From positions 1-64,000 of the forward strand of contig JACAEL010000026.1 in assembly GCA_013388835.1 (NCBI GenBank): 64,000 nucleotides of DNA, read 5' to 3'. The notes beneath the pieces were generated by a model. The model was not told the DNA's origin. It was given only the letters and a program-made list of their open reading frames with translations, and did no database searches. How positions within the stretch are numbered: position 1 is the first letter of the stretch; every line of letters begins with the position of its first letter. The stretch comes from Candidatus Thorarchaeota archaeon (lineage in GTDB: Archaea > Asgardarchaeota > Thorarchaeia > Thorarchaeales > Thorarchaeaceae). Of this stretch, positions 1 to 64,000 are shown piece after piece. Made by a program: the position numbers and the translations under genes.

Positions 1-937
1 CCTTAGACCACGCCCAGACCTCGTAGTTCATCCAGTACTCGGAGATGCCTATCTTCTTGTAGAACTCGTAGTCGGTGGGCACGTTCGTCTTCGGCCAGCG
101 AGTCATCACTAGCGGCCAGTTGCCACCCTGTACCATCACACACCTGTCGGCAATGCCCATCTCATGTTTCGACACATCCCATGTCGGCTTCACAATGTCA
201 TCCCAGTTCTGACCGCCATAGGCGACGACGGTCTTGTAGTGCGGATGGGGGACCATCTTGATAGCGGCCTTCGTGATTATGCCCATCGAACCCTGAGAGC
301 CCAAGAACAGTCCATCTGGATTCGGGCCCAGCCCCCATCTGTAGTAGGGCTTTGCGCCTTCCAGAGCCCACGAACCCGTCCTGAAGATCTCTCCGGTGGG
401 CAACACAACCTCAAGACCCATGATCATGTCCGCCTGTGGTCCATACACGCCAGTCACTAGCGAGAAGCCCCGCTCAATGGCGTCACCCAGAACAGTGGCG
501 GCCGGCGGTGCCCCATCGGGAATTGGTGGTGCCCATTCAGGGTACTTGGTCTTGAAGATCCGCCATGCATCCCCGGACTTGACGCCGGGCTCCACGACCA
601 TGACGCGGTTCTCCGTATCGACCTCCATCCGATTCATTCGGGTCATGTCCATATAGATTCCGCCCGGTTCTATGGCAGGCAGTGCAAAGCCTCCGCTCAG
701 ACCCCCCGCAGCGGGAGTCACCGGACTCAGGTTCTCATTGGCGACTATGAGGATCTTGGACACCTGTTCGGCGTTCTCAGGTCGTACAATGACCTCCGGA
801 ACCACCGCTTCGAGGCCCATGATGCCCCGCGCCATGTAGCTGTGACGCAGTGGCTCGCTAGTTGTGACGTACTTCTCGCCACAAATGGCCTTCAGCTTCT
901 TGACCACTGCGTCAGTAACGCGGTTGTATTCTGTCAC
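1..937 (-). CDS. FAD-binding oxidase, VAO/4-cresol dehydrogenase-like (3' end outside window)
   Basis: I translated this from the minus strand; about 312 residues are visible and the gene runs off the left edge. The start is GTG at 937, with an AGGAGG-type site 8 nt upstream. The N-terminal part has the FAD-binding type 4 pattern of the VAO/PCMH fold: PEVIVRPENAEQVSKIL, then PAAGGLSGG, then a VVEPGVKSGD segment. The stretch GLGPNPDGLFLGSQGSMGI closely resembles the corresponding region of vanillyl-alcohol oxidase and 4-cresol dehydrogenase. The family oxidises alcohols, phenols or 2-hydroxy acids with covalent or non-covalent FAD; the substrate here cannot be read. A TATA-like TTTATGA on the minus strand lies near 1012-1019. 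The superfamily call is firm; the VAO subfamily is likely. Confidence 0.8.
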   Translation of the reverse strand, partial: MTEYNRVTDAVVKKLKAICGEKYVTTSEPLRHSYMARGIMGLEAVVPEVIVRPENAEQVSKILIVANENLSPVTPAAGGLSGGFALPAIEPGGIYMDMTRMNRMEVDTENRVMVVEPGVKSGDAWRIFKTKYPEWAPPIPDGAPPAATVLGDAIERGFSLVTGVYGPQADMIMGLEVVLPTGEIFRTGSWALEGAKPYYRWGLGPNPDGLFLGSQGSMGIITKAAIKMVPHPHYKTVVAYGGQNWDDIVKPTWDVSKHEMGIADRCVMVQGGNWPLVMTRWPKTNVPTDYEFYKKIGISEYWMNYEVWAWSK

Positions 938-1237
938 GAGATAGTCCTCCTTGTGGGGTCAGTATTCCTCCATGGAGTCTTCGATGCTAGGTTGCGGCCA
1001 TAAGAAATCCATCATAAATACGCATCGGGTTGCGGCAGCACCCGACCACATGGTTCACATGACAGACAGTTGGTCCATGATTGATGCATTAGAACACGTG
1101 TTCTACTGCGAACCGAAGATTCATTTACCCGAGTGCGATAGGCGCGCGAAGACTCGCGCAACGCGAGGATGGCTTGCCTAGACAGTCACATCAACCAATC
1201 GAGAGACTCGTCGCATTCCACAGGGGACTTCGAAACC
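938..1237. other. Divergent intergenic region, promoter only
   Basis: The region lies between the flavin oxidase (minus) and the GTPase (plus). It holds the ribosome-binding site and a TATA-like element for the oxidase near 1012-1019. I see no gene or RNA; the short open frames have no protein-like composition. Confidence 0.4.
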
Positions 1238-1855
1238 ATGACTCAGTACAAGCCATGCGACTACAAGGCGTTCATCACTGGGCCCTATCAGTCGGGCAAG
1301 ACTCACCTCATTCACACCCTAGACCCAGACGCCATATCCATCGAGAGGCCGATGTTACGACCCCATCGAGGTCACTTGGGCAGCACAACTGCTGGATTCG
1401 ACCTAGGCCGGGTCGTCTGGCTGCACAAGGACAACAAGGATCTCATACTGCCCAGGAGCGAATACGCAAAGAGCAATGGCCAGTACGCCGGCTGGACAGC
1501 CAAGGAAGTCGAACTACGTGGAGTCCCCGGTTCGCTACAGTACAGGCTAGTGAGAGACGCAATGCGTGCCAGGTCCGACCTCGTGCTCATGGTAGTTGAC
1601 TCGTCTGACCCAGCGATGGCGGCAGACGCGCTCAAGATCCTTGAGGAGACCAGGGAAGGCTCAAACGGTACACACATCGAGTTCATTGCGAACAAGCAGG
1701 ACCGAGAGGATGCCGCATCCCCGCGGGAGGTTGCCTCATGGCTCGGTGTACCAGACGTAATGGGGCTCTCTGCAACCGACTATGAGCAGTGCAAGGAGGC
1801 ACTTGTGGGTGCCCTGAGGAAGCTCGAAAAGAAGAAGAACTCTGAGCCGAAGTGA
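1238..1855 (+). CDS. Small Ras-like GTPase (COG2229/MglA/Arf-like), about 205 residues
   Basis: Predicted GTP-binding switch protein. The P-loop GPYQSGKT is at residues 15-22, a TTAGFDLG switch I-like segment at 50-57, and the G4 motif NKQD at 152-155. The TTxGFDxG form is typical of the archaeal/bacterial predicted GTPases related to MglA and Arf. The G3 motif, usually DxPG, reads GVPG here (95-98), so the Mg-coordinating Asp is missing or displaced; hydrolysis may be slow or need a partner. An open frame extends upstream, but ATG 1238 follows an AGGGGAC site and puts the P-loop at the usual distance from the N terminus. A mutator or effector partner is not adjacent. Asgard genomes are rich in such GTPases. 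Confidence 0.8.
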   Translation: MTQYKPCDYKAFITGPYQSGKTHLIHTLDPDAISIERPMLRPHRGHLGSTTAGFDLGRVVWLHKDNKDLILPRSEYAKSNGQYAGWTAKEVELRGVPGSLQYRLVRDAMRARSDLVLMVVDSSDPAMAADALKILEETREGSNGTHIEFIANKQDREDAASPREVASWLGVPDVMGLSATDYEQCKEALVGALRKLEKKKNSEPK

Positions 1856-2351
1856 CAGGGGATAGTACCGAGGGACAGAGTTCAAGAATACACGGACCAT
1901 AGCGTGCGTATGTCATGTGAAACATGCTGCACCATAGAGAGATATGGGAGGAGGGTGGCGACGGGCCGATTCATATGTATAGATTGCTGGAAGACTGCTG
2001 GCAAAGAGACCAACCGTGACAGACATCGTGTCAATCAGGATGAATGCAAGTGACCTCTTTCGTGTTCGAAGCAAGTCTTTTGAGGGACCAATGACGAATA
2101 GTCAGTGGTGGACCGATGCTGGTACAATGTAGTCGCACGCCCTCTGACTACTGACGCGCTCACCCGTGACCCAGACCGGCGTCGGCCACCGCTCTGCACC
2201 ATGTCAGCCTGAGCAGGTCCTCTTTAGGTCCGCCTCTGCAGCAAGATGGCGGTGCTCGCTCGGGTCCTGCGACTTGAAGAACCGGCAGCACGTTGACTCC
2301 ACACTGGTTGTCCAAGGCCAGTCTTGCTGTACGCCAGTGGATATGCAACTA
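1856..2351. other. Intergenic region with no recognised content
   Basis: About 500 bp lie between the end of the GTPase gene and the end of the converging mutase gene. I find no convincing coding frame, RNA gene, large repeat or hairpin with a T tract. Confidence 0.4.
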
Positions 2352-4070
2352 CTAGAATATCTTCGGCTCGTCCCACTCGCCGTACATCTCACGCCAGACG
2401 TCGAAGATCTCTCCGACGCTCGCGTATGCCTTGACCGCCTCGACTATGTGGGGCATCACGTTGTGACCCTGGTCCGTGGCTCTTCTCAGACCATCGAGCG
2501 CCTCGCGGACTGCTTGGTTGTCGCGCGTGCGTCGTATATGATTGAGCCGTTCAATCTGCTTGCGCTCCACCTCGGGGTCTATCTTCAGCACAGGAATGGA
2601 GATGTCTTCATTCTCCAGGACAAACTCATTGACGCCCACGATGACCCTCTTGCGTTCTTCAATCTCTCGCTGATACCTGAAGGCGGCGTCAGCTATCTCC
2701 TTCTGGAAGAAGCCCTTCTCAATCGCCGCAATCACACCTCCGAGTGCTTCGACTTGGTCAAAGTACTTGTATGCAGCCTCTTCCATCTCATTGGTGAGCG
2801 CTTCGACATAGTATGAGCCAGCGAGAGGGTCAATTGTGTTCGCCACGCCGCTCTCATATGCAAGAACCTGCTGAGTACGAAGGGCCACCCGCACCGCCTC
2901 CTCTGTGGGCAGGCACAGAGCCTCGTCCATCGAGTTGGTGTGCAAGGACTGAGTGCCACCTAGAACTGCTGCCAGGGCCTGGTATGCGGTCCGCACCGCA
3001 TTCACCATCGGTTGCTGTGCGGTGAGAGAACAACCTGCCGTCTGTGTGTGGAACCGAAGCCACAGTGAACGTTCCTTCTTCGCTCCGAACCGTTCCTTCA
3101 TCTCCCTGGCCCAGATCCTGCGAGCTGCACGGTACTTTGCGACCTCCTCAAAGATGTCGTTATGCGCGTTGAAGAAGAAGGAAAGACGCGGGGCGAATGT
3201 GTCTACATCGAGGCCTCTGTCAATACCCGCCTGGACATAGGTCATCCCGTTGAGCAGTGTGAAGGCGAGTTCTTGCACAGCGGTCGAACCGGCCTCGCGA
3301 ATGTGATACCCGGAGATGGAGATGGTATTCCACCGGGGGATGTGCTCAGAGGCGTACTCCATGATGTCAGTGATGATTCGAAGAGATGGTTCAGGAGCGA
3401 GAATCCAGCTCTTCTGAGCCATGTATTCCTTCAAGATGTCGTTCTGTATGGTGCCTCCAATCTGATCTGACGAGACTCCCTGCTTCTGCGCAGCCACCAT
3501 GTACATCGCTAGAAGGATTGACGCTGGCGCATTGATTGTCATGGAAGTGGTGACCTTGTCAAGAGGTATGCCCGAGAAGAGAATCTCCATGTCCTTGAGC
3601 GTGTCCACCGCCACGCCCAGCTTTCCCACCTCGCCATGTGCAAGTGGATGGTCGGACTCTCTTGCAAAGATTGTTGGGAGATGGAAGGCCACGCTCAGAC
3701 CAGTCTGGCCATTGGCGAGCAGGAACTTGTACCGTGCGTTCGACTCCTCGGCAGTCCCCATACCTGAGAACTGCCTCATGGTCCACAGCCTCCCACGATA
3801 CATCGTCGCCTGGACCCCTCGCGTGTACGGATACTGGCTTGGAAAGCCGAGGTCCCGTAGATAGTCGAAGTCCGGAATGTCCACAGGCGTGTAGAGTCGT
3901 CTCACAGGAACACTGGAAGTGGACACGAACTCGGAGCGCCGCTCAGGGTCACGTCGCATCTGCTCTGCGAGAGTAGTTGACTCCCAAGACTCCAGCGCCG
4001 AGCGGATGGCCTCAATCTCGGAGTCCTTCCTCTCAGCACCTCCTTCTTTGCCAGTTCTCAGAACGGCCAT
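2352..4070 (-). CDS. mcmA1: Methylmalonyl-CoA mutase, large (alpha) subunit catalytic domain
   Basis: Cobalamin-dependent interconversion of (R)-methylmalonyl-CoA and succinyl-CoA. The protein carries only the TIM-barrel substrate domain. Recognisable family blocks include [54 protein letters not shown] and [14 protein letters not shown]. It ends at YGEW, so the B12-binding DxHxxG domain must come from a separate small subunit, as is usual in archaea; none is encoded in this window. The frame is open further upstream, but AAGGAG sits 8 nt before ATG 4070 (ATG 4076 is the alternative). A TATA-like element at 4118-4125 supports a start near there. Expected role: propionate, odd-chain or branched amino-acid carbon flow. 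Confidence 0.93.
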
Positions 4071-4117
4071 CGACATGTCTCCTTTTGGACGAACCTGTGC
4101 TTCGCTCAGCTCACCAG

Positions 4118-4125
4118 ATATTAAG
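4118..4125 (-). promoter_or_regulatory. TATA-like box of the methylmalonyl-CoA mutase gene
   Basis: CTTAATAT on the minus strand would place transcription start about 25 nt downstream, near 4095, giving a leader of about 25 nt before ATG 4070. This contradicts the longer open frame that extends to 4259. A perfect 12-bp palindrome, ACTCGTACGAGT, lies further upstream at 4213-4224. Confidence 0.5.
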
Positions 4126-4324
4126 TGTTCGATTGGCGTGACTCTGTTGCATGAATGGCTCCGACCTGTCGCAAGGGCTGAGACTGGCATATGTGTTCGT
4201 CTTGTGTGCGGTACTCGTACGAGTCGGCCAGCGCGACGACCCTCTGCAACTCCGGACATGACTTCTGCAAGAGTCCGTTCTGGGGAAACGTTAATAACAG
4301 CTCCAAAGCCCGACGCACAGCGCG

Positions 4325-4341
4325 CTAGGCACAGTGCCTAG
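4325..4341. promoter_or_regulatory. 17-bp palindrome upstream of the toroid surface protein
   Basis: CTAGGCAC-a-GTGCCTAG is a perfect 8-1-8 inverted repeat that ends 28 nt before the ATG at 4370. A TTAATAA element lies about 30 nt further upstream (near 4290), so the palindrome would sit at or just after the predicted transcription start. It is a candidate operator or leader hairpin. Confidence 0.45.
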
Positions 4342-4369
4342 AGGATGTCACAGCGGATGGTTTTGACCC

Positions 4370-5578
4370 ATGAACAAGGCCAAGGTTGCATGCGTGACCG
4401 TTGTACTGACTCTCGTACTGCTATCTATAGCTGTCCCGCCGGCTTCTGCGAATCCCGGTACTCGTCTTGACTCCCTGTATGCCTATCTGAATACGAGATA
4501 TGACTCTGCGAACGAAGGTGGCTACTCTGTCTCCGGGGAAGTCATATCCCGGATTGGTTCCACCTACTCTGCTCTGGTCGCGCTTGATGAGCTGGGGTAT
4601 CTCGCAACACGGCCCCCGTTGATTGACCTAGTAAAGACAAAGAACTTCACTACAAAGGTCCAGTACGAGTCTTCGAAGTATGAGATCAAGAACATCAACT
4701 ATGGAGGTTGGGGCGACACCTTCGCAGTGAATGCAACCACAGTGACCACATATCAGGCCTTGAACTTGTGGGAACTGCTGATAAAGCACGACGATATTCC
4801 CAAGATGAGCTTGCTGAACATCAAGATAAACGAGGTCCCAGTCTTCATAAACCGGACACACTCAGTCTCAGGTGGGTTTGCCAACAGACCAAACGGTACA
4901 GCAGATGTCTTGTCCACATTCTACGCACTTTGGTCGCTCGACTATGTGATCAAGAAGAGCCCGCAGTCAAACAACTGGACCACGTGGCTGCCAAACCCTG
5001 ACAACACTACCCAGTGGATACTCAGTTGCATGGATGGCAACGCATTCAAACTCAGTCCTGCTTCTAGGGTCACGGGGGTCACTGCTACAGCAGCAGCTCT
5101 GATGTCTCTCAAGATCCTTGACAAGTTGAACATGCTTAACAATACGCAGGGCATTCGCGACTGGCTTCTTGCACGGCAAGTGCAGACTGTATCGGTCGGT
5201 ATGCATGTGGGCGGTTTCACGGAGGGTGTCGCCACAAACGACACGAATCTCATGAGTTCCTACTTCGCTCTGCTAGGGCTGGACGCCCTTAACGCTCTGG
5301 AACTGGTCAATGCGACTGGTGCGATTGACTTCATACTGGATTGTCAGTCCGCCGATGGCAGCTGGGGTCTGGTTCCTCAGATGACGACGGGCAAGATTGG
5401 GAACATTGGCATTGCAATCAAGGCCCTGAAAATGCTGGAGTCCAACGTCTACGGTCTCTTGCTCGAGCAGGATCCAAACCACCCTGCACCGTCTCTGGTC
5501 GACTGGAGAGTTGTGGTGATTGTCGCCGTGACTGCGACGGCTGTGATTGCTGCAGTCGTGTCGGTGCGGCGCGACTAG
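4370..5578 (+). CDS. Secreted, membrane-anchored alpha/alpha-toroid (prenyltransferase/terpene-cyclase fold) protein
   Basis: 402 residues. Residues 1-27 form a signal peptide with a hydrophobic core ending in PASA. Residues 375-397 form a C-terminal membrane anchor followed by RRD, so most of the protein should face outside. The body shows repeated helical-hairpin units with toroid-type motifs such as STFYALWSLDYV, TATAAALMSLKIL, SSYFALLGLDAL and CQSADGSWGLVP, as in prenyltransferase and squalene-cyclase repeats. N-glycosylation sequons (NxS/T) are frequent. I see no DDxD or DCTAE cyclase motif, so an enzyme role is unsupported; a surface binding or complement-like toroid is as likely. A palindrome lies just upstream. 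Confidence 0.7.
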   Translation: MNKAKVACVTVVLTLVLLSIAVPPASANPGTRLDSLYAYLNTRYDSANEGGYSVSGEVISRIGSTYSALVALDELGYLATRPPLIDLVKTKNFTTKVQYESSKYEIKNINYGGWGDTFAVNATTVTTYQALNLWELLIKHDDIPKMSLLNIKINEVPVFINRTHSVSGGFANRPNGTADVLSTFYALWSLDYVIKKSPQSNNWTTWLPNPDNTTQWILSCMDGNAFKLSPASRVTGVTATAAALMSLKILDKLNMLNNTQGIRDWLLARQVQTVSVGMHVGGFTEGVATNDTNLMSSYFALLGLDALNALELVNATGAIDFILDCQSADGSWGLVPQMTTGKIGNIGIAIKALKMLESNVYGLLLEQDPNHPAPSLVDWRVVVIVAVTATAVIAAVVSVRRD

Positions 5579-5655
5579 TAGTGACTCTTATTAGACCAAT
5601 GTAGTGTGGGATTCGCAGGACGCGCGAGGTAGCAGTCATCCTGCGAGGTGCTTCA

Positions 5656-7230
5656 ATGCCCGACCATACTCCCGACGATGAGAACATTCCGAGATACACC
5701 AGGGGATTCGAGTGGTTCACACATCTTGTGAGAACTGACATGAGAGGACGGCCTTGGAGGAAGCTCGGCCTCTTCTCCTACTATGATGCGCCCTATGTGG
5801 AGAGTGAACGTCTCTACCTGTCGCCAAAACAGGCGATGCTCGCGATGGCGGCTGATGTCAAGAGCCAAGGACGCAATGTGGTCATGGTTGTGGACGCGAT
5901 GGAGAAGGCTGAGATGGGCCTGAGCACAAAGCAGGGCTTCGATCAGTTCATGGAGCTGTACGACGGCATCTTTCCGGACGCGGCAAAGTTCTATTTCGGG
6001 TCACGTGACTCGGACCGCACCTGGCTTCACGACTATCCCTCACTTAAGATTCCACTCCAGTGGGTGATTCAGCACCCTGTGGTCTTTGCAGAGGTGCTCT
6101 CGGACGCATCTCCGGTCGGAGAGATCGTGGGACCTGCTGATGCGTCCTTTGAGGACTTTGCTGGCATGACTGAAGTCCTTGTGGAGAAGCTTGGTCCTCC
6201 CTCGCTGTCAGAGGAAGTACTTGGGAAGATTCGAAGCACTGAGGCAAGCGAGTATGCAGGAGAAGCGGTTGGGCTCCTGACCGTCTTCATCAGTCCAGCG
6301 ACAGCCGTGACGAGAAGCGTTCGATACTTGGGAAAGTTCGTGAGTCTGTTGAAGAACCGGCGGAAGCAAGAGGTGAAGGAAGTCTATGAGGAGTGGGCGC
6401 AGCGCGTGCGCGATGGCTACTCAGAAGAGAATCTGCGAAAGTACTTCGATGACGACCCATCATTTGAGTCCGAGCTCACAAAGGCAGTTGAAGAGGTCCG
6501 TCCTGTGCTCTTGGTCCTTGAGACCCGCGGAACATTGTACGACCTGTTCATGCCGCTCATAACCCAGCAGCTCGTTGAAGTGGTCGGCTACGTACGTCCG
6601 GAAGATCGGCCAAAGGAGGCTGTTGTGTCATCGAGCAGAAAGAGGTCCTCTAGTAGTGACTCGGGGTGGGACAGTGAGGAGCTCGCTTACGAAGAGATTG
6701 ATACGCCTGATGGCGAGTCTGAGGAGAGTATCGCCGGGGCCGTCGCTCCCGACGTAGAGCTCTCTACAGACGTGGAGATGTCCTCTCAGGAGTTCGAGGG
6801 CAAGCCCGAGACAGTCCTGTTCCTAGATGCTGCCACTCACCTGTCCAAGTTCAACCGCTCTTTCAAGTTCTCGCTCAAGATACCGGAGCGCCACCCCAAC
6901 ATGTCGGTGGCAGCGTCCTTCTTCACCCAGCGGGAGAAGATCAGTCAGGCTCTACGAGACGCCGTTGTTGAGTATATGTCAGACAGAGCACTGGTCTTCG
7001 ACCTTCACCCCGACCTGTTTGACGCCGTCACCGCCAACATCCCAATCTCCACAAAGGCGTGGCTCATGGGTCAGCTGCAGGAGATGGAGCGCATTCATGC
7101 CGCTGGGGGCGTGGCGTTCCTCGAATACTATGCTCCGCAGAAAAACAAGTGGACCCTCCGCTCTGTTGATAAGCCGGACCCCAAAGTCATACGTGAGATT
7201 CGGGGCTGGTTCAGAAAGAAAACCGACTGA
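5656..7230 (+). CDS. Uncharacterised soluble protein with acidic/Ser-rich linker, 524 residues
   Basis: I do not recognise this family. Two globular parts flank a low-complexity acidic and serine-rich stretch (about residues 335-380). The N-terminal part (about 1-320) is mixed alpha/beta and then strongly helical and charged around residues 230-275. The C-terminal part (about 390-524) has many aromatic residues and ends in a basic tail (GWFRKKTD). There is no signal peptide or membrane segment. GAGGTG upstream of ATG 5656 is a fair ribosome-binding site. Codon use looks like that of neighbouring genes, so it is a real gene of unknown role. Confidence 0.6.
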   Translation: MPDHTPDDENIPRYTRGFEWFTHLVRTDMRGRPWRKLGLFSYYDAPYVESERLYLSPKQAMLAMAADVKSQGRNVVMVVDAMEKAEMGLSTKQGFDQFMELYDGIFPDAAKFYFGSRDSDRTWLHDYPSLKIPLQWVIQHPVVFAEVLSDASPVGEIVGPADASFEDFAGMTEVLVEKLGPPSLSEEVLGKIRSTEASEYAGEAVGLLTVFISPATAVTRSVRYLGKFVSLLKNRRKQEVKEVYEEWAQRVRDGYSEENLRKYFDDDPSFESELTKAVEEVRPVLLVLETRGTLYDLFMPLITQQLVEVVGYVRPEDRPKEAVVSSSRKRSSSSDSGWDSEELAYEEIDTPDGESEESIAGAVAPDVELSTDVEMSSQEFEGKPETVLFLDAATHLSKFNRSFKFSLKIPERHPNMSVAASFFTQREKISQALRDAVVEYMSDRALVFDLHPDLFDAVTANIPISTKAWLMGQLQEMERIHAAGGVAFLEYYAPQKNKWTLRSVDKPDPKVIREIRGWFRKKTD

Positions 7231-7414
7231 AGACAGCCACAACCGTTCTGTACGGTTCGTCGCCAGTCGGAAACAGATGGACACCGAAGATGTACACAGC
7301 TGCCTCTGTCGTCCTTCACTAAAACCGGAACGCATTCAAGTGGAGGGAGTCGCCGTCCCGTGTTGAATCACCCCCTCTCTCATGTGACTCCACTTCACAC
7401 GGTATTCCCACAAG

Positions 7415-7423
7415 AGATATAAT
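7415..7423 (+). promoter_or_regulatory. TATA box of the AbrB-like gene
   Basis: GATATAATC lies about 45 nt before the TTG start at 7468, with GGAGGT between them. This is the layout of an archaeal promoter with a short leader. Confidence 0.5.
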
Positions 7424-7467
7424 CCCTGCATTCATGATACGGTCGGTCTCAGTCCGGAGGTATCCCA

Positions 7468-7887
7468 TTGAGCAAACCAGACATGACACAGGCTAGGGTC
7501 ATGAAGATCCAGAAGGGCACTGTCATCACATTGCCCAGTGATTTTGTCGATGCCATTGGTCAGCCTTACGCACTAGTTATACTGGTGATGAAAGACAAGA
7601 ACGTGAAGCTCTATCCGGTCGATAGCGGCAATGTGATGTATCTCAAGTTGGAGATAGAGAAGCTAAGCAAGAGCTTCCTTGAGGAGCTCACGATGGTCTT
7701 CGAGAAGGCCGGACTTGAGGACATCCTGTTTACCAGCGGAATCTGTCAGGCTGCGAGTCAGTGCTACTATGAATGCTACTTCACTCCCGAGCAGTTGAAG
7801 ATATCGCCCAGTGACTTGGAGTTGCACATGAAGCAGATATCCGGTGTGCAGAAAGTGATACTGAAGAAGGTCCCGCTAACTGGATAG
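7468..7887 (+). CDS. AbrB/SpoVT-like domain protein, possible transcription factor
   Basis: 139 residues from a TTG start, supported by a GGAGGT site 7 nt upstream. The N-terminal about 45 residues (ARVMKIQKGTVITLPSDFVD followed by an alternating hydrophobic strand) match the swapped-hairpin AbrB/MazE fold, in which strand-turn-LP motifs contact DNA. The rest (about 50-139) is a helical and beta domain with three cysteines around CQAASQCYYEC. It may be a ligand-sensing or metal-binding domain. It precedes the asparagine-synthetase-like gene by 73 nt on the same strand, so joint transcription is possible. The DNA-binding call is by fold only. Confidence 0.55.
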   Translation: MSKPDMTQARVMKIQKGTVITLPSDFVDAIGQPYALVILVMKDKNVKLYPVDSGNVMYLKLEIEKLSKSFLEELTMVFEKAGLEDILFTSGICQAASQCYYECYFTPEQLKISPSDLELHMKQISGVQKVILKKVPLTG

Positions 7888-7960
7888 TGTTGCCTGCGGG
7901 GAAGGCCTGCGTCCAGTCGCCGTCCTACTCACGAGGCGGGACAGACAAGGAGGTCATCCA

Positions 7961-9469
7961 TTGGTAGCCTTCTGGGGTCTTCTCGACCACGATGGCGACT
8001 TGGCCCGATGCATTCGCAGTCGTGCAGCCTCGTTCGACCACTACTGCGGCCAGATGCAGACTCACTATGTGGATAGGCTCCCGTCTGAGAATGGAATCCT
8101 CTGCGTTCGCTCAGGCTCAGGACACGGACCTCTTGTCACTGTACACGAGCATGAAACAATGCTTGTGTACTCCACCTACGAACTGCCGGAGCGTTATGCA
8201 CCGATCGCGGAGTTGACACTGAAGTCGCTTGGGCAAGTGCCGAGTGCGCTGCCTGACACTGAGGGTAATGGTGCTCATCTTGCCTTGCAGGTCTCGGCAT
8301 CAGGGATTCGGTCCTATGCAACGCAGTACTTCATGTATCCGTTCTATGTGTGGACCTTGGATGGAAGTACTGTATTCTCATCGGAGCGGAAGTTGCTCTG
8401 GGGTCTCCCGGAACTGCGTTGTATTCGACTCGAACCCTCGCAGTGGTTGTTGATTGACTCCGCCGGACGGAAGCAGGTCGGCTCGGGCGGCCACACTCGC
8501 CCCTCGGTCTCACTGGTCTCCTCTCCCTCCGAACATGTCACTGCACTGAGCCGCCATCTGAGGAAGTCCTTCGAGCCCATCCGAGGACAAGGATGTGCCA
8601 TTCTCTTCTCGGGGGGTGTGGACAGCTCCTTACTCGCACTGTTGGCGAATCAGGAGTGCGAGAGTGTGTCTCTGCTGACGACCTGCACAGAGGACTCTCT
8701 TGACGGAACGGCTGCCGAACGGGCGGCTGAACTACTTGGAATGGACTTTCACCGCATCTTGCTGGACCTTGACCTGGCATGGCAGATGCTTCCCGAGGTT
8801 GTCTTTGCTATCGAGTCGTGGGCGATGATGGATGTTGCAATTGCCCTGCCATTTGTACTGGCATCAAAATACGCATCGAAGCGAGGCATTGTACACGTTG
8901 TCTCTGGTCAGGGTCCCGATGAGCTCTTCGGGGGATATTCAAGACACGCTGAGACCTTCTTGAAGAGCGGGCCTCGGGAGCTGGACAATCAGCTGTGGTG
9001 TGATGTCTCTGTGACCCACCGAGTGAACATTGAACGTGACATCAAGGCAATCAACTGGGGGGGCTGTGAACCTTTCTTTCCCTATCTAGCACCGGAGTTC
9101 GTCCGTCACTCGATGTCCATCCCCTCAGAACAAAAGATCGTGGCACGAGATGGCGCCACTGTTGAGCGAAAGCATGTCTTCAGGGCATTAGCACGAAGTC
9201 TTGGTCTGGCGGAGTCACTGGCCTCCGCGTCAAAGCATGCGACTCAGTACAGCTCGGGTTCTGAGACCACAATCTCTGCTGCAATCAGGCGCTACGGACT
9301 GGAGGCAAGAGACATGACCCGGAGGCAGATGCACGCATACCAGCAGACGGTACTGGACTCCATGGCCACAGTAATGGGACTCAAGTCCGCTCCTCGGTCT
9401 CCAGCACGTCAACCCCACTTCGACACTGAGTCCATGCACCGATTCTTGGACCGGCTCAGCCACCAGTGA
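7961..9469 (+). CDS. Asparagine-synthetase-like PP-loop ATPase lacking the N-terminal glutaminase Cys
   Basis: 502 residues from TTG, with AAGGAGGT immediately upstream. The synthetase domain is clear: PP-loop SGGVDSS at 217-223 and GQGPDELFGGY at 316-326, as in AsnB and beta-lactam synthetase relatives, which adenylate a carboxylate and transfer nitrogen. The N-terminal about 200 residues resemble a degenerate class II amidotransferase domain, but it begins MVAFWG rather than MCGI, so the catalytic Cys2 is absent. It either uses ammonia or performs a different amidation. Its last 14 bases overlap the end of the convergent GG-terminal beta-grasp gene. Confidence 0.8.
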   Translation: MVAFWGLLDHDGDLARCIRSRAASFDHYCGQMQTHYVDRLPSENGILCVRSGSGHGPLVTVHEHETMLVYSTYELPERYAPIAELTLKSLGQVPSALPDTEGNGAHLALQVSASGIRSYATQYFMYPFYVWTLDGSTVFSSERKLLWGLPELRCIRLEPSQWLLIDSAGRKQVGSGGHTRPSVSLVSSPSEHVTALSRHLRKSFEPIRGQGCAILFSGGVDSSLLALLANQECESVSLLTTCTEDSLDGTAAERAAELLGMDFHRILLDLDLAWQMLPEVVFAIESWAMMDVAIALPFVLASKYASKRGIVHVVSGQGPDELFGGYSRHAETFLKSGPRELDNQLWCDVSVTHRVNIERDIKAINWGGCEPFFPYLAPEFVRHSMSIPSEQKIVARDGATVERKHVFRALARSLGLAESLASASKHATQYSSGSETTISAAIRRYGLEARDMTRRQMHAYQQTVLDSMATVMGLKSAPRSPARQPHFDTESMHRFLDRLSHQ

Positions 9470-9659
9470 TTGTTGGAAGCACAATCACAGAGTCGTCCTC
9501 GTTCAGGATGTCATTGAGCTTCAACCTCTTTCCGGCCAGGAGAACAACGTGGTCATGCGTCATGCCTAGCTCTGCCAGCAGCTCCGAAACGGTCTTCTGA
9601 GAGGTGATCTTGACAGTCTCGACTCTGATACGCGATAGTTCGGACAAGTGTTGCACCAA
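9456..9659 (-). CDS. Ubiquitin-like beta-grasp protein (ThiS/MoaD/SAMP type) ending in GG
   Basis: 67 residues from TTG (GTG 9656 or TTG 9647 are alternatives). The pattern is a beta-hairpin (VETVKITSQKTVSELLAELG), a short helix, then VVLLAGKRLKLND and VIVLPTITGG, ending exactly in Gly-Gly. That is the layout of ThiS, MoaD, Urm1 and the SAMP archaeal modifiers, whose C-terminal Gly is adenylated by an E1-like enzyme for sulfur transfer or protein tagging. No E1-like gene is in the window. The 3' end overlaps the asparagine-synthetase-like gene by 14 bp in convergent orientation. Sulfur carrier versus protein modifier cannot be decided from sequence. Confidence 0.72.
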   Translation of the reverse strand: MVQHLSELSRIRVETVKITSQKTVSELLAELGMTHDHVVLLAGKRLKLNDILNEDDSVIVLPTITGG

Positions 9660-9997
9660 TCAGACATCTCTCATCTGTCCTTATATCGTTACTTGATACG
9701 ACTGTGTTTCCTTGATTCGCAGTACTGCTGGCTCCTGACTGGTCTCGATCCTCTGTATCACGCAAATCCATCCTCTATCGACGAATGCCGTAATTATACA
9801 TGTACATCGTTATCGATATATACTGCCAGTGAGTCCGTACGAACGTCGTCATGACACTACAAAGTTGATTCCATTCGGTGAGAGCCGTTCTGCCTTGACA
9901 TCTCTACAGGAACGTTCATAAGACGGATTCCTGCCGAAGCGGGAAAAATGACGTAACGTGATTCGGCGAACATCGAATGCAAGGAGAAATGCTGTGA
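9660..9997. promoter_or_regulatory. Divergent promoter region, AT-rich
   Basis: About 340 bp lie between the beta-grasp gene (minus) and mvaS (plus). A GATATAAGG element on the minus strand near 9681-9689 is about 25 nt from the TTG start, suggesting an almost leaderless transcript. On the plus side CGATATATAC near 9815-9825 and TTCATAAG near 9912 are TATA candidates for the mvaS operon. No gene was seen. Confidence 0.4.
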
Positions 9998-11041
9998 ATG
10001 GTGGGAATTGTTGGTTATGGCGTCTACATACCTCGATATCGCATAAAGACTGAGGATATCGCAAGTGTATGGGGCGAGGATGGCGCTGCAATGGCGTCAG
10101 GACTTGCCGTGTATGAGAAGTCCGTTCCTGGACCAGACGAGGATGTGGCCACCATCTCTACCGAGGCTGCACGGAACGCAGTCAAGTATGCCGGGATAAA
10201 CCCAACCGAGATTGGCGCAGTATACGTCGGCTCTGAATCGCATCCGTACGCGGTCAAGCCGACCGGAACAATCGTGGCCGAGGCAATTGGTTGTTCCCCC
10301 CAGATGACCTGTGCTGACTTTGAGTTCGCCTGCAAGGCAGGCACGGCAGCAGTGCAAGTGTGCATGGGTCTAGTATCGTCGGACATGATCAAGTATGGTC
10401 TGGCCATTGGCTCAGACACTGCTCAGGGACGTCCCGGTGACGCTCTTGAGTATTCAGCGGCTGCTGGTGGTGCAGCAATACTCATCGGAAAGACCAATTC
10501 CGTCGCCACGATCGAGGCGACCGCATCCTTCACGACCGATACTCCTGACTTCTGGCGTCGAGAAGGCTCAGACTTTCCGAGTCACGGGGCGAGGTTCACG
10601 GGAGAACCTGCGTACTTTAGACATGTGGAAGAGGGCGCCAAGTTGTTGATGAGTCGTACGGGCCGTGGAATTGATGACTATGACTACTTTGTATTCCATA
10701 TGCCCAACGGCAAGTTCCCTGCCATCGTGGGTCGGAACATCGGTGTACCCAAGGAGAAGTTGGAAGACAGCCTAGTGGTGAAGAGGATTGGAAACACCTA
10801 CTCAGGGTCTTCAATGATAGGTCTGTGCAGGGTTCTGGACATCGCGAAACCTGGAGCGAGAATCTTCATGGTCTCGTACGGGTCTGGTGCGGGTAGTGAT
10901 GCTTTCAGCATTCGTGTTGAGGACGAGATACTCAACCACCGGGGTAGAGTCCCCACTGTGGACGACTATATCGAGAGAAAGACATACATCAGCTATGCAG
11001 TGTACGCCAAGTATCGACGCAAGATCAAGGCTATCGGGTGA
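9998..11041 (+). CDS. mvaS: Hydroxymethylglutaryl-CoA synthase, archaeal type
   Basis: Condenses acetoacetyl-CoA and acetyl-CoA to HMG-CoA, the committed entry to mevalonate for archaeal lipids. 347 residues is normal for the archaeal family. The nucleophile Cys112 lies in [11 protein letters not shown]; the histidine loop reads [10 protein letters not shown], and the C-terminal [12 protein letters not shown] glycine-rich loop is intact. ATG 9998 follows AAGGAG with 11-nt spacing. It is the first gene of an mvaS-thiolase-DUF35 operon, which in archaea encodes a complex that channels acetoacetyl-CoA. Confidence 0.96.
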
Positions 11042-11056
11042 GGGAGGTATAGTAAC

Positions 11057-12217
11057 ATGACACGTAGAGTGGCAATAGTCGGAGTTGGAATCAGCAAATT
11101 CGGAGAGCTATGGGAAAAGAACCTTCGCGACATAACTCTTGAAGCTGGTATGTACGCGATATTTGATTCTCAAGTGTCCGGCAAAGACATCGACGCAGTC
11201 TGTATCGGAAACATGAGCGCAGGAAGATTCACGGGCCAAGAGCATCTTGGAGCCCTCGCGGTGGACATGGGTGGTCTTGGACACATCCCATCCTACAGCG
11301 TGGAGGCTGCCTGCGCAAGTGGCGGTGCAGCAGTGCGACAGGCGTACATGTCAATACTGTCAGGTGAACACAAGGTCATGCTGGTGCTTGGCTGTGAGAA
11401 GATGAGCGACGTCAGCCAGACCGAGGCCATGAACACAATCGGGGTTGCAAGCGATTGGGAGTGGGAAGGGCTGTTCGGAGCGACTTTCCCGGCCCTCTAT
11501 GCCTTCATGGCCCGTCGTCACATGCACGAATACGGTACAACAGAAGAACAGCTCGCGAAGGTGGCTGTGAAGAACCATGCAAACGCTGTGCACAATCCGT
11601 GGGCTCAGTTTCAGAAGGCAGTCTCATTGGATACCGTGATGACATCCGGCCTGCTGGCGGACCCAATTCGAGTGCTTCACTCCTCGCCGGTGTCTGACGG
11701 TGCTGCAGGGCTCGTCATGTGCTCTGAGGACATAGCGAAGAAGTTCACGGACACGCCTGTCTACATAGAGGCATCAACTCAGGCCAGCGACACACTTGCA
11801 CTTCACGACCGTCGTGACATATGTACCATGGATGCTGTGGTCATTTCTGCAAGGGATGCTCTGAAGGAGATTGGGGCCACGGTCGACGACATCGATGTAT
11901 TCGAGCTGCATGACAGCTTCACAATCAGCGAGATCACACTCACCGAGGACATTGGGCTGTGCAAGAAGGGTGAGGGTGGCAAGATACTTGACGAAGGCCT
12001 CACACAGATAGGCGGCAAGTATCCTGTGAACACATCCGGTGGTCTGAAGGCACGGGGGCATCCGATTGGAGCAACTGGTGTCGCTCAGGTTGTCGAGCTG
12101 GTACTCCAGCTGAGAGGCGATGCCGAGAAGCGGCAGGTGGACGGAGCGGAGAAAGCGATGGCTGTGAACATCGGCGGCACGGGTGCAACGTCCATTGTTC
12201 ATGTACTTGGGAGGTGA
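11057..12217 (+). CDS. Thiolase (acetyl-CoA C-acetyltransferase), archaeal type
   Basis: Claisen condensation of two acetyl-CoA to acetoacetyl-CoA, feeding the adjacent HMG-CoA synthase. The first catalytic Cys86 lies in VEAACASGGAA. The C-terminal His and Gly loops are GHPIGATGVAQ and NIGGTGATSIVHVLGR. A typical C-terminal catalytic Cys is not obvious, as in the archaeal SCP2-like thiolases that use a separate DUF35 partner. AGGGAGG lies just upstream of ATG 11057, 15 nt after mvaS. Confidence 0.93.
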   Translation: MTRRVAIVGVGISKFGELWEKNLRDITLEAGMYAIFDSQVSGKDIDAVCIGNMSAGRFTGQEHLGALAVDMGGLGHIPSYSVEAACASGGAAVRQAYMSILSGEHKVMLVLGCEKMSDVSQTEAMNTIGVASDWEWEGLFGATFPALYAFMARRHMHEYGTTEEQLAKVAVKNHANAVHNPWAQFQKAVSLDTVMTSGLLADPIRVLHSSPVSDGAAGLVMCSEDIAKKFTDTPVYIEASTQASDTLALHDRRDICTMDAVVISARDALKEIGATVDDIDVFELHDSFTISEITLTEDIGLCKKGEGGKILDEGLTQIGGKYPVNTSGGLKARGHPIGATGVAQVVELVLQLRGDAEKRQVDGAEKAMAVNIGGTGATSIVHVLGR

Positions 12218-12218
12218 T

Positions 12219-12644
12219 TTGGTGGCAGAGAGAGGTGTTGCAGGTGTCTGGAGAAAGGAGAAGGCCATGTACAGCATCGTCGGCAATCACTGTACGACAT
12301 GCGGTACTTACTACTTCCCGCCGAGACCGGTCTGTCCGGAGTGCCGGCGCAAGGGTCATCTAGAGGAACACAAGTTCAAGGGACTTGGCAAGGTCCACAC
12401 CTTCGCGATAGTCCGTCAGGCTCCGGATGACTTCAAGCGTCAGGTACCGTACATCATCGCACAGGTTGAGCTTGACGAAGGAGCGAGGCTGACTGCTCAG
12501 ATAGTCAATTGCGATATTGACGCAGTAGAGATTGGTATGCGGGTCCGTGCGTGCTTCAGGAAAATAACCGAATTCGGACCCGAGGGTATCATCGTCTATG
12601 GATACAAGTTTGAACCAACCATGAAGGTCACTGGTCACAAGTAG
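12219..12644 (+). CDS. DUF35 zinc-ribbon/OB-fold acyl-CoA-binding partner of thiolase and HMG-CoA synthase
   Basis: About 141 residues. It has a rubredoxin-like zinc ribbon, CTTCGTYYFPPRPVCPEC (a CxxC pair twice), followed by an OB-fold region (GKVHTFAIVRQAP, then PYIIAQVELDEG). In archaea this protein scaffolds the thiolase/HMG-CoA synthase complex and binds the CoA pantetheine arm. It begins 1-4 nt after the thiolase stop: TTG 12219 or GTG 12222, both behind GGAGGTGA, which overlaps the thiolase stop codon. Translational coupling is likely. Confidence 0.88.
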   Translation: MVAERGVAGVWRKEKAMYSIVGNHCTTCGTYYFPPRPVCPECRRKGHLEEHKFKGLGKVHTFAIVRQAPDDFKRQVPYIIAQVELDEGARLTAQIVNCDIDAVEIGMRVRACFRKITEFGPEGIIVYGYKFEPTMKVTGHK

Positions 12645-12653
12645 CCTCATGAC

Positions 12654-12686
12654 GGGGGCTCGGGACAGAGCCCCTCACACCTTTTC
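12654..12686. terminator. Hairpin terminator between convergent genes
   Basis: GGGGCTC-gggaca-GAGCCCC forms a perfect 7-bp stem at 12655-12674, followed on the plus strand by a CTTTTCT tract (12681-12686). It lies 10 nt after the DUF35 stop and partly overlaps the end of the metallophosphoesterase gene on the other strand. It would end the mvaS operon transcript. Confidence 0.6.
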
Positions 12687-13433
12687 TGAGTACACGACCT
12701 CTTCGACTTCTTCTTCCACGTCAACTGACGATGTGTCGGTGTTCCAGAGGTCTAGACTGGTGACTCGCTCTGTCGCTGGAAAGGCGACATTCAAGACCAG
12801 AGTCGTACCCACTCTGGCCTCATGAACAGTCGCATTGTGAACGTGTCCATGAATGACTAGGTCAGGTTGTTCGTTCCTGACAGCGGAATAGAACTTACGG
12901 CTGCCAAGCCAAGAGAATGTCTTGGACTCCTCCCCCTCGCATGTCTCGAGGCAGGGACTGTAGTGCATTAGCAGTATCCTTCTATCGACAACTCCTCTGA
13001 GTTCTCTGAGGAGGGACACGGCTCTCTCTGCTCTTCTTTCAAAGATGATCCTGGGTTGCGGCATATTGCGCTTCTGCCATAATGTGGGCTTGTCCAGCGA
13101 GCCCTGAGTGCCCACAATCCCCACTGTCGTCTTCCCAATCTCAAGTACCGTGGACTGCTCGTCGAGGAATGTCACACGGTCCCCGGTAGACGCCCTGAGC
13201 TTGGTGCGTGTGTCAATGTATTCCTCATTACCAAAGCATGCAACAATCGGCACGTCATCTCCAATCTGTTGCTCTATTGTATCGAGCACCCTTGGAAACT
13301 CCGCGGACATGCCCCTATTCACCATGTCCCCGGCCATCAGAAAGATGTCGGGTTTCCGACAGCCTCGGAGTGCAGCTGCAAACTCCGTGAGATACCTGGG
13401 GCAATGGACATCCGCTACGGCCAGTATTCTCAT
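12675..13433 (-). CDS. Calcineurin-like metallophosphoesterase
   Basis: 252 residues with the metallophosphoesterase motifs in order: DVH (8-10), GD (35-36), GNEE (68-71, where most family members have GNHD/E), LLMHYSP and GHVH. It is a probable dinuclear-metal hydrolase of a phosphodiester or phosphomonoester; the substrate is unknown. The C terminus is very acidic (VDVEEEVEEVV). The GNEE variant replaces the usual His; archaeal YfcE-like members tolerate this. It is divergent from the CoA-biosynthesis fusion gene. Confidence 0.85.
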   Translation of the reverse strand: MRILAVADVHCPRYLTEFAAALRGCRKPDIFLMAGDMVNRGMSAEFPRVLDTIEQQIGDDVPIVACFGNEEYIDTRTKLRASTGDRVTFLDEQSTVLEIGKTTVGIVGTQGSLDKPTLWQKRNMPQPRIIFERRAERAVSLLRELRGVVDRRILLMHYSPCLETCEGEESKTFSWLGSRKFYSAVRNEQPDLVIHGHVHNATVHEARVGTTLVLNVAFPATERVTSLDLWNTDTSSVDVEEEVEEVVYSEKV

Positions 13434-13494
13434 CTCTGCACTTCGTGGTTTTCAGCGTGAACACATATTAAAGGTTGTATCGGCGACCTAACAT

Positions 13495-14496
13495 GTGACC
13501 AAGATGCAGACTGCTACCTGGGCTCTGAACCTGTTTGATAGGCTTCACCTTGGCCACCACGTGCTGATCGAACGACTCTCTGAGATGCCCAATCCGTCTG
13601 CATGTGTGCTGGACGGACCTCTCATCGACAGCGAACTTGAGCTACGTGCCATTGTGCAGCCTGCTGACATCCGTGTCGCTAGGCTCCAGGCCTTTCTTCG
13701 CGATGAGGGTCTTTCCGAGACAGTTGCGGTGTCCTTAATCAATGATATCGACCAACTGACAAGGGCCGAGAGCCGGACGCGCTTCATGATGTTCGAAGGT
13801 CCATGCTGTGCGGAGATACAGGCGGGGGTACTGGAGCGTTGGAGCGGTGTTCGTGATGCGAGAGACGCCTTCGAGTTATTGAAGCCAGTGCGAGCCAGCG
13901 ATGGTGACAAGCTCTCGTCCGCGCGAATACGAAAAGGTGAGATAGACCGTCTTGGAAGACGTCTCAAGGGAACGCGGGAGCCTGCCCGGCGTCTTGAGGT
14001 TCAAGACCGAGCTTATCTCCAGGCGCCGAAGGGGCGGTTGTATCACACTCGTGACGGTCCCCCAGAGGTACAGGTTGCGTCCGAGCTTGTCAAGACTTCT
14101 CCTCCAAGAGTGATTGCAGTGGGCGATGTGACAAGTGCGACGCTGGCAGCGCAAGGAGCCCATGTGGACCTGAGCATAGTCGACGGCGCGACCAAGCGAG
14201 GCGCATTTAGTGGACGCCCGACCTCGGAGTGTGAGTACCACATCTACAACCCGCCGGCAGTGATTTACCCTGAGGCGTGGTCGACAATCGACACCGCACT
14301 TGACAGCCGGGAGAAGTCCGTGATCCTAGTTGACGGGGAAGAGGACCTGCTTGGATTCCCGGTCGTCCTGCTGGCTCCAGAGGGCTCTGTCATGCTCTAC
14401 GGACAGCCAGACGCGGGAATAGTCTGGGTACCGGTGAACCGAGAGAACAAGTCACTGGCGAGGGCTCTGCTGGAAAGGATGCCCACAGTCGCCTGA
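13495..14496 (+). CDS. Fused phosphopantetheine adenylyltransferase and GTP-dependent dephospho-CoA kinase
   Basis: 333 residues from GTG (ATG 13504 is the alternative). The N-terminal domain (1-150) is a nucleotidyltransferase of archaeal CoaD type: FDRLHLGHH at 14-22 and the SSARIRKGEID motif at 141-151. The C-terminal domain (about 165-333) matches DUF359, the archaeal GTP-dependent dephospho-CoA kinase: VGDV 209-212, VDGATKR from 229, DGEEDLL 280-286 and YGQP 302-305. Together they would carry out the last two steps of CoA synthesis in one chain. The usual GGTFD start of PPAT reads ALNLFD, an atypical first motif. Confidence 0.85.
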   Translation: MTKMQTATWALNLFDRLHLGHHVLIERLSEMPNPSACVLDGPLIDSELELRAIVQPADIRVARLQAFLRDEGLSETVAVSLINDIDQLTRAESRTRFMMFEGPCCAEIQAGVLERWSGVRDARDAFELLKPVRASDGDKLSSARIRKGEIDRLGRRLKGTREPARRLEVQDRAYLQAPKGRLYHTRDGPPEVQVASELVKTSPPRVIAVGDVTSATLAAQGAHVDLSIVDGATKRGAFSGRPTSECEYHIYNPPAVIYPEAWSTIDTALDSREKSVILVDGEEDLLGFPVVLLAPEGSVMLYGQPDAGIVWVPVNRENKSLARALLERMPTVA

Positions 14497-14497
14497 C

Positions 14498-16012
14498 CTA
14501 TCCTCTCATTGCTACAGGTATCTTCGCGATGCAATCAGTGGCCGTTATGTGGTTGCCCAGTTCCTGATATGCTGCCTCTCCAGCGAGTCCGGACACAAAT
14601 GCAGCCGCTGCTGCAGCCTCGAATGCGTCTCTTCTCCTTGCCATCATCGCTGAGGAGATCCCAGTAAGCACATCGCCAGTCCCTCCAACAGTCATGGCTG
14701 GCACTCCTGTCTTGTTGAGCTTGTGGCGGCCGTCCGGATGAGCGATGACATCTATTGGACCCTTCAGGAGTATGACTGAGTCATACTTGGCTGCTGCCTC
14801 TCTTGCCCTCCTGATGCGCTCTTGAATGTCTGGACGAGGCTCCGACTTCTGACCCAAGAGGATCTGGAGTTCTCCCCAGTGTGGCGTCAGGATGCACCTT
14901 GAAGGGTCCATCTTGATACCGATGCCGGGGAGCGCTTTGAGTCCATCTGCATCGACTACGACTCCCATGTCTAGACTCAAGACTCGCTTCAGCAGGTCTT
15001 GAACTCCCCTGATGGTCTCCGGGGCCATGCCCAAGCCGGGTCCGATGGAGACCACATTCGCACCTCTTGCCGCTTCGACTGCCATGTCGACGGAGGTGAC
15101 ATCAAAGACACGAGTGGGGAGCGATTCCACCATCAGATTCGGGCTGTATGACCTTATCGGTGTCACTACTGCCTGAGGCACAAGCACCCTCACTAGATCA
15201 GCGCCTGTCCGAAGTGCTGCAAGACCGGTCAGGGCAGGGGCACCTGAGTACACATCGCTCCCTCCGATGACGAGGACTCGACCGTAGTCGCCCTTCTTCG
15301 AGTCCGCAGGTCTGGGACGGTTGAACAGCCAGAGGTCTCCGGGCCCACACATCTTGGCGGCTTCGGGTGGAATGCCTATGCGTGCCACTACCAGCTCTCC
15401 AACGAACTCCTTTGCCAGCAGCAGTCCCGTCTTTGGAGCATGGAGTGTGATGGTCACATCCGCTATGATGGCCGGGCCAAGTGCTTGTCCACTGTCTGAA
15501 TCGACCCCGGTGGGCACGTCTATGGAGTACTTCCTCGCGCCGGATGCGTTGAAAGCCTTGACAGCGGTAAGCATTGGCTCGCGAACCTTGCTCTTCTGGC
15601 CAAAGCCCAGCATCGCATCAACGAGGACGTCCGCCTGGCCTGCTGAGTTGTAGCTCCTGACGTCCGACTCGGTCAGCAGAGTCGTCTTGACAATACCATC
15701 GATGTTCTTGAGGATGCCCCAATTCAGCTCTGTGTCCTTGCTCGTGAAGGCCTTCTCTGAGCCGATGAGGCCCACCTCGACGTTCGCACCGGCTTCATGG
15801 AGGTGCCGTGCAGCGACCATTCCGTCGCCACCATTGCCACCTGTGCCGCACAGAATGACAATCCGTTTCTGCTCAACGGTCTCTCTCTTTTCGATGGCCC
15901 TTGCGACTTCCCTGCCAGCCTGCTGCATCAGCATTCCAAGTGTGATACCAAGATGCTGGGCATTCAGTTCGAGTACCCGCATCTGCTCTGCTGTCATGGG
16001 CTCAGTTCTCAC
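14498..16012 (-). CDS. nnr: Bifunctional NAD(P)H-hydrate epimerase / ADP- or ATP-dependent hydratase
   Basis: About 504 residues. The N-terminal YjeF_N epimerase domain (about 1-210) has ILCGTGGNGGDGMVAARHL and VDAMLGFG. The C-terminal ribokinase-like dehydratase domain (about 225-500) has VLVIGGSDVYSGAPALTG, VVDADGLKAL, LTPHWGEL and AMTVGGTGDVLTG. It repairs hydrated NAD(P)H. GTG 16012 has GAGG about 7 nt upstream; GTG 16021 overlaps that site, so I prefer 16012. It converges with the CoA fusion gene 1 nt away. The leader contains strong inverted repeats. Confidence 0.92.
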   Translation of the reverse strand: MRTEPMTAEQMRVLELNAQHLGITLGMLMQQAGREVARAIEKRETVEQKRIVILCGTGGNGGDGMVAARHLHEAGANVEVGLIGSEKAFTSKDTELNWGILKNIDGIVKTTLLTESDVRSYNSAGQADVLVDAMLGFGQKSKVREPMLTAVKAFNASGARKYSIDVPTGVDSDSGQALGPAIIADVTITLHAPKTGLLLAKEFVGELVVARIGIPPEAAKMCGPGDLWLFNRPRPADSKKGDYGRVLVIGGSDVYSGAPALTGLAALRTGADLVRVLVPQAVVTPIRSYSPNLMVESLPTRVFDVTSVDMAVEAARGANVVSIGPGLGMAPETIRGVQDLLKRVLSLDMGVVVDADGLKALPGIGIKMDPSRCILTPHWGELQILLGQKSEPRPDIQERIRRAREAAAKYDSVILLKGPIDVIAHPDGRHKLNKTGVPAMTVGGTGDVLTGISSAMMARRRDAFEAAAAAAFVSGLAGEAAYQELGNHITATDCIAKIPVAMRG

Positions 16013-16105
16013 AGGCAACACCTCTTATCACACCGTTCATTTTTAGTTGGACAAAATTGGACACAGGAGTCTTGTCACTCCCAGGAGACGGCACTGGGGT
16101 CACTC

Positions 16106-16140
16106 CTCGAGGTCTCATGAGGTGTCGAACCGACCTCGAG
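16106..16140 (-). promoter_or_regulatory. Inverted repeat in the nnr leader
   Basis: CTCGAGGTC-N17-GACCTCGAG is a perfect 9-bp inverted repeat. A TATATA element lies upstream on the minus strand at 16162-16168, followed further upstream by a second palindrome (CATCAC-gca-GTGATG, 16170-16184). The repeat would begin near the predicted transcription start, so it may be an operator or a leader hairpin. Confidence 0.45.
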
Positions 16141-16161
16141 CTCTCAGCTCCCGCACGGAGG

Positions 16162-16184
16162 TATATATGCATCACGCAGTGATG
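16162..16184 (-). promoter_or_regulatory. TATA box of nnr with flanking palindrome
   Basis: TATATA at 16162-16168 reads on the minus strand about 150 nt before the nnr start. The abutting CATCAC-gca-GTGATG palindrome covers the position expected for the BRE, so a bound factor there would block TFB. Confidence 0.4.
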
Positions 16185-16277
16185 TCCAAGACCGTCCAAC
16201 TTCTGGGCAGCTGCTGCCTACCCACTGTTGCATACTAATGAATGTGATTGGTCGCCTATGTGGAGGACGCGAGTCGT

Positions 16278-17744
16278 TCAAGTGTCTTCTTGTTTCTTTT
16301 CAGGCCTCTTGGCTGGCTTTTCTTTGCCGCCATTCTTCGACAGGTATTGGTGTATACCTCTCGCTGCTCGCTTGCCCGCACCCATTGCGCTGATTACCGT
16401 TGCGGCCCCAGTCACAATATCACCGCCAGCAAACACACCAGGAATTCTTGTCATTCCAGTCTCTTCATCGATGATGACAGTCCCCCATGGATTGACTTCC
16501 AGTCCCGGCGTCGTCTGGGGAATTATCGGGTTGGGAGAGTTACCAATCGCGACTATCACTGTGTCAATGTCAAGCACGAATTCGGAGTTCGGAATCACAA
16601 CGGGTCTGCGTCTGCCTGACTCGTCAGGAGGTCCCAGTTCCATTCTGGTGCAGGTCATACCTATGACCCTGTTCTTGTCATCTCCCAGTATCTCGGTGGG
16701 ATTGATCAGGAATTGAAACCTCACTCCTTCCTCTTCAGCGTGGTGAATCTCCTCCAGACGCGCTGGCATCTCTTCCCGTGACCTGCGATAGAGAACATAG
16801 ACTTCGGCCGCACCCAGCCGCAATGCAGTTCTTGCAGCGTCCATGGCGACATTGCCGCCCCCTATGACTGCCACCTTCTTACCAATCCGCACGGGCGTGT
16901 CATACTCCGGGAATCTGTAGGCCTTCATCAGGTTGACTCTGGTGAGGAATTCGTTCGCGGAGAAGACATCGACAAGGTTCTCACCTCGTATCTTCATGAA
17001 GTTGGGCGCACCAGCTCCGGTGCCGATGAACACGGCCGAGTAGCCATCCTGCTCAAGGAGCTCTGGTATTGTCTTGATTTTTCCGATGACGTAGTTGTAC
17101 TTGATCTCCGCTCCGAGTTTCATCAGATAGTCCACTTCTGCCTCCACAATGCTCTTTGGCAGTCTGAACTCGGGGATTCCGTACATGAGAACACCCCCGG
17201 GCTTGTGGAACGCCTCGAACACAGTGACATCGTAGCCCATCTTGAGGAGGTCTCCGGCGCATGTGAGTCCCGCCGGACCCGAACCAATCACTGCTATCTT
17301 CTTTCCGAGCTTCGGTGGCAGCTCTGGCAATGTCTCGCCCTTTGCCCTTGCATAGTCCGCCACGAACCTCTCCAGTCGACCGATTGCAATAGGCTCGTTG
17401 CGCACTCCACGGATGCAGGACTGCTCGCACTGAGTCTCTTGAGGGCAGACCCGCCCGCAGACTGCAGGAAGGCTGTTGGTCTCCTTTATCTTCGCCGCTG
17501 CAGCCATGAAGTCGCCCTTGCGAATCAGTTCAATGAATTCCTTGATGGGCACCTCGACTGGACAACCGCTCACACACTTTGGGTTGCGACATTGAAGGCA
17601 CTTCTCTGCCTCAGCCATGGCCTCTTCTGCTGTGTATCCCAAGGCCACCTCATTGAAGTTGCGCCTCCGGACATTCGGGTCCTGTTCTTTCATAGGGGTC
17701 TTCTTTGTGGGGGGCTTTCGCTCCTTCTTTGGTCCCTCGCTCAT
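16278..17744 (-). CDS. nfnB: NfnB/SudA-type NADPH oxidoreductase large subunit (GltD-like)
   Basis: 488 residues. N-terminal cysteine clusters (CLQCRNPKCVSGCPVEVPI, then CGRVCPQETQCEQSC) bind 4Fe-4S centres, as in glutamate synthase small subunits. Two Rossmann motifs follow: GSGPAGLTCAGDLLKMGYDV (FAD) and VIGGGNVAMDAARTALRLG (NADPH). The C-terminal PGVFAGGDIVTGAATVI is the FAD loop. With the adjacent small subunit it forms NfnAB or sulfide dehydrogenase, balancing NADH, NADPH and ferredoxin. The C terminus is lysine-rich. It starts directly after the nfnA stop. Confidence 0.92.
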   Translation of the reverse strand: MSEGPKKERKPPTKKTPMKEQDPNVRRRNFNEVALGYTAEEAMAEAEKCLQCRNPKCVSGCPVEVPIKEFIELIRKGDFMAAAAKIKETNSLPAVCGRVCPQETQCEQSCIRGVRNEPIAIGRLERFVADYARAKGETLPELPPKLGKKIAVIGSGPAGLTCAGDLLKMGYDVTVFEAFHKPGGVLMYGIPEFRLPKSIVEAEVDYLMKLGAEIKYNYVIGKIKTIPELLEQDGYSAVFIGTGAGAPNFMKIRGENLVDVFSANEFLTRVNLMKAYRFPEYDTPVRIGKKVAVIGGGNVAMDAARTALRLGAAEVYVLYRRSREEMPARLEEIHHAEEEGVRFQFLINPTEILGDDKNRVIGMTCTRMELGPPDESGRRRPVVIPNSEFVLDIDTVIVAIGNSPNPIIPQTTPGLEVNPWGTVIIDEETGMTRIPGVFAGGDIVTGAATVISAMGAGKRAARGIHQYLSKNGGKEKPAKRPEKKQEDT

Positions 17745-18587
17745 CTATGCCATGCCTCCGCGTTCCTTTATCCACCGTCCGGTGGAAACTGCTTCTTCCT
17801 CCCAGTATGCATTCAGGCGCCCCATGAGCTCGCTGTAGTCGACGAGGTGTCCATCGAACTCAGGACCGTCGACGCAGGCAAACTTCATCTGACCGCCCAC
17901 TGTGACTCGGCAGGCGCCACACATCCCTGTTCCATCTACCATTATGCTGTTCAGGCTCACCCACGTCGGGATCTTCTTCGGCTCGGTGGTCCTGCTCACG
18001 AACTTCATCATTGGCACGGGCCCGACCGCAAATACGAGGTCAATCTTCCGGCCCTTCTGAATCAGGTCGGCAAGGACGGCTGTGACAAAGCCATGCACTC
18101 CACAAGACCCATCGTCGGTGGTTTCATAGAACTCATCGCTGATGTCGTACATCTCCTTTCTGTAGAGGAGAAGGTCCATGCTGCGCGCGCCGTTTATTGT
18201 GATGAGATAGTTGCCTGCTGCCTTGAAAGCCCTAGCAACGGGATAACAGATTGCACTGCCACACCCACCTCCTACGGTCACAACAGTACCGTAGTACTTG
18301 TCCGTCGGTGTAGGCTTGCCAAGTGGCCCCACGAAATCGAGAATCTTGTCTCCGATGTTCAATGTGCCAAGAAGCTTCGTAGACTTGCCGACCTCTTGAA
18401 AGACTATGGTGATGTCGCCCTTCTCTCTATCAAAGTCGGCAATCGTGAGTGGAAATCGCTCACCTGTTTCGTTGACTCTGATCATCACGAATTGGCCAGG
18501 TCTGCAGACCTTTGCTACATCAGGAGCTCTCACGACCATCATCTTGGTCATGGGATTAAGGATCTGCTTGAACTTGATCTCGTACAT
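17745..18587 (-). CDS. nfnA: NfnA/SudB-type ferredoxin:NADP reductase subunit
   Basis: About 280 residues. An FNR-like FAD domain (PGQFVMIRV, RFPLTIADF) is followed by an NAD(P)-binding half (VVTVGGGCGSAICYPVAR) and a C-terminal cysteine cluster (DGTGMCGACRVTV, FACVDGP) for a 2Fe-2S centre. It pairs with the large subunit downstream in one operon. The frame extends to 18650, but the family start MYEIKFKQI corresponds to ATG 18587. Known members perform electron bifurcation or sulfide/polysulfide chemistry; which applies here cannot be read from sequence. Confidence 0.9.
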   Translation of the reverse strand: MYEIKFKQILNPMTKMMVVRAPDVAKVCRPGQFVMIRVNETGERFPLTIADFDREKGDITIVFQEVGKSTKLLGTLNIGDKILDFVGPLGKPTPTDKYYGTVVTVGGGCGSAICYPVARAFKAAGNYLITINGARSMDLLLYRKEMYDISDEFYETTDDGSCGVHGFVTAVLADLIQKGRKIDLVFAVGPVPMMKFVSRTTEPKKIPTWVSLNSIMVDGTGMCGACRVTVGGQMKFACVDGPEFDGHLVDYSELMGRLNAYWEEEAVSTGRWIKERGGMA

Positions 18588-18659
18588 CGAGCCACAATCC
18601 CTGTATATGGAAACAGCCCCTTGCGTCCGGGGGTTCTCCGTCGGCTGCACAACAGGGTC

Positions 18660-20405
18660 TTATATAGCTTGGTCCCTAGACCATCGTCTGTAGAGCTGTC
18701 CCACTTCACGAATCACGATGCCGCACAGGTCCTTGGGCGTTGTGACTGGGACTGCTGATGCGCCCGCTGTTCTCAGGGCTTCAAGCGTCTCTTCGCGGGC
18801 TTCTCCAATATGGAACACGTAGAACTGGTGTCCCTGTGCTGACAGCCTCTCAACTGAGTCCACGAACTGGTCCCAGTTGGCGATGTCTGCGTCGGTCATG
18901 ACTAGGACCAGCACCCTGCCTTCCGACTCTCCGCAGACTCTGGCTATATCCTTGACCGGAGCCACTGTACCACCCCCCTGATATGACAACAGGATGTCTT
19001 CGACTTCCTGTCGGCTCCTGGTGAAAGTGCATGTGCGGATGTCGTCTGAGAAGTTGATTACAGCAACACGCTGGTTCCTCTTGAAGGCAAACTCGACTGC
19101 GGCGAAAGCAGAGAGTAGAGCCATGTGATAGGGCCCTGATACTCTCTTCGCCGTCATCGACCACGTCATGGATCCGCTGGAGTCTATAACAATCAACAGG
19201 TCCGGATACTCTTCGGCCTCACTGTTGCCCAGCAACTCTGTTCGCTTCCACTTCCTAGTGGACATGTTCGGGACAATCACAGGAAACGCCTGCAAGGACT
19301 GGACAATGTCGAGCTCCTCAATCGGGTCTCCCAAGCGCCAGATGTCTTGACTCAGAGGCAAAGACCCTGAGGGCCTCTGCTCCCTCACATCGATTGAGAC
19401 CATGCCTCTTGCTTTTGCTCTGTACCAGAATCTTGTCCAATTCCTTCCCTTAGTATCCATGCCAGCAAGCAGCAGTACCCCACGCAGGTCTCTTAATGAC
19501 CCTCCCCTCTGCTCCACTTCCCTTGCGAGCCTCTCCATCTCCGTGTCGCTGTCGCTGGTTCTCGTGCCCTCGATGCATCTCTTAGCCATGTCCCCATTCC
19601 TGACTTCAAGAGGGTTGCCCATGAGGCGGTCGATGTCATCAGCCACCTTTTGACTCTGGTCAGTAGTGGATGAGGCTCCCCCAGAAGCCTTTCCTCTGAG
19701 ACCGAGCCCCTCTGAGGACTCCTGACTCCCCACTTTGGGCAGCCATTCCTTCACTATCTTCGCTATCTTCTCTGTTGCAACAGGCCATTGTGTTTCACGT
19801 TCCAGACACTCGCGTGCTACCCCCACTATTTCAGTGGCTGCCTTTGCGGTCCTATCATCCACATTGCATGTCGGTGGCAGCGGAAACCCCCACATCATCC
19901 TGTATGTGGCCACAGTCAGAGTCCAGAGCTGGCTGTGTTCATGTGTACGTAGAGCCGCGTCATGGATTGATGTGACGATTCTGTCGTAAGTCAGGGCTTG
20001 ATGCTTTTTCAATAGCCTGGAGTCCACAACCAGGTCTGCAAACAGATTACAGGTGAACATTGCAAGGTCCGAACTCAGATGTCTACTGGCTGCAGCAAAC
20101 ATCATGCCGCTGGACACGCCGTCGTAAGGACAGAACACATAGTGCTGTATCTCATGCTGCGACACAGAGCGCATGAATGCCTCGCACTCTCCCTGCGTCA
20201 GGTGTACTGGTACTCCAGCAGTGTTCAGGTGCACGGTCCACGTTGCAGAGTCTATGTAGAAGTAGCTGCTCTTGTCCGGTTCGTACTCTATCACCGGCTC
20301 GGGCAAGGGTGGATGGTAGTGGTCTGCCACCGCCTGCAGCCAGCCTCTTCGTGATGCATCCAGTAGCCAGTCGGGGGGTAGGGTTTCACCTGACTCGGCA
20401 GCCAG
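18660..20405 (-). CDS. VWA-domain protein with N-terminal zincin-like HEIQH region
   Basis: Numbering is from GTG 20330. The N-terminal region has HEIQH at 59-63 followed by a helix with NLFADLVVDSRL, the layout of predicted metallopeptidase domains fused to VWA-like domains (DUF2201/COG3864 type). A flexible segment (about 200-270) follows. The VWA domain has an intact MIDAS: DSSGSM at 383-388, GGGTVAP and VMTDADI. It is downstream of a MoxR ATPase, its usual partner. The start is unclear. Codons upstream of GTG 20330 encode a protein-like stretch (TLPPDWLLDASRRGWLQAV), and the only good ribosome-binding site (GAGGTGAG) precedes a CTG at 20405, which I use here; an in-frame stop lies just before it. 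Confidence 0.8.
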   Translation of the reverse strand: MAAESGETLPPDWLLDASRRGWLQAVADHYHPPLPEPVIEYEPDKSSYFYIDSATWTVHLNTAGVPVHLTQGECEAFMRSVSQHEIQHYVFCPYDGVSSGMMFAAASRHLSSDLAMFTCNLFADLVVDSRLLKKHQALTYDRIVTSIHDAALRTHEHSQLWTLTVATYRMMWGFPLPPTCNVDDRTAKAATEIVGVARECLERETQWPVATEKIAKIVKEWLPKVGSQESSEGLGLRGKASGGASSTTDQSQKVADDIDRLMGNPLEVRNGDMAKRCIEGTRTSDSDTEMERLAREVEQRGGSLRDLRGVLLLAGMDTKGRNWTRFWYRAKARGMVSIDVREQRPSGSLPLSQDIWRLGDPIEELDIVQSLQAFPVIVPNMSTRKWKRTELLGNSEAEEYPDLLIVIDSSGSMTWSMTAKRVSGPYHMALLSAFAAVEFAFKRNQRVAVINFSDDIRTCTFTRSRQEVEDILLSYQGGGTVAPVKDIARVCGESEGRVLVLVMTDADIANWDQFVDSVERLSAQGHQFYVFHIGEAREETLEALRTAGASAVPVTTPKDLCGIVIREVGQLYRRWSRDQAI

Positions 20406-20416
20406 TTGTCCTCACC

Positions 20417-22120
20417 TCACTCGCGTAGAGCAGCCTCTATGTCGTTCCGGAGTCCGAGTGCTTCCACGCCTCCGGATATCTCAAGGAACACCGCAGAGTC
20501 GGGGGAGTTTCCGGTCACGTATACCACCAGTGTGAGATGCTGAGTTCTGATCACTTTCCTCTTCGGTGGCTGCAGGGTTTCCTTGAGAATCTGGGTCATG
20601 CCCGGATACTTGAGGCTTATTGTAGTCCAGAGCTCTTGCCACTTCTCGAAGTTGAGGGTGAAGGTGGCGAGTGTCAGTCTATGGAGTGCCTCGGACACCC
20701 TTGCTAGGAGCATTGCACGGTTTGGAAAGTCCGTCTGTGCGGCCAGGTGCTCCTCAACTCGCGACAGTTCCTTCACATCCTTGTTCCCAATCCCCCTCTC
20801 GATTCTGTGGACGACCTCCATATAACTGGACTTGGTGAGCTCCTTTGCAAGGTCCACATAATCAAGCATCACTATCAGGTCACTCCGCGCCATCTCCTCG
20901 AGCTCCTTGAGTTCCTTCTTGGATGCCTCCCCTCGTTTCAGGCGCTCTACCAGAGCGATGGAGGGTTCCCGTTGCGTGAACCTTGATGCTGCCAGTTCGA
21001 CAAGATGTTCTGCGAACTTGAATCGGTCTCCGTAGTAAGGTGATTTCGTCAACTCTTCTCGGACGAACTCGATTCTGTGCCAGAAGACGAGCGGTGCAAG
21101 CGCTTTGACTATCTCAAGGGACACCTCTGGAGCCTCAACAAGCCAAGCCAGGGCCTTGCTATACCGATTCAGGTCCTTTGCTGCTCGTACACTGAGTGGT
21201 ACTGTCACCTTGTTGCAGATGCTCTTGGCAGTGTTGAAGTGGCAGCCGTCACAGAGACCGGTCTCAACAGTCAGTCCGTGTGCCTGGCTCTTGTCAGCCC
21301 TGATGCAGGCTCCAAACTCCCGAACTAGGGATCTCATGAACTCCGATGCTACTGAGGACACAGGCACCTTGTCAGCAAGGTTCCATATTGTCAGGAGGTC
21401 CTCCTCACTGAGAATCGCAGGCACCTGCCAGAGCTCATCATATCCGAAGAGCCGCTCGTCTCGCGATGCCAGTATCAGCTCAAGATCGTTTATGGTGGGC
21501 ATGGTGATGGGCACAGCCATACCGAACCTGTCTCTGAACGGAGGCGACAGGTCGAAGGTGCCTGAGTCTGCAGGATTCATCGTCGCGTACAGGCAGTACT
21601 CTTCGCAGCGCTTCACTTCGTCATAGTACTTGAGTTCGCCCTCTGCCAGCATGGAGAGAAGGATGTTCTGTGCGTGAGGAGTGAGGCGGTTCACTTCATC
21701 GATTATCTTCCAGAAGCCCGTCACGAACTTCCGCCAGACGACCACTTCAACCCCGTCCTTCATGAGCGGACCGGGTCGAAGCGTGGCGACCATCTTCTCT
21801 TCTGTGAGCTGGGGATGTCCCCTGATGACCCCGTCCTCGATGTCATTCAGACTCTGTCCGGTCATCATCCGACCGAGCAGCTTGCACAGAGTGGTCTTCC
21901 CGCCTCCATGTCCTCCCACCAGTAGCATCGCAGAACGTGGCACGATTTCATTGAGGACGCAGGCTCCAGCGATGAGTGGGAGTCGTGTGGTCTTCTTGTC
22001 TCCACTGATCGACCTGTATCTTATGGTCAGAGCAGAAGAGTGAACGAAGAGACCACGACTCTCCACTGTGGATATGACCGACCACACATGCTGCCTGAGA
22101 CGGTCGCCAGGAGTGCTCAT
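20417..22120 (-). CDS. MoxR-family AAA+ ATPase with a cysteine cluster
   Basis: About 567 residues from ATG 22120. Walker A GGHGGGKTT (69-77), Walker B KIIDEVNR (138-145), sensor 1 YATMNP and an Arg-finger region PPFRDRFG are intact, so it should hydrolyse ATP. Cysteines C272, C290, C293 and C302 (pattern CxxC plus two) form a likely zinc or iron-sulfur site. The C-terminal half is long and helical. MoxR proteins act with VWA proteins to remodel or activate targets; its VWA partner follows 11 nt downstream. It is transcribed divergently from the degenerate AAA-SMC operon. Confidence 0.88.
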   Translation of the reverse strand: MSTPGDRLRQHVWSVISTVESRGLFVHSSALTIRYRSISGDKKTTRLPLIAGACVLNEIVPRSAMLLVGGHGGGKTTLCKLLGRMMTGQSLNDIEDGVIRGHPQLTEEKMVATLRPGPLMKDGVEVVVWRKFVTGFWKIIDEVNRLTPHAQNILLSMLAEGELKYYDEVKRCEEYCLYATMNPADSGTFDLSPPFRDRFGMAVPITMPTINDLELILASRDERLFGYDELWQVPAILSEEDLLTIWNLADKVPVSSVASEFMRSLVREFGACIRADKSQAHGLTVETGLCDGCHFNTAKSICNKVTVPLSVRAAKDLNRYSKALAWLVEAPEVSLEIVKALAPLVFWHRIEFVREELTKSPYYGDRFKFAEHLVELAASRFTQREPSIALVERLKRGEASKKELKELEEMARSDLIVMLDYVDLAKELTKSSYMEVVHRIERGIGNKDVKELSRVEEHLAAQTDFPNRAMLLARVSEALHRLTLATFTLNFEKWQELWTTISLKYPGMTQILKETLQPPKRKVIRTQHLTLVVYVTGNSPDSAVFLEISGGVEALGLRNDIEAALRE

Positions 22121-22205
22121 AGTATGCTCGGTGTGGCTGCCGCACACTCAGTTATGGTGTCTTCGGTCGGTAGCGCCATTCGGTATGCAGGGCCGAAGCG
22201 ACTAT

Positions 22206-23321
22206 ATGCAGTTGTCTTGCTCTTGTAATGCCGACGCCGGGGGTCCGACTTTGGAAAGAGACAGTCCTGCAGCCGAGGTCTTGCGCCTCGTCATGCCCGA
22301 AGAAGTGGCTTCAGAACGCATTCAGCAGCGTTCACTGGTTGAAGCAGCTGATGCCTTTGTCGCATCACTGCGAAGGTTCTCCGAGCTGAAGGAAGGCCTG
22401 CTAGAACGCGGTCTGGAGTTCGGAGGACGCACGCTTCTCATGGGTCCGGTAGGCACCCACTTCAGGTCCTTCTCGGACAGAGTGGCATCTGAACTCCCTA
22501 TCAAGATGGTTGTAGTCCGGAATGAACGTGTCTTGGCCGAGCCCGCGAGTCTTTCGGAGTCCATCAGCACCGTGATGGAGTTCGCACGAAGGAACTCTCC
22601 TGCACTCGTCCTGATTCCAGAGATTGATGAGCTCTCAGGCATTGGCAGACTTGCCGATGCGATTCTTCGTTCAGAGCTCAGCGGCTACAGCTGGGTCAAG
22701 GACGAGGTGCTTGTCCTGTCTTGGACGACAAGGCCGGAGGGTCTGAGTAGGGAACTGACAACGGTCTTCGACCGTGTCCTGCTGTTCGACTATCCATCCT
22801 CGGAGGAGCGACTGCAAGTCCTTGAGTCCGTTCTGGATGGGCGTTCCGACCTGGACCTCCCGGCGTTGGCGGAGCTGACCAGTGGATGGGGTTTCGCTGA
22901 CATGGTGCATCTTGCAACAAGCCTTTATCTCTCTGGAAGCAAAGGCAATGAAAAGGTGTCAGGGTCGAATATGGAGGAGCTGGTGGGTGGAAGTGGGGTG
23001 ACCCCCATGGGTGATGCACGGACCTTCAGAAGCGTGGTCTCTCGCATTCAGGGGATGGTTCCCACGGAAGAGGTGAAGCTGGAGTCTCTGTACCCCGACG
23101 ACTTTCTCGACCAGCTCTACCTGATGGCGGTGGGCGACGACTACTCACGGACTCACAGAGTGATTGAGACCCTAAACGCGGGGACTCCGATTGGTCCATC
23201 AGACCGTGAATTCCTCAGCAAGTATCCGTTCTTGCTTGTGGGCACGCCAGAAGACCGGCTCACACGGATGCTCAGAGCCAAGAAGAGCAAAGACCGTCTG
23301 AGCAGAATCGTGGGACGATAG
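22206..23321 (+). CDS. Degenerate AAA-domain protein (predicted pseudo-ATPase) upstream of SMC
   Basis: About 372 residues from ATG 22206; TTG 22251 has a better ribosome-binding site. The fold follows the classical AAA family: LLMGPVGT at the Walker A position (78-85), ALVLIPEIDEL at Walker B (133-143), LSWTTRPEGL at sensor 1, and FDRVLLFDYPSSEERLQVLE after it. But Walker A reads GPVGTHFRS, with no Lys and no Ser/Thr in place, and the Walker B Asp is Pro. ATP hydrolysis is therefore unlikely. A C-terminal helical part (270-372) follows. It lies 17 nt before the SMC gene. Confidence 0.72.
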   Translation: MQLSCSCNADAGGPTLERDSPAAEVLRLVMPEEVASERIQQRSLVEAADAFVASLRRFSELKEGLLERGLEFGGRTLLMGPVGTHFRSFSDRVASELPIKMVVVRNERVLAEPASLSESISTVMEFARRNSPALVLIPEIDELSGIGRLADAILRSELSGYSWVKDEVLVLSWTTRPEGLSRELTTVFDRVLLFDYPSSEERLQVLESVLDGRSDLDLPALAELTSGWGFADMVHLATSLYLSGSKGNEKVSGSNMEELVGGSGVTPMGDARTFRSVVSRIQGMVPTEEVKLESLYPDDFLDQLYLMAVGDDYSRTHRVIETLNAGTPIGPSDREFLSKYPFLLVGTPEDRLTRMLRAKKSKDRLSRIVGR

Positions 23322-23338
23322 AACGAAGGGACGGACTC

Positions 23339-26300
23339 ATGTCAGGCCGGCATGTCACTATTGCATCGGTGCGGCTGAAGAACTTCCTCTCCTTCTATGA
23401 GGGGCTAGTGGTACTCGACCCCGGCTTGAACGTGATTCTGGGTCCCAATGGCTCGGGCAAGACCTCGGTCTTCCATGCTGTGAAGTTCGCACTGGGCTCT
23501 AACCAACGTGAGAACAGATACGCAAAGTGGAGCGACTTCATACGTCATGGTGCATCCATGGCTGAGGTCGAAGTCACACTCATGGTCGACGGTAAAGCGA
23601 CTCGATTCCTTCGAAAGATTGACCGCGACGGTATCCCGCGTGCCTACATGGACGGACGGAGGATCAAGGCTGCAGAGCACCGTGTCATCGTACAAGCACT
23701 TGGTCTCGATGTGGACAACACGCTGGTATTCATGCCACAGGAACGAATCAATGCTCTCAGAGACCTCAACCCTCTTGAGGTGCGAAAGCTGGTCGAAGAG
23801 GGGACGGGTCTAGCGGCTCTGAGGGACCGGATTGCCGCTCAGGAGGTTGAGGTCGCTCTGGACCGGCAGCGTCTGGAGTCGGCCGTCTCGGAGTCAGAAC
23901 TCGTGAAGAGGGAACTGGACCTACTACAGAAGGACCTCGAGCGCCTCCAGAAGAAGCGTGAACTACAGAGAGAAGAACGAGCCCTCGGGATTGAAGTGAG
24001 ATGGGCCTCGCTCGAAGACGTCCGCCAGCGTGCCAGCACGGTCAGGAGTGAGATGGCAGAAAGAGAGGCAGGACTGGTCTCGCTCGACGCGGAGCACAAA
24101 GCTGTTGGTGAGCAGGTAGCTGCCGCGGAACGGGCGACTGCAGCCCTTGAGACGAAGGCAGAGGAACTTCAGATGGAACTGGGAAAGATTGACGCCCGGC
24201 TCCAAGAGGAGGAACTGAAGCTCCAGAGGCTGCAGGACGACAGCAAGAAGGCAGTGGTGGAGGTTCGTCAGCTTGAGAAGGATGTGGTGAGCGCAAAGAG
24301 GCGACGAGAGAAGACGTCCCAAGACCTGGTCCGGGCGTCGAAGGCAAAGGAGCAGTATGAAGAGTCTGTGCGGCTGCTTCGTGCACAGACGGAGGAACTG
24401 GAGAAGGAGCGAGCGGAGATTGACGCAAAGCTCGAAGCCTTTGCAGAGTGGAACGCTCGGCGTGCTCAGGCCCACGGAGTGTACCGATCGTTGCAGGCCG
24501 AGGCGGAGGGCAAGGAAGTACTTCTCAGAAGTCTGAATGAGCGGCTACAGAACGAGCAGGCCGAGTACCAGAGCATCCAGACTCGCTGGGGCAACATCTG
24601 GTCTACTCTTGAATCGATGGATGAGAAGGAACTTGTAAAGAAGAAAGGTCATCTTGAAGCTCGACTCGCCGCTCTCAACGAGGAGCGATTCAGGGAGACG
24701 AGCCGTGCTTCCCAGATTCAGAAGGAGGTGGAGGAACTCAGAGGGCGCATATCCGAGTCATCCCGGCGAATTCCTGACACTGTCCGACAGCTGAGAGAAG
24801 CGATTGATGAACACAAGATTGGCAGCGCGGCTGGACCACTGATTGCACTGGTGGGGCAGGAGAGCCAGTACTCTGCTGCACTGGAGGGCGTCCTCTTCAA
24901 CGATCTCGCCTTCGCCTTCATCGTGAAGGACAGTGCAGACTTCTCTCTGTTGGAGAAGCTGAGAAACAACCTCGAGTCCCCTTCTCCTCTCATTCTCGTC
25001 AGTCAAGATGTGGTCCTGCAGGAACGTCCCGTGCTTCCCCCCGCAAAAGGCGTGTTGGGGTGGTTGTGGGACCTCGTGGGGCTGGACGCTCCAACCACAG
25101 ACATGTTTCGTAGAGCCATTGGCGACTTCGTCCTTGTAAGTGACTATCGCACGGCGTCACGTCTTGCACAGAAGGAAGGTCTTTCCGCGGTCACGCTCTC
25201 CGGCCAGGTAGTGCTGAGAGAGGGCGGACGGACAGTCAGTCATCCGGCGAGAACACCCACAGGGGTCCTGTCGACAGCACCACTCCAGAGTAGACTGTCG
25301 CGAGCCTTGAAAGAGCTGGAGGCGGCCAACAAGAAGGTCACTGAGCTGGTGACCCAGAGCGAACAGGTGACAAGGGAGCGTGAGGCAGTCCTCGACCTGA
25401 TTAGTCAAATCACCCGCTGGAGTGGGACCTGGGAAAGACGAAAGCAGCTCCTTGACAGCATCCCCCAGTTGGAGGAGAGAGTTGCAGCAGTCGATGACGA
25501 ACTCAAGTCCCTTCAGCAACGCCTTGGAAAGGCGGAGAGAGACCTCCGGTCACTGGATGCTTCTCAGCCGCCAGAACGCAGTAGACTCGTTGGGGAGCTG
25601 TCCGCTGTAAGAATGAAGCAACGAGGAGTCCAGTCAGATCTCTCGAAGGCAGAAGAGGCTCTCAGCTCAGCCGAGCGTGACGAGGTGACACTGCGGTCTG
25701 AGCTCAGGAGTATTGACGAGACCGTCACAGCGCTCAGCGACCGACTCGAGGAGCTGAGAGAGGAGCTCCGCTCTTCGAAGGATACGGCTTCTCTCATCCA
25801 CCAGACAATTGAAACACTGCGTGACGGCCGGGAGGCAACGAAGAATGCCCATCAGGAGGTCAAGCTACAGATTCAGCGCTCACGAGAGACCGCGAAGGTT
25901 CTCACCAGTCGACTTGTGGAACTCAGTCTGTCCATGCGGGAGCGCCGACAACAGGCGAATCAAGCCCGGCGTCAGCTCAACGCACTTGAGCAGGAGGCTC
26001 GGGAATTAGAGGACTCGTTGAAGGGCGAGCCCAGACCCGACCGGGTTCGCGCGCTTGCCACGGTGCGCGACGAGCTGGTACGGGTTCGTCACCGGCTTGA
26101 CGAATACCATGATGTGACGGAGGCTGTCGCTCAGACCGAGAGTGAGTTGAAGGGACGACTACAAGGGCTCGCTGCTCGTGTTGCAGAGTTGAGAGAAGAG
26201 CTCTCTGCCGCAGAGACCGCAGTGATGAACATCCGGTCTCAGTACCACCATGGGATGTATGATATTCTCTCGCGAGTCGAAGCGGAAGTAAACCGCGTCT

Positions 26301-26710
26301 TGAGCATTGTCAGTTTTGCGGCCAGTGTCAGGTTCGAGCTTGTTGAAACTGATGGCGAATACGGAGTGGAGTTTAAGACACGAATCAAGAGTGACCAGTT
26401 CTCGAAGATCAGTGCAGGGTCCGGTGGAGAGCGTTCCCTGATAGCTATTGCTCTGATACTGGCTCTGCAGCGATTCAGTGCGGCCCCGGTGTACGCTCTG
26501 GATGAGATTGACATCTTCCTGGATGCGACCAATACTGAGATGGTAAGTATGCTGCTTCATGACTCCTCAAGACGCAGCCAGTTCATCTTGTTCACGCCTG
26601 CCAAGAGCACTCACCTCCTGAAGCATGCCGACAGAAGAATTGGTATTGTCGCTCCAAGGGGTACAGAGCCCTCCGTGGTGATTGAGAGCCCGGAGTTTGC
26701 AGTCCAGTAG
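23339..26710 (+). CDS. SMC-family ATPase with SMC5-like motifs
   Basis: 1123 residues. Walker A GPNGSGKTS (35-43) starts the N-terminal head half. Two long coiled-coil arms (about 160-480 and 640-960) flank a hinge (about 485-640; GPLIALVGQESQYSAALEGV is recognisable). The C-terminal head half has the signature SGGERS (1028-1033) and Walker B VYALDEIDIFLD (1051-1062). Three features recall eukaryotic SMC5 rather than canonical SMC: FMPQERINALRDLNPLEV after the first head half, SGGERS in place of SGGEKS, and SQFILFTPAK near the end. It should form ring-like dimers acting on DNA. It is the middle gene of an operon with the pseudo-AAA and a kleisin candidate. The SMC call is certain; the SMC5 affinity is an inference. 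Confidence 0.92.
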   Translation: MSGRHVTIASVRLKNFLSFYEGLVVLDPGLNVILGPNGSGKTSVFHAVKFALGSNQRENRYAKWSDFIRHGASMAEVEVTLMVDGKATRFLRKIDRDGIPRAYMDGRRIKAAEHRVIVQALGLDVDNTLVFMPQERINALRDLNPLEVRKLVEEGTGLAALRDRIAAQEVEVALDRQRLESAVSESELVKRELDLLQKDLERLQKKRELQREERALGIEVRWASLEDVRQRASTVRSEMAEREAGLVSLDAEHKAVGEQVAAAERATAALETKAEELQMELGKIDARLQEEELKLQRLQDDSKKAVVEVRQLEKDVVSAKRRREKTSQDLVRASKAKEQYEESVRLLRAQTEELEKERAEIDAKLEAFAEWNARRAQAHGVYRSLQAEAEGKEVLLRSLNERLQNEQAEYQSIQTRWGNIWSTLESMDEKELVKKKGHLEARLAALNEERFRETSRASQIQKEVEELRGRISESSRRIPDTVRQLREAIDEHKIGSAAGPLIALVGQESQYSAALEGVLFNDLAFAFIVKDSADFSLLEKLRNNLESPSPLILVSQDVVLQERPVLPPAKGVLGWLWDLVGLDAPTTDMFRRAIGDFVLVSDYRTASRLAQKEGLSAVTLSGQVVLREGGRTVSHPARTPTGVLSTAPLQSRLSRALKELEAANKKVTELVTQSEQVTREREAVLDLISQITRWSGTWERRKQLLDSIPQLEERVAAVDDELKSLQQRLGKAERDLRSLDASQPPERSRLVGELSAVRMKQRGVQSDLSKAEEALSSAERDEVTLRSELRSIDETVTALSDRLEELREELRSSKDTASLIHQTIETLRDGREATKNAHQEVKLQIQRSRETAKVLTSRLVELSLSMRERRQQANQARRQLNALEQEARELEDSLKGEPRPDRVRALATVRDELVRVRHRLDEYHDVTEAVAQTESELKGRLQGLAARVAELREELSAAETAVMNIRSQYHHGMYDILSRVEAEVNRVLSIVSFAASVRFELVETDGEYGVEFKTRIKSDQFSKISAGSGGERSLIAIALILALQRFSAAPVYALDEIDIFLDATNTEMVSMLLHDSSRRSQFILFTPAKSTHLLKHADRRIGIVAPRGTEPSVVIESPEFAVQ

Positions 26711-26723
26711 AGGGGAACGATAC

Positions 26724-27359
26724 ATGTCGACCATCGAGGAGCTGTCGCGAATGGTCCTTGAACTGGCGGAGTCAATCAGGACTGGCAAGACCGACGCCCT
26801 TGAGTATCGACTGACAGAGCACTATAGAGCCCTGTGCGAGTCGGCGGCGTGTGTCGACAGCAGAATCGACGTTGACGAGGTGCTCAACAGCATCCTTACT
26901 GCAAAGGTGACAAGGGTTGAGGAGATTGCCCGGGTAATAGGTACTCCCGAGGTCTATGTCAACCGTATCAAGGCTCTCTCTGCATCACAACTGGCCGGAC
27001 TCATCGCATATCGTTCTCCTGTCGTCATGCACAGACTGGACCGAGAAGGGCTCGAACGGTCGCTTGAACGCCTGACTCAGCTCATTGATGCTCATGGCCG
27101 ACCGAGACCAGCCGATCCCGTTCCATTGATGTCCGGTCTGCCCAACGACTTCAAGTTCACCTCAGAGGAGTCCGTCTTTCTCGCTGACCTAGAGGCCTTC
27201 AAGAAGAGAATACCTAAGGGAATGCGCCTCTCTGTCGCGGAAGTCGTGAAGAGCGATGACTTCGACGAGTTCCTTCGTCGATTCCTCTTCGTCATCGTTC
27301 TTGTCGCTCGAGGTATGGTTGACTATGACCCTGTGACCAAGACACTGAAGCGTGTCTAG
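26724..27359 (+). CDS. Small helical protein downstream of SMC, kleisin candidate
   Basis: 211 residues starting 13 nt after the SMC stop. It is mainly helical, with no signal or membrane segment. The N-terminal about 60 residues could form a helical bundle for an SMC neck. The C-terminal about 45 residues (RLSVAEVV, then FLRRFLFVIVLVARGMVDYD) have the pattern of a kleisin winged helix: helix, LELxxxG-like helix, then a short strand. Position and size suit ScpA/Nse4-type kleisins. No pairwise similarity can be claimed by eye; it could be another SMC-associated factor. Confidence 0.55.
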   Translation: MSTIEELSRMVLELAESIRTGKTDALEYRLTEHYRALCESAACVDSRIDVDEVLNSILTAKVTRVEEIARVIGTPEVYVNRIKALSASQLAGLIAYRSPVVMHRLDREGLERSLERLTQLIDAHGRPRPADPVPLMSGLPNDFKFTSEESVFLADLEAFKKRIPKGMRLSVAEVVKSDDFDEFLRRFLFVIVLVARGMVDYDPVTKTLKRV

Positions 27360-27966
27360 TACATCATCCACTACGCTCAGGACGGAATTCGGATCGCACT
27401 CCCTTCTCGGAGACAGGCGGAGGTGCCATGCATGACAGTTTCTGATTCGCTCGAATCGTTCAACCAACACACGCACGAGCAGCCCCGACTTGATAGCCAG
27501 AGGACTTGAAGAAGGAGAGGTGTGGGCCGCGGTCCAGAAGAGAAGAGAAAGTAGGTATTCGCGTGGTTAGGAGGGGGATTAGGGAGATATGAAGTAGCTT
27601 CTGAACCTCAACCCACAATAGTGAATCCAACTCTTTGTTTTAAAAACGTTCGTGATTATGCATATAGTCGAACTCCACTCTCTCACAGGTTGAGGCTTGT
27701 TCAGGAGGTCAAGCGACTATCTGACAAGTGGTCCGTTTCTGTTTGTGGGTGTTCTGACCTCGTTCTGGTACGCTATCGCCTCTGCAAGCGGAGCGGTACT
27801 CGGTTTCTCATCACAGGTTGTGTCTTCTGACCGAGATGCTGGTGTGCGGAACCTACTGAGAGGATGCTCATGTAGTACTGCTGAGGTGAATGAGACCGTG
27901 CGCCAGACAGACCCGGAAACCAAGATGTCCCTCACTGATTCTGCGGGGACTCCCCAGACACGGGTA
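27360..27966. other. 607-bp intergenic region between convergent operons
   Basis: A TATA-like GTTTTAAAAAC near 27638-27648 and an AGGAGG at 27702-27707 are present, followed by an open frame encoding a hydrophobic segment (FLFVGVLTSFWYAIA), but with no normal start codon at a good distance. I cannot support a gene. The region may hold a small membrane protein, a remnant gene or an RNA. Confidence 0.35.
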
Positions 27967-28326
27967 CTAGTATCCCCACTCTTGTCCCAGTCTCTGTCGA
28001 TACCAGCGCTGGCCGTATCGACTCAGGCGGTAGCTGCCGGCTTGCTCTTCAAGTATGCCCATGCCAATCATGCTCTGCAGCACACCATAGAGCTGTTCCT
28101 CTGAGGAACCTGTCAGTTCCCTTAGCCTTCCAAAGGTCAGTGCACCCTCTCGCTTCAGGATCTGCGCCACTTCGAACTTGCCGACCGCGCGGGTCTCTCC
28201 CCGGGTGATCACATGCCCGCAGACAGTGCAGAGCAGGTCTCCCTTGAGGTCGTCGCGCGCCACTTCGGAGCTACCACAGACTGGGCAGTTCGACTTTGCG
28301 AATCTGAGTGACCGTCTGTGTGACAT
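27967..28326 (-). CDS. Zinc-ribbon plus winged-helix protein
   Basis: 119 residues. A four-cysteine ribbon (CPVCGS, CTVCGH) covers about residues 14-40. A winged-helix domain follows (FEVAQILKREGALTFGRLRELTG, then LYGVLQSMIGMGILEE) with a basic tail. This is the layout of small archaeal transcription factors related to TFIIB/TFE ribbons. It follows the KITE-like gene by 53 nt on the same strand, so they may be co-transcribed. It may regulate the locus or be a DNA-binding accessory part of the SMC complex. Confidence 0.65.
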   Translation of the reverse strand: MSHRRSLRFAKSNCPVCGSSEVARDDLKGDLLCTVCGHVITRGETRAVGKFEVAQILKREGALTFGRLRELTGSSEEQLYGVLQSMIGMGILEEQAGSYRLSRYGQRWYRQRLGQEWGY

Positions 28327-28379
28327 CTATAACCACAAGAGCCCAGATAGATTCCAAGATAAAACTAGCGAACGGACAG

Positions 28380-28892
28380 CTACTCGGTCCGTGTTTCGTC
28401 AAGCCTTCTGAAGAAGGCATCGTAGTCAATCTCAAAGCCGACCCTGCTTCCCGGCCTGGTCTTCTGCCTCGTTGCATCAACTTCAAGATAGCCCTTCGAC
28501 TCGAGCTCCCTTATGTCCTCGATGATTCCCCTGCGAGTCTTCTTTCTCAACTCTCGGACGCTATCAATCGCCACCCAACCCCCCTGCTGGTATGCCAGCG
28601 TGATGACCACCAGTAGCGTGGCAGCGAGGCGGTCAGGAAGGGTATGACTAGCCATGTCGCCATCCAACCTACCCACTGTTTCCACATAGAACACATGGTC
28701 TACCGGGTTGTGACGAATGGTCATGCCCATCAGGGCCAGTTGCCTCTGGAGTCCTGCAAGGTGACGAAAGAGTACGTGGCGGCCAAAGTCCTCAGGAAGA
28801 CCGAGGGCGTCCAGCATGTCTTCCACTGCCGCTCCGATTGGTGTCCCTGTCCGTGTCAGGAGCCGCATGAGAACAGAATACTCGTTCATCAA
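28380..28892 (-). CDS. Tandem winged-helix protein resembling ScpB/KITE subunits
   Basis: 170 residues. A first winged helix (about 1-70) is followed by a second (about 85-165). The second contains LPDRLAATLLVVITLAYQQGG, then an IxEDIRELESKGYLEVD recognition helix and a GSRVGFEIDYDAFF strand. ScpB has the same order: an LS..ALEVLAIIAYRQP-type helix, a (V/I)xxxRG helix, GLI, then a GRPxxYxTT strand. That makes it a candidate KITE partner for the SMC encoded 1.7 kb away in convergent orientation. A plain transcription factor remains possible. Confidence 0.5.
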   Translation of the reverse strand: MMNEYSVLMRLLTRTGTPIGAAVEDMLDALGLPEDFGRHVLFRHLAGLQRQLALMGMTIRHNPVDHVFYVETVGRLDGDMASHTLPDRLAATLLVVITLAYQQGGWVAIDSVRELRKKTRRGIIEDIRELESKGYLEVDATRQKTRPGSRVGFEIDYDAFFRRLDETRTE

Positions 28893-29561
28893 GTAGTTGT
28901 ATACTGCGAGATGTATAAATGAAGTGCCCGGGACTCGTGCTCAGCTCTTCCAAGCAGTTTCCAATCCATGACACCTGACGGTGGAAGCTGAGTTGATCCA
29001 GCTGCCTATGACATGGTATGAACGGTATAGTTGGCCCCTCCAGACCAACCATTCTCTCCTCTTCTGAACGCAACTGGCAGTCATATCTCCACCTGTCTAT
29101 TTATGTCCTTTGGCTCAGTGTCCCGGATGGTCCTCGCATTCGCGACCGGGCTGGTGAGCGGGGAGTCGATGCTCTTGTGCGTCCCTCAGGCGCACGACGG
29201 TTGTGACATTGGAACAGGTGCCCAGCAGACACCTGTTATGCCTTCTGTCGGGCGGCGGTCCTCGGCGACGAGATATTCTTCCAGAACGAGCGTTCGCTCC
29301 GAACGTGTGTGGTCCGACTGAACCGGAGTGGTGTCCATGCAAGACACAAGTGCGAGATGCACCTGCCATTCTGTCCGCATAGCATAGACCGTGCAACTAT
29401 CATTTGGTCGTGCATGCTGTCAGTGTTGGCATTTCGTTCAACCGGCAACGCTTAAAGGGGGTTGTTTTTCTCGCCCGGCCAAAGCCTAAGGGTATCTAGG
29501 CCGAGATAGGCATCATACCCCTGCCAGACGGACCTGATATCCAAGCTGGTGATAGATCAAG
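28893..29561. other. 669-bp region upstream of hppA with no recognised gene
   Basis: The short open frames on both strands lack protein-like composition. The right end holds a promoter candidate for hppA, CTTAAAGG near 29450-29457, with a leader of about 80 nt that contains short GC-rich inverted repeats (GCCTA/TAGGC near 29484-29501). Confidence 0.4.
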
Positions 29562-31892
29562 ATGCAACTGTTTGACACATTCCTAAGCGCAATGACCCTT
29601 CCCGAGCAGCTCATGGTTCTCTCGGTTATTGGAGCTGCAATCGTGAGCTTAGTATATGCGTACTGGCTCTGGGTGGGGGTCAAAGCCAAAGAGACTGGTA
29701 CCGAACAGATGAACTCGGTGTGGAGTGCAATCCGCGAGGGTGCTCTGTCTTACCTAAGGAAGCAGAGACGCTCCATCATCCCGATTCTGCTGGTCCTGAC
29801 CATCATCCTCTTTCTGAGCGTCTATGCGGTGACTCCGACTCAGCAGGCAAGTGACCTGTTTGGTCCTGATGCTCCTTTCATGGTTGCAATGGGGCGGACG
29901 ATTGCTTTCCTCATGGGTGGCACGTTCTCACTGCTTGTCGGACAGCTCGGCATGCGTGTCGCTATCAACTCAAGCGTTAGGGTGGCTCAGGCCACTCGAA
30001 GTAGTGGCGAGCGCGGTGAGAGATACAACAAAGCCCTTGAGATAGCATACCACGGAGGCACCTTCACTGGAATGCTCACAGATGGACTTGGTCTCATGGG
30101 TGGTACTACAATCTTCATTTTCTTTGGTGTCGCTGCCCCTGATGCACTTCTAGGATTCGGTCTTGGCGGCACACTCCTTGCTCTGTTCATGAGAGTCGGT
30201 GGTGGCATATATACCAAGGCGGCAGATGTCGGTGCTGACCTCGTGGGCAAGGTCGAACAGGGACTTCCCGAGGACGACCCAAGGAATGCTGCGGTCATTG
30301 CGGACCTTGTCGGTGACAACGTGGGTGACTGCGCAGGCATGGCGGCCGACATATTCGAGTCATATGAGGTCACCATCGTGTCGGCACTCATCATCGGTAT
30401 CACAATTGCCTACAACACAGGAATGTCCTTCCTTGGTTGGATTGTCTTTCCTCTAGTGGTCCGCGGGGTTGGTGTCATCTCCTCCATGCTTGGGACATAT
30501 GCAGTGGCACTCTGGGGCAAGTTCCTACAAAGAGAAGTGGGTGCAGAACATGCGATGTTCATGTCCTATGAGCTGTCCAGCGCGTTCACGATAGGTGTTT
30601 CTCTTCTCCTATCCTTCTTCTACATGAATGACATTCGATACGGAGTACTGATAGCCATCGGTGTCATGCTTGCCGTGTCCTTCAATCCAATCACGAGCTA
30701 CTTCACCTCCACAGAGAAGCCCCCGGTAAAGGAGATCAAGAAATCGACCGACACCGGCACTGCAACACTGATTCTCTCTGGTTTGGCATCCGGCTACGAG
30801 TCGACTGTCGCAGCACTCCTTGCCATTGTCACGACATTCGTCATGGCTTGGATTCTATTCTTGGGTTCCGACCTGATTATGGTACTCTATGCCATCGCTC
30901 TTGTCGGTATTGGTATGCTGACCCACACTGGCAACAATGTGGCAATGGACTCCTATGGTCCGATCAGTGACAATGCGAACGGAATCGGCGAGCTGTCCCC
31001 AGGCGACTTTGACGACAGTGCGCGTCAGGTGATGGCCGACCTCGATGCGGTCGGTAACACAACGAAGGCGATTACCAAGGGAGTCGCCATTGCGTCCGCA
31101 GTCATTGCAGCAGTCAGTCTCTTCGACAGCTTTGTAGTGTCCGTGAACGAACGACTGGTTGCGATGGGTCAAGCGACCATTGAGCTACTTCTCTCCGACC
31201 CCATCATATTCTCTGGTCTCCTCATTGGTGCGGCGGTCCCGTGGCTATTCTCTGCGTTCAACATCAAGGCCGTTGCACGGGCGGCGGGCCAGATGGTAAC
31301 CGAAGTGCGCCGGCAATTCCGCATTCCTGGCATACTTGAAGGCACACGGAAGCCTGACTATGACAAGGCTGTCGCAATCTCAACTAGCGCAGCACAGAAG
31401 GAGCTCGTCAGTCTGGCTGTGATGACGATCTCAATACCGCTGCTTGTCGGTGTGCTGCTGAACATTGAGGCTCTCGGCGGCTTCCTTGCAGGCATAATCG
31501 TCTCAGGCCAGCTGCTTGCGGTCTTCATGGCCAACACAGGTGCAGCATGGGACAATGCGAAGAAGTCAATCGAAGACGAGCCGCGTGATGCGGAAAAGAA
31601 CCTTGGAAAGGGCTCGGAACGACACAAGGCCAGTGTTGTCGGAGACACAGTCGGAGACCCATTGAAGGACACAGCGGGACCTGCTCTCAACCCGATGATC
31701 AAGGTCATTAACCTCGTGTCCCTCATCGCAGCTCCGATACTTGTGACCTACCGCTTCGGGGCAGACATGGTCATCAACCTTGCTCTGGGTGTAATGGTCG
31801 TCCTGCTTCTGACTGTCGTAATATGGGCGGTCCGGAAGAGCACAAGGTCGTCTGACTTTGGGAAGTCCGCGGTCATGGAAGTTGAGCAGTAG
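29562..31892 (+). CDS. hppA: Membrane-bound proton-pumping pyrophosphatase, K+-independent type
   Basis: 776 residues and about 16 membrane helices, the normal size. Catalytic loops are intact: DVGADLVGKVE, DDPRNAAVIADLVGDNVGDCAGMAADIFESYE (two segments), and the C-terminal GDTVGDPLKDTAGPALNP. It couples PPi hydrolysis to H+ export. Lys502 in GNTTKAITKG occupies the site where K+-dependent enzymes have Ala, so it should be the K+-independent class. Na+ pumping is not expected for that class. A terminator-like double hairpin follows the stop. Confidence 0.96.
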   Translation: MQLFDTFLSAMTLPEQLMVLSVIGAAIVSLVYAYWLWVGVKAKETGTEQMNSVWSAIREGALSYLRKQRRSIIPILLVLTIILFLSVYAVTPTQQASDLFGPDAPFMVAMGRTIAFLMGGTFSLLVGQLGMRVAINSSVRVAQATRSSGERGERYNKALEIAYHGGTFTGMLTDGLGLMGGTTIFIFFGVAAPDALLGFGLGGTLLALFMRVGGGIYTKAADVGADLVGKVEQGLPEDDPRNAAVIADLVGDNVGDCAGMAADIFESYEVTIVSALIIGITIAYNTGMSFLGWIVFPLVVRGVGVISSMLGTYAVALWGKFLQREVGAEHAMFMSYELSSAFTIGVSLLLSFFYMNDIRYGVLIAIGVMLAVSFNPITSYFTSTEKPPVKEIKKSTDTGTATLILSGLASGYESTVAALLAIVTTFVMAWILFLGSDLIMVLYAIALVGIGMLTHTGNNVAMDSYGPISDNANGIGELSPGDFDDSARQVMADLDAVGNTTKAITKGVAIASAVIAAVSLFDSFVVSVNERLVAMGQATIELLLSDPIIFSGLLIGAAVPWLFSAFNIKAVARAAGQMVTEVRRQFRIPGILEGTRKPDYDKAVAISTSAAQKELVSLAVMTISIPLLVGVLLNIEALGGFLAGIIVSGQLLAVFMANTGAAWDNAKKSIEDEPRDAEKNLGKGSERHKASVVGDTVGDPLKDTAGPALNPMIKVINLVSLIAAPILVTYRFGADMVINLALGVMVVLLLTVVIWAVRKSTRSSDFGKSAVMEVEQ

Positions 31893-31893
31893 G

Positions 31894-31945
31894 CGCTGAT
31901 CAGCGTGAAGGCGGCGACACTCATGCCGCCTTCCGCCTCTCTTTC
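31894..31945 (+). terminator. Terminator-like palindrome plus hairpin after hppA
   Basis: A perfect 12-bp palindrome CGCTGATCAGCG (31894-31905) is followed at once by GAAGGCGGC-N9-GCCGCCTTC (31907-31933) and a pyrimidine-rich tract (CGCCTCTCTTTC). It begins 1 nt after the hppA stop and resembles an intrinsic terminator. Confidence 0.6.
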
Positions 31946-32191
31946 TTTGCATCTTGGTTCATTTCCTCCGTCATCTGTGCTGAAGACAGTACGTCCTGCA
32001 GACCGTACCATACTGAGCGACTGAGTCAGGCGTGGTGCTGAACTCCTGATTGGCGTTTTGGAGAAGCATCTACCAGCACTACTCTCCCTTGTTGCTTGCC
32101 TGTAGTGAGTTGAAGTGGTTTCGTCTGGCAAACGCTAATATGCCCTCTGAGGTACTGTTCATGTCAACCGACTAGAAAGGTTGTACAAGCG

Positions 32192-32482
32192 ATGACCGTA
32201 CTAGAATACAAAGACAATCAGTTTCGCGAGTGTTCAGGACAGCCCACCACAGACATCACTCTGAAGGTGGACGACATGCAGAAGAAGCTGATTCTCACCA
32301 TACCCAGCAACGTGTCCATGATTGAGGCACGAGCTGCAGAGAGAAACGCAAGGTCGATTGAGAAGTCCGGTTTCCAGACTGCGAAGCAGGGGCGGATAGG
32401 CAGAGGCTACGAGCTTGTGGTTGAGGGTCACGGTGGTGCTCTCCCTGACAGGCTGAAACACTCGCCAAGAGAAGTCTACTGA
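32192..32482 (+). CDS. Small uncharacterised protein, 96 residues
   Basis: I do not recognise the family. The core LILTIPSNVSMIEARAAERNARSIEKSG is compact, with a strand-helix pattern, and is followed by basic GRIGRGYELVVEG. There is no membrane segment or signal. ATG 32192 follows GAAAGG. The frame has good codon bias and ends just before two inverted repeats. It is probably a real gene that can be read with its neighbour at 32582; the function is unknown. Confidence 0.55.
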   Translation: MTVLEYKDNQFRECSGQPTTDITLKVDDMQKKLILTIPSNVSMIEARAAERNARSIEKSGFQTAKQGRIGRGYELVVEGHGGALPDRLKHSPREVY

Positions 32483-32491
32483 GACTATCCT

Positions 32492-32562
32492 GAACAACTT
32501 TGTTCTCCCTATTCTACTTGAGAAAGATAGAATAGGGGTTTGTTGTCATACCGACTACAACA
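32492..32562. promoter_or_regulatory. Cluster of three perfect inverted repeats upstream of the SNAP-like gene
   Basis: GAACAA-ct-TTGTTC lies at 32492-32505, CCCTATTCTA-N11-TAGAATAGGG at 32507-32537, and TGTTGT-N10-ACAACA at 32541-32562. All lie between the stop of the 96-residue gene (32482) and ATG 32582. The middle one could terminate the upstream transcript (no T tract follows). Together they look like a regulatory region. Confidence 0.5.
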
Positions 32563-32581
32563 TAGAGGAGTCTGGACTAGA

Positions 32582-34366
32582 ATGTCGGGCGAGGATGTTC
32601 GCAGAATCATTGAAGAGGCGACCAAGGAGTCACTCAACCAGTCCTTCACTGAAGCTGGACGCAAGTTTGTAGAGGCTGCGATGGCCAGCGAGCAACGAGG
32701 TGACATGGATGGTGCTGGTCGGCTCTACGGTCAAGCGGCGGATGCGTTCCTGAAGGCGGCAGAGAAATACCGAGCCTCCAAGAGTTACAAGAACGCTGCG
32801 CTCAACATGTGCGCGGCGGGAGACCTGTACTCCGAGCTAGCTGAAGCAGAGTCCGCCATGAAGGCCTATCAGAGAGCGGCTGAAGACCTGTTCTCTGCAT
32901 CGGATGAACACCTCATGTGGGGCGAAGAAGCGGAGACCAAGAAGGGAACCGCACTTGCGGTGGTAGCCTCGATGGTGTACATGATGATCGGCATGGAGTC
33001 CGAGGGTTTCAAGAGAGCGAAGGCCTTCACACTCAAGAACTCTTCGAAGCTGAGATATCCTGCTACAGTGAGGATAAGCGAGATACCACAGATGCTCGAA
33101 GGTGCCATCAGGTCAGTTGACATCTCTGCGTTCTCGTCTGCCGAGACGGCAGCAGTCACTGAGCTCAAGAGTGCCCTGATCAACGCTGGAGCCCAGGACT
33201 TTGTCAAGTATGTTGACAAGGGCCTTGACATGGTGAGGGAGATACTCCGCGGTCAGCTGAAGACTCCGAAGGTCACAACAAGACTGGAGTTGCCCATCGA
33301 TGCGACATTCAAAGAGCCGTTCCCCGTCACAGTGCACATAATCAATGAAGGCGACGGCGATGCCCTGAATCTCTCTGTGGAGTGGTTCTTGGACGACGAA
33401 CTTGTCTTCGTCACAGGTGAGAAGAAGCGTTCCTTCTCGAAGTTGCCGGCTGGGACTGAGTTCAGTCTCGAGATGAAGGCACGAGCTGCCAATCCCGACC
33501 TGATGGGAACCGCCGACTACCAGGTAATGCTCCGTGGTAGCTACCTCGACATGCTGAAGACCGAGTACACACTTCAAGCTGGACCGGGTAGTGTCATCGT
33601 TCGCGACTTCAAGATGACCGAGAAGCTCATGCACGACATCGATGTGAGTGATGGGCGTGTAGGTCTGCTGGGTCAGTCTGTCAGGTCGTCCAAATTGGAG
33701 AAGGCCCCGCTCCTCAGACTCCTGACCGGTCTTGAGTCATCACTTCTCAAGGCACGGGAAGAGATACGCGCCAAGGACCTCGACTCGGCACGAGCAAGAA
33801 TCGGTGTAGTCAACGAAGTGATTGACACTATAGACTCACTTCTGGGAGATGACGCACTGGTTCGGGAGGCTATCGCTCAAAGGGATGCCGAGAAGAAGGC
33901 ATACGCCCGTGCTCTCCTGACGCCTGTGCGAGAGACCCTCTCAAGAGCCATCAGTTCAAGAGAGGATGCGCTCAGGTCTGAGATTGCATCAAGCCTCACC
34001 AGATGGGATGCAGACGCTACGAACAAGATGCATCTTGCACAGGGAGCAAAGAGCGTGTCCACAGGTCTACAGGAAGTGACGAGAGAACTGGAATCGCTCT
34101 ACGCGCAGCTTCCTGCGGCGTCAGGCACCGAGAGCCCTGAAGAGGCTGCCCGGCGCACGAAGATTCGCACATGGGTGGAGTCACTGAAGTCGAAGGTTGC
34201 TGCCATGCAGGTTCAGGCCGCTAGCATGTCATCAAACCAGGCGCTAGTTCCTGTGCCTCGTCCCTCAATCCCCGAGAGAATCGAGCTGGCTCTGCGAGTC
34301 CTGAGAGAAGTGAGTGATGAGGTCGGCAGAACCCTTGAGGCCAAGAGTGCAGAGCTTGGTGTGTAG
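32582..34366 (+). CDS. Alpha-SNAP-like TPR protein with CARDB-like beta domain and coiled coil
   Basis: 594 residues from ATG 32582. Residues about 30-150 form TPR-type helical repeats (AGRLYGQAADAFLKAAEKYRA, then KNAALNMCAAGDLYSELAEA), the style of SNAP/14-3-3-like solenoids. Residues about 225-330 form a CARDB-like beta sandwich (PFPVTVHIINEGDGDALNLS). Residues about 365-590 are charged coiled coil. There is no signal peptide or membrane segment, so it is cytosolic, unlike most CARDB proteins. In eukaryotes alpha-SNAP-type solenoids act on membrane-fusion complexes; here only fold similarity is claimed. Another TPR gene of similar N-terminal style begins at 63815. Confidence 0.65.
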   Translation: MSGEDVRRIIEEATKESLNQSFTEAGRKFVEAAMASEQRGDMDGAGRLYGQAADAFLKAAEKYRASKSYKNAALNMCAAGDLYSELAEAESAMKAYQRAAEDLFSASDEHLMWGEEAETKKGTALAVVASMVYMMIGMESEGFKRAKAFTLKNSSKLRYPATVRISEIPQMLEGAIRSVDISAFSSAETAAVTELKSALINAGAQDFVKYVDKGLDMVREILRGQLKTPKVTTRLELPIDATFKEPFPVTVHIINEGDGDALNLSVEWFLDDELVFVTGEKKRSFSKLPAGTEFSLEMKARAANPDLMGTADYQVMLRGSYLDMLKTEYTLQAGPGSVIVRDFKMTEKLMHDIDVSDGRVGLLGQSVRSSKLEKAPLLRLLTGLESSLLKAREEIRAKDLDSARARIGVVNEVIDTIDSLLGDDALVREAIAQRDAEKKAYARALLTPVRETLSRAISSREDALRSEIASSLTRWDADATNKMHLAQGAKSVSTGLQEVTRELESLYAQLPAASGTESPEEAARRTKIRTWVESLKSKVAAMQVQAASMSSNQALVPVPRPSIPERIELALRVLREVSDEVGRTLEAKSAELGV

Positions 34367-34371
34367 CTCTG

Positions 34372-35574
34372 CTATCTCTTCCTCTCCATGAATGACTGAA
34401 GTCGGTCCATTGCCTCTGTGATTGTTTCAGGTGGCGGCAGATAGACACTCCTGAAGTGACCTGCACCGTACTTTGCGCAGAAGCCTGACCCGGGGACAAA
34501 TACCACGCCAGTGTTGTTGAGCACGTCGAGCACAAACTCCGTGTCGTTCTTCCATCTGCCCTTGAGTTCAATCTTGGGCATGATGTAGAAGGCCGCCTGT
34601 GGAAGTCTTGTGGAGATCGAGTCAATAGAGTTCAGTCTCTTGTAGATGGTGTCCCGGCGTTCACGAAGACGTCGCATCACATCTGACAGATGTCGCCCGT
34701 CGCTTCTCAGAGCGGCTGCCGCTGCAACCTGCGCAGGGGCGTTGACGCATATTCTGACTCGGGCCTGACGAATCATGGCGTCACGAAGCGGCTCGAGTTC
34801 GTTCTTCGGCTGGTGGAAGTACACGTATCCGACACGCCAGCCCGGCGCCAAGTACACCTTGCTCACACCGTTGAAGCCTACGACCGGCACATCCTTGGCC
34901 ACGCGTACCATCGGGGTCATGGGCTTGTCGAATGTGAGCTGGTCATAGATCTCGTCACTGATCAGTGGCAGACCGTGCTCTCCAGCAAGATTCACAATTG
35001 CACGCATGGTCTTCTCGTCGTAGACCGCACCTGTAGGATTGTTGGGATTGATGACGAGAATGCCGACGGTCTTGTCGCATATCTTCTTCCGCATGTCATC
35101 TATGTCAGGAGCCCAGTCCTCTTCTTCAATGGTCCTGTAGGTGACCGGTTCCCCTCCGAAGAAACTGATGTAGCTTATGTACGGAGGATATGAGGGACCG
35201 GGCACAAGCAACTGTGAGCCGTTCTCGATGAGTGAGCCTGCGAGAAACTGTATCGCCTCGGACACACCGCTGGTGACGATCATCGTGGAAGGGTCCACAG
35301 TGATACCGTTGACCCGTCTCTCCTTCTCGGCCGCTGCGTTCCGGAGCTCTTCTAGCCCTTCGGATGGTGAGTACCAGTTCGCACCGTCTCTTGTGGCAGT
35401 ACAGAGGGCATCCACCATGAAGTCTGGTGTTCGCCAGTCGAATACGTTGGGGTCGCCGATATTCAAGTAGATGGGTGTCTTTCCCTTCTCCTTCTGGTAC
35501 TTCTTCGCAGCAACCACTATGTCCCGTATGGCGTATTGAAGATTCGCAGCCCTAGCAGTTATTCTCATCTTCAT
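34372..35574 (-). CDS. PLP-dependent class I/II aminotransferase (alanine aminotransferase-like)
   Basis: About 400 residues. The PLP-binding lysine is in FNGVSKVYLAPGWRVGY. Other class I motifs are VTSGVSEAIQFLAG, LVPGPSYPPY, INPNNPTGAVY and ISDEIYDQL. The pattern resembles archaeal AlaA/aspartate-type enzymes that use pyruvate or glutamate; the exact substrate is uncertain. The frame opens at 35601, but ATG 35574 (MKMRITARA) matches the family start. The gene ends 5 nt from the convergent SNAP-like gene. Confidence 0.88.
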   Translation of the reverse strand: MKMRITARAANLQYAIRDIVVAAKKYQKEKGKTPIYLNIGDPNVFDWRTPDFMVDALCTATRDGANWYSPSEGLEELRNAAAEKERRVNGITVDPSTMIVTSGVSEAIQFLAGSLIENGSQLLVPGPSYPPYISYISFFGGEPVTYRTIEEEDWAPDIDDMRKKICDKTVGILVINPNNPTGAVYDEKTMRAIVNLAGEHGLPLISDEIYDQLTFDKPMTPMVRVAKDVPVVGFNGVSKVYLAPGWRVGYVYFHQPKNELEPLRDAMIRQARVRICVNAPAQVAAAAALRSDGRHLSDVMRRLRERRDTIYKRLNSIDSISTRLPQAAFYIMPKIELKGRWKNDTEFVLDVLNNTGVVFVPGSGFCAKYGAGHFRSVYLPPPETITEAMDRLQSFMERKR

Positions 35575-35601
35575 CGGTGACTCGCCCGGAGCGAGACCCA
35601 A

Positions 35602-35806
35602 GTTGACGGGTATTTACGGTTTGTGGACTGAACGCCCTTGATTGTCAGTGAGCGGGACTGATGACGTATGTTGTCCAGTGGCAATACAGTTGTCAGAGGG
35701 ACATGAGCAGACTCGGCTCTCAGTCACGACCGAGTCCCTATGTCCTGATAGGCTGGGCCTCATGCAAAACAGGACAGGGCACCGTCTGGTCTACAGAGTT
35801 GTGTCA
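35602..35806. other. Intergenic gap
   Basis: 205 bp between two minus-strand genes. I see no gene, hairpin or RNA in it. Confidence 0.3.
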
Positions 35807-36226
35807 CTATGTACGTAGGAGGTCTCCTATCTCCTTCGCGTATTTCCGCATATGCGTGATTGACAGGCCCATGGATGTCAGGTCCTTCGCGGAACCCATG
35901 ATGAGGAAGTCGCCTGCCTGGGAGAGCACGACGAAGCCTTTGCTACCCCTGATGATCACCTCGTATAGCTCGTCTAGGTCGAGCTTCTGAGCCGCCATCT
36001 CTCCCTGAACAAGCAGTGCCGCACTGACTGCCGCCATCAGGTCCGGGTCTGCATCGGACTCCTCCGTTGCGAAATAGGCCAGTTTGACTCCCTGCTTGCT
36101 GACCACTGCGATTGCATCGAGGTCCGTAAGATCAGTGAGCCCCATGAGCAGCTCCACAAGCTGTTTCTCCACTTTCGGGTCGAGGTTGGTAGACAATACG
36201 CGTTCCTCCGAGTCTGCAGAAGACAT
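35807..36226 (-). CDS. Roadblock/LC7 domain protein
   Basis: 139 residues. The single domain has the roadblock pattern: helix (VEKQLVELLMGLTDLTDLDAIAVVS as two blocks), hydrophobic strand with GVKLAYF, helix AAVSAALLVQGEMAAQ, then VIIRGSKGFVVLSQAG and FLIMGSAKDL. Roadblock proteins dimerise and regulate small GTPases of the Rag/MglA type. The frame extends upstream but ATG 36226 follows a TATTAAAG element (36240-36249), so the transcript is nearly leaderless. It sits 58 nt after the gelsolin-like gene, on the same strand. Confidence 0.85.
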   Translation of the reverse strand: MSSADSEERVLSTNLDPKVEKQLVELLMGLTDLTDLDAIAVVSKQGVKLAYFATEESDADPDLMAAVSAALLVQGEMAAQKLDLDELYEVIIRGSKGFVVLSQAGDFLIMGSAKDLTSMGLSITHMRKYAKEIGDLLRT

Positions 36227-36284
36227 TCTGTGCTGATGTCCTTTAATACTTTGACTGCACAGACTGAGCGGATGAGAACCCGCC

Positions 36285-37307
36285 TCACTTCGCCACAAGC
36301 TTGCGTTTGGCTGGCTTCTTTCCTTCGGTGGTGGCACCTGTCGACTCGGTTTCCTCGAGTTCCGACCTGAAGAAGCTTATCAGGTCCCCCAGTCGCTCTC
36401 TCATCTCTGCCTTTATTGGGCTCAATATGGCGTCAGGAGTGCCCTTCAGAAGCTCTATTCCGAGTACGCGTCCATCCTTGACGATCACCCTCGGAATGAA
36501 TCCTTCTGCCATGAAAGTGCCTTCTGGAGGATCGCGGACCTTCTCGAACCTTCGTTCTATCTTCTCCTGACCAAAGACCTTCACCTTGTGCTCGGCAACA
36601 GTGAAGATCTCGTTGTAGACAATCAGAAGTTCCCTCTGGTAGCCCTCCGGAGGGTCGGTGCGCTCAAGCTCCGCAATCATCTCACGAAGCTCTGGTGACA
36701 TCTCAGCCGCTGAAGCAGGTGCAGCCTGAGCCGTTCGAGCTGTGGCTGCAGAAGCTGACGGTACGCTCGTGGACGTGACGGCAGTACGTACCGGTGGCGG
36801 CTGGGGTGGTTGAGTGGTTTCCGCGCTCCTGCTGGGTCCCGTCGAGGTGGCCTGAGGAGGCGACACAGTAGTAGCGGCGCGAGTTGTCGGAGGGGGAGTA
36901 GTGGTCGCCGTTGTGGTTTCTGGTGCTGACGTCGCTGCGGCTGCTGTCTTTGGGGTTGGTGGAGGAGTGCTTGTGGTTGCAGTCTGTCTGGGAGGAGTTG
37001 GTTGTCCGGGCTTCATCACTGGTGTCGCTGCTGTTGAACCGTCCAGTGCAGAGAAGAACGTAGGCGGCTCCTCGCCTTCGTCGACAGCCTTCACTTTGAA
37101 GTGAAATCCGTACTCTGTTCGAAGATTGGTGGCCACACGTGCTCCTACGAACTTCGCTCTGATGTTCGCCTGAGTGCCTTTCCATAGGTATATGCTCTTT
37201 GTCGCATCGTCTACAACACACAGGACTCTCGTCGAGTCTAGACTGTCCTTCGATAGCTCGACCGGTGTGAGTGTCCCATCTTCAGAAACTTCGTACCCGA
37301 GAACCAT
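36285..37307 (-). CDS. Gelsolin-like domain protein with Pro/Thr-rich linker and extra C-terminal domain
   Basis: 340 residues. Residues about 25-88 match a single gelsolin-homology domain: VVDDATKSIYLWKGTQAN, a helix AKFVGARVATNL, and VDEGEEPPTFFSAL, the YVWxG and EGxEPxxF hallmarks. A Pro/Thr/Ala-rich linker (about 90-205) follows. The C-terminal domain (about 215-325) is not recognised; it contains EKVRDPPEGTFMAEGFIPRV. The tail is basic. AGGTG lies 8 nt before ATG 37307. Asgard gelsolins bind eukaryote-like actin; a one-domain version suits a capping, anchoring or regulatory role. No actin gene is in the window. Confidence 0.75.
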   Translation of the reverse strand: MVLGYEVSEDGTLTPVELSKDSLDSTRVLCVVDDATKSIYLWKGTQANIRAKFVGARVATNLRTEYGFHFKVKAVDEGEEPPTFFSALDGSTAATPVMKPGQPTPPRQTATTSTPPPTPKTAAAATSAPETTTATTTPPPTTRAATTVSPPQATSTGPSRSAETTQPPQPPPVRTAVTSTSVPSASAATARTAQAAPASAAEMSPELREMIAELERTDPPEGYQRELLIVYNEIFTVAEHKVKVFGQEKIERRFEKVRDPPEGTFMAEGFIPRVIVKDGRVLGIELLKGTPDAILSPIKAEMRERLGDLISFFRSELEETESTGATTEGKKPAKRKLVAK

Positions 37308-37523
37308 CTATCGTGCACCTGGGCCTGGGTCCTCACAAGATGCCAGTAGGCCAAGGAGAACTCCGTTTGGCTGAATCAGTCCATATCTTCTAGTGCTTAT
37401 CCTTGTCGGTAGTATATTACTCTTTGCTGGATATGTGCAGGGATGCCAGTCCGGTCCAGTCTGCCCGCGGCACCTACTTGACCCAAGCAGGGAAGCCTTA
37501 TCTTTCGGGTACCCCAACAGCGA

Positions 37524-38501
37524 TTGGTGTTCAATCTGGTTAGTCACGAAGAGGCAGTCGCTGTCTACCGACAGCGGCTATCAGAAGGTCCTCGTCTGAA
37601 GCCCATCCATTACGTCATGGGCTTTGGCTTCTCCGCAGCACTGATGGGCGTCACCACCTTTGATCTGATGCTCTATGTCAATGTGGTCTTGGACCTCGGT
37701 CTGATGCTGTCGCAGATAGAATCATACACACTGCTGATGCTCTTCGTTTGGGCGGCGGTCTGCCCGCTGTCCGTGTGCGTGATGTACTTGGTGCGGCAAA
37801 GACCGAGCGTGATCTCACTACTTCTCCGTGTCCATCGTTTCTTGAAACGCGGGACTGGTGAGTACTTCCTCTGCCCTGAACCAGGTGGTAGTGACCTCCG
37901 ACAGGTACTCAGAAGGTCTCTGTATGGCTCGGTCCTGGTATCAGGGATTGCGCTCACCGTTCTGAGCTTCCAGCTGATTGTCCCCTCGTCCAGTGAACAG
38001 GTAATGACCTTTGGAGCTGCAGTGATGGTTGTGAGTTTCATAGTCCTGCCACTGACTCTGATGGAGTTTTACTTCGGTCCGTGGCTCTTCAAGGACGCTG
38101 GTCTGTTTCACCTGGACTCACGAGACCGCTCTCTGAGTAATGTCGGTGATGACTTGGAGGACATGTTGGAGTTCTTCGCGGGCATCGACATATTGCTTGT
38201 GTGGCTGGAGATCACACTGAACACTAGTACTTGGGTCGCGCTCCTCATCATAGCCATAGTCCTAGGCCCTCTGTTTGCGATTATCATCAACTTCACTCTG
38301 GTCTTTACAATGATTGAGCGAGACGCGGTGACGTCGATGATCTCCTCGATAATGACCGACCATCAGATGGCCGACATTGTCCGTGACCCGGAGGGAATCC
38401 GGAAGAGGGTGCTTGCTCTAATAGACAAGAGGATGGTCATGCCTGCAGGAGAATCTGACGCACGAGAGGATTGCCATCTGAGTGAGACGGCGGTATCATG
38501 A
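37524..38501 (+). CDS. Uncharacterised polytopic membrane protein, about 325 residues
   Basis: About six hydrophobic segments: around residues 34-54, 66-88, 133-152, 162-185, 225-245 and 246-265. A charged cytosolic loop lies between the second and third, and a charged C-terminal tail (280-325) contains MTDHQMADIVRDPEGIRKRV. I do not recognise the family. TTG 37524 is preceded at about 25 nt by CTTATC, so the transcript may be leaderless. Its 3' end overlaps the convergent thiQ gene by 6 bp. It is divergent from the gelsolin-like gene. Confidence 0.6.
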   Translation: MVFNLVSHEEAVAVYRQRLSEGPRLKPIHYVMGFGFSAALMGVTTFDLMLYVNVVLDLGLMLSQIESYTLLMLFVWAAVCPLSVCVMYLVRQRPSVISLLLRVHRFLKRGTGEYFLCPEPGGSDLRQVLRRSLYGSVLVSGIALTVLSFQLIVPSSSEQVMTFGAAVMVVSFIVLPLTLMEFYFGPWLFKDAGLFHLDSRDRSLSNVGDDLEDMLEFFAGIDILLVWLEITLNTSTWVALLIIAIVLGPLFAIIINFTLVFTMIERDAVTSMISSIMTDHQMADIVRDPEGIRKRVLALIDKRMVMPAGESDAREDCHLSETAVS

Positions 38502-39557
38502 TGGCTTACTGACGACTCTCAACGACCCATCTCTTAGTTGTACGTTGACATGTGCGTCTTCGGAGAGATGCGGCAGTTCTCTCTGGGCCGTCAGACTCGT
38601 CACTCTGATGCCGTTGATGTCAAGCAGCGCACGAGTCATTCCTAGTCCACATGTCAGTGCAACGACTCTGGCTGGCAGTCCGTGTGGGTCGTCTCGGGCG
38701 GTGATTATCACGTCTTCAGGCTTGATGGTCACCGTCACTCTCGTTCCTACAGCTCCGCTGCCGATGGCTTGAAAGACCCCCCCGCATACTTCGACGCTCA
38801 ATCGGCCATTCTTGTAATCCTCCAGCACAACCGCATCCAGCAGATTGCCTCTTCCGACGAAGGAGGCAACAAACGCACTCGAAGGCATGTCGTAAATCTG
38901 TCTGGGCGTGCCTGTCTGGAGGACAACCCCCTCGTTAAGGACTGCCACCCGGTCTGCGATGGCGAACGCCTCCTCTTGACTGTGGGTCACGTATACGGTC
39001 GTGACCCCTAGCCTCTTCTGTATTGATCTAATCTCGGACTGGAGCCTCTCTCGAAGGACCAAGTCAAGTGAGGACAGTGGCTCGTCCAGAAGCAGAAGAC
39101 TTGGCCTTGTAGCAAGGGCTCTTGCGAGGGACACACGCTGCTGCTCGCCTCCGCTGAGCTCTCGTACCCGCCGACCGAGGAGATGTCTTATTTCAAGCAT
39201 GTCGGAGAGTTCGAGCACACGTTCACGTATCTGTGACTCTGTCCATCCTGCAATGTCCGGACCGAATGCGATGTTCTCCATCACGGACATGTTGGGGAAG
39301 AGTGCATGCCACTGAAACACCATCCCAATCCCTCTGGCACGAGGAGGGACGCCCGCCATGTCTCTGCCATCAAACTTTACGTGTCCACTCTCTGCTGAGA
39401 TGAAGCCCGCTATCATGCGCAGTGTTGTGGACTTTCCGGAACCGCTCGGGCCCAGCAGACACATGAGCTCACCATCCTCCACTGTCAGGTCGATGGGGCC
39501 TATTCGAGTCCCATCGGCGAACCTGCGAACCATCCCCTCGACCTCCACTCTCACCAT
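38496..39557 (-). CDS. thiQ: Thiamine ABC transporter ATPase
   Basis: 353 residues. Walker A GPSGSGKST, Q-loop FQWHALFPN, signature LSGGEQQR and Walker B LLLLDEPLSSLD are all intact, with a C-terminal TOBE-like regulatory domain (about 240-353). The subgroup is the Fe3+/spermidine/thiamine ATPases. The thiamine assignment rests on its place in an operon with a ThiB-like binding protein and the neighbouring ThiR regulator. The start ATG overlaps the permease stop (TAATG). Confidence 0.88.
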   Translation of the reverse strand: MVRVEVEGMVRRFADGTRIGPIDLTVEDGELMCLLGPSGSGKSTTLRMIAGFISAESGHVKFDGRDMAGVPPRARGIGMVFQWHALFPNMSVMENIAFGPDIAGWTESQIRERVLELSDMLEIRHLLGRRVRELSGGEQQRVSLARALATRPSLLLLDEPLSSLDLVLRERLQSEIRSIQKRLGVTTVYVTHSQEEAFAIADRVAVLNEGVVLQTGTPRQIYDMPSSAFVASFVGRGNLLDAVVLEDYKNGRLSVEVCGGVFQAIGSGAVGTRVTVTIKPEDVIITARDDPHGLPARVVALTCGLGMTRALLDINGIRVTSLTAQRELPHLSEDAHVNVQLRDGSLRVVSKPS

Positions 39558-41215
39558 TAGAAACGGCTCACCTTCTCGACCCCTGCGACTCTCTCAATCA
39601 ATACGAACGCTGTAATGCAGCACATCACCAACACCAGAGCTGCTGCGCCTGCATGGACGAATTTGCGTACACCGAGATACTGATACACCGCAACGGACAG
39701 TGTGATGTTCTGCGGGAGTGCTATGAAGAGCGTGGCAGACATCTCTCCGATGGCCATGGCGAAAGCGAATGCGGCTCCCACGGCAATACCGGGTGCCAGT
39801 ATGGGAAGTTCCACAAAGAACAGCTTCTGCAGCCGAGATGCGCCAAGGAGGTCAGCTTGGTCCATGATGTCTGGCTCCATTGCCAACAGCGCTATTTCTA
39901 TCGACCTCGTCGTGAAGGGCAGACCCACAATTGTCTGGGCGAAGACTATCAGAAGCCAAGGGTTCTGGCCCAGACCTAGTGGTACTGCAATGGCCTGCAT
40001 CAGACCGTAGGCGACCGTGATTGAGGACACTCCAAGCGGTAACATCACTAGTGCAGACGCGAGGGTGCCGGAGCGTGATGTCCTCCCCCTTCGCACATAC
40101 GCAAGCGGGAATGCCAGCAGTACTGCGAACAGCGTGGAGATGGATGCATAGAACAGGGAGTTGATGAGCGGGAGCAGACCTCCTCCAGTACCGAACACCA
40201 GCAGATTCTGAAGCCCTTCGAGTGTATATGTCCTCCGGACTGAGTCGTACACTGCGGAGTGAAACGTTGAAACGACTGGACCAGCAACCAGCACGACTAT
40301 CGCTGCTGAGTAGAGTACAACAAGCGTTCTCTGTGGTAGGGTCAAGTCTGACAGGTGCACGGTCCTGATTGAGCCCACAGTCATTGCCTGCTGCTCGTTC
40401 CTTGTCGCATAGGAATAGGCCACTGCGATGCTGGTGGTCACGAAAGCCTGCATCAGCACTAGCGCACTGGCCTCTGGATAGTCGAACGTTCTGAATGCGT
40501 TCCATATCTGAACCTCGACTGTCATGAAGTTGCCCTCTCCCAGTGCGAGCACAATGGGGAAAGACAGGAAACAGAATAGAAAGACTAGGAGTGAGGATGC
40601 CATGAGCGAGTGTGATATGTGTGGCAGTACTATCCGCCTAAGCCTCTGAAGTGGCGATGCGCCCAGTGCCTCAGCGACATCCTCCAGCTCGGGGGGCAAC
40701 CTTTGAAGAGATGAGGAGATTACCAGCAGGACTATTGGGATGTTGTAGAAGGCGTGGGCGAGCACTATGCCAAGAGGACCTGATGCAAGGTTGATCACGG
40801 ACGAAGTAGTGCCCAATATGGCCCCAAGAGCTGAGTCAACTATACCGTATGCTCCGAACATCCTGAGAAAGCCTATTACCACTGCAATCGGGGGCAGAAC
40901 GAAGGGGACTATGATAGTTGCACGCACCAGCGACTTTGCGCGGAAGTCGAGACGAGCAAGGATGAACGCGCCCGGCAGGCCGATGGCAAGTGTGAGTGCT
41001 GTACTCACGAGTGCCTGAGCAAATGTGAACTGCAGGGTCCTGTGAGTTACAACTGACCCGAGGGTGTCTGTGAGTGATAATGGCCACTGTGGAACCAGCC
41101 CAGCAAAGGTCACGTACGCGACAGGATAGAGGATGAAGACGACCAACACGGTCAACGGGATGACTAGCACCCACTGTGCTGTATGTGTTGGTCGCAAGTG
41201 AATCAGCACACTCAT
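39557..41215 (-). CDS. thiP: Thiamine ABC transporter permease, fused double permease
   Basis: About 552 residues with some 12 membrane helices in two homologous halves. Each half has an EAA-type loop (DVAEALGASPLQRLRRIVLPHI in the first; DQADLLGASRLQKLFFVELPIL in the second, quoted without flanks), the pattern of ThiP and FbpB. ATG 41215 overlaps the thiB stop (ATGA), showing translational coupling; the upstream in-frame codons are inside thiB. Confidence 0.88.
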   Translation of the reverse strand: MSVLIHLRPTHTAQWVLVIPLTVLVVFILYPVAYVTFAGLVPQWPLSLTDTLGSVVTHRTLQFTFAQALVSTALTLAIGLPGAFILARLDFRAKSLVRATIIVPFVLPPIAVVIGFLRMFGAYGIVDSALGAILGTTSSVINLASGPLGIVLAHAFYNIPIVLLVISSSLQRLPPELEDVAEALGASPLQRLRRIVLPHISHSLMASSLLVFLFCFLSFPIVLALGEGNFMTVEVQIWNAFRTFDYPEASALVLMQAFVTTSIAVAYSYATRNEQQAMTVGSIRTVHLSDLTLPQRTLVVLYSAAIVVLVAGPVVSTFHSAVYDSVRRTYTLEGLQNLLVFGTGGGLLPLINSLFYASISTLFAVLLAFPLAYVRRGRTSRSGTLASALVMLPLGVSSITVAYGLMQAIAVPLGLGQNPWLLIVFAQTIVGLPFTTRSIEIALLAMEPDIMDQADLLGASRLQKLFFVELPILAPGIAVGAAFAFAMAIGEMSATLFIALPQNITLSVAVYQYLGVRKFVHAGAAALVLVMCCITAFVLIERVAGVEKVSRF

Positions 41216-42336
41216 TGAGTCATGATGATGTCCCACTCGTCGAGCCATTGAGTGAGGTTGGCACGTATCTCTGTCGCTGACAAGTACTGATTCAGGTCAG
41301 TGACATCCTCTGGGTGCAGCGCATATTGGAACGCTTCCGGCAGCGTGACCCCCGGACTGACAGGGAACATCCACTGGTTGAGTGCTATCTGCTGTTGTAC
41401 CGGCAGAGTCAGGCAGTAGTCTACGAATGCCCTTGCCAGTCCCGGGTTCGGACCGTTCTTCACAACTCCAACTCCCTCGACCTGAAGCCAAGCGTAACTG
41501 CTGTTGTTGTATACAAACGGAGCGACTCCAATGTTGGGCGCTGACCCCGTGTAGTATGCGGAGTAGGCTGGGTCGGTGCCGTATGACACAAGCATATGTC
41601 TTGTTGGGTCGTCATCCCACTTGGACCATGCTTCTGACCAGCCCTGTTGAACGTCTATCTTTGATTTCACCTGAGTCCACCATTCAGTCCAATCCTTCCC
41701 AAGTATCTTTTCATATGCTGCAATCTGACTGAGCATGAAGGCCAGACCCGGGCTGCTCAGGTGTGGGTTCTCTGTCACGAGTGCAGACGCCATATCAGGA
41801 GCGGCCAGTGCTTCAAAGGTCAGGTTAGCAAGAACAGGGTGGGTTGTGGTGTTCATGTCGGCAAGAGAGTATACGACTGCAATTATGCCAAAGTCGAATG
41901 GAGTCAGATAGTGATCCGGACTCAGTGCGTTCACCAGTCTGGTGTCTATCAGCTCAACACCTGTCGCATTGTACGGTTCGAGGACTGCCCTTGCGGCCTC
42001 CTGCATCACAAGCACGTTGTCAATCCCTATCACGACGTCCGCCACCGGTTTCGAAGCCTCAGCATTCAAACGTGCCACAATGCCACTGGCATCCGTCTGC
42101 AGTCTGACTATCTCTATGTCCACCCCATGTGTCAGCTCAAATTGACCGAAGACGCGCTCATCGATTGTGCTCGGGTCGTCTCCCCATGCCATGAAGCTGT
42201 CATAGGTGTAGACATACATCTTGTGCTTGGGCCATGACCAGATTGCAAAACCGGCCACTGCAATTATGATCACTGCAACAATAGCCCCCACTGTGATCCG
42301 TGGGTCTCGTCTCTTGGTGTACTGTGGGATGCTCAT
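41212..42336 (-). CDS. thiB: Thiamine-binding protein, membrane-tethered
   Basis: 374 residues from ATG 42336, with AAGGAG 7 nt upstream. An N-terminal signal anchor (about 14-34: ITVGAIVAVIIIAVAGFAIW) is followed by the ThiB-like domain: YVYTYDSFMAWG, ARLNAEASKPVADVVIGIDN, and FDFGIIAVVYS. It captures thiamine or a phosphate ester outside the cell and delivers it to ThiPQ. The promoter region has a ThiR-type palindrome at the predicted start site, so expression should drop when thiamine is plentiful. Confidence 0.87.
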   Translation of the reverse strand: MSIPQYTKRRDPRITVGAIVAVIIIAVAGFAIWSWPKHKMYVYTYDSFMAWGDDPSTIDERVFGQFELTHGVDIEIVRLQTDASGIVARLNAEASKPVADVVIGIDNVLVMQEAARAVLEPYNATGVELIDTRLVNALSPDHYLTPFDFGIIAVVYSLADMNTTTHPVLANLTFEALAAPDMASALVTENPHLSSPGLAFMLSQIAAYEKILGKDWTEWWTQVKSKIDVQQGWSEAWSKWDDDPTRHMLVSYGTDPAYSAYYTGSAPNIGVAPFVYNNSSYAWLQVEGVGVVKNGPNPGLARAFVDYCLTLPVQQQIALNQWMFPVSPGVTLPEAFQYALHPEDVTDLNQYLSATEIRANLTQWLDEWDIIMTQ

Positions 42337-42349
42337 GAACAGTCTCCTT

Positions 42350-42375
42350 ATAAGGCCATTATACAACGGCCTTAT
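42350..42375. promoter_or_regulatory. Palindromic operator, probable ThiR-binding site
   Basis: ATAAGGCC-N10-GGCCTTAT is a perfect 8-bp inverted repeat. It lies between divergent thiB and thiR. A TATATAT element at 42389-42396 reads in both directions; for thiB it places the transcription start near 42367, the centre of the repeat, so a bound regulator would block initiation. For thiR the repeat lies upstream of the TATA box. Confidence 0.75.
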
Positions 42376-42388
42376 GATACCAGACAGC

Positions 42389-42397
42389 GATATATAC
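42389..42397. promoter_or_regulatory. Shared TATA box for thiB and thiR
   Basis: The near-symmetric TATATA core lies about 25 nt from the palindrome centre on the thiB side and about 30 nt from the thiR GTG start on the other. thiR may thus be leaderless or have a very short leader. Confidence 0.5.
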
Positions 42398-42421
42398 CTT
42401 TTCTTCAGGAGAGTAGCAGTT

Positions 42422-43345
42422 GTGAGACCTCCATGTGAGATTGTCCAGAAAGAACTCCTTCCCCTTGTGAGGTCATGCGTTGCCCGTGCTCTCAAGGACC
42501 ATGGCCTCTCTCAGAATGAGATTGGGGCAAGGATGCGAGTGACACAGGCTGCTGTCAGCAAGTACCTTTCGGGCCCGCTTGCAGAAGGACCATTGTATGC
42601 AGAAGTCGAGGGGTTAATCGAGCAGGTCACGGAAGACCTGCTTGAGGGACGTCCCGAGTCCGATGTCATCGACCATCTGTGCCGGGTCTGCATGGAACTC
42701 AGGATTGGTTCCGTAGTGTGTCGCCGGCACAGGGAGACTCACAGGAGTCTGAAGGAGGAAGACTGTCAGGCTTGCGCGCAACTTCTCGGTGGCGAACGTG
42801 AGACGTTTCAGAGTCGATTCTCGCTGCTATCAGAGATGAGAGTGGCCATGGAGACCATCGAGGGTTGTTCTGTGTTCCATAGGCTCATTCCGGAAGTGCG
42901 GTCGAACTTGGTAGCATGTGACTCCAAGGCGAAGGAGTCGCGGGATGTCGTGGGGATACCGGGCAGGATTACCGTTGTTAGAGGTCGAGTACGAGCACTG
43001 GCATCACCTGAGTACGGTGCGTCAGGTCACACTGCCAAGATGCTACTGTGGGCCAGATCGTTCTATCCCCGTGTGCATGCATGTCTCGCGATAAGTGGCA
43101 AGGATGAGACTGTCAGAGCTGCACAGGACTCGGGTTTTCCAGTTGAGCGAATTGCGTCGCCGGCGGGTGCGGTGGAGGAGATAATCGAAGCTGCAAGACT
43201 GACAACAAACCGTCGTGCAGACTACACATCAGTGCATTTGCCGGGGGGACTGGGTATCGAACCCATACTGTACCTGTTCGGTCCCTCGGCCGTCGAGCTG
43301 GCGCAGCGGGCAGTGATCGTGGCCGAGAGGCTTAGCCAGTCCTAG
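42422..43345 (+). CDS. thiR: ThiR-type transcriptional regulator (HTH plus ThiN domain)
   Basis: 308 residues from GTG 42422; the frame extends upstream but crosses the operator. An N-terminal helix-turn-helix (LSQNEIGARMRVTQAAVSKYLSG, about residues 29-51, quoted in two overlapping parts as LSQNEIGARM and VTQAAVSKYL) is followed by a cysteine-bearing segment (CRVC, VVCRRH, DCQAC) and a ThiN domain (about 150-305; GIPGRITVVRGRVRAL). ThiN is thiamine-phosphate synthase in other proteins and serves as a thiamine-phosphate sensor in archaeal ThiR. Divergence from thiBPQ and the palindrome fit autogenous thiamine control. Confidence 0.87.
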   Translation: MRPPCEIVQKELLPLVRSCVARALKDHGLSQNEIGARMRVTQAAVSKYLSGPLAEGPLYAEVEGLIEQVTEDLLEGRPESDVIDHLCRVCMELRIGSVVCRRHRETHRSLKEEDCQACAQLLGGERETFQSRFSLLSEMRVAMETIEGCSVFHRLIPEVRSNLVACDSKAKESRDVVGIPGRITVVRGRVRALASPEYGASGHTAKMLLWARSFYPRVHACLAISGKDETVRAAQDSGFPVERIASPAGAVEEIIEAARLTTNRRADYTSVHLPGGLGIEPILYLFGPSAVELAQRAVIVAERLSQS

Positions 43346-43403
43346 TACTGGACGTGTTACAAGGTCTTATCTCACAATTGGTTCAGGGCTGAAGAGGATG
43401 CCC

Positions 43404-44264
43404 ATGAAACCGTCACCTCAGATCCGGAATGGCCAGATGGATGACTGTAGGGACCTCCTGACAGTATATCAGACAACGAGACGACTGCGCATGGCGGACG
43501 CCACAGTGGAGGATGTGAAGACAGCTCACCGAGGGCCGCTCTTCAGAAAGTGGGGCTGGCTTGTGGCTTTGCAGGACGGACGCGCAATAGCTGAGATTGT
43601 CTTCCGGACTGAGAGGAGTGACGCATATGGCAAATTGGGAATCATCACAAGCATAGATGTGGACGTCAGGTATCAGAGAAGAGGCATTGGCTCCCTCCTG
43701 ACCAAGGCCGCCGAGGAAGTTCTTAGAAGCAAGGGGGTGTCCCGTGTCCTTGTTGACTCCACTCCTGAGTCCTACAACTTCTGGATGCGGCAGGGGTACT
43801 TCAGCAGAGGCTCACTGTTTGAACTGAGTGCCGACTTACGGAGTCTGAGAAGAGGTGGTCCCAGAGCACTCAGCATGACGAGACTGGAGGATTCTGAGCG
43901 GTTGCCAGCGTGTCTGGAACTCCACAATCTCGCGCCTCCCGGCCTGCTGTCCAAGACAGCAGGAGCGATACTAGGAGGACGGTGCAGGGGGGAGGTCTTT
44001 GAGTTTCGTTACGAGGGTGAGCTCGTAGGCGCCGGTGCATTCGCGGTTGAAAACGATGACACGGCTTCATTTGTTGCGGATGCCTTTAATGGCGGGTCGG
44101 CTCAGTTGGGTTTCATTGCGTGTCGAACTGCGCGAGCTGCAAGTACGGCTGGAATCAGACGAGTCAGGACCGTTGTGTCACGAGATCTCATTCCTGAGTA
44201 CGAGACACTTGCTAGTTGGACCGTCACGCCATCAAGCATCATGCCCGCCGTCAAGATTCTGTAG
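43404..44264 (+). CDS. GNAT acetyltransferase with a second GNAT-like half
   Basis: About 286 residues; ATG 43398 is an alternative start. The first GNAT domain (about 5-150) has the acetyl-CoA motif VDVRYQRRGIGSLLTKAAEEVL and VLVDSTPESYNFWMRQGYF. The second half (about 155-286) looks like a degenerate GNAT fold without a clear Q/RxxGxG/A motif. The substrate is unknown. It is separate from the thiamine genes and ends next to the convergent surface-protein gene. Confidence 0.8.
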   Translation: MKPSPQIRNGQMDDCRDLLTVYQTTRRLRMADATVEDVKTAHRGPLFRKWGWLVALQDGRAIAEIVFRTERSDAYGKLGIITSIDVDVRYQRRGIGSLLTKAAEEVLRSKGVSRVLVDSTPESYNFWMRQGYFSRGSLFELSADLRSLRRGGPRALSMTRLEDSERLPACLELHNLAPPGLLSKTAGAILGGRCRGEVFEFRYEGELVGAGAFAVENDDTASFVADAFNGGSAQLGFIACRTARAASTAGIRRVRTVVSRDLIPEYETLASWTVTPSSIMPAVKIL

Positions 44265-45836
44265 TCACTGCGGGTTCACGGGTCCCTCGACGAGCGGGAG
44301 AATCAGGTTGACGAATATCAGCGTCAGCCCGATTGCCCATATGCTTGCCAAGTTGAAGTGCCAGTACACCAGCGCCATTGATGTCACGCCGATGAGGTAG
44401 AACAATGCGAGCACCACTACTGCGAACACTAGGTCCACTATCAGTGTGGTGCGTAGTCCTTGTCCCTTCCGCCAGCGTAGGAGCGGTATTGCAAAGGCGA
44501 CTCCCAGCAGAACCGCCAGGCTGAGGACTTCTTCGACTCTGATAGATGCGAAGCCGAACAGTCTCTTCGCCTCCGCGGTCAGGTTCTCATCGGTGACGAC
44601 GACTACCTTCATCTCATGTTGCCACTTGGAGAATGCGCCGGTGTCGATATAGAATGTGAACTCACCGGGAGCAACTGTCTGATTGATGAGGCCCGGTACA
44701 GGAACCCCATCAACGAACACGGTCAAGTTGACCTGCTTCCATGTGCTCTCGATCTTGATGGTCACCGGAGCGTAACCCACTATGATGTCTTGGTCGGTCG
44801 AAACGAATGACACAGTCGGTACGCCATGATTGTTCACGACCAGCACCATGCGAACTGTGTAGTGATGACCGTATGCGTCGTATGCGATGAATGTAAAGTT
44901 GTGCTCACCCTCTGAGTACACAGTCGTATTGAGTGTGAAGGTCACAGTACCTGCAGAGAGTGTGATGTTCCGGACATCAAATGCCAACACATCGTCGACA
45001 TATGCAGACAGGGTCACGTTAGGATAGGGCGTTGCCACATACATCTTGATCTCAGCATTTCCAGCTATTTCGCTGTATGATGTTATTCCCACCGTGCTGA
45101 TTCTCACGTTATCAAGGAACGTGTAGTTGCGCGCGACGCTCGCAGTCAGTCCCTCAGGCGTAGTCACGACGATGTTGACCCTGTTGATTCCATTCTCGTA
45201 GAGACTGCCATTGATTGTGTAGTTGTTTACTCCTGTGAATATGAGCGTCTTGTTGTACTCTGGAAGGAGTCGTCCTGCAATGGAGATGTTCAGGTAGACT
45301 TGGGTATACGTCGATGTCACGTTCAGCGTAAGATTTGTCAGACCTGTGATGACACCATCTACCCCGGGTGCCACGATGGCCAGGGACGGCGATCCGTGGT
45401 TATTCACAAGAAACACCAAGTGGTAGGTCTCACGGTCGACCGGAGTGAAGGTCTCGTTCTCAAACAGGAAGGTGAAATTCAGGTTGCCTTCAGGAAGCTG
45501 AAGTGTGTCGACTGTGACGTTGACCACTCCGGTGCCAATCTCTGTACGGTTGTAAGGGGGGTATATGTCACCATTCACGAAGAGCGTGAGATTCACAGGC
45601 CCGTTGACTGAAGTCACATTGAGAGTCACGTTTACTGTGCCCATCAGTGTGCTCTGGTTGGAGGGTTGAATGAGCACTACGGACATATTCGGGGAGTCGT
45701 AACCAGCCAGTATGGGTTCACACGCTGGGCCGTCAATGACCACATCGCCAACTATGGTCAAGGGCTGGTAGGACTGAATGGCCCCGACGAAGACAAGCAT
45801 AAGGAGTAGAGTTGCTAACAGACGGTTGCTCTTCAT
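44265..45836 (-). CDS. Surface protein with four Ig-like repeats and C-terminal membrane helices
   Basis: 523 residues. The signal peptide is residues 1-19 and the C-terminal part (about 430-515) has three hydrophobic segments. Between them are four beta-sandwich repeats, each introduced by a similar linker (for example LVNNHGSPSLAIV and LVVNNHGVPTVSFVS). NxS/T sequons are very dense, as in archaeal S-layer and surface proteins. I cannot name the ligand. AGGAAGGT before ATG 45836 is a good site. A palindrome sits between its TATA element and the start. Confidence 0.7.
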   Translation of the reverse strand: MKSNRLLATLLLMLVFVGAIQSYQPLTIVGDVVIDGPACEPILAGYDSPNMSVVLIQPSNQSTLMGTVNVTLNVTSVNGPVNLTLFVNGDIYPPYNRTEIGTGVVNVTVDTLQLPEGNLNFTFLFENETFTPVDRETYHLVFLVNNHGSPSLAIVAPGVDGVITGLTNLTLNVTSTYTQVYLNISIAGRLLPEYNKTLIFTGVNNYTINGSLYENGINRVNIVVTTPEGLTASVARNYTFLDNVRISTVGITSYSEIAGNAEIKMYVATPYPNVTLSAYVDDVLAFDVRNITLSAGTVTFTLNTTVYSEGEHNFTFIAYDAYGHHYTVRMVLVVNNHGVPTVSFVSTDQDIIVGYAPVTIKIESTWKQVNLTVFVDGVPVPGLINQTVAPGEFTFYIDTGAFSKWQHEMKVVVVTDENLTAEAKRLFGFASIRVEEVLSLAVLLGVAFAIPLLRWRKGQGLRTTLIVDLVFAVVVLALFYLIGVTSMALVYWHFNLASIWAIGLTLIFVNLILPLVEGPVNPQ

Positions 45837-45878
45837 GTTGTTACCTTCCTGGGAACCAATGCTCTCCGAGGCGGGCGT

Positions 45879-45907
45879 CCCGCGCTCAGCGCGGGGGCCG
45901 TTTTAAA
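45879..45907 (-). promoter_or_regulatory. TATA box and 17-bp palindrome upstream of the Ig-like surface protein
   Basis: CTTTAAAA on the minus strand (45901-45908) is followed by CCCGCGCT-c-AGCGCGGG (45879-45895), a perfect 8-1-8 palindrome that lies between the TATA box and the expected transcription start. A protein bound there would block initiation. The same 8-1-8 geometry occurs upstream of the surface protein at 4370, with a different sequence. Confidence 0.5.
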
Positions 45908-45974
45908 GATAGCGACAAAAAGAACCACGTACTGCATCTACACGACGGTACTACACCACAACGCTTTTCGTGTG

Positions 45975-46006
45975 CTTCAACTGGCGGAGTCTGATTTCAG
46001 TTGAAG
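45975..46006 (+). promoter_or_regulatory. Hairpin enclosing the ribosome-binding site and start codon of the GNAT gene
   Basis: CTTCAACT-N16-AGTTGAAG is a perfect 8-bp inverted repeat. The Shine-Dalgarno-like GGCGGAG (45983-45989) is in the loop and the TTG at 46001 is in the right arm. Confidence 0.45.
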
Positions 46007-46546
46007 AGGTCATGGGAATTCCCTTCGAAAGACGGCCGTTCAATCAGTGTGAGGGATGCGACCGCAAGGGATGCGCGGGACATGCACACCACCTTCTGTG
46101 ATGTTGTCTGGGAGGGAAGGTGGCTTCCCACACTGCAACCGAACTCGACAGTTGCTGACTGGGTGACTTGGATTGAGGGTGCCCGAAGACGCGGTGACGT
46201 GATTCTGAAGGCGGAGGTCGAGGGACAGCATGCCGGACACCTGACTCTGCAGCCTGAGGAGTGGGCTGCATCGCGGCATGTGGCAAAGCTCGGCATAATC
46301 GTCCGCATGGACTACCGGAACATCGGAGTTGGGCGATCACTGATGCTTGCTGCGGAGCGAGCGGCACCGGAGGCTGGCTATGAGAAGATTGTTCTGAGCA
46401 CATTTGCAGACAACTCGGCTGCCCAGCATCTCTATTCATCACTGGGCTACCGGACTGTCGGGACGAGGTTCAATCACTTCAAGATGGAGAAGGGCTTTAT
46501 ACACGAAGTGCTCTATGAGAAGGAGCTAAGTCATCCAATACCGTGA
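46001..46546 (+). CDS. GNAT acetyltransferase
   Basis: 181 residues from TTG 46001. The acetyl-CoA motif is LGIIVRMDYRNIGVGRSLM, and the C-terminal NSAAQHLYSSLGYRTVGT is typical of RimJ/RimL or phosphinothricin-type acetyltransferases. The ribosome-binding site GGCGGAG lies in the loop of an 8-bp inverted repeat whose 3' arm contains the TTG start, so translation may be regulated by structure. The substrate is unknown. Confidence 0.82.
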   Translation: MKRSWEFPSKDGRSISVRDATARDARDMHTTFCDVVWEGRWLPTLQPNSTVADWVTWIEGARRRGDVILKAEVEGQHAGHLTLQPEEWAASRHVAKLGIIVRMDYRNIGVGRSLMLAAERAAPEAGYEKIVLSTFADNSAAQHLYSSLGYRTVGTRFNHFKMEKGFIHEVLYEKELSHPIP

Positions 46547-46564
46547 CCGAAGAGGCCTCTCCGC

Positions 46565-47074
46565 ATGTGGAAAGAGATTGTCGAGTATTTCGAGGACTCG
46601 CCTCAGAGACTAAGAGTGGCTCAGGCTATCATCAGGCATGGATTCAGGGTCGAGGCGCCCGGTGTGATAAAGTGCAGGGCCATAAGAGTCCCGTTGAAGG
46701 CCATAGGTGAGGCCCTCGGCATTGATCGCAGGACCGTACAGATGACTACTGAGAGGATATGTGCCAATAGTCGTCTAAGAGACTTCTTTTCCAGACTGGA
46801 ACCTGCTGGCGTGTCACTCGAGAACGTGCGCAAGGTCCTCGGGTATGGTTGTGTTACCATCTATGTTGATGCGCCGGAGAACCCGGGAATCGTATCTGAA
46901 GTGACCACGACTATTGCGAGCCACAGGATTGCAATCCGACAGGTCATTGCAGAGGATGCAGCCATATACGAAGAGCCTTGCCTCAAGGTCCTTACGACTA
47001 CCCCTCTGCCTGGAGAAGTGATACAGGAATTGACTGTCATATCGGGAGTCAAGAAGGTCATCATCGAGCAGTAG
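46565..47074 (+). CDS. HTH plus ACT-domain regulator of amino-acid metabolism (COG2150-like)
   Basis: 169 residues. The N-terminal half (about 1-85) has a helix-turn-helix (VPLKAIGEALGIDRRTVQMT). The C-terminal half is an ACT domain (about 93-168: VTIYVDAPENPGIVSEVTTTIA, then VISGVKKVIIEQ). ACT domains bind amino acids and change DNA binding or enzyme activity. It starts 18 nt after the GNAT gene and may be co-transcribed with it. The amino acid it senses is unknown. Confidence 0.85.
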   Translation: MWKEIVEYFEDSPQRLRVAQAIIRHGFRVEAPGVIKCRAIRVPLKAIGEALGIDRRTVQMTTERICANSRLRDFFSRLEPAGVSLENVRKVLGYGCVTIYVDAPENPGIVSEVTTTIASHRIAIRQVIAEDAAIYEEPCLKVLTTTPLPGEVIQELTVISGVKKVIIEQ

Positions 47075-47134
47075 GGCTATCCTCTTGGAGCACATTGAAA
47101 AGGTCACTCTCAACTGACTCTGAAGGCGACTTGA

Positions 47135-48406
47135 GTGGACCAACACCAACCAGCACATCAGACGGTAGAGGACGTCCCACCTGATCGGGGAATGCGTAAG
47201 GGAGGTATGCATCAGGTTGTGATGCTGGCCTTCTCACTGGCAGTCCTCCAGGTCGGCTTTGGCATAGTCACTCCGATATTCCCCTTCTATGTCCTTGAGC
47301 TGGGGGTCGGAGGTGCTGAGCTTGGCGTTCTCGCCTCCTCATTCGCACTGACACGAATCGCGTTCTCAAGTCCGATGGGTGGGCTGTCTGACAATATGGG
47401 ACGCAAACCGGTCCTGTTGATGTCTCTGCTCGGTTTTGCATTTGCCAATGTGGCCTATGCGTTCGCTCAGGACATATTCATCATGATCGCCGCCAGAGCT
47501 CTTGAGGGGGCGGTTTCCGCTGGCTTCTTTCCTGCAGCCAACGCGTTCGTGTCGGACATGACGACGCCCGAGAACCGCGGTACTGCGATGGGCTATCTCA
47601 GCATGGGCAACATGGTGGGTTTCGTAGTTGGTCCCACCGTTGGAGGTGTTCTTGCCCAGCTGTTGGGCATACGCCTTCCGTTCATTGTCGCCGCTGTCGC
47701 TTCGCTCGGTACGCTTCTCTCCATCTACATCCTTGTAGGAGAGCCAGAGGTGAAGACATCGTGGAGAGAGCAGACTCGGGGCGCACGCGCGTCTCTGAGG
47801 AGCGTACTCTCAAGGCATCCAAAGGCATACTTGGCTCTTGGAGTGTCCACGTTCGCTGACATGTTCGCTATAGGCATACTGGAGGTCGCCTTCATGCTGG
47901 ACGCTGTAAAGAGGTTCAGCCTTCAACCGATTGACATAGGAGTGTTCTTTGGCCTCATAGGGGTCATTGTCATAGTCGGAAGCGTGGCCTTTGGCAAGAC
48001 ATCGGATGTCTATGGGCGCAAGTTGCTGATTGTTCTGGGTACGACACTGGTCACGATCTCGATGGTACTGTTCATCGTCTCTGCTGATATCAGAGGCATT
48101 CTCATAGGAGGTGGTGTTCTCGCGACGGGAATGTCCATGCGTGGGCCATCCAATCAGGCGCTGATTGGCGACCTGACAGAGAAACAGGCATATGGCAATG
48201 TCATGGGACTCTATGGAGCGGTTACGAACTCAGCCTATGCAGTCAGTCCACTCTTGGCCGGCGTGCTTCTCGACCGAGATGGGACCAGTTACTCCGCGTT
48301 ACTACTGGGCGCATCTGTATCTCTCCTGGGAGTACTGACGACATCGCTCCTTTTGCCTCGGCGGGTCGTCAGTCAGAGCAGTCAGACGAATGTGGCTGCA
48401 GTGTAA
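47135..48406 (+). CDS. Major facilitator superfamily transporter
   Basis: 423 residues (ATG 47192 or 47207 are possible internal starts) with 12 hydrophobic segments. The MFS signature between helices 2 and 3 is GGLSDNMGRKPVLLM, repeated as GKTSDVYGRKLLIV in the second half. It resembles drug/metabolite H+ antiporters of the Bcr/TetA type; the substrate cannot be inferred. It ends overlapping the convergent MEMO gene by 25 bp. Confidence 0.9.
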   Translation: MDQHQPAHQTVEDVPPDRGMRKGGMHQVVMLAFSLAVLQVGFGIVTPIFPFYVLELGVGGAELGVLASSFALTRIAFSSPMGGLSDNMGRKPVLLMSLLGFAFANVAYAFAQDIFIMIAARALEGAVSAGFFPAANAFVSDMTTPENRGTAMGYLSMGNMVGFVVGPTVGGVLAQLLGIRLPFIVAAVASLGTLLSIYILVGEPEVKTSWREQTRGARASLRSVLSRHPKAYLALGVSTFADMFAIGILEVAFMLDAVKRFSLQPIDIGVFFGLIGVIVIVGSVAFGKTSDVYGRKLLIVLGTTLVTISMVLFIVSADIRGILIGGGVLATGMSMRGPSNQALIGDLTEKQAYGNVMGLYGAVTNSAYAVSPLLAGVLLDRDGTSYSALLLGASVSLLGVLTTSLLLPRRVVSQSSQTNVAAV

Positions 48407-49221
48407 GCAACGACACTATGGTAGTCCTTTGTGACCTCACCTGATGATGTGTACTTGAGCACATTGAATGATGTGGCTTCCCGTCGCTTTGCAAAGACGA
48501 GCGCAGCCGCAATAGGCCCTGCGCCACATATGCTGATGCGGTGTCCCTGCACAAAGTCGAGGAACCCCTTGGGGTCCATCATCTCAAGATACTCCATCGC
48601 CTGATTGTCCTTGCGCTTGGCCGCATCAGCAGACTCGAAGTGCGTGAAGTCCGAACTTGCAATGACAAGGATGTCGTTCTCCTCGGCTATGTCTGCGACA
48701 GTGTTACCAATAGACTCGCAGACTCTGTAGCTCTGGTCGCTGATGCATATCGGAACAAATCCCACCTCTGGCCCGAAGATGTACTGGAGGAATGGGATTT
48801 GAACTTCAATCGAGTGCTCGTTGCTGTGAGCGATACAGTCGGACTTGGCAAGGTCGCTTCTTCGAATGATCTCAGTTCCAATCTCCCTGTCATACTTGGC
48901 AACACCAAGAGGTGTCTCCCAGTCATCCTCACACACCGCAACTCTTGCACCCCAGCCGTGATGGTTTGGACCGAACAGGACTATGTGCTCAGGTCGCCCG
49001 TCCTCAAATACCCCAAGATATGCGTGGGCTGCCACGGCACCCGAGTACATGTAGCCTGCGTGTGGCGATATGACCGACTTCACCGACCTTGCAGTTCCCG
49101 GAGAACCCTCCGGCAATCGACCGGGTCCGGGTGCCTTCAGAAAACAGTCTTCAATCCGCTGCCTGAGAAGGCTATTCTTGCCTTCATAGAAAGACCCTGC
49201 TACGACCGGCATCCTGACCAT
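48382..49221 (-). CDS. MEMO1 family protein
   Basis: 279 residues, full length for the family. Conserved blocks are MVRMPVVAGSFYEG, SPHAGYMYSGAVAAHAY, LFGPNHHGWG, EHSIEVQIPFLQYIF and ASSDFTHF. The histidines in HAGY, NHHG and EHSIEVQ match the metal-site positions of extradiol-dioxygenase-like MEMO. It often occurs in archaea next to AMMECR1 and radical SAM AmmeMemoRadiSam genes; none is here. The biochemical role is unsettled. Confidence 0.93.
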   Translation of the reverse strand: MVRMPVVAGSFYEGKNSLLRQRIEDCFLKAPGPGRLPEGSPGTARSVKSVISPHAGYMYSGAVAAHAYLGVFEDGRPEHIVLFGPNHHGWGARVAVCEDDWETPLGVAKYDREIGTEIIRRSDLAKSDCIAHSNEHSIEVQIPFLQYIFGPEVGFVPICISDQSYRVCESIGNTVADIAEENDILVIASSDFTHFESADAAKRKDNQAMEYLEMMDPKGFLDFVQGHRISICGAGPIAAALVFAKRREATSFNVLKYTSSGEVTKDYHSVVAYTAATFV

Positions 49222-49311
49222 AAGACCATCCCTTGCCTTATTACAGATGACAGCATCTGAGAAAAGCGTTTTGTCCCCTCAGTCAGAGCTCTGGTTTCTC
49301 TCTATCCCTAT

Positions 49312-50619
49312 TCACTTCCGTCTCATTGCTTTGAGGACCTTCTTCAGGTCTGCAATCTTGACCAGTTGTGTCTCCTTTGTCGTCATGTCACGAACGCTGA
49401 CCTCGTCGTTCTCGAGGTCACGCGGACCCACAATGATGACCGAGCATGCCTTCTTTGAGTCCGCCACTTCAAGGAGCTTCTTCAATGGTCGCTCTAGTAG
49501 GTCCACTTCTGCAGTGAATCCGGCTCTGACGAGGTCTGAACGTATTCTCATCGCATATTTCATCATGGGCTGCTTGATGGGCGCAACGTAGGCATCGAGT
49601 TCACTGGTCATGAGTTCTGCCCGCTTCTGTGCGATCACCAGATCAATCATCCTGCTGATTCCGAGCGACATCCCTGTGGCTGGCATCGGTTGGCTTCCAA
49701 GCTTCTCGATGAGGGTGTCATAGCGTCCTCCTCCGAGAATGGAGCCAACATCCGGCTCTCCAGCGTACTTGCCCTCGAACACAGGACCTGTGTAGTAGTC
49801 CAGTCCTCTGGCAAGCGACATGTCGAACAGGATTGACCGGTCAACCCCACACTCGGAGAACACATCAGCCATGAACTGGAGCTCGTCCACTCCCTGTGTG
49901 CCGGTCTCAGAGCCTGCCAACAGAGAGCGAAACTCGCTCAGTACGCTGCTGTCCCCGCGAAGCATAATGGCGTCGAGAAGGAACTGACTACTGTCGCTAC
50001 TGACACCGCGGTCCTTCAGTTCCTCTGTGACTCCATCCTGACCAATCTTATCCAGCTTGTCAATTGCCCTGAAACACTCGTGGGCCAGCTCATCCTTGAC
50101 ACCCGCCTTCTCGACCAGTCCTCGCAACACCTTTCGGTTGTTGATTCTCACTGCATACCCACTACCAAAGACCCTTCTGAGAAACTCGAGTGCCACAAGG
50201 ACGACCTCTGCGTCTGCCGCAGGACTGCTCGCTCCTATGATGTCTGCGTCCGCCTGTGTGAACTCTCTGTAGCGTCCAGCCTGAGGACGGTCGTATCTCC
50301 AAGCCTTCCCGATAGCATATCTCTTGAAGGGCTTCGGCAGCTGCGGATTGGTCGCAACAATCCTCGCCAGTGGGACGGTAAGGTCAAAACGGAGCCCAAC
50401 ATCACGGTCACCCTTGTCCTTGAACTTGAAAGTCTCGGCTTCAACGTCCTCTCCTCCCTTCGCTGCAAGTGTCTCCCATAGTTCCACTACAGGGGAATCA
50501 AGCGGCTCGTATCCAAAGAGCTGAAACACCTCTTCCGCCGTGTTGGCGAGGTATTGGCTCGCTCGCATCTCCGGACCAATCAGATCGCGCATACCCCGGA
50601 CTGTCCTAAGGTCTGTCAG
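49312..50619 (-). CDS. hisS: Histidyl-tRNA synthetase
   Basis: Class II synthetase that charges tRNA-His. Motif 2 (KAWRYDRPQAGRYREFTQAD), HisA (ARGLDYYTG), motif 3 (GGGRYDTLIEKLG, GISRMIDLV) and the C-terminal anticodon domain are all present. The start is interesting. The frame runs to a GTG at 50667, but a strong AGGAGG (50628-50633) lies 8 nt before a CTG at 50619, giving LTDLRTVRGMRD, where archaeal HisRS proteins usually begin a few residues before RGxRD. I use 50619; GTG 50667 (451 residues) is the alternative. Confidence 0.94.
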   Translation of the reverse strand: MTDLRTVRGMRDLIGPEMRASQYLANTAEEVFQLFGYEPLDSPVVELWETLAAKGGEDVEAETFKFKDKGDRDVGLRFDLTVPLARIVATNPQLPKPFKRYAIGKAWRYDRPQAGRYREFTQADADIIGASSPAADAEVVLVALEFLRRVFGSGYAVRINNRKVLRGLVEKAGVKDELAHECFRAIDKLDKIGQDGVTEELKDRGVSSDSSQFLLDAIMLRGDSSVLSEFRSLLAGSETGTQGVDELQFMADVFSECGVDRSILFDMSLARGLDYYTGPVFEGKYAGEPDVGSILGGGRYDTLIEKLGSQPMPATGMSLGISRMIDLVIAQKRAELMTSELDAYVAPIKQPMMKYAMRIRSDLVRAGFTAEVDLLERPLKKLLEVADSKKACSVIIVGPRDLENDEVSVRDMTTKETQLVKIADLKKVLKAMRRK

Positions 50620-50774
50620 CGGGAAAACCTCCTCTGGTATAGGTGAGCCGGCTCTGCTAACGTGCACCTACTGAATGAGTCATAGAACAAGATGAACGAA
50701 TGCACCAGCCTTCATGCCGTCACCATCAGCGATTTCGACTAGGTCGATGTTTAAAGGTTTTGCCTCACTCCGCT

Positions 50775-52109
50775 CTAGAGGTCCGGGAGTGGGATGGCAC
50801 CAGCAAGAATCAGTGAAACGTAGAAGACCAAGCCGACTGCCATAATCAGAGCGTCTTTCGCAACCCGTTCCATAAGTTCACCCTTGTTGTCGGCAAGGTA
50901 GACGTAGAACACCTTGTTCATCACCGAGGTGGCAGTTGCAAGCGTCGCTGCGAGCACAGTCACTGAGAGGGAGATGGTCCCTGCGGAGTAGAGCGGAACA
51001 ACAGCCGCTACAACTGCTCCTGCAGACGCGATTCCACCAATCATTGCGGCGAAAAGGACACCCTGGTCGTTGAAGAGCATCTGAAGGACGAGAGACGTGA
51101 GGGACACTAGGGTGAACAGTGTAGCAAACCTGACAGCTGCACCTAACTCAAAGGGCGAGACGAGTTTCATGTCTATCTCGCCCTCGTGGTGCATCTCCGC
51201 ATACCTTCTCTCCCTCGCCAGTCTGAATAGACCCATGAACACAAGAATGGCCAATGGGACCATGTAGTACTGAAAGACCCGCAGTGTGGGATCGAGCAAC
51301 ACAACGAGAAGCGTGTTTCGCAATACCATGGCCAGATTCGCGAATATGGCCCCCAGTGATATTCGACCCGGGTTGGCGTGCTTGGTCGCAACATGGAACT
51401 CCGCAAGACTTGTGACCGTGGCCTCGCTGTTTGCAAGCCCGCCAAAGAAGCCGAAGAAGTACGGTCCTCGGTTCTTGTACTTCTTCACAAGTATGTAGTT
51501 CGCGAAACTGATGCCAAGCAGAAGCACAATGAGTATGTATGTCTGGAAGACTGGAAATGAGATGCCAAGTATCGAGATGGACTGCGGCATCAGGGGCCAG
51601 AGGAACAGTATGAGTACGGCCAATTCAACGGCACTAATCATCTCCTCCTTCGTTATCACGGCGACTGCAGCTGAGACCTCCTCCTTGAAGCCCAGTACTA
51701 GGAACACCATGAATGAGACGGTCATTGACAGGGTTGCCAGTGGTCCAACCAGCTGCGGGGCTGTCACAGGCTTGTCGAGTCCCACGAGGGCTCCCAGTAT
51801 GAATACCAGTCCGAAAGCTATCGAGGTCGTGAGGCCCTTTCTGGTAGTTCGGAATACCTTGTGCACCACTTGCGTGGACACAAAGATGGCGGAGATGCAT
51901 GCCGCATAGATCATGATTATTGGATTCGCCGACACTGTGAAGGAGTATGCAGCCAGCATGCCGAACAGGCTGTGCAGACCGAACGACCTCACCCCGATTC
52001 CCTCTCCCTCGGTCATTCGCTTCTGGCGCTCTAGCCCTATTAGTGCCCCTACAGCGAAACCTAGGAGGCATCGTATTATCACGTCCGGGCTGGAGAACAC
52101 ACTCTGCAT
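50775..52109 (-). CDS. MgtC/SapB-like membrane protein with DUF4010 domain
   Basis: 444 residues with about 12 membrane segments. The N-terminal MgtC-like domain (about 1-145) begins LLGFAVGALIGLERQKR and contains VRSFGLHSLFGMLA. The rest (about 165-440) fits DUF4010 (GPYFFGFFGGLANSEATVTS). The family is linked to magnesium homeostasis or membrane-potential control, but no transport activity is established for this architecture. The last few codons give GAIPLPDL. Confidence 0.88.
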   Translation of the reverse strand: MQSVFSSPDVIIRCLLGFAVGALIGLERQKRMTEGEGIGVRSFGLHSLFGMLAAYSFTVSANPIIMIYAACISAIFVSTQVVHKVFRTTRKGLTTSIAFGLVFILGALVGLDKPVTAPQLVGPLATLSMTVSFMVFLVLGFKEEVSAAVAVITKEEMISAVELAVLILFLWPLMPQSISILGISFPVFQTYILIVLLLGISFANYILVKKYKNRGPYFFGFFGGLANSEATVTSLAEFHVATKHANPGRISLGAIFANLAMVLRNTLLVVLLDPTLRVFQYYMVPLAILVFMGLFRLARERRYAEMHHEGEIDMKLVSPFELGAAVRFATLFTLVSLTSLVLQMLFNDQGVLFAAMIGGIASAGAVVAAVVPLYSAGTISLSVTVLAATLATATSVMNKVFYVYLADNKGELMERVAKDALIMAVGLVFYVSLILAGAIPLPDL

Positions 52110-52182
52110 ACGGTATCACATTCTGGAAACGTCCATTGTCCTCAACGCCCATTTAGAGATTTTGCTGTTCACAGTGGGACAC

Positions 52183-52216
52183 GAAAAAGAGAAGAGAGCT
52201 GGGCACTAGCCCAGCT
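52183..52216 (-). terminator. Intrinsic-like terminator of the thermosome-rpoK operon
   Basis: On the minus strand, AGCTGGGC-tagt-GCCCAGCT (52197-52216) is a perfect 8-bp stem that includes the rpoK stop codon. It is followed by a CTCTTCTCTTTTTCG tract (52182-52196). Stem plus T tract match a rho-independent-type terminator. Confidence 0.65.
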
Positions 52217-52856
52217 TGGTGTTCTTCAGCAGAATTGAGAGTGGAATGTCAGCATACTCACCTGTTGGTAGAGTTCGCCTGACCGTCATCGGCAGTACTC
52301 CCGCCTTCATTTCCGCCTCTGCAAACCCGAAGAGCTCCCTTGTCTTCCCTTCCATGGGTATGAGCGTTGGAGCGCCCATTGAGACCTGCAAGGCTCGAGC
52401 GCCAATCACCCTGGCCTTCTCATACTTGGTCAGCCACTTGGGACCAATCGGCACTCCCATTGCCTTGTTGTCCGTCTCAATCCCTGACTCTACGGACACC
52501 TTCTCCTCCACCCTTCGGACAACCTCAAGTGGAGGTAGCTTGACCCTCTCGGGCTCTGCTTCGGAGCTCTTCTTCTTCTTCTTCTTGTCAGACGGCTCGT
52601 CCGACACCTTCTCATCCAGAAGGGCCTTTGCTGCCGAGATCATGCCTTCAGCCTTGGCCTGGCTCAGACCTGAGACTGTTTCAGCCAGTACTGCGGCATC
52701 CGCTTCGGCAACCTTGGCTACGGTATCATAACCTGCAGCTGCAAGTTTCTCTGCGGTCTTCTGTCCGACGTTGGGAATCCGAGTGAGGGCGGTAACTGGC
52801 TTCCGCTCTGGTTCTTCATCCTCAACGAAGTCACTTGGGTCGGGTGCATCTGACAT
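52206..52856 (-). CDS. rpoK: RNA polymerase subunit K (Rpb6) with an N-terminal helix-hairpin-helix domain
   Basis: 216 residues, far longer than the usual about 60-110 of archaeal RpoK. Residues 142-216 carry the Rpb6 core: LTKYEKARVIGARALQVS, MGAPTLI, GVLPMTVRRTLPTGEY. Residues about 24-82 form a RadA/Rad51-type helix-hairpin-helix unit (IPNVGQKTAEKLAAAGYDTV). A Lys/Glu-rich linker with KKKKKK at 91-96 joins them. AGGTG lies 9 nt before ATG 52856. It is read after the thermosome gene (38-nt gap). The HhH domain could add DNA contact to the polymerase. Confidence 0.9.
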   Translation of the reverse strand: MSDAPDPSDFVEDEEPERKPVTALTRIPNVGQKTAEKLAAAGYDTVAKVAEADAAVLAETVSGLSQAKAEGMISAAKALLDEKVSDEPSDKKKKKKSSEAEPERVKLPPLEVVRRVEEKVSVESGIETDNKAMGVPIGPKWLTKYEKARVIGARALQVSMGAPTLIPMEGKTRELFGFAEAEMKAGVLPMTVRRTLPTGEYADIPLSILLKNTKLG

Positions 52857-52894
52857 CTGTTGAACACCTGTGTAGACACTACTCTGATTCTGGT

Positions 52895-54544
52895 CTAGTC
52901 TTCGTCATGATCGCCGCCGTCTTCTCCGCTCGGGGGCGCGCCACTCGGGCCCTTGCCGCCCTTGGAGCTGATGACGTCGTCAATCTTGAGAATCATCTGT
53001 GAGGCTTCCGCGGCCGAACGTATGATCTGCCTCTTTACCACCGCAGGCTCGACAACTCTGCTCTTCTTCATGTCTGCGACCTTGCCCTTCTCAATGTCAA
53101 CTCCAAAGGTGAACTTCCCTTCGGTCTGGGCATTTCGCAGAGCGACGAGGATGTCTATCGAGTCCAGTCCGGCGTTCTCCGCAAGTGCTGCAGGAATGGC
53201 CTCAAGACTGTCTGCGAAGGCATTGACTGCATACTGTTCGCGACCCTCGAGGGTTGCGGAGTACTGCCTGAGCCTGTATGCGATGGCCGCCTCAGGGGCA
53301 CCGCCTCCATAGACTATCTGGGGCGTCTGGACAACGTCCTTGACCACGTACAATGCATCGTTGAGTGCGCGGTCGACCTCGTCCGCAATGTGCTCGGTGC
53401 CGCCCCGGACCATGATTGTCACAGCTGAGGTCTTGGGCGTGCCTTCGACGAAGAGCATCTTGTCCTTGCCAACCTGTCGCTCTTCGACGAGCTTTGCGTG
53501 TCCCAGGTCCGCCTTCGTGAGGTTCTGAATCTTGGACACTATGGTGGCTCCGGTCGTCTTGTGCAGTCGCTCAACATCTGACTTCTTGATACGTCTCACT
53601 GCGAGTATTCCGTGCTTGGCCAAGAAGTGTTGAGCCACGTCGTCAATCCCTTTCTGAGCAATGACAACATTGGCTCCAGACTCCACAATTTTGTCAACCA
53701 TCCCCTTCAGCATTCGGGTCTCCTCGTCGAGGAAGCTCTGCATTCCAAGCGGGTCAGTGATCGAGATCTTCGCAGTGAACTCGGTCTTGGTGACCTCAAG
53801 TGGACACTCTAGCAGAGCAATCTTGGCTCCTTCGACGCGCTTCGGCATTCCCGGATGCACGACCTCCTTGTCCAGGACAACGCCCCTTACGAGCTCGGTC
53901 ATGTCTACATTCATGCCTTCCTGCTTCTGGCGTGGGATGCTGTCCATGTCGATCGTCTCGCCGGGCTTGAGGTCCTTTGCAACCGAGAGGACCGCCTCGA
54001 CGACCACGTCTGCCAGATGGTCTCTTGAACCAGAGACGAACTTGCTGCACATCGCCGTCCTTGCAATGTCTTTCAGTATCTTCTTGTACTCGGCGCTGGC
54101 GGCAGGGTCAACCGTCTCCGCTATCTCATCAATGATACTGATGGCCTTCTCCGACGCCTTCCTGTAACCAGTGATGATTGTCGTCGGGTGTATCTTCTGG
54201 TCGAGCAGCTCCTCGGCTCTCTTGAGGAGCTCTCCAGTGAGAACTGTAGCCGTCGTGGTCCCATCGCCCACCTCCATGTCCACAGTCTTGGCCACTTCAA
54301 TGACCATCTTGGCTGCAGGGTGTGCGACGTCCATCTCCTTCAGGATAGTTGCACCATCGTTGCTGACAGTGACATCTCCAAAGGAGTCCACAAGCATCTT
54401 GTCCATGCCTTTTGGTCCAAGAGCTGACTTCACGGCCTCAGCAATCACCGTCGCGGCCATGATGTTGTTTCTCTGAGCATCACGACCACGAGTTCTCTCT
54501 GTGCCTTCCTTGAGCACAATGACGGGTATCTGCTGCTGACTCAT
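52895..54544 (-). CDS. Thermosome subunit (group II chaperonin)
   Basis: 549 residues from ATG 54544, with GGAGGA 7-8 nt upstream; the GTG at 54559 overlaps that site. All the chaperonin motifs are present: [53 protein letters not shown], and [17 protein letters not shown]. It forms 8- or 9-fold double rings that fold cytosolic proteins. The acidic C terminus ([10 protein letters not shown]) replaces the GGM-rich tail of many thermosomes. A TATA-like TTTTATT (54588-54595) lies about 45 nt upstream. Confidence 0.97.
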
Positions 54545-54587
54545 TGTAGTTTCCTCCACCTAGTCCGGAGTCATGCCGAACTAGTCC

Positions 54588-54595
54588 AATAAAAC
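54588..54595 (-). promoter_or_regulatory. TATA box of the thermosome operon
   Basis: GTTTTATT on the minus strand, about 48 nt before ATG 54544. The transcription start would fall near 54565. A second TATA-like stretch (GGTTTTTATCC) lies further upstream near 54685-54696. Confidence 0.5.
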
Positions 54596-54910
54596 TGTGC
54601 ATGGACTTCGGCCTTGTGCATTTAAAGCTTGTCTTCCGCACGCTGTCTTGGACCGTCAGACTGAACCCGCCGCGCCGGCGTGAGGATAAAAACCTTTTCA
54701 GCATGACAATGAACGACTTGGGCTGCGTTGCGAGTAGATGGACTGAAGAGAAAGCCCAGGTGCGTACCGCAGAGTACGTCATCATCTCTTTGTAGCCGGG
54801 CGAAGACCGCAGAGCGGACTGGCAGCGATGTACTTGTTATCATGGCCCATTTCTGCTTGCCGGGACTGCGACGACACCACCTAGAAGTCATCAGTTGGCA
54901 TGCCCAGAGG
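54596..54910. other. Intergenic region with no recognised gene
   Basis: 315 bp upstream of the thermosome promoter. A 30-codon plus-strand frame starting at ATG 54704 is not protein-like enough to report. No RNA was seen. Confidence 0.35.
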
Positions 54911-55828
54911 TCAATCAGAATACGACCTCAGCATGACCACATTGGCCCCGGTCGGTACGCCGATGGCCTTTGCGATGTTTGGACACTTGGCCCTTGTGAT
55001 GTAGAAGCAGTCGGTGCGAAACTCGTCCTGAATCTCCGGAAAGGTCTCTATGTTGGCTTGACCCTTGGACACTGCAAACTCCGAGGCCTTGACCGCATCC
55101 ATGAACTCTTCGCTGACCAAGTCCTTTGGTACGCCATGCGCCCAAGCACCAGAAGACATGACCTCAGCAAGGCTGGGAATCTCCGTGCCGGCGACATCCG
55201 CCTCCGTTGCGTCGTTGATGATCGGTCGGGCCTTTACAACATAGACCACTCGCCACCCCATCTCATTAAACAGCCGCAACAAAGGCACGTCGAATATGAC
55301 CTCTCCTGCGTTGTCAGCAAGATACAGTACCTGACCAGTCTTGCTTCTGAGTCTGTCCCAGAGTCGCTGTGAGTGGTCAGGAACAAAGCCCTCTGCGAGT
55401 ATCCTTGCAAAGTCATCCGCGAGGCACTCCAGCTTCGGCTCATGCGCCGCGGTATTGAAGTCAATCAGATTGCCGACGATGGACGCGGCAAGTGCGTGTC
55501 TCAGTCGCACATATCCGCTCGTGCCGCTGACAATCCTGTCGACCTCAGCGAACGCTCTGCTGGCCGCGTCAGTGCTATTACGCTTTAGCACCTCATAGGG
55601 GTCTTCCGCCGCCGTACTGGCATAGAGCTCGTGATACAGACCGACCGAGAGCGGATGGGGCTTGGTTCGTCGCGCATAACCCTCTGAGACCCGCTTGAAC
55701 GCGAGAGATAGCAGCTCGAACTGTTTCTGTCTGTTGCTGGTGAGGAGTGGAATCATGATGCCTAGGCTGCGTGCTATGCAGACTGAGCACGCCGGAGTGA
55801 GGGGGACCTCCACCGGTTCAGGCTTCAT
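54911..55828 (-). CDS. DUF89 damage-control phosphatase
   Basis: 305 residues. The metal and phosphate motifs are YLADNAGEVIFDVPLL and SKGQANIETF, as in ARMT1/YMR027W-like DUF89 enzymes, which hydrolyse reactive or damaged phosphometabolites. A CxxC at the N terminus (CSVCIARSL) marks the archaeal subgroup. It overlaps the end of rimI by 11 nt on the same strand, so the two are co-translated. The substrate is unknown. Confidence 0.9.
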   Translation of the reverse strand: MKPEPVEVPLTPACSVCIARSLGIMIPLLTSNRQKQFELLSLAFKRVSEGYARRTKPHPLSVGLYHELYASTAAEDPYEVLKRNSTDAASRAFAEVDRIVSGTSGYVRLRHALAASIVGNLIDFNTAAHEPKLECLADDFARILAEGFVPDHSQRLWDRLRSKTGQVLYLADNAGEVIFDVPLLRLFNEMGWRVVYVVKARPIINDATEADVAGTEIPSLAEVMSSGAWAHGVPKDLVSEEFMDAVKASEFAVSKGQANIETFPEIQDEFRTDCFYITRAKCPNIAKAIGVPTGANVVMLRSYSD

Positions 55829-56321
55829 GATAGGGACTCTCCCTGAGTTCTCGGGCGCTTCTGACCATCAGGTATGCGTCTTCACCATCACGGTAGTAGC
55901 CCTTGAGGACACGTCGTATCTGGAATCCGAGATGCTCATACACAAGGATTGCCGCTTCATTCGTCTTCCTGACCTCAAGAAAGAACTCCTGTGCTCCATA
56001 ACTTATCATGCCCTTCATGGCGGCTTCGACCAGAGCTGAGCCGACTCCCTTTCTGCGTTGTCCGGGCAACACAGCCACAGAGACGACATGGCCCTTCTTG
56101 ACCGGTGCAATACCGAAGCTTGACACACCTCTCTCTATGCGGCACATGATGTAGCCAATGATACCGCTTGCGTTCTCGGCCACAAGGAACGCCAAGGGTG
56201 CGTGGTAGTAGAGACCAAGGAAGAACTGGTCTGGGTAGTTTTCTGGTAGACACACGCGGTTGATCTCAACGACAGAAGCCAGGTCCTCCTTTGAGAAGTT
56301 CCGTATTGTGTACTCGCTCAT
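55818..56321 (-). CDS. rimI: N-terminal protein acetyltransferase, RimI/ArdA-like
   Basis: About 167 residues from ATG 56321. The GNAT motif is VAVLPGQRRKGVGSALVEAAM, with VRKTNEAAILVYEHLGF and YYRDGEDAYLM closing the fold, as in archaeal RimI/Ard1. It would acetylate N termini of ribosomal or other proteins co-translationally. A GATAAAAG element near 56367-56374 is a probable TATA box. The downstream DUF89 gene overlaps its end. Confidence 0.9.
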   Translation of the reverse strand: MSEYTIRNFSKEDLASVVEINRVCLPENYPDQFFLGLYYHAPLAFLVAENASGIIGYIMCRIERGVSSFGIAPVKKGHVVSVAVLPGQRRKGVGSALVEAAMKGMISYGAQEFFLEVRKTNEAAILVYEHLGFQIRRVLKGYYRDGEDAYLMVRSARELRESPYHEA

Positions 56322-56617
56322 GGCGACAGTTCCCCGCCGAGATGCGCTGACTCTCAGCAATTCTTGGTTCTTTTATCGGTTTTGTAGCTGACTAGGTCCG
56401 ATATGTCCCCTTCCAAGTACTGACGCAAGAGATGCCATCATCTGCTGACCAGAGGTGTGTAACAGTCGCCCTTCCATGCGCGAGTATCAAGATGCTTCAC
56501 CACGAAAGACAGTCCGGGCGATATGACTTCGCTCGTGCAGGAGGTCAGCTTCTGCCGGTGATGATGAGCATCAATCTCGATAAGCTAATAAAATCAGTGA
56601 CATGAGAAACCACTCCT
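56322..56617. other. Divergent intergenic region
   Basis: Promoters for rimI (minus) and AK6 (plus) must lie here. I see a TATA-like GATAAAAG for rimI near 56367-56374 and AAGCTAATAAAATC near 56580 for AK6, about 25-30 nt from its ATG. No gene was seen. Confidence 0.4.
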
Positions 56618-57193
56618 ATGACCGCGATTCTTATCGGCGGAACCCCGGGCACGGGCAAGTCCGCGGTCGCCAAGATCCTCGGCTCGCTTCTCTCGTGTGA
56701 GGTCGTTTCGCTCACCGACCTCGCAATCAAGAAGGGATGCATAAGTGCACACGATGCAGCGCGGGATACTGACATCCTCGATGAGGACTGCCTTGTTGAG
56801 GTCTTGTGTGACATACTTGATGACAAGCGCCGCAGGCTGATCGTCGAAGGTCACTACATCGACCTTGTACCCTTTGACCGCGTGGACTATGCAATAGTGC
56901 TTCGGACCCATCCAGAGAAGCTCCGCAGCCGTCTGACCGAGCGAGGCTACTCTGAAGCCAAGGTCAAGGAGAACGTCGAGGCGGAAGTCATAGGTGTGTG
57001 CCAGCTGGACGCGCTCGACTCGTTTGGCGAAGACAAGGTAGTAGAGATTGATACAACTGACATGGAACCACACGAAGTTGCGGAGGCGATTGTGCAGGTG
57101 ACGCGGGGCAGGAAGACTCCCCGGCACCGCTACGACTGGATGGAACTCCTTGAGAAGGAGGGGCGGCTCGACGAGTTCTTGCCTCCGGACTGA
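56618..57193 (+). CDS. Adenylate kinase 6 / Fap7-type NMP kinase
   Basis: 191 residues. P-loop GGTPGTGKS is at 7-15, the NMP-binding region IVEGHYIDLVPFDRVDYAIVL and the lid-like RTHPEKLRSRLTERGYSEAKV follow. This is the AK6/hCINAP/Fap7 pattern, implicated in small-subunit ribosome maturation in eukaryotes and archaea. A TATA-like AATAAAAT lies near 56586, about 30 nt from ATG, so the transcript is short-leadered. It is convergent with the membrane protein at 57204. Confidence 0.92.
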   Translation: MTAILIGGTPGTGKSAVAKILGSLLSCEVVSLTDLAIKKGCISAHDAARDTDILDEDCLVEVLCDILDDKRRRLIVEGHYIDLVPFDRVDYAIVLRTHPEKLRSRLTERGYSEAKVKENVEAEVIGVCQLDALDSFGEDKVVEIDTTDMEPHEVAEAIVQVTRGRKTPRHRYDWMELLEKEGRLDEFLPPD

Positions 57194-57203
57194 GAGGCAC
57201 CGT

Positions 57204-57812
57204 TCACTCACGCTCGCGCATTACGACCGCCAGCAGTGTCAGTGCTGCAGCAACTATCATTACCAGTGGGGTGCCCGTGGCATACACGGTCTCCTCGGGC
57301 ACGGCAGCCTGAGCGAAGGAGATGAGGAAATAGACCGTGCCTCCGGACATCGCCATTAGTGCACCTGGAATCAGAGACAGGAAAGTGGCACGAGGGTCTC
57401 TGTATGCCATGCAACCGAGCACGACCATCATGACTCCTGCCACGACTGGGAGGATGAAGAACACATTGCCGGGCTGCTTCTCAAGACAGACTTGGATGAA
57501 TGTGTCGAATCCAACGGATGCACTGTGAACCATAACGGGAAGGAACTCCGTCCACGCCGAGATCACCCCGTTCAGCACGAGGACTATTGCGGGCCACCTG
57601 TATCTCAGTAGTCCCAGTTGCTTCTTGCGAAGTTGCTTCTTGAGTTCCTGCGCCTTCCGAATGCGTTCCTCCTGCTTTGCCCGTTCGATGTCGCGCTCTC
57701 TCTGTGTCAGACCATCGTCGGACTCCTCCTGTTGGTCAGACTCGACCGCCGCCAGTATGGCGTCTCTGACCTTCTCGGGCTCGGGGTCTGTTGCTTTCCG
57801 CTCTTCGTCCAT
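57204..57812 (-). CDS. Uncharacterised membrane protein with charged N-terminal coiled coil
   Basis: 202 residues. The N-terminal about 75 residues are very charged and helical (RERDIERAKQEERIRKAQEL). Four hydrophobic segments follow at about 75-95, 115-137, 140-163 and 175-195. There is no recognised family. The cytosolic coiled coil plus four helices could be a membrane anchor for an assembly. It is read with no clear operon partner. Confidence 0.55.
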   Translation of the reverse strand: MDEERKATDPEPEKVRDAILAAVESDQQEESDDGLTQRERDIERAKQEERIRKAQELKKQLRKKQLGLLRYRWPAIVLVLNGVISAWTEFLPVMVHSASVGFDTFIQVCLEKQPGNVFFILPVVAGVMMVVLGCMAYRDPRATFLSLIPGALMAMSGGTVYFLISFAQAAVPEETVYATGTPLVMIVAAALTLLAVVMRERE

Positions 57813-57858
57813 AGTGGTTCACCAGCGTCTTTACGCCTCGACATATAAGCCTCCGCAT

Positions 57859-60582
57859 CTACGAAGCCTGCATACGGGGACTCCGGCAGACCGCCACAAC
57901 ATCTGGCATGGAGAAGACTCTATCGACATGTCGTAGAGTGTCATGATGATGCAACGCCCTCGGGAGCGCATCGGGCTCCTCTGCGTGTTCGGTCACCAGA
58001 CCTTCGAGTGCTAATGCGAGGTCGGCGTCCTCAGACAGGTAGGTCTCATATACCAGCGCATCAGCGACCTTCACAGCATGCACGAATTCCGAGTGCGCGT
58101 GGGGGTCATGCGAACCATTGACAGATGGTGCAAGAGTGCTAAGATAGTCAAATAGGCCTTCGAACACCGACGGCGTGCGCGGGTAGACGATGGGCAGCTC
58201 TTCCATGATGCCAGTGTTCAGACATGTGGTCAACTGCGAGTAGTTTGTGAGGTATCTCACACAGATGTACCGTATCATGAGCGAGTTCAAGATCACCCCG
58301 ATGACCTTCGGGTTCATGCTGTCTTTGAGTTCAATTCGGACCACCCCTCCTCCGTGGAGTGTGCCGCGAGGCTTCATGACCACTCTTGGAAATGGGAGGT
58401 TCTTCGTGGCCACCAAGAACTGGGTGTTGAATGACTCGACAAGAATCCTGTTGTCAGTGAACGTCTCATCTGCGTACCTAAGGTGTTTCGGGTCTATCCA
58501 GTACTGCTTGATGCTGCGGCCTGTTGTGGCATAGTCCGTGCAGAATCGGTCTGTCCTCCGATTGCTTGTATGCGCTCTTGGAAGGTCGCTCCCTCGAGTG
58601 GCAGACAAGACACCTCTCCTGCCTCTCGCCTCGACCTCTTCCAGCAGCGAGTCCCTGTAGAGAGAGATGATTCCTCCACCTGAGGACTCTATCCTGACAG
58701 CGCCGTCCCTTGAGATGTCTGGTCTCTTGCTTGTCACAGTGGCCATGCCGCCCCCACTCTGCGTCTTCTCAGCGATGATGCTCACCATCTCCAGAGTGAC
58801 GCCTCTGAATGGACTTCCCTCGTCAACAATCTCTCTGATGCTGGCCTTCTCGCGCAAGAGCTGTCGCACACCAGAGAACTGGGCGGTTCGAAGAACGCTG
58901 TTTGGCAGCAGCAGACCAATCCAGCCTCCGTCTGACGCCAACATGAGCGTTCGAGCAACGAAGAGCGCGGCGCAGTTCCAAGTGCCCTGACCGCGCTCTA
59001 TAGTCTCTGCGGGATAGGTCTTACGAATCAGTCGTTTCTCTTCCTGCGACACAATGTTACCATAGGGGGGGTTGCCAACTATCACATCGAAACCACTGGG
59101 CTGCCTATTGAATACACCCGGGAATGACAGTGTCCAGTGGAACGTCTGTGGACGCGCGAGGTCTTGCCTGTCCAAACGGAGTGAGTCGAAGGAGTGAACG
59201 GGACTGCCGGGTGCGAGGCCAATCAGACTGTTTCCCAGGCGTAGTGAGTCGACGGAGATGTCACCTGGTGACCGAGTCCGACCTGATTCACCGGCCGCGC
59301 ACCACCAGCGGAGCAGAGTCGCGCATGTGCGCAATGCTTGATCTGACAGGTCAACCCCATGGAGGTTGTTGACGACAATCCGCGTTCGACGTTCACTGTC
59401 GCTCTCCCTCCCTTCGAGGACTGTGTACAGACCGTCCAACCAGTTGGCTGCTGCCAGCAAGAACGCTCCCGCACCCATTGCAGGGTCAAGTATGCGAAGG
59501 TCTCTCAGAAGGGCCATGAGAGTCTTCCTCTGAGTCGCTGTCATGACATGATTTCGGATGGGTTCTGATGCGGGTAGTCCTATCCGGCTCCGGACCCATC
59601 CCGAGAGAGTCCTGCAGGTAATGTCATGCGCTATCTCCTCCGGAGTATAAGCAGTTCCAGTGGCGCGATTGCTCTTCCGTAGTCGAACAAGACTCACGGT
59701 AGTATCCCACTCGGCTTCACCGTCGAGTATCCCGTTCAGGTGCTCATTCATTGCGGCTAGCAGACTTGGCGTGGCAGAGTCGCGCTTTGCAGCCCATGGG
59801 TCCGCGCTCCAATGAGTGCCGAGGAGCACACTGACGAGACGTCCAAGGTCTTTCCTCAGTCTGTCTGTGCTGTTGGACAGTGCGGTCTGCCACGCTGAGT
59901 CAGAGTCTTCACACCACGAACAGGGGGGTCTCTCAGCAAGCGATATGCGGTGGTCCTGAGGCCACTCCCCCTCCTCTTTGGCATTCATGATGGCGCGGAC
60001 CACTGCCTCGATGACAGGCCATTCCCGTGTGTTGCGGTCATCATTGACTGAACCGACGACAGCCACCCTCTCTGATGCGGGCAGAGTGAACCCGGAGAGC
60101 ATGAGCTGTACTGAGCGGGACACGAGCCAGTGAGCTGCCCTGACCCTGAAATGTGAGTCCATTTCTGACGGCAGGCCTTCTGCCAAGCGAAGTGTCAGCT
60201 CAGTCAACTCAAGTGAGAGCCCCCCTAACCTCTGAGCATTGCTGAACAGCAGGGGCAGTGAGGAGTGACTGAGGTCCTCCAGAAGCGCTCTGCTGTGCGC
60301 GTCGGGCTGGACATCATCGACTGCAAAGACTCGAACGTCACCGTATGTCCTGAAGACATGTAGCGAACTTGGAGTGGTGATCCACACATAGTCCACCAGC
60401 ATCTCCCTTCGAATGGCTCTGAAGATGTCCCAAGCCGAAAGAGAAGAACACTCGACGTATGTGAGTCTGGAGGAAGTGTCATACAGGTACCCAATGTCCA
60501 AGCCTCGGACTGTGACTGTCCCCTGCACCGGCCTTGGGGTGACTATCCCCTTATCGAGAAGAAAGGACCAGTCGTATCTCAT
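57859..60582 (-). CDS. N6-adenine DNA methyltransferase, Eco57I/type IIG-like, solitary
   Basis: 907 residues from ATG 60582, with a GGTGA site 8 nt upstream. Motif I is DPAMGAGAF (366-374), motif IV NPPYG (504-508), the gamma-class order of N6-adenine methylases. After motif IV come a target-recognition-like region (about 600-820) with an N-terminal region (1-330) of unknown fold. The size and order resemble type IIG and BREX PglX enzymes, yet I see no nuclease motif with confidence and no companion restriction or BREX gene in the window. It may be a lone methylase or the surviving part of a defence system. Confidence 0.78.
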   Translation of the reverse strand: MRYDWSFLLDKGIVTPRPVQGTVTVRGLDIGYLYDTSSRLTYVECSSLSAWDIFRAIRREMLVDYVWITTPSSLHVFRTYGDVRVFAVDDVQPDAHSRALLEDLSHSSLPLLFSNAQRLGGLSLELTELTLRLAEGLPSEMDSHFRVRAAHWLVSRSVQLMLSGFTLPASERVAVVGSVNDDRNTREWPVIEAVVRAIMNAKEEGEWPQDHRISLAERPPCSWCEDSDSAWQTALSNSTDRLRKDLGRLVSVLLGTHWSADPWAAKRDSATPSLLAAMNEHLNGILDGEAEWDTTVSLVRLRKSNRATGTAYTPEEIAHDITCRTLSGWVRSRIGLPASEPIRNHVMTATQRKTLMALLRDLRILDPAMGAGAFLLAAANWLDGLYTVLEGRESDSERRTRIVVNNLHGVDLSDQALRTCATLLRWWCAAGESGRTRSPGDISVDSLRLGNSLIGLAPGSPVHSFDSLRLDRQDLARPQTFHWTLSFPGVFNRQPSGFDVIVGNPPYGNIVSQEEKRLIRKTYPAETIERGQGTWNCAALFVARTLMLASDGGWIGLLLPNSVLRTAQFSGVRQLLREKASIREIVDEGSPFRGVTLEMVSIIAEKTQSGGGMATVTSKRPDISRDGAVRIESSGGGIISLYRDSLLEEVEARGRRGVLSATRGSDLPRAHTSNRRTDRFCTDYATTGRSIKQYWIDPKHLRYADETFTDNRILVESFNTQFLVATKNLPFPRVVMKPRGTLHGGGVVRIELKDSMNPKVIGVILNSLMIRYICVRYLTNYSQLTTCLNTGIMEELPIVYPRTPSVFEGLFDYLSTLAPSVNGSHDPHAHSEFVHAVKVADALVYETYLSEDADLALALEGLVTEHAEEPDALPRALHHHDTLRHVDRVFSMPDVVAVCRSPRMQAS

Positions 60583-60984
60583 GTCTGAAGTCACCCGGAG
60601 TCTGCTCACTAATCTTCCTTTCGGGTCCCGTACGGTGGGTGTCAACTTAGGCCCTTGATGAATCCCTCTTGAGAGAGATGGTAGCAGCTGACAAGGCTCT
60701 CTCTATACAACTGTTCTTGGGGGTCAGTAGAACTTCTCTCCCCCTCGGTCTTTCTAGCTTGACCTCCTCCCGGTCCGGATATGTCTAGCAGCACAGAAAC
60801 ACCACTCAGTCTCGTGTACCTCTGTGCGCCTGAAGCAGTCTGGGTCTAGTACGTGTCAGAACGGACTCGCCAACCTTCATAGTATCGAGACCTTCCACTG
60901 CCGTCTGACATTGTGGAATGCTGACAAAAGAAGAGGCAAGGGAGCTGTTGCTCCCTCTGGAATTGTACTACGCCGAGTGACTGA
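60583..60984. other. Intergenic region, no recognised gene
   Basis: About 400 bp between two minus-strand genes. A short plus-strand frame at 60918 (20 codons) is protein-like but too short to support. A small hairpin (AGGGAG-N6-CTCCCT) lies near 60941-60958. No RNA gene was seen. Confidence 0.35.
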
Positions 60985-61857
60985 CTAGCCTATCCTAGTG
61001 CCGCAGTTCGGGCAGAACTTGGCACCCTCAATCTTGGTACCGCAGTTCGGGCAGAACTTGGCACCAGCCGGAGCTGAGGCACCCTGTCCCTGTCCCGTGA
61101 CCCCGCCCATTGCACCCATGAATCCCATTCCTGCGCCGAAACCAGCCCCGGGGCTGCGCCCCAGAGAGTCTGCTGCGCTCTTCATGGTCTCCATGCCTGC
61201 CAGCTGGCTTCCTCCGACTCCACCGGTCCTTAGCCAGAAGAGTCGTTCGCGGTACTTCTCATCCGTGTCGATACCTTCGAACTTCAGGTCGACCAGCTCA
61301 AGACCAATCCTCTCGAAGTTCATTCGGATGGCTGTCTTGACCTTCATTGAGGTCTCGTCCAGCTGTGTGAACACCGCCTGCAGGTCGTAGTGCGCGAACT
61401 CGTCGATTATCCGTTCGTTCATGAATGCGCGCAGATAATCGTTGACCTTCTTGGTCGAGAAGGCGTTCTGATTCCCGACTACCTCGTTCGTGAAGATCTT
61501 GACCTCTTTGACCCTGAACCAGAAGCTACCATGGAACATCAGTGGCGCAAGGTCACTTGTCTGTCCTCTTCCTCCAAACTTCCCCTGGAACTGTCCTCTT
61601 GAAACAAAGATACAGGTGGCCTCGAACACATCACCCTTGAGACCCTTCTGAATCCAGCCAACAAGACCTGGCATTGAGCTTGTTGTGAGCTTGTGACGGC
61701 CCGCGAGGAATGTGTCCAGTGCCTTTCCGTCTCTGTAGAAGATAGCAGCTTGGTTCTCCAAGACAATGAGCTGAGAACCCCACTTTATTCTATTGTCAGG
61801 ATAGCGCCAGACAATCTCATCCGGTCCGGCATTTGTCCATTCAATTGCATCTGCCAT
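60985..61857 (-). CDS. SPFH/virion-core-like protein with two C-terminal zinc ribbons
   Basis: 290 residues from ATG 61857. The N-terminal about 215 residues match the YdjI/SPFH-like family (VWRYPDNRIKWGSQLIVLEN, then RDGKALDTFLAGRHKLTT and VDLKFEGIDTDEKYRERL). A Gly/Met-rich linker follows. The C terminus has two zinc ribbons, FCPNCGTKIEG and FCPNCGTRIG, encoded by a near-identical tandem DNA copy. The family oligomerises at or near membranes; zinc ribbons may recruit a partner. A TTAAAA box near 61911-61916 is its likely promoter. Confidence 0.85.
   Translation of the reverse strand: MADAIEWTNAGPDEIVWRYPDNRIKWGSQLIVLENQAAIFYRDGKALDTFLAGRHKLTTSSMPGLVGWIQKGLKGDVFEATCIFVSRGQFQGKFGGRGQTSDLAPLMFHGSFWFRVKEVKIFTNEVVGNQNAFSTKKVNDYLRAFMNERIIDEFAHYDLQAVFTQLDETSMKVKTAIRMNFERIGLELVDLKFEGIDTDEKYRERLFWLRTGGVGGSQLAGMETMKSAADSLGRSPGAGFGAGMGFMGAMGGVTGQGQGASAPAGAKFCPNCGTKIEGAKFCPNCGTRIG
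61003..61071 (-). repeat. Tandem duplication of a zinc-ribbon coding unit
   Basis: A 26-bp unit (61002-61027 and 61041-61066 approximately) repeats nearly identically and encodes AKFCPNCG twice. The high identity suggests recent duplication or gene conversion within the coding sequence. Confidence 0.6.
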
Positions 61858-62002
61858 GAAAATCATCTCGCAAATGTCACGAGTACTTGCGAGCTAATCG
61901 GTCCAGATGGTTTTAAGGATTCGCCTGTCGTGGTGGGCTCAGAGAATGACACGACTGCTCTTGCCCGAAAAGCCCCAGTTAATAGGTGCCGAGTCAAAGC
62001 CC

Positions 62003-62464
62003 ATGAGAGGTCTTCATTTGGCTGAAGGAGTTCCAGGGAAAGAGACAGAACGGGATGATCGTGCCCATGTTGAACGACTGCCATTCAATCCGATGTTCAA
62101 CTATGTCTACTTGGCCATCGCCATTGTCATCACGTACGGGTCTTACAGCCTCGCCGGTCTCGAAGCGCTTCTGATTGCTGCCACCTTCTTCATGGTGCTG
62201 CTCCTACGCGAGACCGCCCAGGTGTTGAATACCATCGAGTATGGTTTTGCAAGGAAGGCGTCCTATTACAATGCAGGTGTTGGATTGTCCTGCTTTGTGG
62301 TCCTCGTGCTCAACTCGTACTGGATCATCCAGTTTGGACTGCCACTTGTTCTGCCTCAGTTCGACGGGCTGACTCTCATTTGCCCAGTATTCATCCTCAT
62401 GTCACTCTTCGGATGCCGGAACATTCGGATGATGTATGCTCCATCCAAGGCAGCGAGGGATTAG
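62003..62464 (+). CDS. Small membrane protein, about 153 residues
   Basis: The frame is open from 61907, but ATG 62003 lies 22 nt after a GTTAATAG element and I use it. About four hydrophobic segments (residues about 35-55, 57-75, 92-113 and 120-140) follow a charged N terminus. I recognise no family. It overlaps the end of the convergent RNase Z-like gene by 4 bp. Confidence 0.5.
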   Translation: MRGLHLAEGVPGKETERDDRAHVERLPFNPMFNYVYLAIAIVITYGSYSLAGLEALLIAATFFMVLLLRETAQVLNTIEYGFARKASYYNAGVGLSCFVVLVLNSYWIIQFGLPLVLPQFDGLTLICPVFILMSLFGCRNIRMMYAPSKAARD

Positions 62465-63216
62465 ATGTCAATGGTCATCAGATCTTCGCCGAGCCTTACC
62501 GTACACTCTGATGTCCCCTTGACAATCGCCAGTGTCCTCTCGCCATCCTCGATGACCTCCGGATGCATGTGAGTCAGGACCACCGCCTTCGGCTTGGCGC
62601 GGTTCACCACGACACCGAGTTCAGTGGGGCTCGTGTGGACGTTCGGGGGATGATTGCCATCACACCACGTACACTCATGTATCAAGAGGTCGACTCCGGC
62701 CGCAAGCTGTGCCACTTCATCTGATGGGGCCGTGTCGGAAGAGAACACCAGCGACTTGCCCCCATGGTCGATTCGTATGGCTCTCCCGTTTGTTGTGCCA
62801 TGAATGGTGCGGCAAGTTGAAACCGTTGCTTCGCCAATCTGTACCACATGACGGTCCGGCTCCTCCAACACCTGCACCTTCACCTTTGACCTGAGGTACG
62901 GATAGACCATGTCCATCAATTCATTGAACCATGCGATTATGCCGGGTGGACCGTATATGCTCAGCGTGTCATTGTAGTCCTGCATCCACGCAGTCTGAAT
63001 CAATGGTGCTAGGTCAGAGCAGTGGTCTACGTGGGTATGGGTGATGAAGATGTGCTTGATGGACTTGACGGGGCACTGCATCTGATTGAGTCTGAAGAGC
63101 GTCCCAGAGCCCACGTCTAACATTATTGCTCCACTGGGTATCTGCACGAGAATGCCTGACTGCACCCTGTGCTGACTTGGAATTGATGTGCCTGTCCCGA
63201 GCAGTGTGACACGCAT
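62461..63216 (-). CDS. RNase Z-like metallo-beta-lactamase fold hydrolase
   Basis: 251 residues. The metal motif THTHVDHCSDL (HxHxDH), HGTTNG, SSDTAP and LTHMHPE are in the order of the RNase Z/arylsulfatase branch. It may process tRNA 3' ends or hydrolyse another ester; the N-terminal GTGTSIPSQHRVQSGILVQ is typical of the broader family. An insertion region around 95-115 lacks the long flexible arm of RNase Z proper, so a different substrate is possible. Confidence 0.85.
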   Translation of the reverse strand: MRVTLLGTGTSIPSQHRVQSGILVQIPSGAIMLDVGSGTLFRLNQMQCPVKSIKHIFITHTHVDHCSDLAPLIQTAWMQDYNDTLSIYGPPGIIAWFNELMDMVYPYLRSKVKVQVLEEPDRHVVQIGEATVSTCRTIHGTTNGRAIRIDHGGKSLVFSSDTAPSDEVAQLAAGVDLLIHECTWCDGNHPPNVHTSPTELGVVVNRAKPKAVVLTHMHPEVIEDGERTLAIVKGTSECTVRLGEDLMTIDI

Positions 63217-63262
63217 GGTTATCAGCTGCGGCTCTGGCGGTCAGGGTAATCAGTCTTGCCCT

Positions 63263-63667
63263 TCAGTCCTGAGGGCCCGCCCCTGCCGCCGAATGAGGCC
63301 TTGTTACGTTTTCTAGCAGATTGATCAGTAGCCGTATCTCTCGGAGCACACGCGGGTGTTTCATGATTGGCTCAGCAAGAAGCCCCCACAAGTCGGGTGC
63401 GTTGATGTACCTGACAGCACGGAGGACTTGGACCGAATCCACCACAACCGAGCCACTCTCGACTTCGCGCCATGTGTCAATGATGGCATGCATGAACTCG
63501 CGGTGCAGTCTGAGTATCGCCATGCGGTTGGTTCCCCTGTAGTAGTCCTCCTCAACAAGATGAGCTATCTCCCTGAGCTTGGCGAGAGCTCTCTGAGAGG
63601 ACTGACACTGGACCTCAAGTTGGGAGGAGAACGTTGAGACTATCGCTCGTCCAGACAAGGGCTTCAC
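63263..63667 (-). CDS. Small helical protein of unknown function
   Basis: About 134 residues, nearly all helix and charged, with no recognised family. The frame reaches GTG 63682, but a TATA box (CTTATATAG, 63689-63697) lies only about 10 nt upstream of that codon; GTG 63667 is about 26 nt from it and suits a leaderless start. The terminus is PHSAAGAGPQD. Confidence 0.5.
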   Translation of the reverse strand: MKPLSGRAIVSTFSSQLEVQCQSSQRALAKLREIAHLVEEDYYRGTNRMAILRLHREFMHAIIDTWREVESGSVVVDSVQVLRAVRYINAPDLWGLLAEPIMKHPRVLREIRLLINLLENVTRPHSAAGAGPQD

Positions 63668-63814
63668 GTAGATTCTTCTCACACTGCACTATATAAGCCG
63701 CCACAACATGCTACGACATGTTTCTGGGCACTTCTGGGCACTGCAAGTACTCCTCGCACGAGTGCAGTTCACAGCAAGAATGACTCCAGCTGTCTCATTA
63801 GCCCCTGTGCCTCA

Positions 63815-64000
63815 ATGCAAGTCATGACTCCGGAAGATGACCTGAAAGAAGCTCTCGACCTGTTTGGAAGGCGCGAGTACAAGAAGGCTGCAAAGGCAGC
63901 AGAGAAGGCACAGAAGAAGTTTGAGAAGGATGGACTCCACGCGAGGGCCATAGAGGCACAACGAGTCATGGCAGACTCGCTTCTCAACGCAAGGGATCTG
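63815..64000 (+). CDS. TPR-like protein, 5' part only (cut by window edge)
   Basis: 62 residues are visible from ATG 63815 (ATG 63824 is the alternative). They read as a TPR pair: LKEALDLFGRREYKKAAKAAEKAQ, then FEKDGLHARAIEAQRVMADSLLNARD (each quoted in part). It resembles the N terminus of the SNAP-like protein at 32582 in style. The rest of the gene is outside the window. Confidence 0.65.
   Translation, partial: MQVMTPEDDLKEALDLFGRREYKKAAKAAEKAQKKFEKDGLHARAIEAQRVMADSLLNARDL

Follow-up and report, generated by a model that had tools for sequence, protein, structure and literature searches.

Gelsolins are proteins that control actin, roadblock proteins belong among the regulators of small GTPase switches, and Asgard archaea are related to the ancestors of complex cells. 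How small-GTPase control of actin originated in eukaryotes is an open question, and the gene pair described here bears on it. Among the gelsolins of Asgard archaea, PMC9433394 treats ProGel as the equivalent of cofilin and 2DGel as calcium-controlled, and names a further class, 1DGelX, with two members in MK-D1 and three in Loki GC14_75. PMC6393860 lists a villin/gelsolin-related Asgard cluster, cls.008013 (Lokiarch_14920), in 7 of 8 Asgard genomes. Roadblocks appear in PMC10933270 as dimeric platforms for small GTPases, and Odin-RBLC7 is described there as well.

A gelsolin-X gene followed by a roadblock gene

The window is a 64,000-nt stretch of a contig of a Candidatus Thorarchaeota archaeon (JACAEL010000026.1, assembly GCA_013388835.1), and its minus strand carries a gene of the gelsolin-X type with a roadblock gene behind it:

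36285..37307, minus strand: 1DGelX gene, 340 aa, made up of a gelsolin domain, a Pro/Thr/Ala linker and an X domain
37032..37307, minus strand: gelsolin domain, residues 1-92, from PF00626, PDB 7c2f and profile matches to gelsolins and villins
36705..37037, minus strand: low-complexity Pro/Thr/Ala linker, residues 91-201, with three PPP motifs, from composition
36288..36704, minus strand: X domain, residues 202-340, from alignments and an AlphaFold model
36227..36284, minus strand: intergenic gap of 58 nt between the gelsolin-X and roadblock genes, from the ORF ends
35807..36226, minus strand: roadblock/LC7 gene, 139 aa (ATG at 36226, stop at 35807), from Robl_LC7

A preliminary description of this DNA had pointed to YLWKG and EGEEPPTFF as gelsolin hallmarks, and these are residues 40-44 and 77-85 of the gelsolin-X ORF. 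Its assignment of the N-terminal domain to the gelsolins is borne out at the sequence level, where homology to gelsolins is significant and beyond chance and nothing speaks against a gelsolin fold, which is predicted from that homology. The Pfam Gelsolin model scores 20.8 bits with the whole 340-aa protein and 24.5 bits with the isolated domain (cut-off 21). The best match in a PDB sequence search is 7c2f (E 2.3e-13 to 2.5e-13, 53 bits over 88 residues), which we take to be an Asgard ProGel, a single gelsolin/cofilin-like domain; the next are the 2DGels of Thor, Heim and Loki, then eukaryotic gelsolins. Nearest by sequence are 7c2f and the second domain of Thor 2DGel3, and a profile built from 20 diverse Asgard members retrieves from the PDB almost only structures of the gelsolin, villin and severin family.

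With one gelsolin domain and an unrelated C-terminal part, the 340-aa protein has the makeup that defines 1DGelX, and it does not have the two domains of the calcium-regulated 2DGel type. Orthologues, nearly all from Candidatus Thorarchaeota, share 76-86% identity over the gelsolin domain. Five matches to the gelsolin domain occur in the genome itself (3.01 Mb, 97.6% complete), located in the gelsolin-X gene, in two small ORFs (90 and 99 aa) and in a two-domain ORF of 239 aa; contig C20 holds a 2DGel-like gene distinct from gelsolin-X. Purifying selection acts on both genes of the pair, as synonymous change is far in excess of amino-acid change in each of the three parts compared (pS 0.69-0.96 versus pN 0.10-0.20).

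The acidic Asp and Glu of the type II calcium site, which mark the calcium-regulated 2DGels, are not found together in this domain. The Glu ligand position (51) is non-acidic in all 70 gelsolin-X sequences, and the adjoining position 50 is Arg or Lys in each of the 40 distant ones. The Asp ligand position, which a hairpin two residues longer places in column 27, has no acidic residue in any of the 30 Thorarchaeota sequences and is acidic in 23 of 40 distant members. Calcium control through the type II site is therefore unlikely in Thorarchaeota, and, given the acidic Asp position, calcium binding is conceivable in those 23 distant members.

The long Pro/Thr linker of the preliminary description is indeed present, as 111 residues of which 26% are Thr, 22% Ala and 21% Pro. 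Among Thorarchaeota orthologues it varies in both length and sequence, whereas the gelsolin and X domains on either side are conserved. PPP motifs occur in 30 of 30 Thorarchaeota linkers and in few distant ones, where Pro often makes up 7-14%, so a profilin-recruiting role would be lineage-specific at best. Given the rarity of PPP in distant members, we rejected the poly-proline linker as a general recruiter of profilin.

The X domain consists of a helix, three strands, two strands and a long helix, in that order, followed by a basic tail ending in KLVAK. These last five residues are identical in every aligned full-length Thorarchaeota orthologue and are absent from the alignment of members outside Thorarchaeota. 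An AlphaFold model built on 53 diverse sequences has a mean pLDDT of 88.9 (85-89 across five models) and supersedes an earlier, unstable one from 28 close sequences (five models, 43-80); its pTM is only 0.64, so the overall packing of X is less sure than its local structure. By sequence X has no Pfam match and no match in the PDB. Foldseek comparison of two models with the PDB and one with a viral library returned nothing at E <= 0.001 (best E 0.24 and 0.095, respectively), with low TM-scores, and one scan of viral contigs found no relatives. Candidate identities were also discarded: profile comparison lent no support to a second gelsolin domain, and hhalign gave probabilities of 1.2 and 0.7 per cent for ARPC4 and roadblock, the ARPC4 query being an approximate sequence. 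The C-terminal domain had been called possibly new and a structure prediction proposed as the check; the resulting model is confident and resembles no PDB or viral fold, but the class to which the protein belongs had already been named 1DGelX (PMC9433394). Judged against the PDB and the viral library, the modelled fold of X may be a novelty, and X is a widespread Asgard domain to which no family, fold or function is assigned.

The partner gene begins 58 nt after the gelsolin-X gene, exactly as first described. Its product belongs to the roadblock family (Robl_LC7, E 6e-12, 45.6 bits, cut-off 23) and scores only 38 bits against the solved roadblocks 7f8m and 9jue. There are 13 roadblock-domain matches in the genome, 10 of them above the family cut-off, and the paired roadblock stands apart from them, scoring 245.8 bits versus 42 for the next paralogue.

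Conservation of the pair across Asgard archaea

The two genes are adjacent and co-directional in all 30 readable Thorarchaeota loci; left out were one locus with a run of N (L014), two at contig edges (L035 and L038) and a stand-alone paralogue (L037). The gap between the genes ranges from 13 to 146 nt across 29 of these loci. The next gene in the window, an aminotransferase, is displaced in L016, L020 and L034, and the pair is intact there. We use the codes of the search tool for families, in which f1 is Thorarchaeota. The pair is adjacent in 12 Asgard families (f1, f4, f5, f7, f8, f11, f12, f18, f19, f20, f26 and f28); in f26 and f4 the gap, counted from the end of one coding region to the start of the next, can be as short as 6 nt. 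Because the same two families adjoin across these 12 lineages, their co-location is not a matter of chance, and the conservation of the pairing is well supported. One f26 roadblock matches the 94-residue chain 7f8f, presumably Odin-RBLC7, over its full length (180 bits), and f26 is on that ground taken as Odinarchaeia; f20 we infer, for naming only, to be Lokiarchaeum-like.

Of 40 loci outside Thorarchaeota, 17 have a roadblock gene on the same strand no more than 250 nt 3' of gelsolin-X, and two have it convergently adjacent; a further 30 loci added six pairs, in f5, f7, f8 and f11. Among the neighbours at the 40 loci, roadblock is the gene family that reaches most Asgard families (22 loci in 9 families), followed by NAD(P)HX dehydratase/epimerase (19 loci in 6 families). 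Other families have gelsolin-X without an adjacent roadblock, for example f13, f14, f21 and f27, and in f21 and f27, where the pair is split, the profile of this roadblock matches strongly elsewhere in the genome. In a roadblock tree 26 adjacent roadblocks form one group (support 100/99), apart from paralogues sampled from two genomes and with the paired roadblocks of f5, f7, f8 and f11 left out; the roadblocks lying 0.6-0.9 kb from gelsolin-X in f16 and f17 fall outside it. In one Odinarchaeia genome the paired roadblock again outscores the next paralogue, 105.6 versus 71.5. The simplest history is an old pair whose linkage was lost several times, and the pair likely originated in the last Asgard ancestor, as read from a tree that is unrooted and in places shallow.

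A Thorarchaeota-only profile finds the X domain in 183 of 228 Asgard genomes (55 of 62 genera), and a broader profile has matches in 17 of 20 genomes, mostly ones in which X had been weak or missed, including the earlier missed family f9. The ORF that carries it starts with a gelsolin domain at 40 of 40 representative distant loci and at 29 of the 30 further loci, the exception being a 215-aa ORF in L137. The gelsolin-X tree contains at least one more paralogue class, in which X is shorter and never paired with roadblock. Loci L151-L161 represent such a second class, with an X that does not have the long C-terminal helix and a gene that never adjoins roadblock.

Some lineages have other genes in the same run. 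In f20 the order gelsolin-X, roadblock, AbrB/ACT, coiled coil and actin-family gene is co-directional in 17 loci (including L100, L102 and L103, completed by a second stretch), with about 2.5 kb between roadblock and AbrB/ACT in most. The last gene of this array matches actin with E 3.5e-44, solved actins with E 2.3e-36 and eukaryotic actin with about 128 bits; at L170:1991-3184, as in its f20 equivalents, it is preceded by the coiled-coil and AbrB/ACT genes and lies downstream of the pair. The Odinarchaeia locus is a tight run on one strand, in the order Ras-family GTPase gene, YjeF, gelsolin-X and roadblock. The first of these genes (L071:1178-2860) encodes a 561-aa protein that begins with a Ras-family GTPase domain and continues into a long C-terminal part. 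YjeF, the NAD(P)HX dehydratase/epimerase, recurs near gelsolin-X in f16-f20 and f26 (L079, L085, L089, L099 and others). The actin-family gene was found at the locus in f20 only; the 5-8 kb covered per locus in Thorarchaeota, Odinarchaeia and others showed none. Neither an actin-family nor a Ras GTPase gene adjoins the pair in the Thorarchaeota loci compared, and among the window genes scanned no small GTPase gene was noticed beside it.

Elsewhere in the window, positions 38496-43345 hold a thiamine-transporter-like ABC operon (ATPase, permease and solute-binding protein), whose divergently oriented neighbour encodes a ThiN domain and an HTH; the operon is syntenic upstream of the pair in Thorarchaeota. 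At 32540-34366 a protein of 608 aa, weakly similar to SNAP/MIT and CARDB, adjoins the aminotransferase and is conserved in Thorarchaeota, and 29562-31892 encodes a membrane H+-pyrophosphatase (PF03030, E 3e-224).

A model of the pairing and its rivals

The roles described for ProGel and 2DGel (PMC9433394) and for roadblock platforms (PMC10933270) together lead to a model in which roadblock, X and actin are connected. The gelsolin domain of 1DGelX would bind actin, probably without calcium control and thus in the manner of ProGel and not of 2DGel, and the flexible linker would join it to X. X would dock on the neighbouring roadblock, a predicted dimeric platform that would bind or regulate Ras-like small GTPases, and the state of the GTPase, or membrane recruitment through the roadblock, would place or switch the actin regulator. 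The model builds on the domain identities, the conserved pair and its phylogenetic depth, the actin-family and Ras-type GTPase genes linked to it in one lineage each, and the missing Glu ligand; from these we infer that the domain binds actin, that X contacts roadblock, that a GTPase provides the input and which way control runs. Families in which the two genes are apart, the unpaired paralogue class with a shorter X, the acidic Asp position of 23 distant members and the window itself, where no small GTPase gene was noticed beside the pair among the genes scanned, count against it. Gelsolin-X and roadblock probably act jointly in directing the actin skeleton; the model as a whole, in which an old operon ties a roadblock platform that regulates GTPases to an actin regulator probably independent of calcium, has, in our estimate, a probability of about 0.5. 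A bolder version, in which X is a new fold held in a stable complex with the roadblock dimer and the Asgard ancestor already had a GTPase-controlled, calcium-independent actin regulator, is tentative. The cytoskeleton or trafficking module of the preliminary description survives as a non-chance co-location, joined in two lineages by an actin-family gene or a Ras GTPase gene; the cytoskeletal or trafficking action itself is better put forward as a suggestion.

X could have a binding target other than roadblock, and the two proteins may share a pathway and an operon and never touch: X would then be an independent localisation or cargo-binding domain, for instance one whose long C-terminal helix and basic KLVAK tail bind membrane, with the roadblock serving a different GTPase complex. 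We hold this arrangement to be possible if somewhat doubtful. It accords with the loss of linkage in several families that retain both gelsolin-X and roadblock, with the presence of X in the unpaired paralogue class and with the invariance of KLVAK in aligned Thorarchaeota orthologues, as expected of a tail with its own binding role. However, that tail is confined to Thorarchaeota, and adjacency over 12 families, very short gaps and adjacent roadblocks that form one orthologous set are typical of partners in a complex.

The contact model also has to be weighed against readings that give the neighbourhood a narrower or no meaning. The actin-family gene of the f20 array, co-directional in its 17 loci and similar to eukaryotic actin, suggests that the gelsolin domain might act mainly on a divergent actin-related protein, with gelsolin-X, roadblock and that protein making up a dedicated filament or polarity system; its restriction to f20 speaks against such a system, which we hold to be improbable. 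Less probable still is that the co-location is a functionally meaningless leftover of shared gene order. The upstream ABC-transporter genes are syntenic in Thorarchaeota too, and YjeF often lies nearby in f16-f20 and f26, as such a leftover would have it, but the transporter genes do not recur outside Thorarchaeota whereas roadblock does, and the pair outlasts displacement of the next gene in three loci. If the bolder version with a stable complex of X and roadblock is true, a direct link from Ras-type GTPase to actin would predate eukaryotes, and some lineages would have added an actin-related protein of their own. A pairing of actin regulator and GTPase platform that Asgard lineages of the Thor, Odin and Loki type share with others is a concrete, testable candidate for early control of this sort.

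Comparison with known gelsolins and roadblocks

The architecture of gelsolin plus X is not new, being that of the Asgard 1DGelX class (PMC9433394), to which the window protein corresponds in having one gelsolin domain and an extra part X. The accessible text of that paper assigns X to no family or fold and mentions no roadblock partner. A search of open-access Asgard literature, not exhaustive and of papers available in part, found no report of the gelsolin-X/roadblock pairing. The cluster cls.008013 (PMC6393860), a divergent and near-universal Asgard gelsolin relative, may be the gelsolin-X family, as compared by description alone.

Among structures, the ProGel chain 7c2f is the best sequence match of the gelsolin domain and likewise has no acidic residue at the Glu calcium-ligand position, but it is a single domain of 94 residues and, unlike gelsolin-X, has neither X nor linker. 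The Asgard 2DGels of Thor, Heim and Loki resemble gelsolin-X as actin regulators of the gelsolin fold, and the Loki and Heim forms also have C-terminal extensions. They have two domains and, according to PMC9433394, conserved calcium ligands, whereas gelsolin-X has one domain and the Glu ligand is missing. The partner belongs by sequence to the same roadblock family as MglB, LAMTOR2/3, Thor-RB and MKD1-RB (PMC10933270), and like them would be expected to dimerise and form a small-GTPase platform; it differs from all of these in belonging to a distinct subfamily, defined by its pairing with gelsolin-X.
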